This document shows positions 1 to 54,610 of a stretch of DNA of 54,610 nt, one piece after another. Position numbers and translations under genes: made by a program. Each line of letters opens with the position of its first letter. Positions within the stretch are counted from its first letter, which is position 1. This DNA comes from Pantanalinema sp. (GTDB lineage Bacteria > Cyanobacteriota > Sericytochromatia > S15B-MN24 > UBA4093). The stretch is taken from contig DATNQI010000087.1 of the NCBI GenBank assembly GCA_036704125.1, positions 1 to 54,610 of the forward strand. The letters are read 5' to 3'. A model generated the notes under the pieces. It saw only the letters and a program-made list of their open reading frames with translations. It had not been told where the DNA came from and did no database searches.

Positions 1-93
1 GGGGTGGGCTACCTCCTGCTGGACCGGCTCGTGGCCGTCCTGGCGTCTTACTTCTTTCACCGCACGGATCCGACACGCAAGGAGATGCCATGA
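1..93 (+). CDS. C-terminal fragment of a membrane protein (partial)
   Basis: The window opens inside a reading frame that runs to a TGA at 91-93. The last 30 residues hold a hydrophobic stretch (GYLLLDRLVAVLASYFF) followed by a short charged tail ending KEMP. This suggests a terminal membrane segment with a cytoplasmic end. The stop overlaps the start of the next gene in an ATGA arrangement, so the two are translationally coupled and probably belong to the same ABC exporter operon. The tail lacks the PARxAAxLDPxxAL ending of FtsX-type permeases, so it is probably not a second copy of that family. Too little remains to name it. Confidence 0.6.
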   Translation, partial: GVGYLLLDRLVAVLASYFFHRTDPTRKEMP

Positions 94-1316
94 AGTTCCT
101 GAAGCTGGCCTGGCGAAACCTCTCGCGCAAGCGCCGTCAAACCTTTCAGAACGCCTTCGGCCTGGTGATCGGGCTTGCCGTGTCCTTCCTGATGATGGGC
201 TACATGGACGGCCTGCTGGGCGGCAGCCTCGATCACATGGTCCGGACCCAGTCGGGCCACCTCAAGATCCAGGCCAGGGGCTACCAGGACGAGGCCCGGG
301 CGATGCCCCTGGCCCTCGCATTGACGGACGAGGCCGCCGTGACGGCCGTGCTGCGCAAGCATCCGGAAGTTTCGGCCAGCGCGCCACGCCTGCGCTTCGC
401 CTGCATGATCCGCAGCGGCGCTCGCTCCTTCGGGGTTCTCGGGCAGGGGATCGACCCCGCCCGGGAAGAGACCATGGGCGTCCTGAAGCGCCAGGACGTG
501 ATGGGACGGATGCCGGTCGGACCCGCCGAGGTCCTGCTGGGGCAGAAGCTGGCCGAGGACCTCAAGACCCGCCTGGGACGCAGCGTCACCGTCGCCGCGA
601 GCGACGCTGACGGCCAGATGAAGCTGCGGGACTACCGCGTGGTCGGCATCTTCCGCACCGGGCTTCCGAGCCTGGACGCGAGTGTCGCTTACTTCGGCCT
701 CGCGGACGCGCAGGGCCTGCTCGCGATGCCCGAGCGCGTGAGCGAGATCGGGGTCCTGCTGCACCGCAAGGAGCAGGTCGCGGCGCTCGCCGGGGCCCTG
801 GGAGCGGAGCTTCCGCCCAAGCGCGGCTACGAGGTCCTCACCTGGGAGGACCTCAACCGGGAGCTGCTCGAGCCCATCCGGCGGATGCAGCATCTTCCCA
901 AGTTGGTGGCCCTGGTGATGCTCTTGAGCCTCGTCCCGTCGATCATGAACACCTTGATCATGAGCGTCTCCGAGCGCTTCCGTGAGATCGGGGCCATGCG
1001 GGCCATGGGGATGCGCCCGGGCGAAGTGATCGGGCTGTTCCTGGTCGAGGGCCTTTTCCTCGGGCTCATCGGCAGCACCCTGGGGGCCCTCATCGGCGGC
1101 GGACTCACCTACTATCTCTCGATCAAGGGGATTCCCAACCCCGGTTTCGGGATGGGCGGCCCCGTCGGCAACCTCCCCACCCTGTATCCGACCTTCAGCC
1201 CGGGGCTGCTCGCGCTGTTCGTCGCGGCGGGCGTCATCGGCTCGGTCGTGGCGTACTACTTCCCCGCCCGCATGGCAGCGGGGCTCGATCCCATCAAGGC
1301 CCTTCGTTCCAACTGA
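90..1316 (+). CDS. ABC transporter permease, LolC/E-MacB (FtsX) family
   Basis: This 408-residue inner-membrane permease partners the ATPase encoded 11 bases downstream. It has the four-helix FtsX/MacB layout. TM1 is at about residues 20-45, followed by a large extracytoplasmic domain (about 46-270). Three more helices follow at about 271-292, 310-340 and 375-395. It ends FPARMAAGLDPIKALRSN, the usual cytoplasmic tail of the family. The N-terminus (FLKLAWRNLSRKRRQT) is the conserved amphipathic entry helix. Relatives extract lipoproteins from the inner membrane (LolCDE) or export macrolides and peptides (MacB). In a window so rich in lipoproteins a Lol-type role is attractive, but this is an inference. 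The start overlaps the preceding stop (ATGA). Confidence 0.9.
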   Translation: MKFLKLAWRNLSRKRRQTFQNAFGLVIGLAVSFLMMGYMDGLLGGSLDHMVRTQSGHLKIQARGYQDEARAMPLALALTDEAAVTAVLRKHPEVSASAPRLRFACMIRSGARSFGVLGQGIDPAREETMGVLKRQDVMGRMPVGPAEVLLGQKLAEDLKTRLGRSVTVAASDADGQMKLRDYRVVGIFRTGLPSLDASVAYFGLADAQGLLAMPERVSEIGVLLHRKEQVAALAGALGAELPPKRGYEVLTWEDLNRELLEPIRRMQHLPKLVALVMLLSLVPSIMNTLIMSVSERFREIGAMRAMGMRPGEVIGLFLVEGLFLGLIGSTLGALIGGGLTYYLSIKGIPNPGFGMGGPVGNLPTLYPTFSPGLLALFVAAGVIGSVVAYYFPARMAAGLDPIKALRSN

Positions 1317-1327
1317 GGAGGATCCGC

Positions 1328-2017
1328 ATGCCCCCCGTCGTTGAACTGGATCGCGTCACCAAGACCTATCGGATGGGCGCCAACGTCGTCACGGCGCTGG
1401 ACTCCGTCTGCCTGAGCATCGAGAAGGGCGAGTTCGTGGCGCTCGTCGGCAGTTCAGGCAGCGGCAAGAGCACGCTGCTGAACCTGATCGGAGGCCTGGA
1501 CCACCCGACCTCAGGCAAGCTGCGCCTGGCAGGCAGGGAGATCGGCAAGAAGAGCGAGCCGGAGCTGACCGAGTTCCGGCGCCGCCACCTGGGCTTCGTC
1601 TTCCAGACCTTCAACCTGATCCCGATGCTCAACGCCTGGGAGAATGTCGCCTTCCCCCTCGAGCTGCGCGACGTCCCCGCCGCCGAGGCCAGGCAACGCG
1701 CCCTCGAGATGCTCGCCAAGGTCGGCCTGTCGGATCATGCAGGGCATCGCCCGGACGAGCTTTCGGGCGGCCAGCAGCAGCGCGTGGCGATCGCGCGGGC
1801 CCTGGTGGCCAGGCCGAGCCTGGTGCTCGCCGACGAGCCCACGGCCAACCTGGACTCGCGCACGGGCGCCGAGCTCGTCTCCCTGATGCGCCGCCTCAAC
1901 GAGGAGCAAGGCATCACCTTCGTCTTCGCGACCCACGACCCGGGGATCATGGAGCAGGCGCGGCGGGTGGTCCGGATCGCGGACGGCCGGCTCGATGCCG
2001 CGCCTGCTCTCGCTTGA
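1328..2017 (+). CDS. ABC transporter ATP-binding protein, LolD-like
   Basis: This 229-residue ATPase powers the permease encoded just upstream. Walker A is GSSGSGKST at residues 41-49. The Q-loop lies in VFQTFNLIP near 91. The signature [15 protein letters not shown] is near 144, Walker [13 protein letters not shown] near 165, and the H-loop ATHDP near 204. Length and motif spacing match the LolD/MacB-N/FtsE group, which pairs with four-helix permeases of the kind found here. The ribosome site is the GAGGAG that follows the permease stop, so the pair is one operon. No substrate can be read from the ATPase itself. Confidence 0.93.
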
Positions 2018-2118
2018 CGGTGAAGATTGATTGCGACTTGCCCTGGAGATGAGACAGCGCTCGCGGATGAGGCCTAAACTGGAGGCGTCCTGAATCGCGA
2101 GAGGAGCGCCCCGTCACC

Positions 2119-3090
2119 TTGTCACAAGCCCTCAGGCGAGCCGTTCCGCTCGCGCAACTGATCCTGGCGACCCTCTGCTGGGGCGGCGTCTTCAGCACCG
2201 GCAAGTTGCTGGCGCCTCACCTGCCCCCCTTCACCGTCACCTTCGCCCGTTACGGCGGGGCGGCCCTGCTCCTCTTGCCGCTCGCCGCCGGCGAGTTCCG
2301 GACGCTCAGGCGCCAGGACCTCCCGATGCTGATCCTGGTCGGCCTCTTCAGCAGCACCCTCTTCAACGCTTGCCTGTTCGCCGGCCTGCGCTTCGCCCCG
2401 GCGGGGGACGCGGTCCTGGCGCCCGCGGCCACCCCGATCCTGCTCGCCTTGATCGCGACCGTCTTCATGGGGGTGCGGCACGGTCGCGCCAAGCTCGCGG
2501 CCCTGGGGGTCTCGGGGGCGGGCCTGGTCATGCTCTTCCTCGCCTCGGCGGGTGACCGATCCGGCGCGTCGCGCCTCGTCGGCGACGGGATGATCCTGCT
2601 GGCCGCCGCCTTCTGGAGTTGCTACTTGCTCTTCTCCGCCCGCTTCGCGGGCCGCTACTCGCCGCGCATGCTCACCGCGGTGACGGCGCTGGCCGGTGCG
2701 GTCTCGAGCCTACCGTTCGCTGCGTGGGAGGGGGGCTTCACGAAGTTCGCCACCCTGCCGCCCGTGGGCTGGGGGGTCGTGGGCTACCTGTCCCTGCTGG
2801 GGACGGTGGTGGCCTTCCTGCTGTGGAGCGAGGGTCTCCAGCGGGTGGGAGCGGCGAAGGCCGCCCACTTCATGAACCTGGTCCCGGTCTGGATCCTGCT
2901 CGGGGCCGTGGGCCTGTTGCACGAGCGCCTCGGGCCGTTGCAGTGGGCCGGCATGGCGGCGCTGCTCGCGGGCCTGTGGGGAGCGAGCCTGGCCGAGGGC
3001 AAGGCCAAGCCAGCCCGCCGCGAGGAGCCGGCCCCCGAGCCCTTCGCCGCCGAGCCGCCGCGCGCCGAGCTGAGCGGCAGCGCCCGCTGA
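2119..3090 (+). CDS. EamA/DMT-superfamily transporter
   Basis: This 323-residue integral membrane protein has about ten hydrophobic helices arranged as two EamA repeats. Family hallmarks are the opening LILATLCWGGVFSTGKLL, the first-repeat end RFAPAGDAVLAPAATPILLA and the second-repeat WSEGLQRVGAAKAAHFMNLVPV. Members export amino acids or other metabolites; the substrate is unknown. The charged, proline-rich C-terminal tail (about residues 290-323) is longer than usual. I use the TTG at 2119 because GAGGAG lies 12 bases upstream and no ATG gives the conserved first helix. A perfect 19-bp hairpin terminates the gene. Confidence 0.85.
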   Translation: MSQALRRAVPLAQLILATLCWGGVFSTGKLLAPHLPPFTVTFARYGGAALLLLPLAAGEFRTLRRQDLPMLILVGLFSSTLFNACLFAGLRFAPAGDAVLAPAATPILLALIATVFMGVRHGRAKLAALGVSGAGLVMLFLASAGDRSGASRLVGDGMILLAAAFWSCYLLFSARFAGRYSPRMLTAVTALAGAVSSLPFAAWEGGFTKFATLPPVGWGVVGYLSLLGTVVAFLLWSEGLQRVGAAKAAHFMNLVPVWILLGAVGLLHERLGPLQWAGMAALLAGLWGASLAEGKAKPARREEPAPEPFAAEPPRAELSGSAR

Positions 3091-3127
3091 AAAAGCCCCC
3101 GGATCGCGCGCGATCCGGGGGCTTTTT
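3090..3127. terminator. Bidirectional intrinsic terminator between EamA and cytochrome c genes
   Basis: A perfect inverted repeat has two 19-base arms with no loop bases left over: 3090-3108 pairs with 3109-3127. The outer five bases are A/T, so each strand ends its GC stem in a T run. It sits between two convergent genes and would serve both. Confidence 0.9.
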
Positions 3128-3141
3128 CCTGGGGGAGAGGC

Positions 3142-3483
3142 TTACTTGCCGCCTTCCTTGAGGATCCAGTCGACCATGGCGTTGAGGTCGCCGGCCGAGA
3201 GCGCGGGGTGGGGGGTCATGGCCATGGTGCCCCAGTTGCCCGATCCGCCCTTCTTGATCTTGTCGGCGAGCATGGCGGGGGCCTTCTTGTTGCCCTTGTA
3301 CTTCTTGGCGACCGCCTCGTAGCTGGGGCCGAGCTTCTTGGGCTCAGAGTTCTTGAAGGTGTGGCAGGCGATGCAGTCGCCCTTCTTGATCAGGTCGAGG
3401 CCCTTGCCGGCGGCGTGGGCGCTGGGGGCGACGGTCGCCGTCAGGGCGATCGCCGCGGCGATGATGGCGATGGTACGTGCCAA
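3142..3483 (-). CDS. Class I c-type cytochrome, periplasmic
   Basis: This 113-residue monohaem electron carrier has a Sec signal peptide ending near AHA (residue 24). The haem-binding motif CIACH is at residues 37-41. A C-terminal MAMTPHP segment supplies the axial methionine. Size and layout match small cytochromes c551/c552 that shuttle electrons to terminal oxidases or reductases. I use the TTG start at 3483 because AGGAGA lies seven bases upstream and it gives a clean signal peptide. A TATAAT -10 lies on the minus strand at 3555-3550, about 60 bases upstream. No cytochrome maturation or oxidase genes are adjacent, so the partner is unknown. Confidence 0.9.
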   Translation of the reverse strand: MARTIAIIAAAIALTATVAPSAHAAGKGLDLIKKGDCIACHTFKNSEPKKLGPSYEAVAKKYKGNKKAPAMLADKIKKGGSGNWGTMAMTPHPALSAGDLNAMVDWILKEGGK

Positions 3484-3549
3484 GGGTGAATCTCCTTGTT
3501 GAGAAGAATGGGGGGCAAGGGAGCTTCAAGACGACAGCTTCCCTGCTCC

Positions 3550-3555
3550 ATTATA
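3550..3555 (-). promoter_or_regulatory. -10 element for the cytochrome c gene
   Basis: A perfect TATAAT lies on the minus strand upstream of the cytochrome gene, with no clear -35 box. The leader of about 60 bases contains an imperfect inverted repeat of the AAGGGAGCTT/AGCTTCCCT type (plus-strand 3517-3545). Confidence 0.5.
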
Positions 3556-3581
3556 AGCCAGCGGGCTGCGGAAGTGGCGCC

Positions 3582-4778
3582 TTATCGAAGGGTGACGTCG
3601 CCGCTGATGGTCGAGCAGGTGAGCGCGGCGGTGCCGCTGTGGAGCTTGCCCTTGATGTGGCGCTTGGCGAAGATGGTCTCGCTCAGGTCCAGCTTCATCT
3701 CCAGGTCGCCCGAGCGGGTCGAGGCGTCCACGTAGCCCATCGAGCCGGGCAAGAGGCGCACGTCGATGTCGCCCGAGGTGGTGCTCGCGCTCATGGCGAA
3801 GGCGGCCTCGAGCTCGGCCTCGATGTCGCCGCTGATGCTCTTGAGCTTGATGTCGCCCGACAGCTTGCCGTCCAGGTCGATGTCGCCGCTGACGGTGCTC
3901 GCGCTGCCCGAGAGCCAGGCCTTGCGCAGGACGATGTCGCCGCTGATGGCCCGGGCGTCCATGTGGCCGGCGCAGTCGGTGGCGGTAAGCTCGCCGCTGA
4001 CGGTGTTGAGCGAGAGGTTGCCCTCGATCCCCTGGGTCTGGATGTCCCCCGAGACGGTCTTGAGGTTGCCGTGGCCCGAGAAGCGCAGGCCGTCGGCGTA
4101 CAGGTCGCCGCTGATGCTCGCGGCCTGGGGGACCAGGTGGCGGGGCAGGCGGCATTCGAAGTCGTAGCGGTGGCGCATCATCAGGGCGCCGATGGGGTGG
4201 CTCTGAGAGAGCGAGGCCGGGGGCGTGAGCTTCAGCTGGGCGCCCTCGCGCCGCAGCGAGACGGGGTGCTCGGCGAAGAAGGCCTGGGCGGCCTCGACGG
4301 TGGCACCCGGGATGTGCGCCACCACCTTGACGGCCACGTCCTCGCGGTCCTCGCCGATCAGCCGGATGGTGCCGTGGGTGTTCTGCACGTCGAAGCCCGC
4401 AAGGTCCGCCGTCTCGTTGAATTCGAGGGTCTCTTCGAAGGTGTGGGTGGGCTGCAGGTGGCTCTCGATCATGCCGAGGCCCTGGTTGAGCAGCCCCGAC
4501 AGGACGTCGACCACCCGGCTGACGCCCTTGCCCACCTTGGGCAGGTGCTCGGTGGCGATCTGCTCGGGAAGGCGATCGAGGACCTTGTTGACCTGCTCGA
4601 AGGCCGGGGCCAGCTGGTGGGCGATGGACATGGGCGCCTCGGGCGCGGCGGAAGAAGTGCTCGCAGGCTGTGCGGCGGGCGCGGACTGGCCGAGGGCGGC
4701 AAGCAAGGTCGCCGCCTCGGTGGCGTTGATCTTGCCCTCCTCGAGCATGGTCAGGACCTTCATGCGTTCGTCGTTCAT
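3582..4778 (-). CDS. DUF4097 (YvlB-like) beta-repeat protein
   Basis: This 398-residue protein starts with a short helical motif (MNDERMKVLTMLEEGKINAT, then EAATLLAAL) of the YvlB/SHOCT-like type. An Ala/Pro/Ser-rich linker follows to about residue 50, then a central domain. The C-terminal half has many repeats centred on T(V/I)SGDI, as in the DUF4097 adhesin-like beta-helix. There is no signal peptide or membrane helix, so it is probably cytoplasmic. Its start lies in an ATGA overlap with the DUF2089 gene. YvlB relatives in Firmicutes lie next to envelope-stress regulators, so an envelope-stress role is plausible but unproven. The open frame extends further upstream, but that part is the shadow of the DUF2089 gene. 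Confidence 0.85.
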   Translation of the reverse strand: MNDERMKVLTMLEEGKINATEAATLLAALGQSAPAAQPASTSSAAPEAPMSIAHQLAPAFEQVNKVLDRLPEQIATEHLPKVGKGVSRVVDVLSGLLNQGLGMIESHLQPTHTFEETLEFNETADLAGFDVQNTHGTIRLIGEDREDVAVKVVAHIPGATVEAAQAFFAEHPVSLRREGAQLKLTPPASLSQSHPIGALMMRHRYDFECRLPRHLVPQAASISGDLYADGLRFSGHGNLKTVSGDIQTQGIEGNLSLNTVSGELTATDCAGHMDARAISGDIVLRKAWLSGSASTVSGDIDLDGKLSGDIKLKSISGDIEAELEAAFAMSASTTSGDIDVRLLPGSMGYVDASTRSGDLEMKLDLSETIFAKRHIKGKLHSGTAALTCSTISGDVTLR

Positions 4779-5158
4779 GGATTCAAATCCTCTAGCTTCG
4801 CGATCGCCTCGGCCGCGCTGAGCTCCCCGCGCTCCAAGGAGGCGAGGATCTCGGAACGATTCGGCGAAGCGCTCGGGGGGGTGGTCGGAGTGGTGCGCCC
4901 GAGGGCCTCGATGGCGCTCTCCAGGCGGTTGCGGACGGTGGGGTAGCTGACCCCGAGGGCCTTCTCGACCTCGCGGATGTTGCCGCGGCAGGTGACGAAG
5001 GTGACGATGAACTCCTGCAGGTCCGAGGGGAGCTGGGCCAGGAGGGGCAGGCCGAACGTGCCGCGGATGCTGGTGTCGCAGCCGGGGCAGGCCAGCTCGG
5101 TCACGCGCAGGGCGTCGGAGCACACGGGACAGCGGGAAGGGAACTGGTTCAATTTCAT
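4775..5158 (-). CDS. DUF2089 family zinc-ribbon/HTH regulator
   Basis: This 127-residue probable transcription regulator has an N-terminal zinc ribbon with two CxxC pairs (CPVC at 10-13, CPGC at 24-27). A helix-turn-helix region follows (about 60-88, including GNIREVEKALGVSYPTVRNR). It ends with a helix (about 100-125, ILASLERGELSAAEAIAKL) that resembles the start of the DUF4097 protein encoded next. The two genes overlap by ATGA, so the proteins are made together. The ATG lies inside a perfect 15-bp inverted repeat and has no Shine-Dalgarno sequence. A promoter predicts transcription starting at the ATG itself, so the mRNA is probably leaderless and may be autoregulated. Confidence 0.85.
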   Translation of the reverse strand: MKLNQFPSRCPVCSDALRVTELACPGCDTSIRGTFGLPLLAQLPSDLQEFIVTFVTCRGNIREVEKALGVSYPTVRNRLESAIEALGRTTPTTPPSASPNRSEILASLERGELSAAEAIAKLEDLNP

Positions 5159-5186
5159 GCTTGAGAATTTAAAGCATGAAATTGAA
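5148..5186. repeat. Perfect 15-bp inverted repeat over the DUF2089 start codon
   Basis: The arms 5148-5162 and 5172-5186 are exact reverse complements (TTCAATTTCATGCTT type) with a nine-base spacer. The right arm lies in the -10/-35 spacer of the operon promoter, and the left arm covers the ATG and first codons. It could be an operator for the DUF2089 HTH protein or, less likely if the mRNA is leaderless, an RNA hairpin. Confidence 0.85.
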
Positions 5187-5194
5187 AAAGTAAA
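5166..5194 (-). promoter_or_regulatory. Promoter of the DUF2089-DUF4097 operon (predicted leaderless)
   Basis: On the minus strand TTTACT (5194-5189), a 17-base spacer and TAAATT (5171-5166) form a standard promoter. The expected transcription start, seven bases after the -10, is the A of the DUF2089 ATG at 5158. Confidence 0.6.
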
Positions 5195-5214
5195 GACCCG
5201 TGATCGATCGCAGC

Positions 5215-5252
5215 AAAAAGCAGGGGCGCCGATGACGGCGCCCCTGCTTTTT
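5215..5252 (-). terminator. Intrinsic terminator of the dgt-dnaG-rpoD operon
   Basis: Two 16-base perfect arms (5215-5230 and 5237-5252) enclose a six-base loop, and the stem carries A5/T5 at its base. It lies 12 bases after the rpoD stop and separates it from the DUF2089 promoter. Confidence 0.9.
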
Positions 5253-5263
5253 CGGGAAGTAGC

Positions 5264-6292
<1,029 letters not shown>

Positions 6293-6378
6293 CTCCGTAG
6301 GTCCACCCTCACCGTCGACAAAGGATAGGGATGGTCACAAGGCAGCGGCTGGTTCCCGGATGGTGCGCCCATTTCTGG

Positions 6379-8214
6379 TTACCCCATCTTGTGGGTCGGC
6401 AACACGCTACCACTGCGCGATTTTAAGTCTTCCTTGCGCGTGAGCGCATGCTTGTACTGCCGCAAAACTTCGTTGATTTCGTCCGGGGGAGCGCTTTCGC
6501 GGATCGCCGCTTCCAGGAGCTCCTTGCAGGTGTCGTGCTCCTGGGTCCAGAAGCTGATCGCGATGGTGTGGATGATCGAGGTCGCAGCCTGCTCCACGTC
6601 GTGCCATTTCTCCGAGTCCGCGCCGAAGGCGAGGCGGGAAATGAACCCCTGTTCTTGTTCCCCAGTGTATTCGGTAAGTAACGCCTCCCAGCTCAATTCC
6701 TTGTCGGCCGGCCAGGCTTCGATCGTCTCTCTGAGCCATTGGCAGTCCTCGTCGGTGAAGGGGATGCCCGCCAAGTGCTCGGAGACGTCCTGTCGGACGG
6801 TGTTATGTTCGACCATCAGGGTCAAGAGATCCGCTTCGGCCTGACGGAAACCGTTCCGTTTTGCCAGGGGGGTGCCGGTCGACCTGCGGGGTGCTCTATT
6901 ATGCCGGAACTCTTTCCCGATTTCCAGTGAGAGGGCATCCCGGCTGACGTCGAGGCGCTTGGCGAGCTGGGCGTAGAACTCGTCGCGCAAGACGGCGCTC
7001 GAGACCCGGCCGAGGATCTTCTTGCACGCCTGGACGGCGGCCTCCTTGCCCTCGGGGGTGTCGAGGCTCCCCTCGGCCCCCTCGATGGCGCGGTCGAGCT
7101 GGTACTGGATGAGGGTGGTGGCGCCCTCGACCAGCTCCTCGAAGGCCTCGGCGCCGTGGCTCCTGAGGAACTCGTCGGGATCCTTGCCCTGGGGGATGCG
7201 CAGCACGCGCACGTCCAGCATCGCCGAGCCCGCCACCTCCTCGAGGGTCGCGATCCCGCGGTCGGTCGCGGCCTGGCCGGCCTTGTCCGCGTCGTAGGAG
7301 ACCACCACCCGCTTGGAGTAGCGCAGGAGGCTCTTGGCCTGGGGCGGCGTCAGGGCCGTGCCCAGCACGCCCACCGCCTCGGTGAAGCCCGCGCGGTGCG
7401 CCGCGATCACGTCCATGTACCCCTCCATGAGGAGGGCGCGGTCCTTGCGCTTGATCCCCTCCTTGGCGATGGGCAGGGCATAGAGGTGGCGGCCCTTGTG
7501 GTAGAGGGGCGTGTCGGGGCTGTTGAGGTACTTGGGCTCGTCGCCCGGGTGGATGGCGCGGGCGCCGAAGGCGATCACCTGCCCCAGATCCCCGGTGATC
7601 GGGAAGATGACCCGCCCCCGGAAGTAGTCGTAGAAGCCGTTCCCTTCTCGACGCGCCCGGACCAGCCCCGCGTCCTCCTGGACCTTGGCGCTGACGCCCT
7701 GGTGGGTGAGGTGGCGGTGCAGGGCGTCCCACTCGCGCGGGGCGTAGCCCAGGCCGAACCTCTCCTGCAACTCGGCGTTTACCCCGCGCTGGGCCAGGTA
7801 GGCCCGGGCGTCCTCTCCCGCCGGATCCTCGGCGAGGGTGCGCCGGTAGAAGGCTGCTGCCAGCTCGTTGGCGTGTCTCAGCAGCTTGCGCTCGTCGGCC
7901 ATGGGGTCCGACTCGGCCACGGCGATGCCGTAGCGCTCGGCGAGCACCTTGAGGGCGTCGCGGAAGCCGAGGTTCTGCTGCTTCATCACGAAGGCGAAGA
8001 CGTCGCCGCCCTCGCCGCACCCGAAGCAGCGGAAGATGCGCTTCTCCGGGTTGACGTTGAAGGAGGGGGTCTTCTCGCCGTGGAAGGGGCACAGGCCCGT
8101 GTAGTTGCGGCCCGATCGCTTGAGCACGACGCTCTCGCCGATGATCTCGAGGATGTCGGCGCGATCGCGCACGAGCTCGACCGGATCGAGCCCTCCGGGA
8201 AAGTCCTTGCTCAT
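6379..8214 (-). CDS. dnaG: DNA primase DnaG
   Basis: This 611-residue primase makes RNA primers at the replication fork. The N-terminal CHC2 zinc finger uses C42, H45, C63 and C66 (CPFH and CFGC). The TOPRIM core follows, with its acidic residues in LMEGYMDVIAAHRAG and VVVSYDADKAG. A C-terminal helicase-interaction domain occupies roughly residues 430-611. Length and domain order are typical. It starts six bases after the dgt stop and is followed by rpoD, an arrangement also found in Firmicutes macromolecular-synthesis operons. Confidence 0.97.
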   Translation of the reverse strand: MSKDFPGGLDPVELVRDRADILEIIGESVVLKRSGRNYTGLCPFHGEKTPSFNVNPEKRIFRCFGCGEGGDVFAFVMKQQNLGFRDALKVLAERYGIAVAESDPMADERKLLRHANELAAAFYRRTLAEDPAGEDARAYLAQRGVNAELQERFGLGYAPREWDALHRHLTHQGVSAKVQEDAGLVRARREGNGFYDYFRGRVIFPITGDLGQVIAFGARAIHPGDEPKYLNSPDTPLYHKGRHLYALPIAKEGIKRKDRALLMEGYMDVIAAHRAGFTEAVGVLGTALTPPQAKSLLRYSKRVVVSYDADKAGQAATDRGIATLEEVAGSAMLDVRVLRIPQGKDPDEFLRSHGAEAFEELVEGATTLIQYQLDRAIEGAEGSLDTPEGKEAAVQACKKILGRVSSAVLRDEFYAQLAKRLDVSRDALSLEIGKEFRHNRAPRRSTGTPLAKRNGFRQAEADLLTLMVEHNTVRQDVSEHLAGIPFTDEDCQWLRETIEAWPADKELSWEALLTEYTGEQEQGFISRLAFGADSEKWHDVEQAATSIIHTIAISFWTQEHDTCKELLEAAIRESAPPDEINEVLRQYKHALTRKEDLKSRSGSVLPTHKMG

Positions 8215-8220
8215 GGGGCG

Positions 8221-9261
8221 CTACTGCGATCCGTTCTTGCCGAAGATGGTCCAGGGCCTGGGGATGAAGATCTCCTCGTAGATGCGCAGGGCGTAGCGAT
8301 CGGTCATGCCGGCCACGTAGTCGACCACGTGCTGGGTGTGGTTCTGGGGGTCGTAGGCCTCGCCCCACACGGCGCTCATCCTGGCGGGCTGCTCCATGAA
8401 GTGCGTGAACAGGTCGGTGACCAGCCGCCGGGCCTTGCCCTCCTCGGCCTTGGCCTCGGAGCCCAGGTAGACCTTCTGGAACATGAAGATGCGCAGCTCG
8501 GTCTGGATGTCCCACATCTCGGGGCTCATCCGGATCGTGTCCTGGCCGAAGCTCGAGACCACCAGGTCGTGGATCATGGCGCCGATGCGCTGGGCGTGGC
8601 TGGTGCCCAGCGCCCGGTAGCGCGCGGGAAGGTCCTCGAAGCGCAGGATCCCGGCGCGGATCGCGTCGTCCACGTCGTGGTTGAGGTAGGCCACCCGGTC
8701 GGCGATCTTCACGATCTGGCCCTCGAGGGTGTAGGGGGTCTCGACGCCGGTGTGCCAGCGGATGCCGTTGCGCACCTCATCGGTGAGGTTGAGGTTCATC
8801 AGCACGTCCGCGACCCGCAGGCTCTGGGCGTTGTGCTGGAAGCCGCCCGGCACGCAGCGCGCCAGGGCGTGCTCGCCGGTGTGGCCGAAGGCCGGGTGCC
8901 CCAGGTCGTGGCCCATGCAGATGGCCTCGATCAGGTCCTCGTTGAGGCGAAGGGCCCGCCCGATGGAGCGCGACACCTGCGACACCTCGAGGGTGTGGGT
9001 CAGCCGGGTGCGGTAGTGGTCGCCGTCCGGCGAGATGAAGACCTGGGTCTTGTGCTTGAGGCGGCGGAAGGCCTTGCAGTGGACGATGCGATCGCGATCG
9101 CGCTGGAAGTCCGTCCGGTAGGGGCACGGCGTCTCGGGCTTCTGGCGGCCGCGGGTCCTTGCGGCCTGGGCGGCTTTGGGCGAGAGGTAGGCGGCCTCGA
9201 AGGCCTCCTGCTGCTCGCGCATGTAGAGGCCGGGCACTTGCGGAGCGGTCGGATCGATCAT
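8221..9261 (-). CDS. dgt: Deoxyguanosinetriphosphate triphosphohydrolase-like protein
   Basis: This 346-residue HD-domain enzyme is predicted to hydrolyse dNTPs to the nucleoside and triphosphate. Visible family features are RDRDRIVHCKAFRRLKHKTQV near residue 55, the first metal His in TRLTHTLEVSQ, the HD pair in CMGHDLGHPAFGHTGE, and the distal Asp in IADRVAYLNHDVDDA. It belongs to the shorter type of the family common outside enterobacteria. It leads the operon with dnaG and rpoD, which links dNTP pool control with priming. A promoter lies about 45-70 bases upstream and GGAAG precedes the ATG. Confidence 0.93.
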   Translation of the reverse strand: MIDPTAPQVPGLYMREQQEAFEAAYLSPKAAQAARTRGRQKPETPCPYRTDFQRDRDRIVHCKAFRRLKHKTQVFISPDGDHYRTRLTHTLEVSQVSRSIGRALRLNEDLIEAICMGHDLGHPAFGHTGEHALARCVPGGFQHNAQSLRVADVLMNLNLTDEVRNGIRWHTGVETPYTLEGQIVKIADRVAYLNHDVDDAIRAGILRFEDLPARYRALGTSHAQRIGAMIHDLVVSSFGQDTIRMSPEMWDIQTELRIFMFQKVYLGSEAKAEEGKARRLVTDLFTHFMEQPARMSAVWGEAYDPQNHTQHVVDYVAGMTDRYALRIYEEIFIPRPWTIFGKNGSQ

Positions 9262-9302
9262 GGCGCTTCTTCCGGTGGGTTCGTACTCGGGGGCTGCCTA
9301 CG

Positions 9303-9331
9303 ATTGTCCCACCCTCAGGCGATCGCAGCAA
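9303..9331 (-). promoter_or_regulatory. Promoter of the dgt-dnaG-rpoD operon
   Basis: On the minus strand TTGCTG (9331-9326), exactly 17 bases, then GACAAT (9308-9303). The -10 is preceded by TGG, giving an extended -10. The spacer contains a GCGATCGC octamer. Confidence 0.65.
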
Positions 9332-9352
9332 GGTCCGGCCCGCCGGGGTGGC

Positions 9353-10606
9353 TCAGACCGCGGCGGGCTCCGGGAGATCGGCCGAGACCAGGGCGGGCTT
9401 GGCGTCGTCGAAGCCGCCGTCCACCCGGCTGATCACGCAGGCCGCGAGGCTGTTGCCGATGACGTTGACCACCGTGCGGCCCATGTCCATGAAGCGATCG
9501 ACGCCCGCGATCAGGGCGAGGCCCTCGACCGGCAGGCCGGTGCTCGACAGGGTCGCGGCCAGCACGACGAACGACACCCCCGGCACCCCCGCGATCCCCT
9601 TCGAGGTCAGCATCAGCACCAGCACGATCGACACGAGGTGGCCGAAGCTCAGGTGCAGGCCGTAGACCTGGGCGATGAAGGCGACCGCGAGGCCCTGGTA
9701 GAGGCTCGAGCCGTCCAGGTTGAAGGTGTAGCCGGTCGGGATCACGAAGGAGACGATCCCCTTGGGGCAGCCGAAGCGCTCCAGCTTCTGCATGATGCGG
9801 GGCAGCACCGTCTCCGAGGAGGCCGTCGAGAAGGCGAGCAGCATCTCGGGCCCGAGCATGCGAAGCAGGCGGAAGAAGGGGATCCTGGCCGACCATGCGA
9901 TCGCGCCGAGCACCACCAGCACGAAGAAGGCCATGGTGACGTAGAGGGTGCCGACCAGCTTGCCCAGGGGGACGAGGACCCCGATCCCGTACTTGCCGAT
10001 GGTGGCCGCGACCAGGCCGAAGACGCCGATAGGGGCGACCTTCATGACCATGTTGGTGAGCCTGAACATGGCGTCGGAGACCCCGTGAAGGAAGTCCACC
10101 ACCGGCCGCCCGACGGCCCCCGCGCCCGCGAGGGCCACCCCGAAGAGCACCGAGAAGAAGATGATGGGCAACAGCTCGCCCTGCGCTGCCGACTGCAGGA
10201 TGTTGGTCGGGATGATGTGAAGCAGCATCTGGATCGAGTCGTGGTGCTGGGCCGTGTACTGCGAGACGTCGGTCCTGGCGAGCCCCTCGATCGAGACCCC
10301 GTGGCCGGGCCTGAACAGGTAGGCCGACCCCACCCCGAGGACGATGGCCACCGTGGTGACGACCTCGAAGTAGAGCAGCGAGAGGCCACCGAGCTTGCCG
10401 ACCCGCTTGAGGTCGCCGACCCCTGCCACGCCCAGGATCACCGTCGAGAAGACGATGGGCACGACGATCATCTTGATCATGCGGATGAAGGCGTCGCCCA
10501 GAGGCTGGACGCTCATCCCGGCCTGGGGCAGGAAGTGACCGAAGAGGGCACCGAGGATCAATCCCAGCAGGATCTGGACGGCGAGGCCCGGCAGCTTGAG
10601 CTTCAT
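9353..10606 (-). CDS. Dicarboxylate/amino acid:cation symporter (DctA/GltP family)
   Basis: This 417-residue inner-membrane secondary transporter takes up C4-dicarboxylates or glutamate/aspartate with Na+ or H+. It shows the family opening (ILLGLILGALFG), MIKMIVVPIVFSTVILGVAG in the second helix, and the serine-rich hairpin FSTASSETVLPRIM near residue 270. Later come PTGYTFNLDGSSLYQGL and the C-terminal GVDRFMDMGRTVVNVIGNS. All helices of the fold are present and the length is normal. It has a strong promoter (TTGACA-17-TATCTT) and diverges from the zinc-ribbon membrane protein gene. DctA and GltP cannot be told apart from sequence alone. Confidence 0.93.
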   Translation of the reverse strand: MKLKLPGLAVQILLGLILGALFGHFLPQAGMSVQPLGDAFIRMIKMIVVPIVFSTVILGVAGVGDLKRVGKLGGLSLLYFEVVTTVAIVLGVGSAYLFRPGHGVSIEGLARTDVSQYTAQHHDSIQMLLHIIPTNILQSAAQGELLPIIFFSVLFGVALAGAGAVGRPVVDFLHGVSDAMFRLTNMVMKVAPIGVFGLVAATIGKYGIGVLVPLGKLVGTLYVTMAFFVLVVLGAIAWSARIPFFRLLRMLGPEMLLAFSTASSETVLPRIMQKLERFGCPKGIVSFVIPTGYTFNLDGSSLYQGLAVAFIAQVYGLHLSFGHLVSIVLVLMLTSKGIAGVPGVSFVVLAATLSSTGLPVEGLALIAGVDRFMDMGRTVVNVIGNSLAACVISRVDGGFDDAKPALVSADLPEPAAV

Positions 10607-10651
10607 GGCGGTCGGGGGGCTCCTATCAATTAACAGGGAAGGGACCCCGAC

Positions 10652-10680
10652 AAGATAGCGTCCCCGTCCAGCCCTGTCAA
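10652..10680 (-). promoter_or_regulatory. Promoter of the DctA-type symporter gene
   Basis: On the minus strand a consensus TTGACA (10680-10675) is followed by exactly 17 bases and TATCTT (10657-10652). It is the best -35 match in the window. The -35 lies just upstream of the divergent promoter at 10692-10700. Confidence 0.75.
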
Positions 10681-10691
10681 CGCGCGGGCTC

Positions 10692-10700
10692 TGCTATGAT
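10692..10700 (+). promoter_or_regulatory. Extended -10 promoter of the zinc-ribbon membrane protein gene
   Basis: TGCTATGAT (10692-10700) is a TGn-extended -10. The ATG at 10708 lies exactly seven bases after it, predicting a leaderless transcript. A weak CTGTCA lies 15 bases upstream. Confidence 0.5.
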
Positions 10701-10707
10701 TGGTCCC

Positions 10708-11646
10708 ATGACAAGCACATCCTCTCTCGGCCGCCCCACCGACCTTCCCTGCCCCGCCTGCGGCGCCGCGATGCGCACCCAGCCCTACACCCGCGAAAAG
10801 GCCCTCGTCTGGTGCGCCGCCTGCGGCTGGAACCTCACGGGCAGCGCCAAGTTCCTGCGCTCCTCGAACCTTGGCGAGTTCGGCCGTGCCGCCTGGTTGC
10901 TGCCCCTGGCGGTGCCGGTGGCCCTCCTCTTCCACCGCCTGGACCCCTTTCTCGCCTACGGCCTCGATCTGCTGCTCGTGATCGGGGTCTTCGCCCCGGC
11001 CCTGATCCGCAGCCAGGGCAACCTGAACCTGGCGCGGACCTTCGAGGCCATGGCCGAAAAGCGGCCTTTTTCGCCGCGCGCCGCCGGCTGGCGCCCCGAG
11101 CCGGAGCTCGCGGCGGAGCCCCCGCGCCCGGCGGGCCTCAGGGGCACCACCGAGCCGATCAAGGGGCTCTTGATCCTGCTTCGCGTCTTGTGGTCGGCGC
11201 TGTTCGTCTCGGGGCTCTTGGCCCTGACGCCGCTTGCTCGCCTGGTGGGCCCCCGCGTGCAGGTCGTCGCCCTCGTGGTGCTCGCGCTCTGCATCCTGCC
11301 CTTGATCGGTTCGATCCTCGTCCTGGGGCTGGCGTTGCTGCGCGATCGGCACCTGGCGGCCTCGGGTCACGTGTGCGAGGGGGCGATCGCCCTGCAGGCG
11401 ACCCACCTGCGCCGGGTGGGCAGCAGCGAGTGGACCCTCGTCTCGCGCTACCGCTACCGCTTCACCGACCCCCACGGCACCCCCCGCGACGGGGCGGCCC
11501 GCGAGGAGGGCCGGGCCACGGTCGAGGGCGCCGCCGTCACCGTGCTCGACTCGCCGCGCGACCCGCGCCTGCACGCGAGCTACCCCGCCTGCCTCTACCG
11601 GGCGGCCGAAGAGCGGGCGTCGGTGGGCGCCGCAACGAAGGCGTAA
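10708..11646 (+). CDS. Zinc-ribbon membrane protein with a DUF3592-like C-terminus
   Basis: This 312-residue protein is of unknown function. It starts with a zinc ribbon (CPAC near residue 12, CAAC near 39). Two closely spaced helices follow (about 60-110), then a Pro-rich cytoplasmic linker (to about 150) and two more helices (about 155-215). The C-terminal soluble part (LVSRYRYRFTDPHG through VTVLDSPRDPRLHASYP) resembles DUF3592-type beta domains. I prefer the ATG at 10708 over the one at 10696, because the latter lies inside the extended -10 TGCTATGAT, which predicts transcription starting at 10708. There is no Shine-Dalgarno sequence. Confidence 0.75.
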   Translation: MTSTSSLGRPTDLPCPACGAAMRTQPYTREKALVWCAACGWNLTGSAKFLRSSNLGEFGRAAWLLPLAVPVALLFHRLDPFLAYGLDLLLVIGVFAPALIRSQGNLNLARTFEAMAEKRPFSPRAAGWRPEPELAAEPPRPAGLRGTTEPIKGLLILLRVLWSALFVSGLLALTPLARLVGPRVQVVALVVLALCILPLIGSILVLGLALLRDRHLAASGHVCEGAIALQATHLRRVGSSEWTLVSRYRYRFTDPHGTPRDGAAREEGRATVEGAAVTVLDSPRDPRLHASYPACLYRAAEERASVGAATKA

Positions 11647-11676
11647 CCCTGCGGCAAGAGAGAACCCATGCCTGCA

Positions 11677-11685
11677 TGGTATAAT
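11677..11685 (+). promoter_or_regulatory. Extended -10 promoter of the slt/M23 operon
   Basis: TGGTATAAT (11677-11685) is a perfect extended -10 with no clear -35. Transcription would start near 11692, just ahead of the folded leader. Confidence 0.7.
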
Positions 11686-11700
11686 GGAGCCTCTGAAACA

Positions 11701-11773
11701 GCATCTAACAACGCCAGGCATGTGTCATGCTTGGCCGCTGTGAGCGGCTTGATGGAACAGCTTTGTTAGACGC
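11701..11773 (+). ncRNA. Candidate structured leader RNA (three-way junction) before the lytic transglycosylase gene
   Basis: A closing stem pairs TCTAACAA (11704-11711) with TTGTTAGA (11763-11770), and is extended by GC/GC outside a mismatch. Inside lie a nine-bp hairpin (11714-11722 with 11726-11734, one G-U) and a five-bp hairpin (11735-11739 with 11743-11747). About 15 unpaired bases follow (11748-11762). The ribosome site AAGGAGG starts four bases after the element. I do not recognise it as a known riboswitch class. Confidence 0.5.
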
Positions 11774-11788
11774 TTCAAGGAGGTGTTC

Positions 11789-12268
11789 TTGCGTAAACTC
11801 GCCGTCCTGAGCGTGCTGCTCATCGGGATCGCCCTGCCCGCCACCGCCGCGAGCCAGGCCCCCGCGCTCGCCAAGAACGATCCGGTCGTGCGCTTCATCT
11901 CCTCGCAGTACGGTCGCGCCAAGGCCGAGCGCTTCGCGCCGATCATCCACGCCAAGGCGACCAAGTACGGCCACGACCCGCTGCTCATCGCCCGCCTGAT
12001 CAAGCTGGAGAGCGACTTCGACCCCCGCGAGCGCACCGGCGACGCCATGGGCCTGATGCAGATCCGCAGGGGACACGCCCGCCACGGCGAGGACCTCTAC
12101 GACCCGACGACCAACCTCGAGTTCGGGTGCCGGATCCTCGCCGAGTACACCCGCGAGTTCAAGGGCGACAAGCACAAGGGCCTCTCCGCCTACCTGCACG
12201 GCCCCATCTACGTGGCCAGCCGCGGCGTGCGGCGCACCGGCTACAGCCGCCGCCTGCTGGGGGAATGA
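11789..12268 (+). CDS. Lytic transglycosylase (SLT/Slt70-like domain), exported
   Basis: This 159-residue enzyme is predicted to cleave the MurNAc-GlcNAc bond of peptidoglycan. A signal peptide (RKLAVLSVLLIGIALPATAA) ends near residue 21. The SLT domain shows the catalytic Glu in IKLESDFDP, the GLMQIR motif, NLEFGCRILAEY, and LSAYLHGP at the end. It is short, little more than the catalytic core. I chose the TTG at 11789 because AAGGAGG lies six bases upstream; a GTG at 11783 overlaps that ribosome site. Its stop overlaps the M23 peptidase start (ATGA), so two wall hydrolases are co-produced behind a structured leader. Confidence 0.88.
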   Translation: MRKLAVLSVLLIGIALPATAASQAPALAKNDPVVRFISSQYGRAKAERFAPIIHAKATKYGHDPLLIARLIKLESDFDPRERTGDAMGLMQIRRGHARHGEDLYDPTTNLEFGCRILAEYTREFKGDKHKGLSAYLHGPIYVASRGVRRTGYSRRLLGE

Positions 12269-13101
12269 GCGAATCCTTCGACGCGCCCGGGGCCAAGCTC
12301 CGGGCGATCGACTTCAGCCCCCGCACCCTTGGCCTGCTGAGGCCCCTTAGCGCGCCCCTCACCTACCTGGGCCTGCGCGTGGCCGGGCGCGACGTGCCGG
12401 TCTACGCCTTCTTCGATCACACCTGCCGCGCGATCGCCTACCCGATGCGCTTCGCCGTCACCACCTGCCGCGACTGGCGCGGGGGGCAGCTCACCTACGA
12501 CAAGCACCTGGGCACCGACTTCGTGGTGCCCGTGGGCACCCCCGTCACCGCCGCCGCCGCGGGGGTGGTGCGCTGCGCGAGGAGCGAGAGCGTGGGGGGG
12601 CGCTACCTGTGGATCGACCACGGGGGCGGCTACTCCACCGTCTACCAGCACCTGAGCGAGGCGCTCGTCCGTGAGGGGCAGAAGGTGGCGCGCGGGGAGC
12701 TCGTCGCGCGCTCGGGCGCTTCCGGCCTCGCCATCGAGAGCTTCTTCCCCCTGGTGCCGCCCCACCTGCACTTCGCGCTCTTCGTCGACGGGGTGCCCGC
12801 CGATCCCTTTCCCGGCGAGGGGTCGCCGGGCTTTTGGGAGGAAGCGACGGATCCGCGCCCTTACGACTTCGGCTCCGAGCTGGATCTTGCCCTGCCCTAC
12901 GACGGGATCGCCAAGCGCGACCTGCTCGCGGCCTTCGCCGAGGATCCGCTGCTTGCGACCAACTTCATCCCGCCCCTCACGGCGCTTGCGCCCGAACACT
13001 TCAGCCACGGCGGCGACTGGCGCGAGCTCGTTGAGCGGCCGCGCCTGGCCTTGAGCCTGCCTTTTCGGGCCGAGGACGTCTCTCGTCTCGTCTTCAAGTG
13101 A
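12265..13101 (+). CDS. M23 family metallopeptidase
   Basis: This 278-residue peptidase is predicted to cleave peptidoglycan cross-bridges. The LytM-type core has HLGTDFVVPVGTPVTAA (first metal His and Asp) near residue 85, YSTVYQHLSE in the middle and PPHLHFALFVDG (the HxH pair) near 172. All metal ligands appear present. The N-terminal 60 and C-terminal 85 residues are not recognisable, and I see no clear signal peptide. Either the start is further upstream, or export is unusual, or it acts inside. The start overlaps the transglycosylase stop, so the two are coupled. Confidence 0.85.
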   Translation: MSESFDAPGAKLRAIDFSPRTLGLLRPLSAPLTYLGLRVAGRDVPVYAFFDHTCRAIAYPMRFAVTTCRDWRGGQLTYDKHLGTDFVVPVGTPVTAAAAGVVRCARSESVGGRYLWIDHGGGYSTVYQHLSEALVREGQKVARGELVARSGASGLAIESFFPLVPPHLHFALFVDGVPADPFPGEGSPGFWEEATDPRPYDFGSELDLALPYDGIAKRDLLAAFAEDPLLATNFIPPLTALAPEHFSHGGDWRELVERPRLALSLPFRAEDVSRLVFK

Positions 13102-13114
13102 TAACGATTCAACA

Positions 13115-13178
13115 TTAATAGGTCAAGGTGCGGCTTTTCGCGCAAGATCGATCCCGAGAGGGGCGATAGACCTATTAA
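13115..13178 (+). ncRNA. Candidate structured RNA or operator: 10-bp inverted repeat enclosing two hairpins
   Basis: TTAATAGGTC (13115-13124) and GACCTATTAA (13169-13178) are exact reverse complements. Between them lie a five-bp hairpin (13128-13132 with 13139-13143) and a seven-bp hairpin with a two-base bulge (13147-13155 with 13161-13167). The shape is a second three-way junction, 50 bases before the helix-hairpin-helix lipoprotein gene. There is no known family match. The AT-rich arms could instead be a protein operator. Confidence 0.4.
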
Positions 13179-13227
13179 GTAAGGATTAAATCTTTGTCAT
13201 GGGACGATGAAAAGAGAGGTTATCGAG

Positions 13228-13767
13228 ATGAAGCAGGTTCGCTTGGCCCTTATCGCGATGCTGGCGTTCGGCGCTCTGGCCGGCTGCGGCATTCCCTCGG
13301 GCTCGCCTCTCTCGGTGGCCGAGAGCGTCGATGCGGAAGCGGATCGCGCCTACTCGATCATCGACATGCAGGGCATCGGCCCGGTGTACGCCGCCAAGCT
13401 CAAGGAGGCCGGCCTCTCCACCACCTCCAAGTTCCTCGATGCGACCAAGACCCGCAAGGACCGCCAGGTGCTTTCCGAGAAGACCGGCATCTCGTACAAG
13501 CTGGTCCTGCGCTGGACGCGCAAGGCCGACCTGATGCGGATCTCCGGCGTCGGCGTCAAGCAGGCCGATCTGCTCGAGGCCTGCGGCGTGGCCTCGGTCA
13601 AGGAGCTGGCGCAGCGCAACGCCAAGAACCTGACCGAGCGCGTCTGGGCGGCCAACAACGTCGCCCAGCCCTTCGTCAAGGGCGGCACCCCCACCGAGAC
13701 GCGCATCACCGCCTGGATCGCGGCGGCCAAGACGATCGCCCAGCAGGTCGACGACGAGCAGCCCTAA
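13228..13767 (+). CDS. Lipoprotein with helix-hairpin-helix (DUF4332-like) domain
   Basis: This 179-residue protein has a lipoprotein signal (KQVRLALIAMLAFGALAGC) with the lipobox Cys at residue 20. The mature part carries two helix-hairpin-helix-like units: DMQGIGPVYAAKLKEAG near 50 and ISGVGVKQADLLEACGV near 112. This is the DUF4332 pattern. That fold usually binds DNA or proteins inside the cell, so a membrane anchor outside the cytoplasm is unusual. I use the ATG at 13228 because GAGAGG lies eight bases upstream and it gives the lipobox; the ATG at 13207 would add seven charged residues. A strong terminator follows, so it is a single-gene unit ahead of lipoprotein cassette A. Confidence 0.8.
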   Translation: MKQVRLALIAMLAFGALAGCGIPSGSPLSVAESVDAEADRAYSIIDMQGIGPVYAAKLKEAGLSTTSKFLDATKTRKDRQVLSEKTGISYKLVLRWTRKADLMRISGVGVKQADLLEACGVASVKELAQRNAKNLTERVWAANNVAQPFVKGGTPTETRITAWIAAAKTIAQQVDDEQP

Positions 13768-13793
13768 TCGAAGGCGAAGGCTCTTTAGCCCGA

Positions 13794-13821
13794 GGCACCC
13801 CCGATCGGGGGTGCCTTTTTT
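13794..13821 (+). terminator. Intrinsic terminator after the DUF4332 lipoprotein gene
   Basis: The stem GGCACCCCCGA/TCGGGGGTGCC (13794-13815) is a perfect palindrome followed directly by six T. It is a textbook rho-independent terminator. Confidence 0.93.
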
Positions 13822-13981
13822 CTATTGAGATTAGATTGTGACGATGTTGCGTTTTTTTTTCAAAATAGGACGAAAGTCCCAACTAATATCGAGCAAGAGA
13901 GGGTATCAATGCGGAGGGCCGCTCGAGGCCGCCCGATTCGAACGAGCCGCCGCGTCGCTTTTTCACGAGTGGAGAGCTTGC
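13822..13981 (+). promoter_or_regulatory. AT-rich upstream region of lipoprotein cassette A
   Basis: This 160-base gap starts with an AT-rich stretch holding nine consecutive T (13852-13860), unusual in this genome. A small hairpin follows with a GAAA loop (GGAC/GTCC, 13868-13879). After that the sequence becomes GC-rich and repetitive. A promoter is expected here, for example TTGTGA near 13836, but no -10 is convincing. The ribosome site GGAG (13971-13974) precedes the ATG. Confidence 0.4.
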
Positions 13982-15733
13982 ATGTCAGAACCTAAGAGCC
14001 GCCGAGAGGCGGGACGGAACGTGGGTAGGATGGGCGGCCCGGCCTTTGTGGGCCTCGCCTTGACCCTCGCCCTGACCGGCTGCCCCCAGGCCATGGGCTC
14101 CCTGTCCGGCCTGACGGGAACGCCCGGATCGACCACCGACCAGAAAACGGGTCCGGTCACGGTCAAGGTTTCCCCGCTGCAGGCCGAGGTTCCCCTCACG
14201 CTCGCGGCCCCCGCGCTCCAGCAGGCCGCGGGCCTCCAGCAAGCCGCGGGCCTCCAGCAGGCCGCGGGCCTGCAGCAGGCCGCGGGGTACCGGGTCCAGG
14301 CCGAGGATTCGGCCTACAGCGAGGCGCCGGTGCCCAACTCGGTGGTGATCGCGCTCTGCACCACGGGCGGCCAGCAGATCGTCGGCACCACCGACGCGCA
14401 GGGCCGGGTGCGCCTCAAGCTCGACCTCAACAAGGTCTACTACATCACCGCCCCCTTCGTGGATTCGCTCGGGGCCTACCGCGAGTTCCGCACGATCATC
14501 AAGGTCGGCAAGGAGCAGAAGGACAACCCCCCCGTCCAGCAGGTCAACTTCGCCTCGACCGTGGTCACGGCCGCCATCACGGCGAAGAGCGGCGGGGATT
14601 TCCGGAACCTCAAGTCGATCGACGTCAAAGAGGTCCAGAAGGCGGTCGACGCCACCCAGACGATCATCAGGGCCAAGGCCGAGATCCTGGCCTCCATCCT
14701 GCTGGACACCAACGCGGGGAGCGCGGTGTCGGTCGACCTGGCCCTCAAGACGATCGCCATGGCCCGGCAGAGCGATCCGGCCCTCGCCAACGTCCCCAGC
14801 CCGATGGATGCGGTCGAGGAGGCCCACCAGAGCCACGACGACACCGTGAGCCTCAAGGCCTCCGGCGAGGAGGAGACGGTCACGGTGACCCTGAAGGACG
14901 GCGAGGACGCGGCCAAGGTGGCTCAGGAGCAGCTCGTGGCCGCCACCCCGGCTCCGACCCCGACCCCGAAGGCGACCCCGACCCCGGTCGCCACCCCGAC
15001 CCCCACCATGCCGACCGTCTCGAGCTTCGAGTTCGAGCCGGGCATCCCCACCCAGGTCTTCCTGCCGCTCGTGGTGAACGGGACGCCCGTCGCCGACCCC
15101 GCCTATCCCGGGGCCGCGATCATGAAGACCCGGACCGTCCTGTCCGACCAGACGGCGATCGCGGCGGCAAAGTGGTCCATCGCCGCGGGTGACCAGGGAG
15201 GCAAGATCTCGGTCGGCGCCGGCATCCTGCGCATCGATCCGGCGGCCGGCCCCGGCTACGTCAACGTCAAGGCGGAGCCCATCCTGCCCTCCGCCTTCTC
15301 CTTGGTCATGCCGATCCAGCTCCTGGCGACTCCCGAGCGCGTGACCTCGGTTCAGACCGCCCTGCCGGCGGGGGTCCCGAGCCTCACGGTGCCCGCCGAC
15401 TTCACCGTGCCCGGCGACAACAACCTGAACGGCACGACCTCCGTCAAGCTGAACACCCGCATGGTGTGGAACGACCGCCACGAGTCGACGCTGTCGGGCG
15501 CCTCGAGCCACCTGAAGTGGACCACCACGACCCCGAACCTGGTGTCGGTCGACGCGGACGGGACGGTCCGCGCCCTGCCCAACAGCGGGGGCGGCACGGC
15601 CGTGGTGAAGGTCACGGCCACCTTCCCCGTTGCTCCGACCAACCGGCTGGTCGCCACGCCCTCCGCGACCGTCCAGATCCCGATTTTCCGCAAGTCCGAG
15701 ACGCCGATCGAGATCATCTTCCCCTCGTTGTAG
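13982..15733 (+). CDS. Cassette A lipoprotein 1 (QQAAG-repeat lipoprotein)
   Basis: This 583-residue lipoprotein has its lipobox (LALTLALTGC) with Cys at 34, after an unusually charged 20-residue leader. Residues about 79-102 are four copies of the hexapeptide LQQAAG. Next is a small beta domain (GTTDAQGRVRLKLDLNKVY) like carboxypeptidase-regulatory folds, a helical region (about 190-310), and a Thr-Pro-rich linker (about 320-340). The C-terminal part contains a Big2/Ig-like piece (SVDADGTVRALPNSGGGTAV). I chose the ATG at 13982 because GGAG lies seven bases upstream. Cassette B protein 1 is a clear paralogue across the whole length. The function is unknown; the architecture suggests a surface-exposed or periplasmic scaffold. 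Confidence 0.85.
   Translation: MSEPKSRREAGRNVGRMGGPAFVGLALTLALTGCPQAMGSLSGLTGTPGSTTDQKTGPVTVKVSPLQAEVPLTLAAPALQQAAGLQQAAGLQQAAGLQQAAGYRVQAEDSAYSEAPVPNSVVIALCTTGGQQIVGTTDAQGRVRLKLDLNKVYYITAPFVDSLGAYREFRTIIKVGKEQKDNPPVQQVNFASTVVTAAITAKSGGDFRNLKSIDVKEVQKAVDATQTIIRAKAEILASILLDTNAGSAVSVDLALKTIAMARQSDPALANVPSPMDAVEEAHQSHDDTVSLKASGEEETVTVTLKDGEDAAKVAQEQLVAATPAPTPTPKATPTPVATPTPTMPTVSSFEFEPGIPTQVFLPLVVNGTPVADPAYPGAAIMKTRTVLSDQTAIAAAKWSIAAGDQGGKISVGAGILRIDPAAGPGYVNVKAEPILPSAFSLVMPIQLLATPERVTSVQTALPAGVPSLTVPADFTVPGDNNLNGTTSVKLNTRMVWNDRHESTLSGASSHLKWTTTTPNLVSVDADGTVRALPNSGGGTAVVKVTATFPVAPTNRLVATPSATVQIPIFRKSETPIEIIFPSL
14216..14287 (+). repeat. Four 18-bp tandem repeats encoding LQQAAG
   Basis: Four in-frame copies of an 18-base unit of the CTCCAGCAGGCCGCGGGC type lie within cassette A lipoprotein 1. 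The copies differ by single bases. The paralogue in cassette B has five copies. Confidence 0.95.
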
Positions 15734-15750
15734 TGGCAAGGAGTCCGCAG

Positions 15751-17469
15751 GTGAGATTGAAGAAATACCTTCGCTGGGAGCTCGTGCTGGCGCTGAGCTT
15801 GGTGGGCTGTACCGCCGCGATCCCCAACCGCCTCGGGAGCCAGCCCGAAGCCCCCGGGGCCGAGACCGCGCTCCCTGGCGCGCCGGTCGCGCGGGGCGGC
15901 AACCTCTACTTCCAGATCCGCTGGCCCGCCCGCGCGCCTCTGAGCACGCAGGCGGCCCAGTTCGACCCCGACGCCGTCAAGGTCCTCATCAAGAAGGCCG
16001 ACGGCACCGAGATCCAGTCCCAGGTCCTGATCCGGCCCACCGACGGGACCTTCGAGCGGACCGCGAAATTCACCCTCGATCCGGCCCTGAAACAGGTCGA
16101 CGTCTTCGCCGAGGCCTACGGGGCGGACAAGCTGCTGGCCAAGGGCAAGCACCTGGCGGTCCCGATCCGCGACAACACCTCGACCCCCGTGGCGATCGCC
16201 CTCGACCTGGTCGATCAGGGCGGCGGCCCGTCGGGTCTCGACTTGCGGCTGGCTCGCGAGCTGGAGATGCTGTACAGCCTCCCCCAGCTGGCCGCGCGCT
16301 ATTCCAACCTCGCGGGGTACGAGCAGTCGGCCGAGATGCAGGAGCTGAAGGCGGCCATCGAGGCGACGATCGCCCGGGTGTTCCCGGACCACCGGGACGA
16401 CAGGTCCGCCTCGCCGGCGCCCGACGCGACGTTCAAGCCTTTGTCGTACCGGGTCCAGAGCCTCGAGAACCCGACGTTCCGGCTCGTCGACGCGCCGTTC
16501 CAGGCCGTCGACCTCGTGGACGGCGCCCCGAGCGCCATGTACTGGCCGGGCTTCCAGGGGGCCTACGCCTTCAGTGGCGGCCAGACGGGCCTGCACGCCC
16601 TGGACTTCAAGGTGACCCCGACCGGGCAGGACCTGACGACGGCGAACCTTGCCGGCGAGCTCGAGGCCGATGCCTGGGTCCCCGAGCCTGGTCTCACCCA
16701 GATCGCCAAGGGCTACGAGGCCGGCGCCTCGGAACTGAGCACGCGCTCGATCGTGTTGCTGGGGGGCATGCGCCCCGACTACCGGACCGTGAGGCGGGCC
16801 AAGCTGCACGCGGACGTCGCGCCCCAGGGCCTCGCCTCCAAGGGCGGCGCGCTGGACCTCGAGCTGGACCAGGTCCGGGACGTCTCGAGCACGGCCTTCT
16901 TCCAGTTCCTCCAGTCCAAGGTCCAGTCGCCCCTTCCGACCAGCAACTGGCCGTCGCACGCGGCGATCGTCGCCCATACGCCGACGATCGCGGCCACGGC
17001 CGACATCAAGGCCGCTGACGACTTCCTGGGTGGCCAGCTGAAGTCGAACTGGCGCCTGCGGGACAAGGACGGCCAGCCGGGCTACTACGACCTGGCGCTG
17101 AGCGTCCAGGAGCGCCTGGGCACCGTGAACGGCAAGCCGGAGATCGCCGGGGCGGACGTGGCTTTCGCCCTGGACGACGTGGCGCTCGGCCTGCGCCTGA
17201 AGGGCATCGCCCACGTGGAGACCTCCCCGCCGAAGGTGAACGTCCAGGCCAGCTTCGTCGACATCACCTCCAACCTGGTCCTGGGGACCCTCAACTACGA
17301 CTTGCCCATCGACGGTCTCGGCCGCGTGGACTTCAGCCGCCTGGCCTCCTGGCCTGTGCTGACGGTCGCCGACCCGACGAAGCCGGATGCCACGAAGACG
17401 TCCTACCGCCTGACGCCGGGCTTCTTCTCCGGCGACACGAACGGCATGATCAAGGTCGAGGTGCGATAG
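15751..17469 (+). CDS. Cassette A lipoprotein 2
   Basis: This 572-residue lipoprotein starts at GTG 15751 with AAGGAG seven bases upstream. The signal RLKKYLRWELVLALSLVGC has the lipobox Cys at 20. The mature N-terminus carries the cassette module (FQIRWPARAPLSTQAAQ, about residues 50-66) followed by a beta domain to about 165. A long unrecognised region follows, rich in beta-like alternation with few Cys. The first 27 residues are nearly the same as in cassette B protein 2 (RWELxLAxSLxGCTxxxPNRLG). It lies 17 bases after gene A1 and directly before A3, so the cassette is one operon. Function unknown. Confidence 0.82.
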   Translation: MRLKKYLRWELVLALSLVGCTAAIPNRLGSQPEAPGAETALPGAPVARGGNLYFQIRWPARAPLSTQAAQFDPDAVKVLIKKADGTEIQSQVLIRPTDGTFERTAKFTLDPALKQVDVFAEAYGADKLLAKGKHLAVPIRDNTSTPVAIALDLVDQGGGPSGLDLRLARELEMLYSLPQLAARYSNLAGYEQSAEMQELKAAIEATIARVFPDHRDDRSASPAPDATFKPLSYRVQSLENPTFRLVDAPFQAVDLVDGAPSAMYWPGFQGAYAFSGGQTGLHALDFKVTPTGQDLTTANLAGELEADAWVPEPGLTQIAKGYEAGASELSTRSIVLLGGMRPDYRTVRRAKLHADVAPQGLASKGGALDLELDQVRDVSSTAFFQFLQSKVQSPLPTSNWPSHAAIVAHTPTIAATADIKAADDFLGGQLKSNWRLRDKDGQPGYYDLALSVQERLGTVNGKPEIAGADVAFALDDVALGLRLKGIAHVETSPPKVNVQASFVDITSNLVLGTLNYDLPIDGLGRVDFSRLASWPVLTVADPTKPDATKTSYRLTPGFFSGDTNGMIKVEVR

Positions 17470-17478
17470 GTGAAAGCC

Positions 17479-19008
17479 ATGAAGCAAACGCATTTCCACA
17501 AGTTGGCCCTCCTGGCCCTTTCGGTGGCGATCGCGGGGTGCGCGCTCCCGAGCTCCCTGGGCGGCCTCGGGACCCCCTCCCGGGTCGACGCGGTCCGGCC
17601 CGCGACCGGGACCGGCACCGTGGAGCTCCACCTCCACTGGCCCGGCCGGCGCGCGGGTTACGCGGCCCAGGCCATCCCCGACCGGGCGGCCTACGCGGTG
17701 GTGACCCTCACCGAGGCCTCGGGGTCGGTCCACACCGTCACCCTCGAGCGCTCGGCCGCGGGCACCCCCGAGCCCGGCTCCTCGCCTGGCCCCACCCCTG
17801 GGCCCGACTCCTCGCCGAGCCCGGCGCCGAACCCCCCGAAGGATGAGCAGGGCGGCTCGCCCGTGCTGGGAGGCTCCAGCTGGAGCCTCGCCGAGCAGGA
17901 GAACGTCACCCTCAAGGCCGAGCTGTTCGACCGCGCGGGCCAGCCGGTCGGCCAGGTCACCAAGACGGTGGACGTCATCGCGGGCTATCACTCCGTCGTC
18001 GCGATGGACATCCTGGTCGAGGGGGCCCCGAGGCTCACGACGGTGAACCCGACGGCCTTCAAGATCGGAGACCGGATCGTCCTGGACGGCCAGAACTTCG
18101 GGTTGTCCCACCCTGACTGGTCGCCCGCCAGGGTCTACCTGGAGAGCGAGGGCACCTACGCGTGGGGCTCGGCCTTCGGGCCCAACTCCAACCAGTACCG
18201 CAACATGGTCTACCTGCCCCCCTCCAGCGTGACGGTTGCCTCCGACTCCCAGATCGTGGTCACCATCCCCGCCACCATGGACAACGGCTGGCACTTCGTC
18301 GATTCCCTCTGGAACTACTTCCACGGGAGCGGCCCCCAGCAGCTGTACCTCGGGGTCACGGTGGACGGCGTCAACTCGAACCGGGTGCCCGTCTCCATCC
18401 CCAGGGGGACCTCGGCGGCGGTCGGTGTGACCGTGGAGCAGGGTGGCGAGGCGCCGACCCGTGCGGCGGCGACGGCCTCGGTCGACCTGAGCGTGGCCCC
18501 CTACGGGATCCCCACGGCGAGCGGGTCGAAGTGGGTCTACGAGATCGTCGACTCCTACGGGGACCAGGGTAGCAGCCCGCCTCACTCGATGACCGTGCAG
18601 CTCACGGGTGACAACGGCGATGCCCTCGTCTCGTCCGGCGAGCAGGGTTACCAGGGCCAGGGCTGGACCACCAACGTGCGTTGGGATTGGCAGTGGGGTG
18701 TCCTGCGGCAGCTCGCGGCACCCGCGGCCCAGGGGATCCAGGTCCTGCCCGATCAGGTGGTGGCCGCCCCCGGTGGGAATCAGATGAACGCCAAGCACCT
18801 TTTCTACACCATGCAGGGCGGCCCGGACGGCACCACGGTGCGCGACGTCTGGATCGTGCCGGGGATCGGTCCCGTCCGCATCCGCGAGGTCAGCCTCTAC
18901 ATGAACCAGGATCCCGCGAACGCGGGCAAGGGCATGGCGCGCCAGACGCGCGAGTACCGCCTGGTCGCCTTCGAGCCGCCCACGAGCCCCTCGCCGGCAC
19001 GTCAATAG
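17479..19008 (+). CDS. Cassette A lipoprotein 3 (TIG-like domain, PGxG tail)
   Basis: This 509-residue lipoprotein has its lipobox (LLALSVAIAGC) with Cys at 21. It contains the cassette module (LHLHWPGRRAGYAAQAIP, about 52-70), a Pro/Ser/Gly-rich linker (about 95-125), and a stretch like an IPT/TIG fold (TVNPTAFKIGDRIVLDGQNFG, about 180-200). The C-terminal domain runs from SGSKWVYEIVDSYGD to VWIVPGIGPVRIREV and TREYRL. That domain recurs at the end of cassette B protein 2. I use the ATG at 17479 with AGGTGA five bases upstream; a GTG at 17470 abuts the A2 stop. It is probably translationally linked to A2. Confidence 0.82.
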   Translation: MKQTHFHKLALLALSVAIAGCALPSSLGGLGTPSRVDAVRPATGTGTVELHLHWPGRRAGYAAQAIPDRAAYAVVTLTEASGSVHTVTLERSAAGTPEPGSSPGPTPGPDSSPSPAPNPPKDEQGGSPVLGGSSWSLAEQENVTLKAELFDRAGQPVGQVTKTVDVIAGYHSVVAMDILVEGAPRLTTVNPTAFKIGDRIVLDGQNFGLSHPDWSPARVYLESEGTYAWGSAFGPNSNQYRNMVYLPPSSVTVASDSQIVVTIPATMDNGWHFVDSLWNYFHGSGPQQLYLGVTVDGVNSNRVPVSIPRGTSAAVGVTVEQGGEAPTRAAATASVDLSVAPYGIPTASGSKWVYEIVDSYGDQGSSPPHSMTVQLTGDNGDALVSSGEQGYQGQGWTTNVRWDWQWGVLRQLAAPAAQGIQVLPDQVVAAPGGNQMNAKHLFYTMQGGPDGTTVRDVWIVPGIGPVRIREVSLYMNQDPANAGKGMARQTREYRLVAFEPPTSPSPARQ

Positions 19009-19022
19009 GGAGAGTGAGACCC

Positions 19023-20573
19023 ATGCGCATGCAGAATCGTTCCCTCGTCGTGGCGACGCTCGCCCTCTCCCTTGCAACCCTGAGCGGTTGCGCCGCGCTT
19101 CCCGGAAGCCTCTTCGCCGGGCGGCCCGAGGCCGGCGCGACGGCCCGCGAGACGAGCAGCCTGAAGGTGCTCGTCGACTCGGGCGCCTACCAGACCCAGG
19201 GGGTGGACCTGTCGGCGATCGCCATCCACGTCAGCCTGGAGTTCCCGTACCAGTCCGACTCGGCCCCCCTGACCCTCGACGTCCAGAGCGGGGTGCCCGC
19301 GGTGTTCAAGGACCTGGCGCCCGGTCACGCCCGGATCACCGTCTCGGCCCTGAACGTGGTGACCAACCAGGTCGTCGACACCCAGTCGCGGTGGATCGAC
19401 CTGCTGCCCGGCGTCCAGGCGGCGGCCCAGTTCGCCCTGACCGTGGGCGGCTCCACCGCGGCCGACGTCGGCTTCACCTTCGGCCCGGACACCCGGGACT
19501 ACCGCACCTTCGACCAGAACGACGGCCTCGATCCGGAGTTCCGGGCCGGGGCCGGGAACGGCCAGCCCAGCGGCGAGCGCCGGGTGATGCCGTTCCTGCT
19601 GGTGACCCCCGAGGGCACGACCCCGCTGGTCTTCACCGCCGACCGGGATCACCTCGAGCGTCAGATCGGGAACCAGCCTTCGGTGAGCTACCCGTCCAGC
19701 AGCTGGTATCAGCTGCCGGCCCATGCCGAGCGGATCGACTCCGAGCCCTTCATGGGGCACGACAAGGTTCGGCACTTCCGCTGGTCGAACACTCTCGAGA
19801 TCGCCGGCCAGAGCCACTTCTACACCTTCGATCGATGGGTGACCCCCTTCGACGGGACGATCAAGGAGACGCTCACCGAGAACGGCGCGGTCATCTCGAC
19901 CCTCTCGCGGGCTCCCATCCAGATCGCCGGGATGCTGCTCAGGAACGGGGCCCCGCTGACCATGCCCTTCCCGGTCGGCCTCAGGCGCTGGGACGGCTCG
20001 GCCTCCGTGCCGGTGCCCGCCGGCACCACGCGGGACCCTCAGGGCACCAGCCTGTTCTTTGGCCTCATGCCCGGCAGCTACCAGATGGTCTACGACGCCT
20101 CGATGGGCTACCAGGACCCCTCGCTCGCCGCCCTCGTCGTGTCCGAGCCGGTGCAGGTCGGCGAGGCCGGCCCGGTGCCCCTGAGCCTCGACCTGGGCTG
20201 GGACCTCTTCCCTACCATCGGCGGTCCGAGCGCGAAGCACGACTTCACCCCCGGGGTGGACGCCTTCGGCTTCGCTCCGAAGGCCGGCGCGCCCAACGCC
20301 GAGTACCAGGTGATGGTCGCCTCGGCTTCCTACTCCCCGGACGGCCCGCCGATCTTCCAGCCGGTCTGGAGCTCCGCCTGGGGGCCCGCCGGGGGTGTCG
20401 ACTGGAACGGGCAAGCGGGCCAGGAGGCTCCCGATCGCGTCGGAACCGACGTGCCGCCCGGGGAGTACGCCTATCTGGTCAAGTTCCGCAAGCAGGGGAC
20501 GGCCTTCGGGGGCGCGGGCTACTACGGCCAGAGCCAGTGGCAACCGTTCCGCCTCACGCCCGTGCAGCCTTAA
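19023..20573 (+). CDS. Cassette A lipoprotein 4
   Basis: This 516-residue lipoprotein has its lipobox (LALSLATLSGC) with Cys at 23. The N-terminal domain (SLKVLVDSGAYQTQGVDLSA to WIDLLPGVQAAAQFAL, about 42-150) matches the shorter cassette B protein 4. The remaining 360 residues contain no family I recognise; they include ESHFYTF-like aromatic patches and an extended C-terminal beta domain. The ATG at 19023 has GGGAG about 11 bases upstream, directly after the A3 stop. It is present in both cassettes, which suggests it is a core member. Function unknown. Confidence 0.8.
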   Translation: MRMQNRSLVVATLALSLATLSGCAALPGSLFAGRPEAGATARETSSLKVLVDSGAYQTQGVDLSAIAIHVSLEFPYQSDSAPLTLDVQSGVPAVFKDLAPGHARITVSALNVVTNQVVDTQSRWIDLLPGVQAAAQFALTVGGSTAADVGFTFGPDTRDYRTFDQNDGLDPEFRAGAGNGQPSGERRVMPFLLVTPEGTTPLVFTADRDHLERQIGNQPSVSYPSSSWYQLPAHAERIDSEPFMGHDKVRHFRWSNTLEIAGQSHFYTFDRWVTPFDGTIKETLTENGAVISTLSRAPIQIAGMLLRNGAPLTMPFPVGLRRWDGSASVPVPAGTTRDPQGTSLFFGLMPGSYQMVYDASMGYQDPSLAALVVSEPVQVGEAGPVPLSLDLGWDLFPTIGGPSAKHDFTPGVDAFGFAPKAGAPNAEYQVMVASASYSPDGPPIFQPVWSSAWGPAGGVDWNGQAGQEAPDRVGTDVPPGEYAYLVKFRKQGTAFGGAGYYGQSQWQPFRLTPVQP

Positions 20574-20591
20574 AGGATGGGAAGGAAGCGC

Positions 20592-21167
20592 ATGAAACTT
20601 TCGAAGCTTTTCGTCTCGGCTGCGGCCCTCTCGCTGGCGATCGCCGGTTGCGCGGTGATCCCGGTGACCCCCGACGCCCCCGGGGTCGCGACCGCCCCGC
20701 AGACGGCCCCGGCCCTTTCCCTCAAGATCGACTGGGGGCGTCGCGTCCAGGCGGTGGCGAGCGACGTGGCAGGCGCGACCGTCAGCCTCACGGTCGCGGA
20801 CCGGACCTTCGTGGCCCAGGCGACCCCCTCGATCGCCCCTGCGCCGGTCGCGTCGCCCACGCCTTCCTTCGATGGGCCCCCGCCGCCGCCGAGCGAACCC
20901 CCCATCCTGGATGCGGTCGACTTCTCCAGGCAGACGGGTTCGGAGCTGGTCCCGGGTGACGCGAGGGTCCGCGTCGAGGCTTACGACAAGGATGGACGGG
21001 TGATCGGCGTCGGCGACGCCGTGGTGCCGCTGCTGGTCGGGCGCCGGAGCTACGTTCAGGTCCACGTGAAGCTGGACAGCACGGGGCGTTCGGACTACAT
21101 GCCCCTCACGCCGCTGGGGCCGCAGCCGTCCCCCGGCTGGGTCCCCTCCCCCGAGCCGGCTCCGTAA
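20592..21167 (+). CDS. Cassette A lipoprotein 5 (small)
   Basis: This 191-residue lipoprotein has its lipobox (AALSLAIAGC) with Cys at 20. A single beta-type domain follows, opening LSLKIDWGRRVQA near 40, with a Pro-rich insertion (about 80-105). It ends with ARVRVEAYDKDGRVIGVGDAV, then VPLLVGRRSYVQVHVKLD, and a Pro-rich tail. Cassette B protein 5 matches it strongly, including GDAxVR, VxPLLxGxRS and GRxDxxPL. The ATG at 20592 has GGAAGGA five bases upstream. A 20-bp hairpin closes the cassette. It looks like the minimal form of the module shared by the larger members. Confidence 0.82.
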   Translation: MKLSKLFVSAAALSLAIAGCAVIPVTPDAPGVATAPQTAPALSLKIDWGRRVQAVASDVAGATVSLTVADRTFVAQATPSIAPAPVASPTPSFDGPPPPPSEPPILDAVDFSRQTGSELVPGDARVRVEAYDKDGRVIGVGDAVVPLLVGRRSYVQVHVKLDSTGRSDYMPLTPLGPQPSPGWVPSPEPAP

Positions 21168-21179
21168 GCGGCTCGTCCT

Positions 21180-21223
21180 CCAGGCTGAAAGGCGCCCCCT
21201 GATGGGGGCGCCTTTCAGCCTGG
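21180..21223 (+). terminator. Long hairpin closing cassette A
   Basis: Perfect 20-base arms (21180-21199 and 21204-21223) enclose a four-base loop. There is no T run after the stem, but the stem contains a CTTTC segment. It sits 12 bases after the last cassette A stop and ahead of cassette B, so it may only partly terminate. Confidence 0.75.
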
Positions 21224-21343
21224 GTAGGGGGCTCGTCGCCCCACCCGTAATAAGGGCGGCTTACTTCGGGTAATAGGATAATGGTCCCTCGCTTGCTGCC
21301 ATCGAGCCGAGCGAGATGCTGTCCCATGCCCTGGAGAACCGAC

Positions 21344-22978
21344 ATGCCGGAACCGAAGTCCTCGCGCCTCGCGCTCGCCCGTCGCGCCGCCGTGCCCCTC
21401 GCCCTTGCCCTCTCGCTTGCCGGCTGCCCCCAGTCCGGGATGGACTGGCAGAAGACGGGCACCACTCAGCCCCCGGCCAGCAACCTGGTGACCGTCGCCT
21501 CCCTCGCAACCGTCGCTCCCATCCGGGTGACCGCGCCCTCGCTGCAGCAAGCGGCGGGCCTCCAGCAGGCGGCGGGCTTGCAGCAGGCAGCGGGCTTGCA
21601 GCAGGCGGCAGGGTTGCAGCAGGCGGCGGGCTACTTCGCGCAGGCCGGCTACCGCATCCAGGAGGGTGAGAACTTCTACGCCGAGGTGCCGGTGCCGGGG
21701 GCCGAGGTCATCGCCTATCCCGCCGCCGGCGGCGAGCCGGTCGTCGGCCGAACCGACGACCAGGGCTCCGTCCGGCTCAAGCTGGACGTCAACAAGGTCT
21801 ACACCATCGTCGCCAGGTTCAAGGACGCCACGGGCCAGGACCGACAGTTCAAGGCCATCACCAAGGTCGGCAAGGACCAGGTGGACAAGCCCGAGCAAGA
21901 GAAGGCCCAGCTCAAGCTGGACCTGGCCACCACTCTGGTCGCCGAGACGGTCGCGCACGCCCAGGGCGGCAACCTGAAGACCGTCGACGTGGCCAAGGTC
22001 GCCGAGGCTGTCGCCGCGACCAAGACCGTGCTCGAGGCGAAGCCCGAGGCCCTCGTCGAGGTCCTCCTCAACACCGACACCACCAAGCTCGACGAGGTGC
22101 AGCAGGCCCTCAAGCGGATCTCGTTCGTGCAGCAGACGACCGACGCGCTCAAGGCCTTGCGCGATGCGGCGGATGCGCTGGCGGCGGCGCAGACCAGCTT
22201 CGATCCCTCGGTCAACACCCGCAAGGGCGGCGAGCAGGAGCCCGCCGAGCCGACGGCGACCCCCACCCCGACGCCGCCTTCGGGCATCACCCCGATCCCG
22301 GTCAAGGCCCCGACGGCGCTCAAGGTCTTCGAGGCGGCCTCGATGTTCCCGACCAAGGTCTACATCCCCTTCAGGGTCGATGGCGAGGACGTCAGCGACC
22401 CCGCCGCCTTCCCGACGGCCCTGCTCCTCAAGGCGAACGCCAAGCTCACGGACGACACCGTCTTCGAGCCGGCCTGGTCGCCTGTGACCGAGAAGGCGGG
22501 CGTCAAGGTCGTGGGCAGCCTGCTCGTCGTCTCCTCGAACGCGACGCCCGGCTCGATCACGCTGCGGGCCTCGCACGGGGACCGCTCCTTCCAGGTCGGG
22601 CCCCTCGAGGTCCTGAGCACCCCGGTGCGGGTCAAGAAGGTCTCGCTCTCGGTGTCGCAACTGGAGCTGGTCGTGCCGCCCGAAGGGGACCTGCCGCCGG
22701 GGGCAACGCTCATCGGCGCCTCGACCGCCTCGATCGGGCTCAACCTCGAGATGAACAACAAGACGACCTCCACCGACTTCGGCCTGGTGGCGTGGTATGC
22801 CTCGCCCTCGGCGCACGTGCGGGTCGATGCGCCTAATCGCCAGCTGCGCGTCTTGCCGGGGGCGCCGGTCGGCCCCTACGACATCTACGCGCTCGCGGCC
22901 ACGGACAGCGCCACGGTGTCGGCCAAGGTCCAAGTCCAGGTCGTGCGCAAGAGCCGGCTTGGCGCCGAGATTCAGTAG
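21344..22978 (+). CDS. Cassette B lipoprotein 1 (QQAAG-repeat lipoprotein)
   Basis: This 544-residue paralogue of cassette A protein 1 has its lipobox (LALALSLAGC) with Cys at 28. Both start M(S/P)EPKS and continue GCPQ after the lipobox. Residues about 67-96 are five LQQAAG copies. The small beta domain follows (GRTDDQGSVRLKLDVNKVY), then the helical part (SVDVAKV-like, about 190-300) and a short Thr-Pro linker (near 305-315). The C-terminal half is beta-rich. A possible -10 (GATAAT, 21277-21282) precedes it, so cassette B may have its own promoter. The ATG at 21344 has GGAG seven bases upstream. Confidence 0.85.
   Translation: MPEPKSSRLALARRAAVPLALALSLAGCPQSGMDWQKTGTTQPPASNLVTVASLATVAPIRVTAPSLQQAAGLQQAAGLQQAAGLQQAAGLQQAAGYFAQAGYRIQEGENFYAEVPVPGAEVIAYPAAGGEPVVGRTDDQGSVRLKLDVNKVYTIVARFKDATGQDRQFKAITKVGKDQVDKPEQEKAQLKLDLATTLVAETVAHAQGGNLKTVDVAKVAEAVAATKTVLEAKPEALVEVLLNTDTTKLDEVQQALKRISFVQQTTDALKALRDAADALAAAQTSFDPSVNTRKGGEQEPAEPTATPTPTPPSGITPIPVKAPTALKVFEAASMFPTKVYIPFRVDGEDVSDPAAFPTALLLKANAKLTDDTVFEPAWSPVTEKAGVKVVGSLLVVSSNATPGSITLRASHGDRSFQVGPLEVLSTPVRVKKVSLSVSQLELVVPPEGDLPPGATLIGASTASIGLNLEMNNKTTSTDFGLVAWYASPSAHVRVDAPNRQLRVLPGAPVGPYDIYALAATDSATVSAKVQVQVVRKSRLGAEIQ
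21542..21631 (+). repeat. Five 18-bp tandem repeats encoding LQQAAG
   Basis: Five in-frame copies of an 18-base unit of the CTGCAGCAGGCGGCGGGC type lie within cassette B lipoprotein 1. There is one copy more than in cassette A, and the codon usage differs from the A copies (GCG rather than GCC). Confidence 0.95.
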
Positions 22979-22993
22979 CGGAGGATGTCAGAC

Positions 22994-24058
22994 GTGAGAA
23001 TGAAGCGAATCCTTCGCTGGGAACTTCTGCTCGCCATGAGCTTGGCCGGTTGCACGACGGTCGCGCCGAATCGCCTCGGCTTGCCCCCGGCTGCCACGAG
23101 CGAGGCGTCCGATACTTCGGCGATCGCACCCGCCCCTCACACCAGCGGCTTGATGCTCACCATTCGCTGGCCCGAGCGGAAGGGTCTCGCGACCCAGGCC
23201 ATCCCGGAGGCCACCGAGAAGATCGTGGTGACCATCCGGGATGCGAACGGCGCCAAGGTAGGCGAGAAAACGGCGAATCGACCGGCCGCCGGTCAGCCGA
23301 ACACCCCGAGCGCCCTCACCTTCGATCTGAACCCCTCGCTCGGAACGCTCACCCTCGAGGCGGTCGCCTACAGCAAGACGAACGAACGACTGGCGGAGGG
23401 CCGGAAGACGGATATCCGCCTGCTGGACAGCGTGGCTTTCAGCGTGTCGATCACGCTGACGGATTTGAACGCCGCCGAACTGATGATCGACGTCGGGGTG
23501 AATCCGGGCCCCTTCGCGCCTTCGCGCGAGGCGGGGGATTATTACGTGGAGCTCGAGGATCGCTACCTCACGGGCGGCAACGAGGCCTCGGGCAGCCAGT
23601 GGGTCTATCGCGTGCGCGAATCCGGGCAGCCGGACAAGATCCAGACCATTCGCCTGATCTGGGAGAATTTCGCCGAGAGCTGGTACGGGGGCGCGGAGAT
23701 CCTGGAAGGGGGCGAGGTCCTGGATGAGACGAACCTCCGCTGGGGGGATTCCCTCTACGCCTTCATGATCGCCCTGGAGGGGCCGGTTTACCAGCTCGCG
23801 CCCGACCCCGCCCTGCCGGAGGTGATCCGCTACGGCTGTACCACTCGTCGCCCGTATTACCCCCTTGGTGAGCAGGATCCCTGGGCGGGGGCTCGGCGTG
23901 AGGTCTGGTTCAAGCCCGGCGTCGGCGTGATCAAGGTCCGGGATGTCCGCCTCAGAGCGACCCCCAACGGGCCGGCACGCGAGACGCGCGAGATGGAACT
24001 CTTGTCTGCGTCTCTGCCCGTGCTCTCCGCGGTGCCCGGCAGCGCTTCGAACGCCTAG
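22994..24058 (+). CDS. Cassette B lipoprotein 2 (A2-like head, A3-like tail)
   Basis: This 354-residue lipoprotein starts at GTG 22994 with GGAGG about nine bases upstream. The signal RMKRILRWELLLAMSLAGC (Cys 20) parallels that of A2. The module LTIRWPERKGLATQAIP (about 55-72) resembles those of A2 and A3. The C-terminal domain (SGSQWVYRVRESGQ to VWFKPGVGVIKVRDVRL and ETREMEL) matches the end of A3. It therefore combines an A2-type start with an A3-type tail and lacks the TIG-like middle. It replaces two genes of cassette A by one. Third codon positions seem less GC-biased than in cassette A. Function unknown. Confidence 0.82.
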   Translation: MRMKRILRWELLLAMSLAGCTTVAPNRLGLPPAATSEASDTSAIAPAPHTSGLMLTIRWPERKGLATQAIPEATEKIVVTIRDANGAKVGEKTANRPAAGQPNTPSALTFDLNPSLGTLTLEAVAYSKTNERLAEGRKTDIRLLDSVAFSVSITLTDLNAAELMIDVGVNPGPFAPSREAGDYYVELEDRYLTGGNEASGSQWVYRVRESGQPDKIQTIRLIWENFAESWYGGAEILEGGEVLDETNLRWGDSLYAFMIALEGPVYQLAPDPALPEVIRYGCTTRRPYYPLGEQDPWAGARREVWFKPGVGVIKVRDVRLRATPNGPARETREMELLSASLPVLSAVPGSASNA

Positions 24059-24079
24059 CGCCGCCGAGGATCCGTCGAA

Positions 24080-24979
24080 ATGAAGAGGTTCATCATGTGG
24101 AATCGATTATTCGCACTGGTGGCGCTATCGCTGTCGCTCGCCGGTTGCTCGGGCATGGGCGGGATGCCCTGGCCGGCGGGTGAACCCCTGCGTCAGGAGC
24201 AAGGCGTCCAGCTCGGGAGTCTCAAGGTCCGCGTCCAGGGCACGTATCGCGCACAGACGCTCGATGCGGCCACCATCCGCGTGCTGCTCGAAGCCTTCGA
24301 GGGCAATGGGGCGGCACCGCGCACCCAGGAGCAAACCCTGTCGGCGGCGGGTGAGGCGCGTTTCACCGGGCTGAAGCCCGGCCAGGCGCGGTTGACGGTC
24401 TCGCTTGCGAGAGGGGGACGCACCCTCGATCAGCAAATCAAGGCTTTCAACATCCAACCCGGTGACAACGCGTTCTCCTTCGTCTTGCAGGACGGGACGA
24501 GCGCCCTTGATCTCGACCTGGGTAACGCCAGGGTTCGCCTCAAGGACGTTCGTTCCGAGCCGGGGTTCGAGGCCATGCCCTCGCTTGGGATCGAGGAGAG
24601 GTGGGTGTTCGAACAGACCCTCGCGAACGATGCGACGCGGTCGGTCACCTACTGGAACGACAGTGGCATCCTGCGCTACAAGCTCGATGAAGGCTACTGG
24701 CAACAGCCCGGCAGCGAGGCGGGCGAAGAGGAGGATCCCCTTACCACCGTGCCGGATCATGCCGCCGTCGCGCCCTCCGAGGTTCCTGCCTGGCCGGCGA
24801 ATGTTCGCACCTGGACCTGGGAAAACGATTACCCAGATCCCTGGGATTCCGAGCAAGTGCGCACGTATCGCTTCAAGCGCTGGTACTCCCCGACGCACGG
24901 CCTGCTGCGCGAGGATATCTATGAAGCCCGCGGCGGGGAGCTCGTCTTCGTTTCGCGCATGACGCTGAAGGGGTGGTAG
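24080..24979 (+). CDS. Cassette B lipoprotein 4
   Basis: This 299-residue lipoprotein has its lipobox (LVALSLSLAGC) with Cys at 23. The N-terminal domain (LGSLKVRVQGTYRAQTLDAA to FNIQPGDNAFSFVL) corresponds to that of A4, and LKPGQARLTVSLARGG parallels LAPGHARITVSALN. The remaining 150 residues are Trp-rich (RWVFEQTLAN, WENDYPDPWD, FKRWYSP) and resemble the WVYE-type end domain of A3 and B2 more than the end of A4. The start at ATG 24080 has GAGGA nine bases upstream; an ATG at 24095 is an alternative. It is separated from B2 by 21 bases. Confidence 0.78.
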   Translation: MKRFIMWNRLFALVALSLSLAGCSGMGGMPWPAGEPLRQEQGVQLGSLKVRVQGTYRAQTLDAATIRVLLEAFEGNGAAPRTQEQTLSAAGEARFTGLKPGQARLTVSLARGGRTLDQQIKAFNIQPGDNAFSFVLQDGTSALDLDLGNARVRLKDVRSEPGFEAMPSLGIEERWVFEQTLANDATRSVTYWNDSGILRYKLDEGYWQQPGSEAGEEEDPLTTVPDHAAVAPSEVPAWPANVRTWTWENDYPDPWDSEQVRTYRFKRWYSPTHGLLREDIYEARGGELVFVSRMTLKGW

Positions 24980-24981
24980 CC

Positions 24982-25512
24982 ATGGCACACAAGCAACGGT
25001 TCTCGTCCCGGGGCGTGGGATGCGCGGCGGCGATCGCCCTTCTCGCCGCAGGGTGCGCCGCGACGCCCACCGGCTCCTCGAATGTCCCGGCCGTGACCCC
25101 GAAGGCCTCGCTCGCCCTGCGCTTCGCCGCGCCGCGTCGGATCCAAGCGCAAATCTTCGAGGCGACGGGGGCGACCGTCAGCATCACGATTCCGGGGAAG
25201 CCCTCGATCACGGTGCCGATCGCGGTGGACGTGATGGCCGAGGAGTTCGACGGGGCGATCGACGACCTGCCGGAAGGGGATGCGACGGTGCGCATCGACC
25301 TCTACCGTGGGCAGGACTTCATCGGAACGGGCGAGGCGCTCGTCCCGTTGATTCTCGGGCAGCGGAGCAACGCCTACATCCAGCTCTGGATGGACAGCCG
25401 GGGTCGTACGGACTTCATTCCGCTGAGCCCGCTGCCGCCGCACCCCCCGGAACCTTGGCCGCCCGAGGAACAACCGGAAGTCCCGCCCCCTTCGGAAAAT
25501 CCGCCCGGTTAG
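24982..25512 (+). CDS. Cassette B lipoprotein 5 (small)
   Basis: This 176-residue paralogue of A5 has its lipobox (AIALLAAGC) with Cys at 25. It keeps the LRFAAPRRIQA opening, GATVSITI, GDATVRIDLYRGQDFIG, LVPLILGQRSN and GRTDFIPLSPLPP, and it ends in a Pro/Glu-rich tail. It lacks the Pro-rich insertion of A5. The ATG at 24982 follows the B4 stop by two bases, so the genes are tightly coupled. A 24-bp hairpin follows the stop and separates cassette B from the convergent ftsH gene. Confidence 0.82.
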   Translation: MAHKQRFSSRGVGCAAAIALLAAGCAATPTGSSNVPAVTPKASLALRFAAPRRIQAQIFEATGATVSITIPGKPSITVPIAVDVMAEEFDGAIDDLPEGDATVRIDLYRGQDFIGTGEALVPLILGQRSNAYIQLWMDSRGRTDFIPLSPLPPHPPEPWPPEEQPEVPPPSENPPG

Positions 25513-25518
25513 CTTGGT

Positions 25519-25570
25519 CCTCGAAGCGCGCGTCCCTCGACAGCCTTGTCGGGGGACGCGCGCTTCGAGG
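25519..25570. terminator. Very long hairpin between cassette B and ftsH (convergent)
   Basis: Eighteen perfect outer pairs (25519-25536 with 25553-25570) continue into six inner pairs with one wobble. The loop is four bases (25543-25546). It lies between convergent genes and would act on both strands, although no T run follows. Confidence 0.8.
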
Positions 25571-25573
25571 CGT

Positions 25574-27061
25574 TCAGGCCACCCACTCGTTGCGATCGCC
25601 GTCCGGGGCGTTGCGCTCGGGCCTCAGCCCGCGCAGGACGGCCTGGATGTCGTTCTCGTAGAGGACCTCGTGGTCCAGGAGGCCCTGGGCGAGGCGATCC
25701 AGGTCCGATCGGCGCTCGACGAGCACCTCGCGGGCCTGCTCGTAGGCCTCGCGCAGGAGCTGCTCGACGGCCCGGTCCAGCCGCTCGCGGGTGGCCTCGG
25801 AGCAGCTCAGCTCCTTGTAGTTGACCGGAAAGCCCCCGAGCATCCCGAGCTCCCAGACCAGCAGCTCCGCGATCTTGGTGGCGCGCTTGAGGTCCGAGTG
25901 GGCGCCGCTGGTCACCTCGCCGAAGACCATCTCCTCGGCGACGCGCCCCCCCATCAGCACGGCGAGCTCCGAGGCGTACTCCTCGCGGGTGACCAGGTGC
26001 CGGTCCTCGCGCTCTACCGACCAGGTGTAGCCCAGGGCGTGGCGGCCGGTGGGGATGATCGAGGCCTTGTGCAGGCGCTTGTGGGGCTGGGTGCGCAGGC
26101 CGACCACCGCGTGCCCCGCCTCGTGGAAGGCGACCACCCGGCGCTCGTCGGGGCTCAGGAGCTGCCCGGCGTTCTCCAGCCCGATCCCCAGGCGCTCCAT
26201 GGCCTTCGAGAAGTCCTCGTGCCGCACCTGCGAGCGATGGCCCCGCACGGCGAGGATCGAGGCCTCGTTGACCACCGAGGCCAGATCCGCCCCGCTCATG
26301 TTGGCGGCGGCCCGCGCCAGGGCGCGCAGGTCCACGCCGCGGTCGAGCTTCACCTTGCGGGCGTAGTGCGCAAGCAGCGCCTCGCGCCCCTTGAGGTCGG
26401 GCAGCCCCACGTGGATCTTGCGGTCGAAGCGGCCCGGCCGCAGGAGGGCCGCGTCGAGCGACTCCTCGAAGTTGGTCGCCCCGATGGTGATCACGTTGGC
26501 GTCGCGCCCGAAGCCGTCCAGCTCGACCAGGAACTGGTTGAGGGTGTTGTTTCCCTCCTGGCCGCCGAACTGGTTGCTGCTGCGCGAGCGCCCCAGGGCG
26601 TCGATCTCGTCGATGAAGACGATGGCGGCGGGGTGCTTGCGGGCCTTCTTGTAGAGGGAGCGGATCCGGCTGGCGCCCACTCCCACGAAGACCTCGACGA
26701 AGTCGGCGCCGGAAAGAGAGTAGAATGGCACTCCGGCCTCGTTGGCGATCGCCTTGGCCAGGAGGGTCTTGCCGGTGCCGGGCGGCCCGACCAGCAGGAT
26801 CCCCTTGGGGATCTTGGCGCCGATCCGCTCGAAGTCCTTGGCGTTCTTGAGGAAGTCGACGACCTCCTGGGCCTCGCGCTTGGCCTCGTCGACGCCGAGC
26901 ACGTCCGTGAAGCGCACGTCGTGGTTGGTCTCGCGGCTGGGGTCGAACTTGGCGCGGTTGAACATCCCCCCCATCACCCGCGCGTACACCAGGCAGAAGA
27001 CCACGGCGTACAGCACGATCATGACGAAGGTGAGGGCGAGTTGGATGAGGATCTCGAGCAT
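25574..27061 (-). CDS. ftsH: FtsH-like AAA+ zinc metalloprotease, single-membrane-helix form
   Basis: This 495-residue protein is predicted to be an ATP-dependent membrane protease. The N-terminus has one helix (about 3-28) instead of the usual two with a periplasmic domain between. The AAA domain shows Walker A GPPGTGKT (about 88), the pore loop FVEVFVGVGASRIR, Walker B AIVFIDEIDALG, and the second region of homology with LRPGRFDRKIHV. The protease site HEAGH is near residue 313, and the third ligand region is GGRVAEEMVFGEVTSGAHSDL. I chose the ATG at 27061 because AGGAGG lies five bases upstream. It diverges from the gene at 27240. Substrates may be restricted by the missing periplasmic domain. 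Confidence 0.9.
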   Translation of the reverse strand: MLEILIQLALTFVMIVLYAVVFCLVYARVMGGMFNRAKFDPSRETNHDVRFTDVLGVDEAKREAQEVVDFLKNAKDFERIGAKIPKGILLVGPPGTGKTLLAKAIANEAGVPFYSLSGADFVEVFVGVGASRIRSLYKKARKHPAAIVFIDEIDALGRSRSSNQFGGQEGNNTLNQFLVELDGFGRDANVITIGATNFEESLDAALLRPGRFDRKIHVGLPDLKGREALLAHYARKVKLDRGVDLRALARAAANMSGADLASVVNEASILAVRGHRSQVRHEDFSKAMERLGIGLENAGQLLSPDERRVVAFHEAGHAVVGLRTQPHKRLHKASIIPTGRHALGYTWSVEREDRHLVTREEYASELAVLMGGRVAEEMVFGEVTSGAHSDLKRATKIAELLVWELGMLGGFPVNYKELSCSEATRERLDRAVEQLLREAYEQAREVLVERRSDLDRLAQGLLDHEVLYENDIQAVLRGLRPERNAPDGDRNEWVA

Positions 27062-27089
27062 GCGACACCTCCTCGATTGGGGCCCCGGA

Positions 27090-27098
27090 ATCGTAGCA
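27090..27098 (-). promoter_or_regulatory. Extended -10 promoter of ftsH
   Basis: On the minus strand TGC directly precedes TACGAT (27095-27090), a TGn-extended -10. No -35 is evident. The leader is about 25 bases. Confidence 0.5.
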
Positions 27099-27239
27099 TT
27101 CAAGCAAACCTTCCCCGTTCTCCCGTGGCGCCAAAAACCCTCCCCAGAATTGACCAGGGCCGAAGGGAGGGAAGCGGCGAGAATCGGGTATAGAGGGAGG
27201 AACCCGCCGTCGGGTACCTGCCGCGAGGGGGCGGCCGCC

Positions 27240-28919
27240 ATGGGACAGGACGCGCTGCAGCCGGATCGTTTGAGCGAAAGTCACATCGACCTTCACGACC
27301 GGCAGCACTTCGAGATCGCCTTCAACTACGACGCCTCGCCCGCCCTGGTCCGCCCGGACGGCCGGGTGCGCTTCCGCGTGGACGCCTTCTTCTTCCTGCC
27401 CTCCAGCCTGGGGGTCTCGGCCCTCTCCTACGGCAAGGACGACTTCTTCAAGGACGTCCTGAGCTACCTGCGCTTCAAGACCCCCGACCTCGACAGCCAG
27501 GCCCTGGCGGATCCGCTCAACCCCCTCTCGCCTCTCAACGTCCTCAGCTTCAACCTCAAGCAGCTGGTGGAGCTGCCGGTCCCCGACCCCGCGCTCGAGA
27601 CCTCGACCGTCCACGAGGCCAAGCTCCTGGGGTGCATCCTGATCGCCAACTGGCGCGACCTGCGCAAGCAGGCCAGGACTCTCGTCAAGGCCCTCTCCCG
27701 CTTCGCGCGCCCGACCCCGGGCTTCGCCGAGGCGATCGCCGATCTGCGTTTGCGCCTCGAGGCCGAGCACGCCCTTCTGATGCGCTATCGGGGGCTGCGC
27801 CGCGCCTACACCGACAACCAGGCGAGCCTCCCCGGGGCCGTGCTCGACGCCCTGCGGGTGGTGGACGAGTACCTCACCTATCGCTTCGACGAGAACCTCG
27901 GCAAGATCCACGAGGCCTTTTCGCCCCTGGGCGACGCGGCCGCCGAGCTCGAGGAGCGCCTGCGCTGGCTCGGTTCCTACGAGGCCCTCTACCGGCAGGA
28001 GGAGGGCTTCGTCTGCCTGTCCAGCTCGGATCTCCAGTCGTTCGAGCGGTACACCTACCGGACGGGCGCCCTCAAGAAGCACCTGGCCGAGGTCCTCTTC
28101 CTGGACGTGCAGACCGTGCGCGAGGTGCGCCGCTACCGGGGCCTGGTGGCGGCCCTGGGGGCGGGGCTCGCGGCCTTCTGGAGCACGCTGGGCGATCGCA
28201 ACGTCAACGTGCAGCTGCACGGCGTCTCGACCGCGGCGCTCATCCTGATCGTGGTCCTGGTCTACATCCTCAAGGACCGCATCAAGGAGTTCTTCAAGGA
28301 CTACGTGGCCACCCAGGTGCAGCGCCTCTTGCCGGACCAGCGCATGACGATCACCGACCCCATGACGCGCCAGCGCATCGGCTCGTGCCGCCAGACGGTC
28401 CGCTACGAGCGCAAGCGCCGCCTGGCCGCCGACATCCGCCGGGTGCGCGAGTTCACCCACACCATCGACCTGGACGAGGCCCGCGAGGAGGAGGTCCTCT
28501 CCTACCGGCACGACATGACCCTCGAGGCCCGGCGGATCCACGCGACCCACTCGCGCCGGATGCACGTCAAGCACATCCTTCGCTACTCGGTGGCCAACCT
28601 CCTGCGCCGCCTGTCGGACCCCCACGTCAAGGTGTCGCGCTTCAACCCGCGCACCGGCCGCTTCGAGGTCGTCATGGCCCCCAAGGTCTACCACGTCAAC
28701 GTGGTCTTCAGGGTCGCCGCCATAGGTCCGGACGGCAGGCTCGCGGACCCGGTCTACCACCGCCTGCGGGTGATCCTCAACAAGGACGGCATCGATCGGG
28801 TCGAGAAGGTCGTCCAGAACAAGCACATGCGCGAGATCGGCCAGGAGACGCAGCCGGAGGTCCTCGAGCGCGCCGACGACCTGAGCCTGAGCGAGGCCGA
28901 GGATCTATCCCCGAGCTAG
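27240..28919 (+). CDS. Conserved protein of unknown function with central membrane helices
   Basis: This 559-residue protein has an N-terminal region reading VRFRVDAFFFLPSSLGVSA and YGKDDFFKDVLSYLRFKTP. That wording recalls a widespread uncharacterised family, from memory only. A helical, Arg/Glu-rich stretch follows (about 130-290). Two hydrophobic segments lie near 300-320 and 322-342 (STAALILIVVLVYILKDRI), then a basic soluble C-terminus. There is no catalytic signature. The ATG at 27240 follows a purine-rich GAGGGGG. A possible -10 TATAGA lies at 27189-27194, with no matching -35. It is probably a membrane-bound cytoplasmic protein; the role is unknown. Confidence 0.75.
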   Translation: MGQDALQPDRLSESHIDLHDRQHFEIAFNYDASPALVRPDGRVRFRVDAFFFLPSSLGVSALSYGKDDFFKDVLSYLRFKTPDLDSQALADPLNPLSPLNVLSFNLKQLVELPVPDPALETSTVHEAKLLGCILIANWRDLRKQARTLVKALSRFARPTPGFAEAIADLRLRLEAEHALLMRYRGLRRAYTDNQASLPGAVLDALRVVDEYLTYRFDENLGKIHEAFSPLGDAAAELEERLRWLGSYEALYRQEEGFVCLSSSDLQSFERYTYRTGALKKHLAEVLFLDVQTVREVRRYRGLVAALGAGLAAFWSTLGDRNVNVQLHGVSTAALILIVVLVYILKDRIKEFFKDYVATQVQRLLPDQRMTITDPMTRQRIGSCRQTVRYERKRRLAADIRRVREFTHTIDLDEAREEEVLSYRHDMTLEARRIHATHSRRMHVKHILRYSVANLLRRLSDPHVKVSRFNPRTGRFEVVMAPKVYHVNVVFRVAAIGPDGRLADPVYHRLRVILNKDGIDRVEKVVQNKHMREIGQETQPEVLERADDLSLSEAEDLSPS

Positions 28920-29001
28920 CCGCGGGCGCCCACCGAGCTAGCGGCGCTTTCAACGCCCGCGGCGATCGTGAACAATGGGGGCCTGGTGATTCGGAGGCCC
29001 C

Positions 29002-30588
29002 ATGCGCGTTCAGTCCCGCATCCTCCTCGGCTACAGCCCGGTGCTCGCCATCCTCGCGGCGCTCCTGGCGCTGGCGATCACGGCGAGCTACCTCGCGGCC
29101 CTCGCCTCCGATCGGGCCTTCGACAGGACCCTGCCCGCCATCGTGGGGGGCGAGGAGCTCCTCTCCTTGGCGCGCAACCTGGAGGCGCTCGAGTACGTCT
29201 ACTTCCTCGAGGCGTCGATGCCGGGCCGGGCCAGGAGCGCCATGGCCGAGTTCGATCGGACGAGCCAGGAGTTCGACGGCTACTATCGGGGCATCCTGGC
29301 CGTCGCGGACACGCCCGTCGAGCGGCGCCACCTCGCCGAAATCGACCGGGCCTACAAGGCCTTCATCGCGATCGATCACCAGATCCGCGTGCGCCTGGCC
29401 GAGGGGCGGGTCGCCGAGGCCCAGCACCTCAACGTCACCGAGTCCCTGCTGGCTTACGACCGCTTCTCGCAGGCCGCGAGCGCCCTGGTCGTCTACAACC
29501 GTCGGCACCTCGTCGAGGCGCGCGCCGCCATCGCGCAGCGCCGGAACACCGCGCTCGCCCTGCTCGGCGCAGGAGGCGTCCTGGCCCTGATGCTCGGGCT
29601 CTGGGTCGGCGCGCGGCTCGCGCGCGACCTCTCGCGGCCCCTGGCCGAGCTCGGCCAGGCCGCCGACCGGCTCGCGGGGGGGGACTTCGCGCTCATGCCG
29701 CCGAGCCGCGAGGTCCGGGGCATCACCGAGGTCCGGAAGCTGTACGACGCCCTGGCCTGGATGGCCCGCTCGCTCGAGGGCCTCACCCGCGATTTGCGCG
29801 AGGCCAACGCGGGCCTCGAGCGCAAGGTGGCCGAGCGAACCGCCGCGCTGGAGGAGGCCAAGCGCGAGCTCGAGGCCACCGTCGCGGAGCTGCGATCGCT
29901 CGACAAGCTCAAGAGCGACTTCCTCTCGGTGGTCAGCCACGAGCTGCTGACCCCCATCAACTTTGTGACCGGCTACGGCTCGACCCTGAGCGAAGGCCTG
30001 CTCGGCGACTTGAGCGCCGAGCAGCGCGCGGCCGTGGACAAGATGCTCGAGGGGGCCGCGCGGCTGACGCGGATCGTGCGCAACCTGCTCGACTACACCC
30101 GGCTGGAAGCGGGCGAACTGCGCATCCACGCCCAGCCCGTCGACGTGGCCGAGCTCCTGGAGGGCCAGATCGCCGAGCTCGCGCCTCAGTTCGAGCGCAA
30201 GGAGCTCGCGCTCTCGCTCCTTCTTTCGCCCGACCTGCCCCCCGTCTGGGGGGATCCGGCGCGCGTCCACCAGGTGCTGAGCGAGCTGCTCGACAACGCC
30301 GCCAAGTTCACGGGAAGCGGCGGGAGCGTGAGGGTCCGGGCGAGGCGCGCGCAGGGCGCCGTGGAGATCGAGGTGAGCGACACCGGCATCGGCATCGCGC
30401 CCGACGTGCTGCCGCGGATCTTCGATCGCTTCTACCAGGGGGACTCGAGCAGCACGCGCGCCTACGGCGGGACCGGGATCGGCCTGACGCTCGCCAAGCA
30501 ACTCGCCGAGGGCATGGAAGGCGAGCTTGCAATCGCAAGCACCCTCGGCGAGGGGACCCGGGCGATCCTGAGGTTGCGCCCGGCCTAG
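29002..30588 (+). CDS. Membrane sensor histidine kinase
   Basis: This 528-residue two-component kinase has TM1 at about 8-32, a helical extracytoplasmic sensor (about 33-180, four-helix-bundle type) and TM2 at about 180-202. A HAMP linker (about 203-258) and a coiled coil (about 265-305) follow. The HisKA box is FLSVVSHELLTPINFV with His near 312. The ATPase has the N box LSELLDNAAKF, the G1 box VSDTGIGIAPD and the G2 box GGTGIGLTLAK, so it looks active. No response regulator is adjacent, so it is an orphan and the signal is unknown. A nine-bp hairpin (28920-28962) separates it from the preceding gene. Confidence 0.92.
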   Translation: MRVQSRILLGYSPVLAILAALLALAITASYLAALASDRAFDRTLPAIVGGEELLSLARNLEALEYVYFLEASMPGRARSAMAEFDRTSQEFDGYYRGILAVADTPVERRHLAEIDRAYKAFIAIDHQIRVRLAEGRVAEAQHLNVTESLLAYDRFSQAASALVVYNRRHLVEARAAIAQRRNTALALLGAGGVLALMLGLWVGARLARDLSRPLAELGQAADRLAGGDFALMPPSREVRGITEVRKLYDALAWMARSLEGLTRDLREANAGLERKVAERTAALEEAKRELEATVAELRSLDKLKSDFLSVVSHELLTPINFVTGYGSTLSEGLLGDLSAEQRAAVDKMLEGAARLTRIVRNLLDYTRLEAGELRIHAQPVDVAELLEGQIAELAPQFERKELALSLLLSPDLPPVWGDPARVHQVLSELLDNAAKFTGSGGSVRVRARRAQGAVEIEVSDTGIGIAPDVLPRIFDRFYQGDSSSTRAYGGTGIGLTLAKQLAEGMEGELAIASTLGEGTRAILRLRPA

Positions 30589-30596
30589 GCGCCCGG

Positions 30597-31037
30597 CTAC
30601 TCTTCCATGCTGATCGGGATCGAACGGGAGCGGCCCGCCTCGACCTTGGGCAGCCGCAGGGTCAGGACGCCCTCCTTGAGGCTCGCCTTGAGGCGCTCGT
30701 GGTTGGTGCCGCTCGGCAGCCGGAAGGTGCGCTGGAAGGAGCCGTAGGTCCGCTCGACGCGATGGGCCTTGGCGCCCTCGGGCTCCGCGTAGGGGCGCTC
30801 TCCCGCGAGCGTCAGCTCGTCGCCGTCGAGGAGAAGCCGGATGTCCTCCTGCTTGAGGCCCGCGAGCTCGACCAGGAACACCCACTCGGCCTCGGTCTCG
30901 AACGCGTCAACGGCGGGCGACCAGTTGCCGGCGGGGATCGCGGCGGGCCCCAGCGCCTGCTGGAACTCGGTACGCAGGTCGTCGAGGGTGCGCAAAAGCG
31001 CCGGGGAGACGTTCTGCCAGCGGTTGAAACGATCCAT
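30597..31037 (-). CDS. Small heat-shock protein, Hsp20 family
   Basis: This 146-residue ATP-independent chaperone has a variable N-terminus (about 1-45). The alpha-crystallin domain (about 46-135) includes FLVELAGLKQEDIRLLLDGDEL, RTYGSFQRTFRLP, and the A-x-L-x-x-G-V-L-T-L-x-L-P signature (LKEGVLTLRLPK). A short IPI-type C-terminal anchor (SIPIS) follows. All family marks are present. The promoter TTGCGG-18-TAAAAT lies on the minus strand upstream. I see no CIRCE operator, so heat control, if any, is by other means. It ends convergently with the histidine kinase, only eight bases apart. Confidence 0.93.
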   Translation of the reverse strand: MDRFNRWQNVSPALLRTLDDLRTEFQQALGPAAIPAGNWSPAVDAFETEAEWVFLVELAGLKQEDIRLLLDGDELTLAGERPYAEPEGAKAHRVERTYGSFQRTFRLPSGTNHERLKASLKEGVLTLRLPKVEAGRSRSIPISMEE

Positions 31038-31075
31038 CGTTCATCCTCCGTGTATGAGCGGGGTGCTGTCAGGTC

Positions 31076-31105
31076 ATTTTAGCAAGCAATTGGTGTTTTC
31101 CGCAA
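31076..31105 (-). promoter_or_regulatory. Promoter of the hsp20 gene
   Basis: On the minus strand TTGCGG (31105-31100), an 18-base spacer and TAAAAT (31081-31076). The -10 is extended by TGC. No CIRCE-type inverted repeat is present. Confidence 0.55.
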
Positions 31106-31117
31106 TGGGCGGGGCTT

Positions 31118-31126
31118 TGGTATCAT
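31118..31126 (+). promoter_or_regulatory. Extended -10 promoter of leuS
   Basis: TGGTATCAT (31118-31126), without a clear -35, lies 53 bases before the leuS ATG. The leader shows no T-box features. Confidence 0.6.
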
Positions 31127-31178
31127 GATCCAATCGCCTGGCCGCTTGTGCCAGTCCCTATCACGAGTTGAGGAGCCC

Positions 31179-33599
31179 ATGTCGAAGTACGATCCGTCCG
31201 TCATCGAACCCAAGTGGCAGGCCTACTGGGATGCCCACAAGACCTTCAAGGCCACCCTGGATGCGTCCAAGCCCAAGTACTACGTCCTCGACATGTTCCC
31301 CTACCCCTCGGGGGCGGGCCTCCACGTGGGCCACCCCGAGGGCTACACGGCGACCGACATCGTCTCGCGCTACAAGCGCATGAAGGGCTTCAACGTCCTG
31401 CACCCCATGGGCTGGGACGCCTTCGGCCTGCCCGCCGAGCAGCACGCCCTTGATACCGGCGAGCATCCGCGCGAGATCACCAAGCGCAACATCGCGAACT
31501 TCAAGCGCCAGATCAAGAGCCTCGGCTTCTCCTACGACTGGGACCGCGAGTTCAGCACCACCGACCCGGACTACTACCGCTGGACCCAGTGGATCTTCCT
31601 CCAGCTCTACAACAAGGGCCTCGCCTACGTGGCCGAGGTCCCCGTCAACTGGTGCCCGGCCCTCGGAACGGTGCTGGCCAACGAGGAGGTCATCGACGGC
31701 AAGAGCGAGCGCGGCGGTCATCCGGTCGTCCGCAAGCCCATGCGCCAGTGGATGCTCAAGATCACGGCCTACGCCGATCGCCTGATCGAGGACCTCGCCG
31801 AGCTCGACTGGCCCGAGAGCGTCCTCGAGATGCAGCGTCACTGGATCGGTCGCTCCGAGGGCGCCGAGATCGACTTCAAGGTGGCCGGCACCAAGTTCTC
31901 CTTCACCGTCTTCACCAGCCGCCCCGACACCCTCTTCGGCGCGACCTACTGCGTGCTCGCCCCCGAGCATCCCTTGGTCGATCGCATCGCGACGGCCGAG
32001 CAGTTCGACGCGGTGCAGGCCTACAAGGAGCAGGCCTCGCGCAAGAGCGACCTGGATCGCACGGACCTGGCCAAGGAGAAGACCGGCGTCTTCACCGGCG
32101 CCTTCGCCGTCAACCCGGTCAACGGCGAGGAGGTCCCGGTCTGGATCGCGGACTACGTGCTTGCGACCTACGGCACCGGCGCCATCATGGCGGTACCCGG
32201 CCACGACCAGCGCGACTACGAGTTCGCCAAGGCCATGGGGCTTTCCATCCGCGAGGTGATCCAGGGCGGGAACCTCGACGAGGCCGCCTACTCGGGCGAC
32301 GGCCCCCACGTCAACTCGGGCTTCCTCGACGGCCTCGGCCTCGAGGAGGCCAAGGCGAAGATGATCGCCTGGCTCGAGGCCGAGGGGGTCGGCAAGAAGA
32401 AGGTCAACTACCGCCTGCGCGACTGGCTCTTCAGCCGCCAGCGCTACTGGGGCGAGCCCATCCCGGTCGTCCACCACGCCGACGGCTCCATCCAGCCCCT
32501 CGACGAGGCCATGCTGCCCTTGGTGCTGCCCGAGACCGACGAGATCAAGCCGAGCGGCACCGGCGAGAGCCCCTTGGCGAACATCCACGACTGGGTGAAC
32601 ATCACCGTGCCCTCGGGCGCCGAGGTCCGCCGCGAGACCAATACCATGCCTCAGTGGGCCGGCTCGTGCTGGTACTACCTGCGCTTCATGGACCCCAAGA
32701 ACCCGGACGCGGCGGTCTCCAAGGAGGCCGAGCAGTACTGGGGCCCGGTCGATCTCTACATCGGCGGCGCCGAGCACGCGGTCCTGCACCTCCTGTACGC
32801 ACGCTTCTGGCACAAGGTCCTGTACGACCTGGGGGTCGTGTCGACCAAGGAGCCCTTCAAGAAGCTCTTCAACCAGGGCATGATCCTGGGCGAGAACAAC
32901 GAGAAGATGTCCAAGTCGCGCGGCAACGTCGTCAACCCGGACGACGTGGTCAACGAGTACGGCGCCGACACCCTGCGCCTCTACGAGATGTTCATGGGGC
33001 CCCTCGAGGCCGCAAAGCCCTGGAACACCCAGAACGTGGAGGGCTCGTTCCGCTTCCTGGCGCGTCTCTACCGCCTGGTCGTCGCCGAGAACGGCCTCAA
33101 CCCCGCCATCAAGGACGTGAGCGCGACCGAGGCCAGCGAGCTCAACCGCACGCTGCACAAGACCATCAAGAAGGTCGGCGCCGACATCGAGGGCCTGCGC
33201 TTCAACACGGCGATCAGCGCCCTGATGATCCTGGTCAACGAGGCCTACAAGGCGGCTGTCCTTCCCAAGGGCATCGTCGAGGCCATGGTCCTGATGGTCG
33301 CGCCCTTCGCGCCCCACCTGGCCGAGGAGCTGTGGAGCCTCCTGGGCCATTCCGAGACCCTCGCCTACGTTCCCTTCCCCGCCTACGACGAGGCCATGAC
33401 GGTCGAGGCGGAGGTGGAGCTGGCCATCCAGATCAACGGCAAGATCAAGGGCAAGGTCGTGGTCCCGGCCGATGCCGACCAGGCGTCGATCCTGGGTCTG
33501 GCCAAGCAGGTCGACGGCATCCCCGAGCAGCTCGCGGGCAAGGCGATCGTCAAGGAGATCGTGGTTCCCGGGAGGTTGGTCAACCTGGTGATCAAGTAA
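31179..33599 (+). CDS. leuS: Leucyl-tRNA synthetase
   Basis: This 806-residue class I synthetase charges tRNA-Leu. The HIGH motif is HVGH at residues 49-52, and [14 protein letters not shown] is near 570. The inserted CP1 editing domain contains [18 protein letters not shown], with the editing Asp and Thr-rich region. The C-terminal anticodon-binding and short tail regions are complete. Length and order match bacterial LeuRS. I chose the ATG at 31179, where GAGGAG lies just upstream; an in-frame ATG at 31125 falls inside the promoter -10. A 21-bp hairpin follows the stop. Confidence 0.97.
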
Positions 33600-33601
33600 C
33601 G

Positions 33602-33646
33602 ACGAAGCGAGCGGGGCGCCCCACAGGGGCGCCCCGCTCGCTTCGT
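33602..33646. terminator. Long hairpin between leuS and the hemerythrin gene (convergent)
   Basis: Perfect 21-base arms (33602-33622 and 33626-33646) enclose a three-base loop (ACA). It starts right after the leuS stop and ends nine bases before the opposing stop. No T run follows the stem on either strand. Confidence 0.8.
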
Positions 33647-33654
33647 GATCCGGC

Positions 33655-34080
33655 TTAGTTGACGTATGAGGAGTAGAGGTTGTAGAGCCGGGCCTCCTCG
33701 TTGGAGATGCGGGTGCCGAGCACGTGGGTGAGCGCGCCGAACTCGCTGCGGAACGCGGCCGGCTGGGCGGCGATCGTGCCGGCGTTCCACTTGCCCAGGA
33801 AGCTGACGACCTTGGGCTTGATCCCCTCCATCTCCTCGAAGAAGGTCTTGACACTGGTCTTGAGGCTCAAGGGAGCGCCAGGCTTCTCGGCCGCAGCGCG
33901 CAGCGCTGGGTAGAGGTCCCGGTCCTCGGTCGCGAGGTGGGCCGTGAGCGCCTGTCCCAGGCTGCCGAGCTTCGTGGCGATGGCGGCCGCGTCCTTCTCG
34001 GGGCTCATCCCGCTGATGGCGGTGACGAGCTCCAGCATGTGCTTGTGCTGGGTGATGAGGGTCGTGATCTGGAGACTCAT
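33655..34080 (-). CDS. Hemerythrin-like (HHE) domain protein
   Basis: This 141-residue four-helix protein is predicted to hold a diiron site that binds O2 or senses oxygen or nitric oxide. Candidate ligands lie in [11 protein letters not shown] (His 11, His 13), [14 protein letters not shown] (His and Glu of the HxxxE type) and [11 protein letters not shown]. The start overlaps the chemoreceptor stop (ATGA at 34077-34080), so it is made together with that receptor. Fused hemerythrin chemoreceptors such as DcrH are known; here the two parts are separate. A role in oxygen-guided movement is an inference. Confidence 0.8.
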
Positions 34081-35582
34081 GGGGCTTCCTTTCTGATCGA
34101 GGCCTGGAGGTCAGGCGCCTTTGGAACGATGGCCGCCACCGGGACGCTCGCGTCGCCGGGGGAGGCGAGGACCTCTGCCAAGGTTTCGAGGGTCCTGGCC
34201 AGGGGGGCGAAGGTGGAATCGAGGGGGAAGTCCGGGGCGGGGACGTCTCCTCCCTGGCTCGCGGAATTGATCTGGAGTCCCAGCGTGTAGAGGGAGTCCA
34301 GGCTGCTGGTCACGTGGTCGGCCTTCTGGGTCTGCCTGCTGGCCGCCTCCGCCACTTGCCGGGTCAGGGTGCTCAGACAGAGGGTGGCGTCCGAGCTGAC
34401 AGTGGCGTTGATCCGCTCCGAGACCTCGGCTTGCTCATGGGTGGCCTCGGCGATGGTGGCGATCACCGCCCGCATCTGAGCGACCTCGCTGACGATGCCC
34501 TGCAGGGACTCCCCGGCGCGGCCGGCGAGCTCGAGCCCCGTGCGCATGGCCTGATCCCCCTGCCAGGCCAGGCCGGTTGCCTGTTGGATGTGGCCCTGGA
34601 TGCTCCGGATGATGTCGCCGATCTGCTTGGTGGCCGTCGCCGAGCGCTCGGCGAGCTTCCGGACTTCGTCCGCCACCACCGCGAACCCCCGGCCCGCTTC
34701 GCCGACCCGTGCCGCCTCGATGGCAGCGTTGAGGGCCAGAAGGTTGGTCTGGTCGGCGATGTCGTCGATGACCTCGATGATGGAGCCGACCTGCGTGGAG
34801 CCGGTGTCGAGGTGGCCGATGACCGCCAGGATCTCCCCCATGACCTGGTTGACCTGTGCCATGCCGGTGACGGTCTGGCTGACGGTCTCCTGCCCATCCT
34901 GGGCGACACCGCTCGCGCGCTCGGCGATCCGATAGGCCGAGGTCACGCTTTCGAGCACCTGCTGGGTGGTTGCGGCCATCTGGGTGATGGCCTGCGACGT
35001 GCTCTCGATGGTCATGGTCAGGGTGCTCGCGCTGCCGCCGACCGCGGTGATGTCCCCCACCAGCTCCTCGATCGCGCCGCTCATCTCCTCCATGCCGGAG
35101 AGCATCTGCTGGCTGTCCCCTGCGACCCGAGCGAACTCGCCCCGCAGGGCAGCCAGCGGGAAGGTGGACTCGTCGAGCCCTTCGCCGACCCTGAGCCGGA
35201 GCGCGATCGCCTCCGCTTGGAGACGCCCGACCCCGCGGTGGAGCCGCTCGACGAGCTCCTCCATCTGACAGCCAAGGTCTGCGTGGCGGGCGACGAGCGC
35301 CTGGAAGCCTCTTGCCAGCTGGGCATCGCCGACGGCCGTCGCAAGCGCCGTGGAAGAAGGCTGCTCCATCGCTTGCAGCGTCGTGCGCAGGCGCTTGAGG
35401 GCATGGCGCTCGGCGGCGAGGTGTCCAGCCCAGCCCAGGCCTGCGCCGAGCGGGAGGCAGAGCAGCAGGGCGATCGCCCAAGCGCCGTGGTGCCAGAGCC
35501 ACCCCCCGGCGAGCGTGCCTGCAGCCATCGACGAGACGCAAACCGCAACCCAGGGCAACCAGAGTTGGCGTAGAGGGGTCAT
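34077..35582 (-). CDS. Methyl-accepting chemotaxis protein without a periplasmic sensor
   Basis: This 501-residue chemoreceptor has two helices close together (about 8-25 and 32-52) and almost nothing between them, so there is no extracytoplasmic sensor. A linker and coiled coil lead to the signalling domain. Its hairpin tip contains [21 protein letters not shown], which contacts CheA and CheW. The lack of a sensor domain and the coupled hemerythrin gene suggest input from a cytoplasmic partner. I chose the ATG at 35582 because AAGGAG lies six bases upstream; an upstream extension of the frame is AT-rich non-coding sequence. No che genes are nearby. Confidence 0.88.
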
Positions 35583-35798
35583 TTCAGCTCCTTCGAGTCG
35601 GGTGGCAGGAATGGCATGAATGGGGGGCGTCAGCGTCCGAGATGGAACGGACCCTACCGAGAAGTCCTTCGCTTGTCGGTGTATGTAACGTTTTACCATG
35701 CGATCTTTGAGAAAAGTACAATGAGTACGCAAAATATCATTAGTAATTGATCCGATCCATGGCGTCGCCCCAAAGTCCGCCCGTGCGGGGTTTGGGGT
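35583..35798. other. Intergenic region between the chemoreceptor and metH leaders
   Basis: This part of the gap of more than 400 bases between two divergent genes has no coding signal. It includes an AT-rich patch (about 35690-35755) that should hold the chemoreceptor promoter on the minus strand. TGGTAAAAC there resembles an extended -10 but is not convincing. The right part carries the metH promoter and riboswitch listed separately. Confidence 0.5.
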
Positions 35799-35827
35799 TT
35801 GACGTCGACCTGGGGGCCTGGTATCCT
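35799..35827 (+). promoter_or_regulatory. Promoter of the metH operon
   Basis: TTGACG (35799-35804), exactly 17 bases, then TATCCT (35822-35827), with TGG before the -10. Transcription would start near 35834, just before the riboswitch. Confidence 0.75.
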
Positions 35828-35854
35828 GCCGTTAGGAAGCCGACAACTGAATAC

Positions 35855-35960
35855 ATCCTTATCAAGAGACGGCGGAGGGACTGGCCCGATGATGCCCGGC
35901 AACCCTTGGGAGACCAAGAAGGTGCCAAATCCTGCAGGGGAAACCCTGGGAGATAAGACG
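35855..35960 (+). promoter_or_regulatory. SAM-I (S-box) riboswitch
   Basis: The closing stem pairs CTTATC (35858-35863) with GATAAG (35952-35957). Inside are the S-box hallmarks: AAGAGACGGCGGAGGGACTG, GCCCGATGATGCCCGGCAACC and AAGGTGCCAAATCC, in the canonical order and spacing. When SAM binds, the downstream terminator is expected to form and switch off metH and the metF fusion. Confidence 0.95.
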
Positions 35961-35965
35961 AAGTC

Positions 35966-36002
35966 GACCCTCTCTTGATGTTGCAGGAGCGGGTCTTTTT
36001 TT
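35966..36002 (+). terminator. SAM-riboswitch-controlled attenuator
   Basis: The stem GACCC...GGGTC (35966-35970 with 35991-35995), with inner CTC/GAG pairs, is followed by seven T. It lies between the riboswitch and the metH ribosome site (GAGGAG, 36011-36016). Confidence 0.85.
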
Positions 36003-36020
36003 GTGCGATCGAGGAGTTTC

Positions 36021-39000
36021 ATGAGCCGATATCTCGAAGAGCTGCAGCGCCGCGTCCTCGTCTATGACGGGGCCATGGGGACCTCCCTCCAGAACTTCAA
36101 CCTGAAGGCGGACGACTACGGCGGCAAGGAAGGTTGCAACGAGTACCTGGTGCTCTGCAAGCCCGAGGTGGTCGAGGCGGTCCACGACAGCTTCATGGCG
36201 GTCGGCTGCGACGTGCTCGAGACCGACACCTTCGGCGGCAACCGCCCCAAGCTCGAGGAGTACGGCCTCGGCGATCGCACCTACGAGCAGAACTTTGCGG
36301 CCGCTCAGCTGGCGCGCCGGGTGGCCGATCGCTACAGCACCCCCGAGCGGCCCCGCTTCGTCGCGGGCTCCATCGGCCCCACCGGCATGCTGCCCAGCAG
36401 CGACGACCCGGCCCTCGGCAACATCACCTACGAGCAGCTCGCCGCCATCTTCGAGGAGCAGGCCCAGCCCCTGGTCGAGGGCGGGTGCGACGTGCTCCTG
36501 ATCGAGACCTCCCAGGACATCCTGGAGGTGAAGGCTGCGATCGCGGGCATCCAGCGCTACTTCAAGAAGTCCGGCAAGCGCGTCCCTTTGCAGGTCCAGG
36601 TCACCCTCGACACCAGCGGCCGGATGCTGCTCGGCACCGACATCGCGGCAGCGATCGCCATCCTCGAGGCCCTGCCCATCGACGTGATCGGCCTCAACTG
36701 CTCCACCGGCCCCGAGCACATGCGCGGACCCCTGGCCATCTTCGCGGAGCGCGCCACCAAGCCCGTCTCCGTCATCCCCAACGCGGGCCTGCCCCTCAAC
36801 GTGGACGGCAAGGCCGTCTACCCCCTGGAGCCCGCGCCCATGGCCGAGGCCCTGGCGACCTTCGTCGCCGAGTACGGCGTCAACGTGGTCGGCGGCTGCT
36901 GCGGCACCACCCCCGCGCACCTGGCGGCCATCGTCCAGGCGGTCTCGGGCGTCGAGCCCGGGCCCAAGAACCCGGATGCCACCCCGCACGTGGCGAGCGC
37001 CATCCGCGCGACCAGCCTGCACCAGGTCCCCAGGCCCCTGATCGTCGGCGAGCGGGTCAACGCCCAGGGCAGCCGCAAGCTCAAGCAGTTCCTTTTGGAC
37101 GACGACTACGACGGCGTGCTCGCGGTCGCCCGCGAGCAGGTGGAGACCGGCGCGCACGTCCTCGACGTCTGCGTGGCGCTGACCGAGCGCGGCGACGAGG
37201 CCGAGCAGATGCGGCGTGTCGTCAAGAAGCTCGCCATGGGCATCGAGGCCCCCCTGATGATCGACTCGACCGAGCCCTCGGTCATCGTCGAGGCGCTCAG
37301 GACCAACCCGGGCCGCGCCATCGTCAACTCGATCCACCTCGAGAACGGCCGGACGCGCATCGATTCGCTCCTGCCCCACGTCCTCGAGCACGGGGCGGCC
37401 GTCGTGGCGCTGACCATCGACGAGGTCGGCATGGCCAAGACCGCCGAGCGCAAGCTCGCGGTCGCCAGGCGCATCCACGACATCGTCTGCGGCGAGTACG
37501 GCCTGCCGAGCACGGCGCTGATCTTCGACGATTTGACCTTCACGCTCGCCACCGGCGACGCGGAGTTCCGCGACTCGGCCGTGGCGACCATCGAGGGCAT
37601 CCGCCTCATCAAGGAGGCCATGCCGGGCGTCCTGACCGTGCTCGGGGTCAGCAACGTCAGCTTCGGCCTGGCCCCCCACGCCCGCGCCGTGCTCAACTCG
37701 GTCTTCCTGCACCACTGCGTGCAGGCTGGGCTGGACCTGGCCATCGTGAACCCCGCCCACATCACGCCCCTGGCCGAGATCCCCGCCGAGCAGCGCGAGC
37801 TGACCGAGGCCCTGGTCTTCAACCGCGACCCCGACGCCCTGCAGGCGTTCATCGCGTACTTCGAGGCCAACAAGGCGAGTACCGCGCCCGGCGCGCCGAC
37901 CGAGGACCCCACCGCGGGCATGACCTGCGAGGAGAAGCTCCACTACCAGATCCTGCACCGCAAGAAGGACGGCATCGAGGCCCTCTTGGACGAGGCCATG
38001 GCTTCCCGGAGCCCCGTCGAGGTCCTCAACCAGGTGCTCTTGCCCGCCATGAAGGACGTGGGCGACAAGTTCGGCAAGGGGGAGCTGATCCTGCCGTTCG
38101 TCCTGCAGTCCGCCGAGGTCATGAAGAAGGCGGTCGCGCACCTCGAGCAGTTCCTGGAGAAGAAGGAAGGCTACACCAAGGGCAAGATCGTGCTCGCCAC
38201 GGTCTACGGCGACGTCCACGACATCGGCAAGAACCTCTCCAACACCATCCTGACCAACAACGGCTACACGGTCTACGACCTGGGCAAGCAGGTGCCCATC
38301 AACACCATCATCGACAAGGCGATCGAGGTGGGGGCGGACGCCATCGGCCTCTCGGCCCTTCTGGTCTCGACCTCCAAGCAGATGCCCCTCTGCGTCAACG
38401 AGCTCCACAAGCGGGGCCTCTCCTTCCCCGTGATGGTGGGCGGGGCGGCCATCAACCGCAGCTTCGGCCGTCGGATCGCGATCGCCGACGACGGCGCGTT
38501 CTACGCGCCGGGCACCTTCTACGCCAACGACGTCTTCGAGGGGCTCGCCATCGTGGACGCCCTGACCGATCCCGACCGGCGCGACGTCTTCGTTTCCAGG
38601 ATCCGAGAGGAGGCTCTGCTCGCCGCTTCCAAGCCCAAGGTGTCGGCCTCGACGGTGGTCGCGCCCGTTGTCCGCTCGGCGGTGAGCACGCAGGTCTCGA
38701 TCCCCAAGGCCCCCTTCTGGGGCCACAAGGTGATCGAGGGCATCCCGCTCGATCGGGTCTACGACTGCCTGGACCTCAAGAGCCTCTTCCGGCTCTCGTG
38801 GGGCGGCCGCGCCACCAACGGCGAGGAGTGGGTGCGCCTCTTGCGCGAGGAGTTCCACCCGCGCCTGGAGGCGCTCAAGCTGCAGGCCAAGAAGGAGGGC
38901 TTCCTGACGCCCAGGGTGGTCTACGGCTACTACCCGTGCCAGGCGGACGGCGACTCCCTGCTCATCTACGACTCGCCCGAGGGCGGCAAGGTCCGCACGA

Positions 39001-39509
39001 CCTTCTCCTTCCCCCGCCAGCCGGACGGCGAGCACCTCTGCCTTTCCGACTACTTCGCCCCGGTCGGCTCGGGCCGGATGGACGTGGTGGCCTTCCAGGC
39101 CGTGACCATGGGGCCGGGCTCGACCGCGCTGAACGAGGCCCTCCAGGCCAAGGGCGACTACTCGGAGGGCTACTACCTGCACGGCCTCTCGGTGGAGGCC
39201 GCCGAGGCCCTCGCCGAGGTCGCGCACCGTCACATCCGCAAGGAGTGGGCCCTCTCGGAGGGCCTGGGCAAGCGTTACAGCTGGGGCTATCCGGCCATCC
39301 CCGACCTGGAGGACCACGGCAAGCTCTTCGACCTGATGCCCATCACCGAGACCATCGGCATGACCCTGACCGAGTCGTTCCAGCTGGTGCCCGAGCAATC
39401 CACCGTCGCGGTGGTCCTGCACCACCCGGAGGCCAAGTACTACGCCGTCCGGCCCCAGGCGGGCGAGCGCGTCAGCCCGCACCCGCGCCTTCTCAAGGAA
39501 GGGGTGTAG
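36021..39509 (+). CDS. metH: Cobalamin-dependent methionine synthase
   Basis: This full-length 1162-residue enzyme transfers a methyl group from methyl-THF through B12 to homocysteine. The homocysteine domain (1-330) has its zinc Cys pair in GGCCGTTPAH near 290. The pterin domain (about 340-600) contains LIVGERVNAQGSRKLKQ. The cap and B12 domain (about 640-860) has DVHDIGKN near 731. The reactivation domain (about 920-1160) includes the SAM-binding stretch around GYYPCQAD. The ATG at 36021 has GAGGAG four bases upstream. It is under a SAM-I riboswitch and is followed after four bases by the metF fusion. Confidence 0.97.
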   Translation: MSRYLEELQRRVLVYDGAMGTSLQNFNLKADDYGGKEGCNEYLVLCKPEVVEAVHDSFMAVGCDVLETDTFGGNRPKLEEYGLGDRTYEQNFAAAQLARRVADRYSTPERPRFVAGSIGPTGMLPSSDDPALGNITYEQLAAIFEEQAQPLVEGGCDVLLIETSQDILEVKAAIAGIQRYFKKSGKRVPLQVQVTLDTSGRMLLGTDIAAAIAILEALPIDVIGLNCSTGPEHMRGPLAIFAERATKPVSVIPNAGLPLNVDGKAVYPLEPAPMAEALATFVAEYGVNVVGGCCGTTPAHLAAIVQAVSGVEPGPKNPDATPHVASAIRATSLHQVPRPLIVGERVNAQGSRKLKQFLLDDDYDGVLAVAREQVETGAHVLDVCVALTERGDEAEQMRRVVKKLAMGIEAPLMIDSTEPSVIVEALRTNPGRAIVNSIHLENGRTRIDSLLPHVLEHGAAVVALTIDEVGMAKTAERKLAVARRIHDIVCGEYGLPSTALIFDDLTFTLATGDAEFRDSAVATIEGIRLIKEAMPGVLTVLGVSNVSFGLAPHARAVLNSVFLHHCVQAGLDLAIVNPAHITPLAEIPAEQRELTEALVFNRDPDALQAFIAYFEANKASTAPGAPTEDPTAGMTCEEKLHYQILHRKKDGIEALLDEAMASRSPVEVLNQVLLPAMKDVGDKFGKGELILPFVLQSAEVMKKAVAHLEQFLEKKEGYTKGKIVLATVYGDVHDIGKNLSNTILTNNGYTVYDLGKQVPINTIIDKAIEVGADAIGLSALLVSTSKQMPLCVNELHKRGLSFPVMVGGAAINRSFGRRIAIADDGAFYAPGTFYANDVFEGLAIVDALTDPDRRDVFVSRIREEALLAASKPKVSASTVVAPVVRSAVSTQVSIPKAPFWGHKVIEGIPLDRVYDCLDLKSLFRLSWGGRATNGEEWVRLLREEFHPRLEALKLQAKKEGFLTPRVVYGYYPCQADGDSLLIYDSPEGGKVRTTFSFPRQPDGEHLCLSDYFAPVGSGRMDVVAFQAVTMGPGSTALNEALQAKGDYSEGYYLHGLSVEAAEALAEVAHRHIRKEWALSEGLGKRYSWGYPAIPDLEDHGKLFDLMPITETIGMTLTESFQLVPEQSTVAVVLHHPEAKYYAVRPQAGERVSPHPRLLKEGV

Positions 39510-39513
39510 GGCC

Positions 39514-41340
39514 ATGCGGGACTTCCGTTCACTCCTCTTGGAGGACCGGGTCGTCGTCTTCGACGGGGCCATGGGCACGATGCTCTACTCCATGGGCGTC
39601 TTCATCAACCGCTGCTACGACGAGCTGAACCTCAAGGAGCCGGCCCTGGTCCGCGAGGTCCACGAGGCCTACCTCCGGGCCGGGGCCGAGGTGATCGAGA
39701 CCAACACCTTCGGCGCCACCCGCCCGCACCTGGAGGGCTACGGCCTGGGCGACCAGGTACGGCTCATCAACCGGCGCGCGGCCGAGATCGCCCGTGAGGC
39801 GGCGGGCGAGGATCGCTACGTGGCCGGCGCAGTCGGGCCGCTGGGGATCCGGCTGGAGCCCTACGGCCCCACCTCCGAGGCCGAGGCCGAGGCCTTCTTC
39901 GTCGAGGCCGTCGAGGGCCTCCTCGAGGGCGGGGTGGACTGCGTCGTGCTGGAGACCTTCTCGGACCTGCGCGAGATCCAGCAGGCCCTCAAGGCGGTGC
40001 GCAGCCGCACGGACCTGCCCGTCTTCGCCCAGATGACGATCCAGGACGACGGCAAGACCAGCTACGGCACGGACCCGGCGGATGCCGCGCGCATGCTCGA
40101 TCGCTGGGGCGCGGACGTGATCGGCCTCAACTGCTCGGTCGGCCCCGCCATCATCCTGGAGGCCATCGAGAGGGTGGCCGAGGCGACCGACAAGAAGCTC
40201 TCGGCCCTTCCCAACGCCGGCATGCCCCGCGAGATCCACGGCCGCAAGATGTACATGTCGAGCCCCGACTACATGGCCAGGTACGCCAAGCGGCTCATCC
40301 AGGCGGGGGTGAAGTTCGTCGGCGGCTGCTGCGGGACGACCCCCGACCACATCAAGCAGATCGCGGACGCCGCCCGCGCCCTGTCGCCCAGGCGCCAGCC
40401 TAGCGCCATGACCGTGCAGGAGCGCGGCACCCGGCCCTTGGTCGAGCCGGTTCCTCTTTCCGAGCGATCGCGCTTCGGGGCCAAGCTCGCCCGTGGCGCC
40501 TTCGTCACCTCGGTCGAGATCGTCCCGCCCAAGGGCTGCGACCCGCAGCTCATGCTCGAAGGGGTGCGCCTGATCCGGGACGCGGGGGTGGACGCCATCA
40601 ACGTGCCGGACGGCCCGCGCGCCCAGAGCCGGATGGGGGCCATGGCGGCCTCGCTGCTCATCGAGAAGGAGGGGATCGAGGCGGTGGTCCACTACACCTG
40701 CCGCGATCGCAACCTGCTCGGCATGCAGAGCGACCTGCTCGGGGCTGCGGCCCTCGGGATCCGCAACCTGCTCCTGGTCACGGGCGATCCCCCCAAGATG
40801 GGCCCCTATCCCCAGGCGACGGCGGTCTTCGACATCGACTCGATCGGCCTCTCGAACATGGTCAACCGCCTCAACCACGGGCTGGACCTGGGCGGCAACC
40901 CCATCGGCCTGCCCACGGCCTTCTGCTTCGGCGTGGGGGTCAACCCCGCGGCGCTCGACCTCGATCACGAGATCCAGCGCTTCGCCTGGAAGATCGAGGC
41001 CGGCGCCCAGTACGCCATCACCCAGCCGGTCTTCGACGTGGACCAGCTCAGGCGCTTCCTTGAGAGGGTCGAGGGCTTCAAGGTGCCCGTCGTCGCGGGC
41101 ATCTGGCCGCTGGCGAGCTTCCGCAACGCCGAGTTCATGAGCAACGAGGTGCCGGGGGTGGTGATCCCCCCCTCGGTCCTGGAGCGCATGCACGCGGCCG
41201 AGGCGCGGGGGCAGGCGGCCCAGGAGGGGGTGGCGATCGCCCGCGAGATGCTCGAAGAGGTCCGGGGTCTGGTGCAGGGCGTCCAGGTCAGCGCGCCCTT
41301 GGGCAAGATCCCGCTGGCGCTGGCGGTCTTCGCGGAATAA
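39514..41340 (+). CDS. Bifunctional homocysteine S-methyltransferase/methylenetetrahydrofolate reductase
   Basis: This 608-residue fusion has an N-terminal homocysteine methyltransferase barrel (1-295) with zinc Cys in GGCCGTTPDH near 270. A MetF-type reductase (about 315-600) follows, with SVEIVPPKG, the flavin-binding LLVTGDPPKMG, and AGAQYAITQPVFD. The reductase makes the 5-methyl-THF that MetH consumes. The first domain resembles that of MetH but has no B12 module, so it may use another donor such as S-methylmethionine or methylcobalamin. It is co-transcribed with metH under the SAM riboswitch. No gene symbol is certain; YitJ of Bacillus has this architecture. Confidence 0.93.
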   Translation: MRDFRSLLLEDRVVVFDGAMGTMLYSMGVFINRCYDELNLKEPALVREVHEAYLRAGAEVIETNTFGATRPHLEGYGLGDQVRLINRRAAEIAREAAGEDRYVAGAVGPLGIRLEPYGPTSEAEAEAFFVEAVEGLLEGGVDCVVLETFSDLREIQQALKAVRSRTDLPVFAQMTIQDDGKTSYGTDPADAARMLDRWGADVIGLNCSVGPAIILEAIERVAEATDKKLSALPNAGMPREIHGRKMYMSSPDYMARYAKRLIQAGVKFVGGCCGTTPDHIKQIADAARALSPRRQPSAMTVQERGTRPLVEPVPLSERSRFGAKLARGAFVTSVEIVPPKGCDPQLMLEGVRLIRDAGVDAINVPDGPRAQSRMGAMAASLLIEKEGIEAVVHYTCRDRNLLGMQSDLLGAAALGIRNLLLVTGDPPKMGPYPQATAVFDIDSIGLSNMVNRLNHGLDLGGNPIGLPTAFCFGVGVNPAALDLDHEIQRFAWKIEAGAQYAITQPVFDVDQLRRFLERVEGFKVPVVAGIWPLASFRNAEFMSNEVPGVVIPPSVLERMHAAEARGQAAQEGVAIAREMLEEVRGLVQGVQVSAPLGKIPLALAVFAE

Positions 41341-41391
41341 CGTTCGATTGCTCGTCCGGCGGGGTACATGAGGGACCGCAAGGAGGCGCCC

Positions 41392-42087
41392 ATGTCGCAG
41401 TTCCCTCAGAACGGCCCGCCGCGCGCGCGGGGCACCGCGCCGCTCGACGGCTACGTGCCTTCCCAGCCCTCCGCGCAGGGCACCGGGGCCCTGGACCAGG
41501 TCCTCCGGCGCGAGGACCTTGCGCGCGAGATCGCCCAGGGCGAAAAGGTGGTCTCGACCATGCGGCCCCGGATCAAGGCCCTGGACCGGGCGATCGCCGC
41601 CCACATCGCGCCGAGTGAGGCTCTCGACGAGGTATTCATCGGGGTGGTCGAGAGCGAGCGAGAGTACACCATGCGCCTCGCCAACCAGGTCGCCGCAACC
41701 CCCGAGCGGCTGCGGCAGGCCCAGGTGCTCGTCACCCAGTTCCGGCTCGCCGAGCAGGCGCTCGTCGAGGCCAAGGCCGCCGAGGCCCAGTTCGCGGCCG
41801 CAAACCTCGCGGTCGGCCGGGTGGAGGGCTTCAGCCTCACCAAGTTCAAGGGCTGTCTCTACCCCCTCTACTTCTTCGCCACGGTCTTCCCGGGCATTCC
41901 GATCCTGGAGAGCCTCTTCCCTCACATGAGGCTGCCGGCTCAGACCCAGCCGCTCTCCCGGACCGTGCCCCTGCCGAGCGTCCCGCCTGCCGCGCAGCCC
42001 GAGCCGGCCCCCGCCGAGCCCGTCACGAAGATAGGCAAGCTGGTCGGCGACCTGTGGCGCAAGTCGGTCTTCTCGAAGCGGGATTAA
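41392..42087 (+). CDS. Hypothetical protein with central coiled coil
   Basis: This 231-residue protein is of unknown function. It has a Pro/Gly-rich N-terminus (about 1-38) and a long helical region (about 40-145) rich in Ala, Glu, Arg and Gln with coiled-coil character. A hydrophobic segment lies near 155-180 (LYPLYFFATVFPGIPILESL), followed by a Pro-rich tail. I use the ATG at 41392 because AAGGAGG lies five bases upstream. Its TAA shares bases with the truB stop on the other strand (TTAA, 42084-42087). It may be a membrane-peripheral or membrane-inserted protein. I recognise no family. Confidence 0.65.
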   Translation: MSQFPQNGPPRARGTAPLDGYVPSQPSAQGTGALDQVLRREDLAREIAQGEKVVSTMRPRIKALDRAIAAHIAPSEALDEVFIGVVESEREYTMRLANQVAATPERLRQAQVLVTQFRLAEQALVEAKAAEAQFAAANLAVGRVEGFSLTKFKGCLYPLYFFATVFPGIPILESLFPHMRLPAQTQPLSRTVPLPSVPPAAQPEPAPAEPVTKIGKLVGDLWRKSVFSKRD

Positions 42088-42956
42088 GTGGCCGGGAAGA
42101 CCGTGCGGGGGTGCAGCAGCTCGCCCCGGCGCTCGTAGACGGCAAGCAACCGATCGGGGGCGTGCACCCGCACCAGGGCGCCCTCGGGCTCGCCCTGCAC
42201 CGGCAGGGTCCGGCCGTAGCCGATGGCCTGCGCGTCCTCGCTCGAGGCGTCCCGACGAGTCAGGTGCGCGAGGTAGTCGTCCTCGGCGGCGTAGCGGATG
42301 TCCTCGTCCAGGGCGAAGGCGCCGTCGAGGTCGAAGTCGCCCGCCCGGGTCCTCAGCAGGAAGGCCAAGGAGGCCGGACAGCTGAGCGCCGCGCCCAGGT
42401 CGATGGCCAGCGAGCGGATGTAGGTGCCCGCCGAGCACGCGACCCGCAAGAGCGCCTTCGGGCGCGCGCCGGGGGTGAACTCCACCAGCTCCAGCGCCTC
42501 GATCGTCACGTCGCGCAGGGGCAGGTCCTCGATGACGATTCCCTCGCGGGCGAGCTCGTACAGGCGCCTTCCCTGGTAGTGAACGGCCGAGACCATAGGG
42601 GGGCGCTGCTGGATGGGACCCCTGAAGCGCGGCAGGACCGCCGTAAGGGCCGCGCGATCGAAGGCGCAGTCCTCCTCGGCCAGGATCTCCCCCTCGCAGT
42701 CCCCCGTGGAGGTCGAGACCCCGAACTGGATCTCGGCCAGGTACTCCTTGCCGGAGCGCAGGTAGGGCAAGAGACGGGTGGCCGTGCCCACCGCCACGGG
42801 CAGCACGCCGGTCGCGACGGGATCCAGGGTGCCGGCGTGGCCGACCTTCTTGGTGCCCAGGCGGCGCCTGAGGGCCGCGACCACGTCGTGCGCGGTCATG
42901 CCCGGGGGCTTGAGGACGTTGAGGAGGCCGGACTTAACGGCGGGCTTTGAGTTCAA
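42084..42956 (-). CDS. truB: tRNA pseudouridine-55 synthase TruB
   Basis: This enzyme makes pseudouridine 55 in the T-loop of tRNAs. It has LLNVLKPPGMTAHDVVAALR at the start and the catalytic Asp in GHAGTLDPVATGVLPVAVG. RPPMVSAVHYQGRRLYELAR and CSAGTYIRSLAIDLG follow, and then a PUA-like C-terminus. No ATG or GTG precedes the conserved start. I propose the TTG at 42956, with GGAAG upstream, giving 290 residues and overlapping the nrnA end by 23 bases. It is the last gene of the rimP-truB operon. Its stop overlaps the convergent gene. Confidence 0.92.
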   Translation of the reverse strand: MNSKPAVKSGLLNVLKPPGMTAHDVVAALRRRLGTKKVGHAGTLDPVATGVLPVAVGTATRLLPYLRSGKEYLAEIQFGVSTSTGDCEGEILAEEDCAFDRAALTAVLPRFRGPIQQRPPMVSAVHYQGRRLYELAREGIVIEDLPLRDVTIEALELVEFTPGARPKALLRVACSAGTYIRSLAIDLGAALSCPASLAFLLRTRAGDFDLDGAFALDEDIRYAAEDDYLAHLTRRDASSEDAQAIGYGRTLPVQGEPEGALVRVHAPDRLLAVYERRGELLHPRTVFPAT

Positions 42957-43917
42957 GGTCGATCGCTTCCAGCAGGGTCTGGACCGCCCGGTCCATGGGC
43001 AGGGCGAGGGTGCAGCCGGCGGCCCGGCGGTGACCGCCGCCGCCGAACTTGGCGGCGAGGCGCGAGACGTCCACGGTCTCCTTGGAGCGCATGCTGGCCT
43101 TGAGATCGCCGCTGGCGGTCTCGCGCAGGAAGAAGGAGACCTCGACCCCCTTGACGGCGCGCAGCCGCTCGGCGAGGCCCTCGGTGTGCTCTTCCTTGGC
43201 GCCCGCCTCGTCGAGCATGGCGCGGGTGATGGTGGTGTAGGCGACGCGGCCGCCGCTCGTGATGGTCGCGCTCGCGAGGCCCATGGCCTTGATCTTGAGC
43301 TCGGCCAGGGGCACCTGCTCGAAGAGGGCGCGCGAGATGGCACCGGGCTGGACGCCCGCGCGGATCAGGCTTGCCGCCATCTCGTGGGAGGTGGCGTTGG
43401 TCGCCTCGTAGGCGAAGCTGCCGGTGTCGGTCACCAGCGCCACGTACATGCCGATGGCGGCCTCGGAGTCGATGGGGACGCCGAAGTGACCGTAGAGGCG
43501 ATAGACCACCTCCCCCGTGGCCGCCGCGTCCTCGAGCACCACGTTGACGTGGCCGAAGCGGGGGTTCGAGACGTGGTGGTCCACGTCGACGATGAGGCCG
43601 AAGGCCTCGAGGCGCGCCCGCAGGCTGCCGAACCGGCCCATGTCCGCCGCGTCCAGGGTGACCAGGCCGGCGTCCGAAGGCAGGTCGGCGGGCAGCTCGG
43701 TGACGACCTCGTCGGTCCCCGGCAGGAAGCGGTAGGCATCGGGCACCGGGTCCGGGCACACGTGGATCACCCGGTGGCCGAAGGCGCGCAGCAGGCGCTT
43801 CATGGCGATCGCCGAGCCCAGGGTGTCGCAGTCCGGGTTCATGTGGGAGGCCACCACCCAGGCGGTGGGCCCCCCCTCTCGCAGGACCGCGATCTCGGAA
43901 GGAAGGCTACTCGCCAT
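42934..43917 (-). CDS. nrnA: DHH-family phosphoesterase, NrnA-like
   Basis: This 327-residue phosphoesterase of the NrnA/pApA-phosphodiesterase group degrades nanoRNAs and may dephosphorylate pAp. Motifs are SHMNPDCDTLGSAIA (metal site), TLDAADMGRFG, VDHHVSNPRFG (the DHH box) and the DHHA1 end FGGGGHRRAAGCTL. Length and order are normal. In many bacteria it lies between rbfA and truB, as here. Its start overlaps the rbfA end by 11 bases, so translation is coupled. The exact substrate preference cannot be read from sequence. Confidence 0.93.
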   Translation of the reverse strand: MASSLPSEIAVLREGGPTAWVVASHMNPDCDTLGSAIAMKRLLRAFGHRVIHVCPDPVPDAYRFLPGTDEVVTELPADLPSDAGLVTLDAADMGRFGSLRARLEAFGLIVDVDHHVSNPRFGHVNVVLEDAAATGEVVYRLYGHFGVPIDSEAAIGMYVALVTDTGSFAYEATNATSHEMAASLIRAGVQPGAISRALFEQVPLAELKIKAMGLASATITSGGRVAYTTITRAMLDEAGAKEEHTEGLAERLRAVKGVEVSFFLRETASGDLKASMRSKETVDVSRLAAKFGGGGHRRAAGCTLALPMDRAVQTLLEAIDLELKARR

Positions 43918-44278
43918 GGCCTTCCGGCTCGCCGCCTTCGCGCTTGATGCGCGCCAGGAGGTCGTGGATGTGGGCGCCGTGCTCGATGGAGCGGTCCTGC
44001 TTGAAGTGGAGCTCGGGCACCACCCGCAGCTTGACGGCCTTGCCGACCTCGGAGCGGATGAAGCCGACCGCCGAGCTGAGGCCCTCCATGGTCAGGGCCT
44101 GGGTGGGCTCGTCGCCGTAGATGGAGACGAAGATCTTGGCGTGGCGAAGATCGCCCGAGACCTCGACGTCGGTGATCGAGACCATGCCGGTGATGCGGGA
44201 GTCCTTGAGGCGCCGGATGGCATCCGCGACCACATCCTTGATGACCTCGGAAACTCGTTCGGCTCGCTGGTTGCCCAT
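43907..44278 (-). CDS. rbfA: 30S ribosome-binding factor A
   Basis: This 123-residue KH-type protein assists late 30S maturation and cold adaptation. It begins QRAERVSEVIKDVVADAIRR and has VSITDVEVSGDLRHAKIFVSIYG in the core and LRVVPELHFKQDRSIEHGA near the end, the family pattern. The C-terminal tail is short and charged. It lies between infB and nrnA in the translation operon. A perfect 11-bp hairpin (44302-44332) lies in the 66-base gap to infB. Confidence 0.94.
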   Translation of the reverse strand: MGNQRAERVSEVIKDVVADAIRRLKDSRITGMVSITDVEVSGDLRHAKIFVSIYGDEPTQALTMEGLSSAVGFIRSEVGKAVKLRVVPELHFKQDRSIEHGAHIHDLLARIKREGGEPEGHGE

Positions 44279-44301
44279 GATGGCCTGCTTTCGGAAAGTG
44301 A

Positions 44302-44332
44302 GCCCCGGGCGGGCCTTGGCGCCGCCCGGGGC
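44302..44332 (-). repeat. GC hairpin in the infB-rbfA gap
   Basis: Perfect 11-base arms (44302-44312 and 44322-44332) enclose a nine-base loop in the only sizeable gap of the translation operon. There is no T run on the transcribed strand, so it is more likely an attenuation or processing element than a full terminator. Confidence 0.6.
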
Positions 44333-44344
44333 CAGGGAGCCTGG

Positions 44345-47092
<2,748 letters not shown>

Positions 47093-47106
47093 GTGTTTCC
47101 TTCCTC

Positions 47107-47403
47107 CTAGCCGACGGATGATCCGTCGGACCGCCCCCCGCCTTCGTGCTCTTGGCCGAGGGCGGCGATGTTCTTAGCCAGCTCAGCTGGAACATGGCAC
47201 CGCAATGCCCGATCGAGTTGCCGTCGCTTGAGCGCGTCCTCGACGCACCGCCCGCGGCGGTGGACGTAGGCTCCGCGCCCTTGCGCCTTGCCGCTGAGGT
47301 CCAGGAGGATGTCTCCCTCGGGTGTCCGAACCAACCGGATCAATTCTAACTTTGATCCCAATTGGCGACAACTCACGCAGCGACGAAGCGGCTCGGCACC
47401 CAT
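47107..47403 (-). CDS. YlxR family RNA-binding protein (DUF448)
   Basis: This 98-residue protein, usually found between nusA and infB as here, has the family opening RRCVSCRQLGSKLELIRLVR and the core GRGAYVHRRGRCVEDALKRR. YlxR relatives bind RNA and in some species act as nucleoid-type regulators. The Gly-rich C-terminus (about 85-98) is not conserved. It starts seven bases after the nusA stop, so the genes are tightly coupled. Confidence 0.9.
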   Translation of the reverse strand: MGAEPLRRCVSCRQLGSKLELIRLVRTPEGDILLDLSGKAQGRGAYVHRRGRCVEDALKRRQLDRALRCHVPAELAKNIAALGQEHEGGGRSDGSSVG

Positions 47404-47410
47404 GGCTTAC

Positions 47411-48670
47411 CTAGACGCCTTCGCCCTCTTCGGCGACTGCCGGAGTCTCCTCGGAGGCCTCTGCGACGGCCTCTTCGGTCGCGATGGCCTCTTCGGCCGC
47501 GACGGCCTCTTCGGCCGCCGTCTCGACGCTCTGCGTCTCGGAGACCTCGGTCGCGGCCTCCTCGACGAACTCCTCGTCGACCGGGTAGTTCTCGATCTCG
47601 CCCATGGCGCTCTCGAGCGCCGCGGCGTTGAGCTCGCGCTGCTGCGACTCGCTCTTGATGTCGATCTTGTAGCCGGTCAGGCGAGCGGCCAGGCGGACGT
47701 TCTGCCCCTCGCGGCCGATGGCCAGGGACAGCATCGCGTCCGGCACGACCACCTTGGCGGTGCGCTCCAGCGAGTTGACCGAGACCGAGACGACCTTGGC
47801 GGGCGAGAGGGCGTTCGCGATGAAGGTGGTGGGATCCTCCGACCAGCGGATGATGTCGATCTTCTCGTTGCGCAGCTCGTTGACGATGCCCTGGATGCGG
47901 CCGCCGCGGGCGCCGACGCAGGCGCCGACGGGGTCGACCGACTGGTCCTTGGACCGCACGGCGAGCTTGGTGCGGAAGCCGGCCTCGCGGGCGATGGCCT
48001 CGATGGTCACGGTGCCGTCCATGATCTCGGGGATCTCGAGCTCGAACAGCTCGCGGACGAGCCCGGCGTGGCCGCGGCTGACCAGCAGCTGCATGCCGCG
48101 GGTGGTCTCGCGGACCTCGCACAGGAAGATCTTGATGCGGTCGCCGGGGCGGTAGCTCTCGCCGGGCACCTGCTCGGAGCCGGGGACGATGCCCTCGACC
48201 TTGCCGAAGTTGACGATGATGTTGCGGCCCTCGAAGCGCTGGACGGTGCCGATGATCGTCTCGCCCTCCTTGCCCTTGAACTGGTCGAGGACCTGCTTGC
48301 GCTCGGCCTCGCGCAGGCGCTGGTTGAGCACCTGCTTCATCATCTGGGCGGCCAGGCGGCCCAGCTCGCTCGGGTCGGGGGTGACGTCGATCTCGAGGAC
48401 CTGGCCGACCTCGGCCTCGTCGAGGAGCTCCTTGGCCTCGGACAGCAGCATCTGGCTGTCGGGATCCTCGATCTCCTCGACCACCTCGCGCAGGTCCAGG
48501 ACGTGGAACTCGCCGGTCTCGAGGTCGAGGCGCGCGATGGTGTTGGGGTGCGGGTGGGCCGTCTTCTTGTAGGCCGAAAGCATGCCGGCCTCGAGCGCCT
48601 CCTGGAGCACCTCGGTGCTCACGCCGCGCTCGCGCTGCATCTCTTTGAAGAGTTCCTTGTCAATCTTCAT
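47411..48670 (-). CDS. nusA: Transcription termination/antitermination factor NusA
   Basis: This 419-residue elongation factor has an N-terminal RNA-polymerase-binding domain (1-130) and an S1 domain (about 135-200, IIGTVQRFEGRNIIVNFGK). Two KH domains follow (about 210-350, including DPVGACVGARGGRIQGIVNEL and AIGREGQNVRLAARLTGYKI). The tail (about 365-419) is an acidic Glu/Ala repeat (ETAAEEAVAAEEAIATEEAV) with no folded AR domain. The DNA of the tail has imperfect tandem repeats (about 47461-47520). It is the second gene of the rimP operon. Confidence 0.96.
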   Translation of the reverse strand: MKIDKELFKEMQRERGVSTEVLQEALEAGMLSAYKKTAHPHPNTIARLDLETGEFHVLDLREVVEEIEDPDSQMLLSEAKELLDEAEVGQVLEIDVTPDPSELGRLAAQMMKQVLNQRLREAERKQVLDQFKGKEGETIIGTVQRFEGRNIIVNFGKVEGIVPGSEQVPGESYRPGDRIKIFLCEVRETTRGMQLLVSRGHAGLVRELFELEIPEIMDGTVTIEAIAREAGFRTKLAVRSKDQSVDPVGACVGARGGRIQGIVNELRNEKIDIIRWSEDPTTFIANALSPAKVVSVSVNSLERTAKVVVPDAMLSLAIGREGQNVRLAARLTGYKIDIKSESQQRELNAAALESAMGEIENYPVDEEFVEEAATEVSETQSVETAAEEAVAAEEAIATEEAVAEASEETPAVAEEGEGV

Positions 48671-48681
48671 GGTCGTCTACC

Positions 48682-49137
48682 TCAATCGATCGTCAACCGC
48701 ACCAAGGAGACCTGCTCCTTGGAAAATTCCTGTTCGCCCTCTGGGCTCTTGATCCGGATCATCGCCTCGGTGGCGCCGAGGAGCTCGCCCGTCCACTCCT
48801 TCTTGCCGCCGACGGGGGCGTAGGTCTTGATGAGGACCTTGCGCCCCTTGAAGCGGTCGAAGTCGCGCTGCGAGCGCAGCGGGCGCTCGGCGCCCGGGCT
48901 CGAGACCTCGAGCATGTAGGCGCTGGGGACCAGGTCCGGCTGCGCGTCGAGCGCCTCGTCCAGCGCCCGGCTGACGGTCTCGCACTCGGCGTGCGAGATG
49001 CCCGCCTCGGAGTCGATGGTGATGCGCAGGATCCAGTTGCCGCCCTCCTTGAGGTACTCGACGTCGAAAAGCTCGACGCCGGCGCTCTCGGCGATGGGGC
49101 GGGCCAGTTCGGTGACCTGCTCGGCGATGCGTGACAC
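48682..49137 (-). CDS. rimP: Ribosome maturation factor RimP
   Basis: This 151-residue 30S assembly factor begins MSRIAEQVTELARPIAESAG. It contains VELFDVEYLKEGGNWILRITID, the SP(G)-type loop YMLEVSSPGAERPLR and FKGRKVLIKTYAP, the two-domain family pattern. The start is GTG (49137) with GGGGGAT upstream. It leads the operon rimP-nusA-ylxR-infB-rbfA-nrnA-truB. The roughly 115-base leader is structured, with a UUCG-type hairpin and a strong hairpin just before the ribosome site. Confidence 0.95.
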   Translation of the reverse strand: MSRIAEQVTELARPIAESAGVELFDVEYLKEGGNWILRITIDSEAGISHAECETVSRALDEALDAQPDLVPSAYMLEVSSPGAERPLRSQRDFDRFKGRKVLIKTYAPVGGKKEWTGELLGATEAMIRIKSPEGEQEFSKEQVSLVRLTID

Positions 49138-49156
49138 GGGATCCCCCTAGACACAA

Positions 49157-49180
49157 GAGAGCGGGCCGAGGCCCACTCTC
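49157..49180 (-). repeat. Hairpin in the rimP leader
   Basis: Eleven pairs with one wobble (49157-49167 with 49170-49180) and a two-base gap lie about 15 bases before the ribosome site on the minus strand. A second, UUCG-capped hairpin lies at 49235-49248. No T run follows, so it may control initiation or mRNA decay rather than terminate. Confidence 0.6.
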
Positions 49181-49260
49181 CAAAGCATGCGCTCCATGCG
49201 AACCCGTCGGGGTCGGCGTGCGCACTGGATTTATCGGCCCGAAGGCCGTGGCTGAGATTC

Positions 49261-49269
49261 AGTATACCA
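49261..49269 (-). promoter_or_regulatory. Extended -10 promoter of the rimP operon
   Basis: On the minus strand TGG (49269-49267) directly precedes TATACT (49266-49261). There is no clear -35. Transcription would start near 49254. Confidence 0.6.
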
Positions 49270-49306
49270 TACTTCAAGAACGGTTGTTGGCGCCCCGATG
49301 GCCCCC

Positions 49307-49867
49307 CTACTTCGTGTAGACCTCGGGCTTGAGTACCCCGATGAAGGGAACGTTGCGGAACTTCTGCCGGTAGTCGAGGCCGTAGCCGACCACGAACTTG
49401 TCGGGGATGGTGAAGCCGGTGTAGCGGACCGGGACCGTCTCGATGCGGCGCGCGGGCTTGTCGAGAAGGGTGCAGATCTCGAGCGAGGCGGGGCGGCGCT
49501 CCATGAGGGTTCGCACCAGGTAGCTGAGCGTCAGCCCCGTGTCGATGATGTCCTCGAGGATCAGGACGTGGCGGCCGGTGATGCTCTCGTCCAGGTCCTT
49601 GAGGATGCGCACGACGCCGCTCGAGCGGGTCGAGGCCCCGTAGCTGGAGACGGCCATGAAGTCGAGCTCGCAGGGGATGGTGATCTGCTTGTAGAGGTCG
49701 CCCAGGAACATGGCGACGCCCTTGAGCACGCCGATGACCACCAGGTCCTTGCCGGCGTAGTCCTCGGAGATGGTCTTGCCGAGTTCGTTGATGCGCGCCT
49801 GCAGCTCTTCGGTCGAGATGAGGGTGTGGTCGATCGATTCGAGAAGGTTGGGGAGGTAGGTGCTCAC
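49307..49867 (-). CDS. hpt: Hypoxanthine phosphoribosyltransferase
   Basis: This 186-residue purine salvage enzyme converts hypoxanthine or guanine and PRPP to IMP or GMP. It has ELGKTISEDYAGKDLVVIGVL, the flexible-loop FMAVSSYGASTRSSGVV, the PRPP motif VLILEDIIDTGLTL and the purine-site end KFVVGYGLDYRQKFRN. I chose the GTG at 49867 because AAGGAG lies about ten bases upstream. The open frame extends further but into the promoter (TGGACA-17-TAGGAT). It precedes the rimP operon and is separated from it by another promoter. Confidence 0.94.
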   Translation of the reverse strand: MSTYLPNLLESIDHTLISTEELQARINELGKTISEDYAGKDLVVIGVLKGVAMFLGDLYKQITIPCELDFMAVSSYGASTRSSGVVRILKDLDESITGRHVLILEDIIDTGLTLSYLVRTLMERRPASLEICTLLDKPARRIETVPVRYTGFTIPDKFVVGYGLDYRQKFRNVPFIGVLKPEVYTK

Positions 49868-49908
49868 GCGGGGTCTGCTCCTTGGCTCGAGGCGGGACGG
49901 TCGGTCCG

Positions 49909-49937
49909 ATCCTAGCAAAGCGGCCAGGCCATGTCCA
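49909..49937 (-). promoter_or_regulatory. Promoter of hpt
   Basis: On the minus strand TGGACA (49937-49932), a 17-base spacer and TAGGAT (49914-49909), with TGC before the -10. Transcription would start near 49902. Confidence 0.65.
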
Positions 49938-50008
49938 CCGGCTGACCCCGCGATTCCAGAAACCCGCGAAACCTTATAGCGTCAGGGGTAGAAACCGCTT
50001 GTTTGGTG

Positions 50009-50014
50009 TATAAT
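50009..50014 (+). promoter_or_regulatory. -10 element of the lipoprotein/outer-membrane protein pair
   Basis: A perfect TATAAT (50009-50014) is preceded by GGTG. No -35 is visible. The 60-base leader contains a GGGGG/CCCCC self-complementary stretch (around 50040-50050). Confidence 0.5.
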
Positions 50015-50079
50015 CCCTCGGGCCGAAGCGACCGGTGCTTCCCCCGGGGGTCTTCCTCACCGATTTAGGAGCGACAAGC

Positions 50080-50886
50080 GTGATCAAGAAAATCCTTCCC
50101 CTCGCCCTCTGCGGCCTCCTGGCGGGCTGCGCGGCGATCAAGGAGTTCCAGCCCCTCCAGTCCGGCCTCCAGACCTTCTTCGTGCGCTCGCTGGTCGTCG
50201 CGAAGCCCGCGGGCGGCGGCGAGGACAAGCACGCCTTCCTCATCTGGGCGAGCACCGGCGACAAGATCACCGCCATGAAGCGCGGCTCCGGGGTGGGCGC
50301 CACGCCGGCCGACACGGTCAACATCGACACCAACACCTCCTTCCACGACGACCAGGGGATCACCCCGGGCGGCACCTACGTCTACGCGGCCACCTTCGGC
50401 GAGAAGACCCTCACCCGCTCGATCAAGGTCCTCGCCAAGGAGGACGCCGGCAAGGTCACCGCCACGGCTCCCGATGTCCTCCGTGACCCCCAGGCGGGCG
50501 TAGCGGCCGCGGCGCGGCCCACCTTCAGCTGGACGCTGGACCAGTCAGACGGGAAGGCCAGCGGCTTCCTGGTCTCGGTGGTCAAGGCCGACAACGTGAA
50601 CAGCACCGCGGGCCTGGCTCCGGTCTACACCGCCTTCCTCGACGCGGCGTCGCACTCGGCCGGCGTGGCCTACGGCACCCCTTCGGACATGAGCGCCATC
50701 ACCAAGGAGCTGCTCGACGCGCTGGCTTCGGCCGACTCCAAGTACGCCAAGAAGGACGGCGACGTCCCCGACCTCGAGAAGGGTGCCAAGTACGTCTGGC
50801 TGGTCGCGCCCATCGCGGTGGACAAGGAGAAGGCCAGCTTTGCCATCGGTGATCAGTCCGCGGCCGCCTTCCAAGTCGCCCCCTAG
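50080..50886 (+). CDS. Lipoprotein of unknown function
   Basis: This 268-residue lipoprotein starts at GTG 50080 with TAGGAG eight bases upstream. The lipobox LALCGLLAGC puts the Cys at 17. The mature protein looks beta-rich, with two fibronectin/Ig-like stretches: FLIWASTGDKITAMKRG and FSWTLDQSDGKASGFLVSVV, the latter ending in YVWLVAPIAV. The YxWxV pattern is common in fibronectin type III domains. It is not clearly related to the cassette A/B proteins. It is followed after 30 bases by an outer-membrane protein gene, so the two may work together. Function unknown. Confidence 0.75.
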   Translation: MIKKILPLALCGLLAGCAAIKEFQPLQSGLQTFFVRSLVVAKPAGGGEDKHAFLIWASTGDKITAMKRGSGVGATPADTVNIDTNTSFHDDQGITPGGTYVYAATFGEKTLTRSIKVLAKEDAGKVTATAPDVLRDPQAGVAAAARPTFSWTLDQSDGKASGFLVSVVKADNVNSTAGLAPVYTAFLDAASHSAGVAYGTPSDMSAITKELLDALASADSKYAKKDGDVPDLEKGAKYVWLVAPIAVDKEKASFAIGDQSAAAFQVAP

Positions 50887-50916
50887 CCCGAGCGCATCAA
50901 GAGAGGATCTCATCCC

Positions 50917-52575
50917 GTGAAGAAAAAGCTTTGGGCGATCGCCCTGACGGCGGCGACCCTTCCCCTCATGACCCTGCCCGCCTTCGCCGCAGAACCCCTC
51001 GACCCCCGGGCGCTCTCGCTGGGCGGCCACTACTCGGCCTTCGCCAACAGCGACGTGAACGGCACCCTGAGCAACCCGGCCCTCCTCCACGAGCAGCGCG
51101 GCTGGTTGTACCTCGGTCCCAACCTGGGCTTCGGGATGGGCACCAACCTGATCGGGGTCTCGGACTTCCAGGAGACCGCGAACTACGCCGGGTACCTGGG
51201 CAACTACTTCTTCGGCTACTCGCCGTCGCTCGCGGGCAACGAGCCCCAGCCCGTGCCCGACGCGGTCGCGATGCCGGCGAGCCTCAAGGCGGTCGTCAGC
51301 GACAAGCTGACCATCGACCTGGGCCTGCGCTCGGGCCTGCTCGGCTTCAAGCTGCCCGTTCCCTCGCTTCTGGGCGTCAAGACCCAGGGCGCGAACGGCA
51401 AGAGCCAGCTTGCCTGGGGCGCGCTCGGCGCCCGCACCTGGCTCGACGGCGGCCTCGATCTGGCCATCTCGTCGCCCGAGCTTCTGGGCTTCGTCACCAA
51501 CTACCCGACCCTCGACCAGAACCTCAAGGGGGCCGTCGCGGGCCTGGTGGCCCGCCTCAACTCCAACGAGGCCGACCCGCAGGCGGTGCTCGGCGACGTG
51601 GCCAAGGTCCGCGCGGAGCTTGCGAGCGAGACCGGCTTCAAGCCCTTCATGAAGAAGGACGCCAGCGACACCGGCGACCGCGCCCTCACCATCACCGAGA
51701 CCAACCGCGCCTACGCCACCACCGCGGTCTCGCTCTCGCAGCCCATCCCCTTCCCGGGTCTGCCCTTCTTCCCCAATGCGAAGGCCTCGGTGGGCGGCTC
51801 CTTCAAGCTGTTCGTGACGGGTCAGTCCCTCGCGACCCCCATCCAGACCGAGAACGGCGCAGGCAACTTCTCCATCGGCCCGGTCGGCTCCGTCGGGGCC
51901 AAGACGACCGTCAACCTGTCGGAGCCGCTCGCCGGCCTCGACGCGGCCCTCGGGACCATCTCCACCGACTTCTCCAAGATGCAGGGCCTGAGCCAGGAGC
52001 TCGCCAACTTCGCCAAGATCGACTACGCCAAGGCCGTCAGCACCGAGCTCAAGAGCCGTACCGCCAACAGCATCGGCTCGGGCGTCGACCTGGGCGCGGT
52101 GGTGAACCTTGACGATCGCCTCTCGGTCGGTGCCACCCTCGTCAACCCCGTGGTCTTCTGGCCCGGCACCGAGAGCCAGTTCAACGGCAAGTTCGACGGC
52201 TCCAAGTTCAGCCTCACCTCGACGGCTTCGGACAAGAGCATCAACTTCACCGACACCGAGCCCATGTCCCTGAGCTTCGGCGCCGCCTACCGCCTGCCCC
52301 TCGGCTTCACCGCCATGGCCGACCTGCGCCAGTCGTTCGAGCGGGATCTCTTCTCCGATCAGCTGCTGTACGGGCCGAGCCTGCAGGGCGGCCTGGAGTG
52401 GAACATCTTCAACCTCCTCTACGCCCGCACCGGCGCGCGCTTCGGCGGCAAGAACCCGCTGTACGGCGCGGGGCTCGGCCTCAACCTGTTCGTCACCAAG
52501 CTGGACCTCTCGGGCGGCGTGAGCCAGGACTTCAAGTCCGGCACCATCGCCGTCTCGACCGGCTTCGGCTTCTAG
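50917..52575 (+). CDS. Outer-membrane beta-barrel protein, TraF-like/FadL-like
   Basis: This 552-residue exported protein has a signal peptide (KKKLWAIALTAATLPLMTLP, ending AFA). The mature start reads DPRALSLGGHYSAFANSDVNGTLSNPALL. This opening is typical of FadL/PorV and of proteins annotated as conjugal-transfer TraF. Alternating polar and hydrophobic residues with Gly/Phe turns run to the end, and the last residue is Phe (FGF), an outer-membrane barrel signal. It diverges from true TraF in context, since no transfer genes are nearby. GTG start with GAGAGGAT upstream; terminator at 52582-52608. Confidence 0.75.
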   Translation: MKKKLWAIALTAATLPLMTLPAFAAEPLDPRALSLGGHYSAFANSDVNGTLSNPALLHEQRGWLYLGPNLGFGMGTNLIGVSDFQETANYAGYLGNYFFGYSPSLAGNEPQPVPDAVAMPASLKAVVSDKLTIDLGLRSGLLGFKLPVPSLLGVKTQGANGKSQLAWGALGARTWLDGGLDLAISSPELLGFVTNYPTLDQNLKGAVAGLVARLNSNEADPQAVLGDVAKVRAELASETGFKPFMKKDASDTGDRALTITETNRAYATTAVSLSQPIPFPGLPFFPNAKASVGGSFKLFVTGQSLATPIQTENGAGNFSIGPVGSVGAKTTVNLSEPLAGLDAALGTISTDFSKMQGLSQELANFAKIDYAKAVSTELKSRTANSIGSGVDLGAVVNLDDRLSVGATLVNPVVFWPGTESQFNGKFDGSKFSLTSTASDKSINFTDTEPMSLSFGAAYRLPLGFTAMADLRQSFERDLFSDQLLYGPSLQGGLEWNIFNLLYARTGARFGGKNPLYGAGLGLNLFVTKLDLSGGVSQDFKSGTIAVSTGFGF

Positions 52576-52581
52576 CTCGGC

Positions 52582-52608
52582 GGCGAGGGGCACTACCTGC
52601 CCCTCGCC
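52582..52608 (+). terminator. Intrinsic terminator after the outer-membrane protein gene
   Basis: The 11-base arms GGCGAGGGGCA (52582-52592) and TGCCCCTCGCC (52598-52608) enclose a five-base loop. CCTTCAGTTTT follows. Confidence 0.8.
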
Positions 52609-52621
52609 CCTTCAGTTTTCG

Positions 52622-53284
52622 ATGCGGCTCTTTCGTCGAACCCCCGCTTCTGAACCGGCCCCCCGCGCGCAAGCGGCGGGGGGCTTCGGCGCGATCCCGG
52701 TCGGCGCGTTCTGCGACGTCACGGTGCTCTTTGCCGACCTCGAGGGCTTCACCGCCATGACCGAGCAGCTTCCCGCGCCCGAGGTGGTCGTGCGCCTCAA
52801 CGAGACCTTCTCGGCTCTGACGGATGCGGTGGACCGCTTCGGGGGGCGGGTGGACAAGTTCATGGGCGACGCCATGCTGGTCGTCTGGTCCGAGGCCGAT
52901 CCGTGCCGCTCGGCCGCGCTCGCGGTCCAGGCCGCGATCGCCATGCAGGCCGAGGCGGCCCTGCTCCAGGCCCGAGCGCTCGGCGAGGGGCGCCGCCCGG
53001 TCAAGGTCCGCATCGGGATCTCGTCGGGCCGGGCGGTCATCGGCGAGATCGGGGCGCCCCAGCGCCGCGAGACGACCGTGATCGGGGACGCGGTCAACAC
53101 CGCCTCGCGGCTCGAGGCCCTCAACAAGGACTTTCACACCGACTCCATCCTGTCGGGCGCGACCCGCGAGCTGGCCGGGGATCGCCTGAGGGCGCGCGAC
53201 CTCGGGATGGTGACGATCAAGGGGCGTCGCGAGCCGGTCCGGGCCTTCGCTCTGGTCGCATGGGACGAAAAGGGGGCTCGGTGA
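52622..53284 (+). CDS. Class III adenylate/guanylate cyclase (stand-alone catalytic domain)
   Basis: This 220-residue cyclase consists of little more than the catalytic domain. Metal Asp residues are in VLFADLEGF (Asp 39) and FMGDAM (Asp 84). The base-recognising Lys is Lys 80, and the matching Thr is in TTVIGDAVN, a Lys/Thr pair as in bacterial adenylate cyclases. The transition-state Asn and Arg lie in VNTASRLE. The product is probably cAMP. It has no sensor of its own, and no Shine-Dalgarno sequence precedes the ATG. Its stop overlaps the start of a membrane protein gene (GTGA), which suggests a functional link. Confidence 0.88.
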   Translation: MRLFRRTPASEPAPRAQAAGGFGAIPVGAFCDVTVLFADLEGFTAMTEQLPAPEVVVRLNETFSALTDAVDRFGGRVDKFMGDAMLVVWSEADPCRSAALAVQAAIAMQAEAALLQARALGEGRRPVKVRIGISSGRAVIGEIGAPQRRETTVIGDAVNTASRLEALNKDFHTDSILSGATRELAGDRLRARDLGMVTIKGRREPVRAFALVAWDEKGAR

Positions 53285-54060
53285 CGCCGCACGCCGCCTT
53301 GCTCTCGCTCGAGTGGATCGGCTTCGTCAGGGACCTGGTGGGGGTCTCGGCGCTCGCGACCATCCTGGTCTACCTGTATAAGCTGCTGCGCCCCAGCCAC
53401 GAGATCGACCGCATCGGCTTTTTGGCCCTTGCGGTCGCCACCACGGGGACCGTGGCGGGCCTGGTTCTGGGCCTCGTCGTCCTGCGGGCCGTGGTGCCGT
53501 GGGCCGCCTTCTCTCTGAGCGCGCTGCTCGTCTTCTGGGTGCTCGAGCTGGAGTTCGGCACGCGCCTGCTGGGCCTTTGCGCGGCGCTGGTGCTCGCCCT
53601 GGGTGCCATCTTCATGGCGACCTGCCTGCCTCTCTATTTCGGTTCGCTGCCCTGGCTCTTCCTGACGGCCAGCGGTGCGAGCGCGAGCGCGGGGCTGCTC
53701 GCGTTCGCGGCGACGACCGCGTTGCCGTCGCTGTTGCACCACACGGGCGGTGCCCTCACCGCGCGCAAGACCAGCCGATTCTTCGCGCTGGGGCCCTCTA
53801 CGATCGCCGAGACGGCCTACCGGACCATCGCCTGGGCCCTGCCCGTTCAGCTCGCGAGCCTGGCCTCGGCCCTGATCGGGCTGTACGAGCGGCAGGTCGC
53901 GCCCCTTCCGGTCGGGCTCATGGGCCTTGCGACCTTTCTTGCGGTGCTCTACGCGGTCTGGTGCCGCCGCGCCGGCTTCGGGTTCGGGTACAGGCCATGG
54001 CTGCTCTTGCTGCTGGGGGGGGCGTCGCTCGCCGCCATGCGCCTGCTGGCCCCGTGCTGA
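53281..54060 (+). CDS. Polytopic membrane protein, possibly HemX/CcsA-like
   Basis: This 259-residue protein has about eight hydrophobic helices and starts at a GTG that overlaps the cyclase stop. The region AETAYRTIAWALPVQLAS resembles the helix after the haem-handling part of CcsA/HemX proteins (xxYRxIAxGFPLLT). The CcsA WGxxWxWD signature is missing, so the resemblance may only reflect membrane topology. The Cys and His are few and scattered. Because it is coupled to a cyclase lacking a sensor, it could also supply signal input or an anchor. Function unknown. Confidence 0.7.
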   Translation: MTPHAALLSLEWIGFVRDLVGVSALATILVYLYKLLRPSHEIDRIGFLALAVATTGTVAGLVLGLVVLRAVVPWAAFSLSALLVFWVLELEFGTRLLGLCAALVLALGAIFMATCLPLYFGSLPWLFLTASGASASAGLLAFAATTALPSLLHHTGGALTARKTSRFFALGPSTIAETAYRTIAWALPVQLASLASALIGLYERQVAPLPVGLMGLATFLAVLYAVWCRRAGFGFGYRPWLLLLLGGASLAAMRLLAPC

Positions 54061-54085
54061 GCGCGGGTGAGGTCGCGCCCCGTTG

Positions 54086-54094
54086 TGGTAGAAT
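54086..54094 (+). promoter_or_regulatory. Extended -10 promoter of lepB
   Basis: TGGTAGAAT (54086-54094), with no clear -35, lies about 30 bases before the lepB ATG. Confidence 0.6.
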
Positions 54095-54124
54095 AACCTG
54101 CGACCCGTCCTCGGAGGCCCATGC

Positions 54125-54610
54125 ATGACCCTGTTCCCCTTCGGTGCCAAGCGCCCCTCTGGCAAGCCCCCCAAGTCGCGGACCCGCGAGACGATCGAGA
54201 CCTTCGTGGTCGCCCTGGTCCTTGCCCTGACGGTGCGCGCGACCGTGGCTGAGGCCCGCTTCATCCCGTCCGAGTCCATGCTGCCGACCCTCGAGGTGGG
54301 CGATCGCCTGATCGTCGAGAAGGTCTCCTACCGCTTCGAATCCCCCGCTCACGGCGACATCGTCGTCTTCAACCCGCCGGCGAGCGCGGGCTTCAGCGAG
54401 AACAACGCCTTCATCAAGCGGGTGATCGGGGTGCCGGGGGATCGCCTCTCGGTCCACGACGGCAAGGTGTTCCGCAACGGGATCGAGCTCACCGAGGCCT
54501 ACATCAAGGAGGCCCCCGACTACCTGATGCCCGATCCGAGCAACCCCGGGGCCTACTTCCACGACGGCCGCGAGGTCACGGTGCCCGCGGGCCACGTCTT
54601 CGTGATGGGC
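54125..54610 (+). CDS. lepB: Signal peptidase I (partial, runs off the window)
   Basis: The first 162 residues of a type I signal peptidase, which cleaves Sec and Tat signal peptides at the membrane. It has one N-terminal helix (about 24-44). The catalytic Ser is in PSESMLPTL (Ser 51) and the general-base Lys in FIKRVIGVPGD (Lys 98). The C-terminal boxes lie beyond the end. GGAGG lies eight bases before the ATG at 54125, so that ATG is preferred to the one at 54121. The extended -10 TGGTAGAAT is upstream. It is a normal housekeeping copy as far as it can be seen. Confidence 0.93.
   Translation, partial: MTLFPFGAKRPSGKPPKSRTRETIETFVVALVLALTVRATVAEARFIPSESMLPTLEVGDRLIVEKVSYRFESPAHGDIVVFNPPASAGFSENNAFIKRVIGVPGDRLSVHDGKVFRNGIELTEAYIKEAPDYLMPDPSNPGAYFHDGREVTVPAGHVFVMG

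Follow-up and report, generated by a model that had tools for sequence, protein, structure and literature searches.

Within the window (the whole 54,610-nt stretch of DNA that was analysed), a gene for a DUF2089 protein lies downstream of rpoD and immediately ahead of a gene for a DUF4097/Toastrack protein, all three on the minus strand. The features of the locus are:

3582–4781, minus strand: DUF4097/Toastrack protein, 399 aa, with a SHOCT-like N-terminus (Pfam PF13349, PF22746)
4775–5158, minus strand: DUF2089 protein, 127 aa (Pfam PF22747 and PF09862 over cut-off, PF22746 sub-threshold; AlphaFold)
5148–5186, no strand: perfect palindrome, 15-bp arms and 9-nt spacer, centred on pair B of the array listed further below (repeat search and shuffles)
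5166–5171, minus strand: −10 element TAAATT (sequence)
5189–5194, minus strand: −35 element TTTACT (sequence), whose TTTA (5191–5194) is half-site 1 of the array
5215–5252, minus strand: hairpin with 17-bp arms between rpoD and DUF2089 (inverted repeat)
5264–6292, minus strand: rpoD, the upstream neighbour on the same strand (profile search)

The preliminary description of this DNA had read the DUF2089 product as a zinc-ribbon/HTH protein, and the Pfam matches agree, as the N-terminal zinc ribbon (PF22747, residues 10–38) scores 47.1 bits against a gathering score of 27.6 and the HTH (PF09862, residues 43–87, recognition helix at about 72–85) scores 72.8 bits against 33.4. The SHOCT-like C-terminus (residues 100–126) gives a sub-threshold Pfam match of 16.8 bits. 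An AlphaFold model (mean pLDDT 89) contains the ribbon, a three-helix HTH and a two-helix C-terminus, and the YPT at the start of the recognition helix is invariant or nearly so among DUF2089 proteins, which fits a conserved half-site. Searching solved structures with the DUF2089 sequence returned no relative, and a fold search with the model gave only HTH matches, with Z at most 7.5 and the families tied.

The partner matches PF13349 (Toastrack) with 69.6 bits, and its first codon shares an ATGA with the stop codon of DUF2089 (5'-CCATGAAC-3'), a four-base overlap at the place where translational coupling had been proposed. The helical motif that had been noticed in both proteins turns out to be the known SHOCT-like domain: profiles of the DUF2089 C-terminus and the DUF4097 N-terminus align with hhalign at 96.6% (E 4.8e-10), the partner set for this profile having been picked by a SHOCT-like regular expression, and BLAST between the two short SHOCT-like stretches gave no alignment. 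In the nearest DUF2089 orthologue (L002, from the same order, with 39% identity over 118 residues) the next gene also encodes a Toastrack protein and overlaps as ATGA, and a Toastrack partner stands beside DUF2089 in others too. Two Bdellovibrionia loci (L033 3408–4292 and L163 1791–2729) have pentapeptide repeats in place of Toastrack after DUF2089, one beta-helix swapped for another behind the same regulator, and the SHOCT-like N-terminus is present on the pentapeptide partner in one of the two cases tested (L033). That the SHOCT-like part is kept without Toastrack points to it as the shared link.

The hairpin at 5215–5252 is likely the rpoD terminator. Downstream of the pair lies a cytochrome c gene, and none of LiaI-LiaF-TM, PspC or PspA was found among the near neighbours scanned (rpoD, cytochrome c and an EamA transporter). 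The sister genus (G001) has rpoD in the same setting, 90% identical and with dnaG alongside, and no DUF2089 gene was found in its genome; the pair was therefore acquired or lost after the divergence of the two genera. Across one sampled phylum, DUF2089 exceeds the cut-off in 97 of 151 genomes.

The promoter and its palindrome

Read on the minus strand, the DUF2089 promoter consists of the −35 element, a 17-bp spacer, the −10 element, 7 nt and the ATG at 5158–5156, with the two elements and their spacing as in the preliminary description. Both hexamers are weak (4/6 and 4/6, below the 9/12 threshold of our promoter scan), and a motif search found no Shine-Dalgarno motif before the start, in agreement with the earlier observation. 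The perfect 15-bp arms that had been reported around the −10 element and over the ATG are likewise exact (TTCAATTTCATGCTT, 5148–5162, and AAGCATGAAATTGAA, 5172–5186, with 9 nt between) and can be extended to 20 nt at 90% match. They exceed what shuffling produces, the longest perfect arm in 3000 dinucleotide shuffles of the 80-bp promoter being 11 compared with the 15 observed. The 39-bp palindrome pattern occurs, with up to three mismatches, at a single location in the 3.5-Mb genome, and a shorter palindrome pattern has a single match within the window.

If the palindrome were the operator itself, it should be conserved upstream of orthologues. There, however, the 15-bp arms are not kept as sequence; what is kept is the spacing of the half-sites. 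The nearest orthologue has a palindrome of its own, centred between pairs instead of on one, and with the arms absent from orthologues we rejected the 15-bp palindrome as the conserved operator unit. Judged from the sequence, the window palindrome is the symmetric part of an array around the second pair, takes in the half-sites on either side of that pair, and has extra matching bases that orthologues lack.

It is also conceivable that the palindrome acts in RNA, with rpoD read-through transcripts folding so as to hide the start codon. A read-through transcript (window 5120–5214) has a folding energy of −30.9 kcal/mol (z −6.0), and its ATG is part of a stem, but a leaderless transcript, which is without one arm, folds no better than chance, and the contrast between unconserved arms and conserved spacing counts against this explanation as well. 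We consider it improbable as an account of the element; an RNA fold may act in addition to an operator.

Half-site spacing across DUF2089 promoters

DUF2089 genes were gathered from the window's order and class and from whole-genome searches around further groups, these being the classes, orders or phyla around spirochaete, Oscillospirales, Anaerolineae, Armatimonadetes and Bdellovibrionia genomes, with labels that are those of the centre genomes. This yielded a first set of 89 distinct upstream regions (plus-strand loci) and a held-out set of 44 (minus-strand loci).

In the first set TTRA is followed by a second TTRA exactly 9 bp away in 53 of the 89 regions (5.8 in shuffles) and by TYAA at exactly the same distance in 46 (4.9 expected). 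Further spacing peaks stand at 12/13, 21/22, 30/31 and 40 bp with little between, and thus the pair is repeated every 21–22 bp. Among oriented pairs TTRA-N5-TYAA and direct arrangements predominate, and the outward TCAA..TTGA is rare, which fits an inverted repeat. The 9-bp pair is found in 65% of DUF2089 promoters versus 4% of 140 other upstream regions from the same loci (81% versus 4% when controls are AT-matched), and a four-half-site array in 21/89 promoters versus 0/140 control regions and 0.03 in shuffles. The held-out set gives the same picture, with the pair in 14 of 44 regions (2.4 expected, maximum 7 in 100 shuffles) and the four-half-site array in 6 (0.01 expected). Masking every TTGAC leaves the 9-bp signal in place (50/89 versus 7.6 expected), and after clustering at 60% identity the pair is present in 34 of 44 clusters. 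The −35 TTGA is itself one of the half-sites, with a partner downstream at +9 in 22 of 54 promoters and at −9 in none, and some promoters (L090, L070, L012, L017) carry six perfect half-sites. Each half-site is only four bases long and could by itself arise by chance in an AT-rich promoter, but for the array as a whole such an origin is contradicted by the shuffles, the control genes and the held-out loci, and we regard it as extremely improbable.

The window carries five half-sites, all on the minus strand and assigned by array geometry (offsets from the first in brackets):

5191–5194: half-site 1, TTTA (0), within the −35 element
5182–5185: half-site 2, TCAA (+9), completing pair A, TTTACTTTTTCAA
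5170–5173: half-site 3, TTTA (+21), overlapping the −10 element
5161–5164: half-site 4, TCAA (+30), completing pair B, TTTAAATTCTCAA
5149–5152: half-site 5, TTGA (+42), in codons 3–4

This array scores 18/20, the top value in the 54 kb on both strands (P about 1e-4). Half-sites 1 and 3 are each one base away from TTRA. A genome pattern relaxed to TTDA in the first half, which was written with the window sequence known, is matched without mismatch nowhere else in the 3.5 Mb. Relative to the ATG the half-sites lie at −36, −27, −15, −6 and +7 in the window and at −47, −35, −26, −14 and −5 in L002; from the −35 half-site on the two share their register within one base, and the array of L002 extends one half-site further upstream. 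When the window's own genome was searched with the pattern for a regulon beyond the DUF2089 promoter, the best match had one mismatch and the two-mismatch sites were unconvincing. The one-mismatch copy (L171 1501–1534; G000:C37:48145–48178) lies at the end of a contig, with an unrelated ORF about 225 bp further downstream, and is possibly a second site or a chance match.

The repeats might instead serve another regulator of the FNR/CRP type, or reflect a general AT-binding or UP-element effect, as the regions are AT-rich and TTGAT..ATCAA looks like an FNR half-site. In an FNR box TTGA and TCAA have to be 10 bp apart. Yet the first set is enriched at 9 bp with 10 bp near background, and the window pairs are spaced by 9 bp, none of them having TTGA and TCAA 10 bp apart from start to start. 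In addition, a general factor would be expected to have further sites, whereas the genome contains a single copy of the array and the 140 other regions contain none, and the AT-matched comparison given above argues in the same direction. Use of the repeats by such a factor is therefore very improbable.

About one region in three of the first set, and two in three of the held-out set, have no such pair, mostly in GC-rich clades. Spacings of 8 and 10 bp occur in some promoters and are raised in the GC-richer clades of the held-out set. A subgroup from the phylum of G061 (L136, L142, L147, L148, L150, L151) has TTGATTTTTTGAA at −35 and half-sites 8 bp apart, not 9, a spacing that is clade-specific.

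In several DUF2089 variants (L067–L075, L158, L160) the zinc ribbon cysteines are missing, but the HTH and the operator pairs are retained; the next gene in most of them codes for a small membrane-type protein, and the one tested (L070) gave no Pfam match. Since the pair is kept in 11/11 members of one cluster of such zinc-ribbon-less variants, the HTH is the likely reader of the array.

In AT-rich genomes, genes for leucine-heptad proteins produce the same geometry within their coding sequence, so only non-coding matches to the array count. An array count over 148 spirochaete genomes was accordingly discarded as evidence, being dominated by apparent coding leucine heptads. In a spirochaete relative, a tandem 21-base repeat (TTGAACAGGTTGATAAACGAT; G174:C119:1171–1267) mimics the array and probably codes for leucine heptads.

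Taken from these upstream regions, the conserved putative operator unit is the TTRA-N5-TYAA pair repeated with a 21–22-bp period, and it crosses phyla.

Probable leaderless start and proposed autoregulation

A TTGAC lies 34–38 nt before the start codon in 11 of the 133 upstream regions, ten of which have no Shine-Dalgarno motif, and these leaderless-type promoters (L079, L080, L099, L101, L102, L103, L129, L132, L137, L163 and L002) are drawn from five of the sampled groups. The remaining TTGAC motifs within about 80 nt stand at least 46 nt before the start, with one exception at 27 and none at 39–45. Other DUF2089 genes have a normal leader with a Shine-Dalgarno motif. With its TTTAC at 36 nt and no Shine-Dalgarno motif, the window promoter falls into the short-distance class. 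As about 26 of 37 likely window genes (a rough gene set) are preceded by a Shine-Dalgarno motif, the DUF2089 start is not the genome default. The leaderless reading in the preliminary description thus gains strong comparative support from the recurrence of the 34–38-nt class in orthologues, among which leaderless expression appears to recur, and the anatomy of the window promoter gives good reason to expect a leaderless DUF2089 mRNA.

The conserved repeats sit on the regulator's own promoter in the first set, against controls, in the held-out set and with TTGAC masked. This is strong comparative support for the autoregulatory operator suggested earlier, with the conserved array rather than the 15-bp palindrome as its unit. 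We propose that the element is probably the operator through which DUF2089 regulates both its own expression and that of the coupled DUF4097 gene. Binding of the array by DUF2089 dimers is very likely from its anatomy, and we infer that one dimer would occupy each pair through its two HTHs. As 21 bp is two helical turns, the dimers would all lie on the same face of the DNA, and side by side over the −35 element, the −10 element and the start they would exclude RNA polymerase, resulting in negative autoregulation. Transcription would begin at or beside the A of the ATG, giving the leaderless mRNA.

DUF2089 might alternatively bind the array and activate, or activate at low and repress at high occupancy in the manner of restriction-modification controller proteins. 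Many orthologues with a leader have an array that includes the −35 element and reaches upstream of it, which is compatible with activation, and C proteins can both activate and repress through a box that lies within their own promoter (PMC4824078). However, in the window and L002 the array covers the −10 element and the region of the start, and protein bound there would be expected to keep polymerase out. We think activation unlikely here, and repression remains the outcome that the anatomy makes probable in the window's genome.

The least certain step of the proposed autoregulation is that the Toastrack partner would relieve or tune repression on an envelope signal via the common SHOCT-like domain; that the partner acts through SHOCT-like contacts is a tentative prediction from the anatomy. 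More speculative still, DUF2089 proteins could be pan-phylum self-regulating envelope-stress switches, in which the HTH reads the −35 core TTGA as a half-site, in effect competing with sigma region 4 for the same bases, and an assembly along the DNA with a two-turn period is tuned by the SHOCT-like partner. Through the cross-phylum spacing rule DUF2089, a domain of unknown function, becomes a regulator for which an operator can be predicted, and its regulon, its leaderless expression and its link to Toastrack stress proteins come within reach of direct tests.

Comparison with known systems

The model of the DUF2089 HTH (residues 36–90) matches NarL/LuxR-type regulators (LiaR, VraR, NarL) and sigma region 4 with Z of about 6.4–7.5. 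These scores are tied and below 8, and therefore indicate only a shared HTH arrangement and no closer family; unlike those proteins, DUF2089 has no receiver or sigma domains. NarL 7-2-7 sites also space their half-sites 9 bp apart.

The gene pair itself resembles the neighbourhoods in the accessible sections of Ravi et al. 2024 (PMC11237479), where DUF2089-Toastrack domains and gene neighbourhoods with a predicted PSP/Lia-like membrane stress output are described, in that a DUF2089 protein with zinc ribbon, HTH and SHOCT-like parts stands beside a Toastrack gene. An operator, autoregulation and a leaderless start, which are proposed here, were not found in those sections, nor was a DUF2089 binding site, operator or DNA-binding test found in the accessible portions of the literature searched on DUF2089. 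Next downstream of the pair comes cytochrome c, and LiaI-LiaF-TM or PspC was not identified among the neighbours scanned.

The organization is also like that of C proteins (PMC4824078), which are small HTH regulators with paired inverted repeats in their own promoter, often with a leaderless mRNA and a coupled downstream gene. DUF2089 differs from them in belonging to an unrelated family and in its half-site and downstream function, and also in that its −35 element is itself a half-site and its pairs recur every 21–22 bp.
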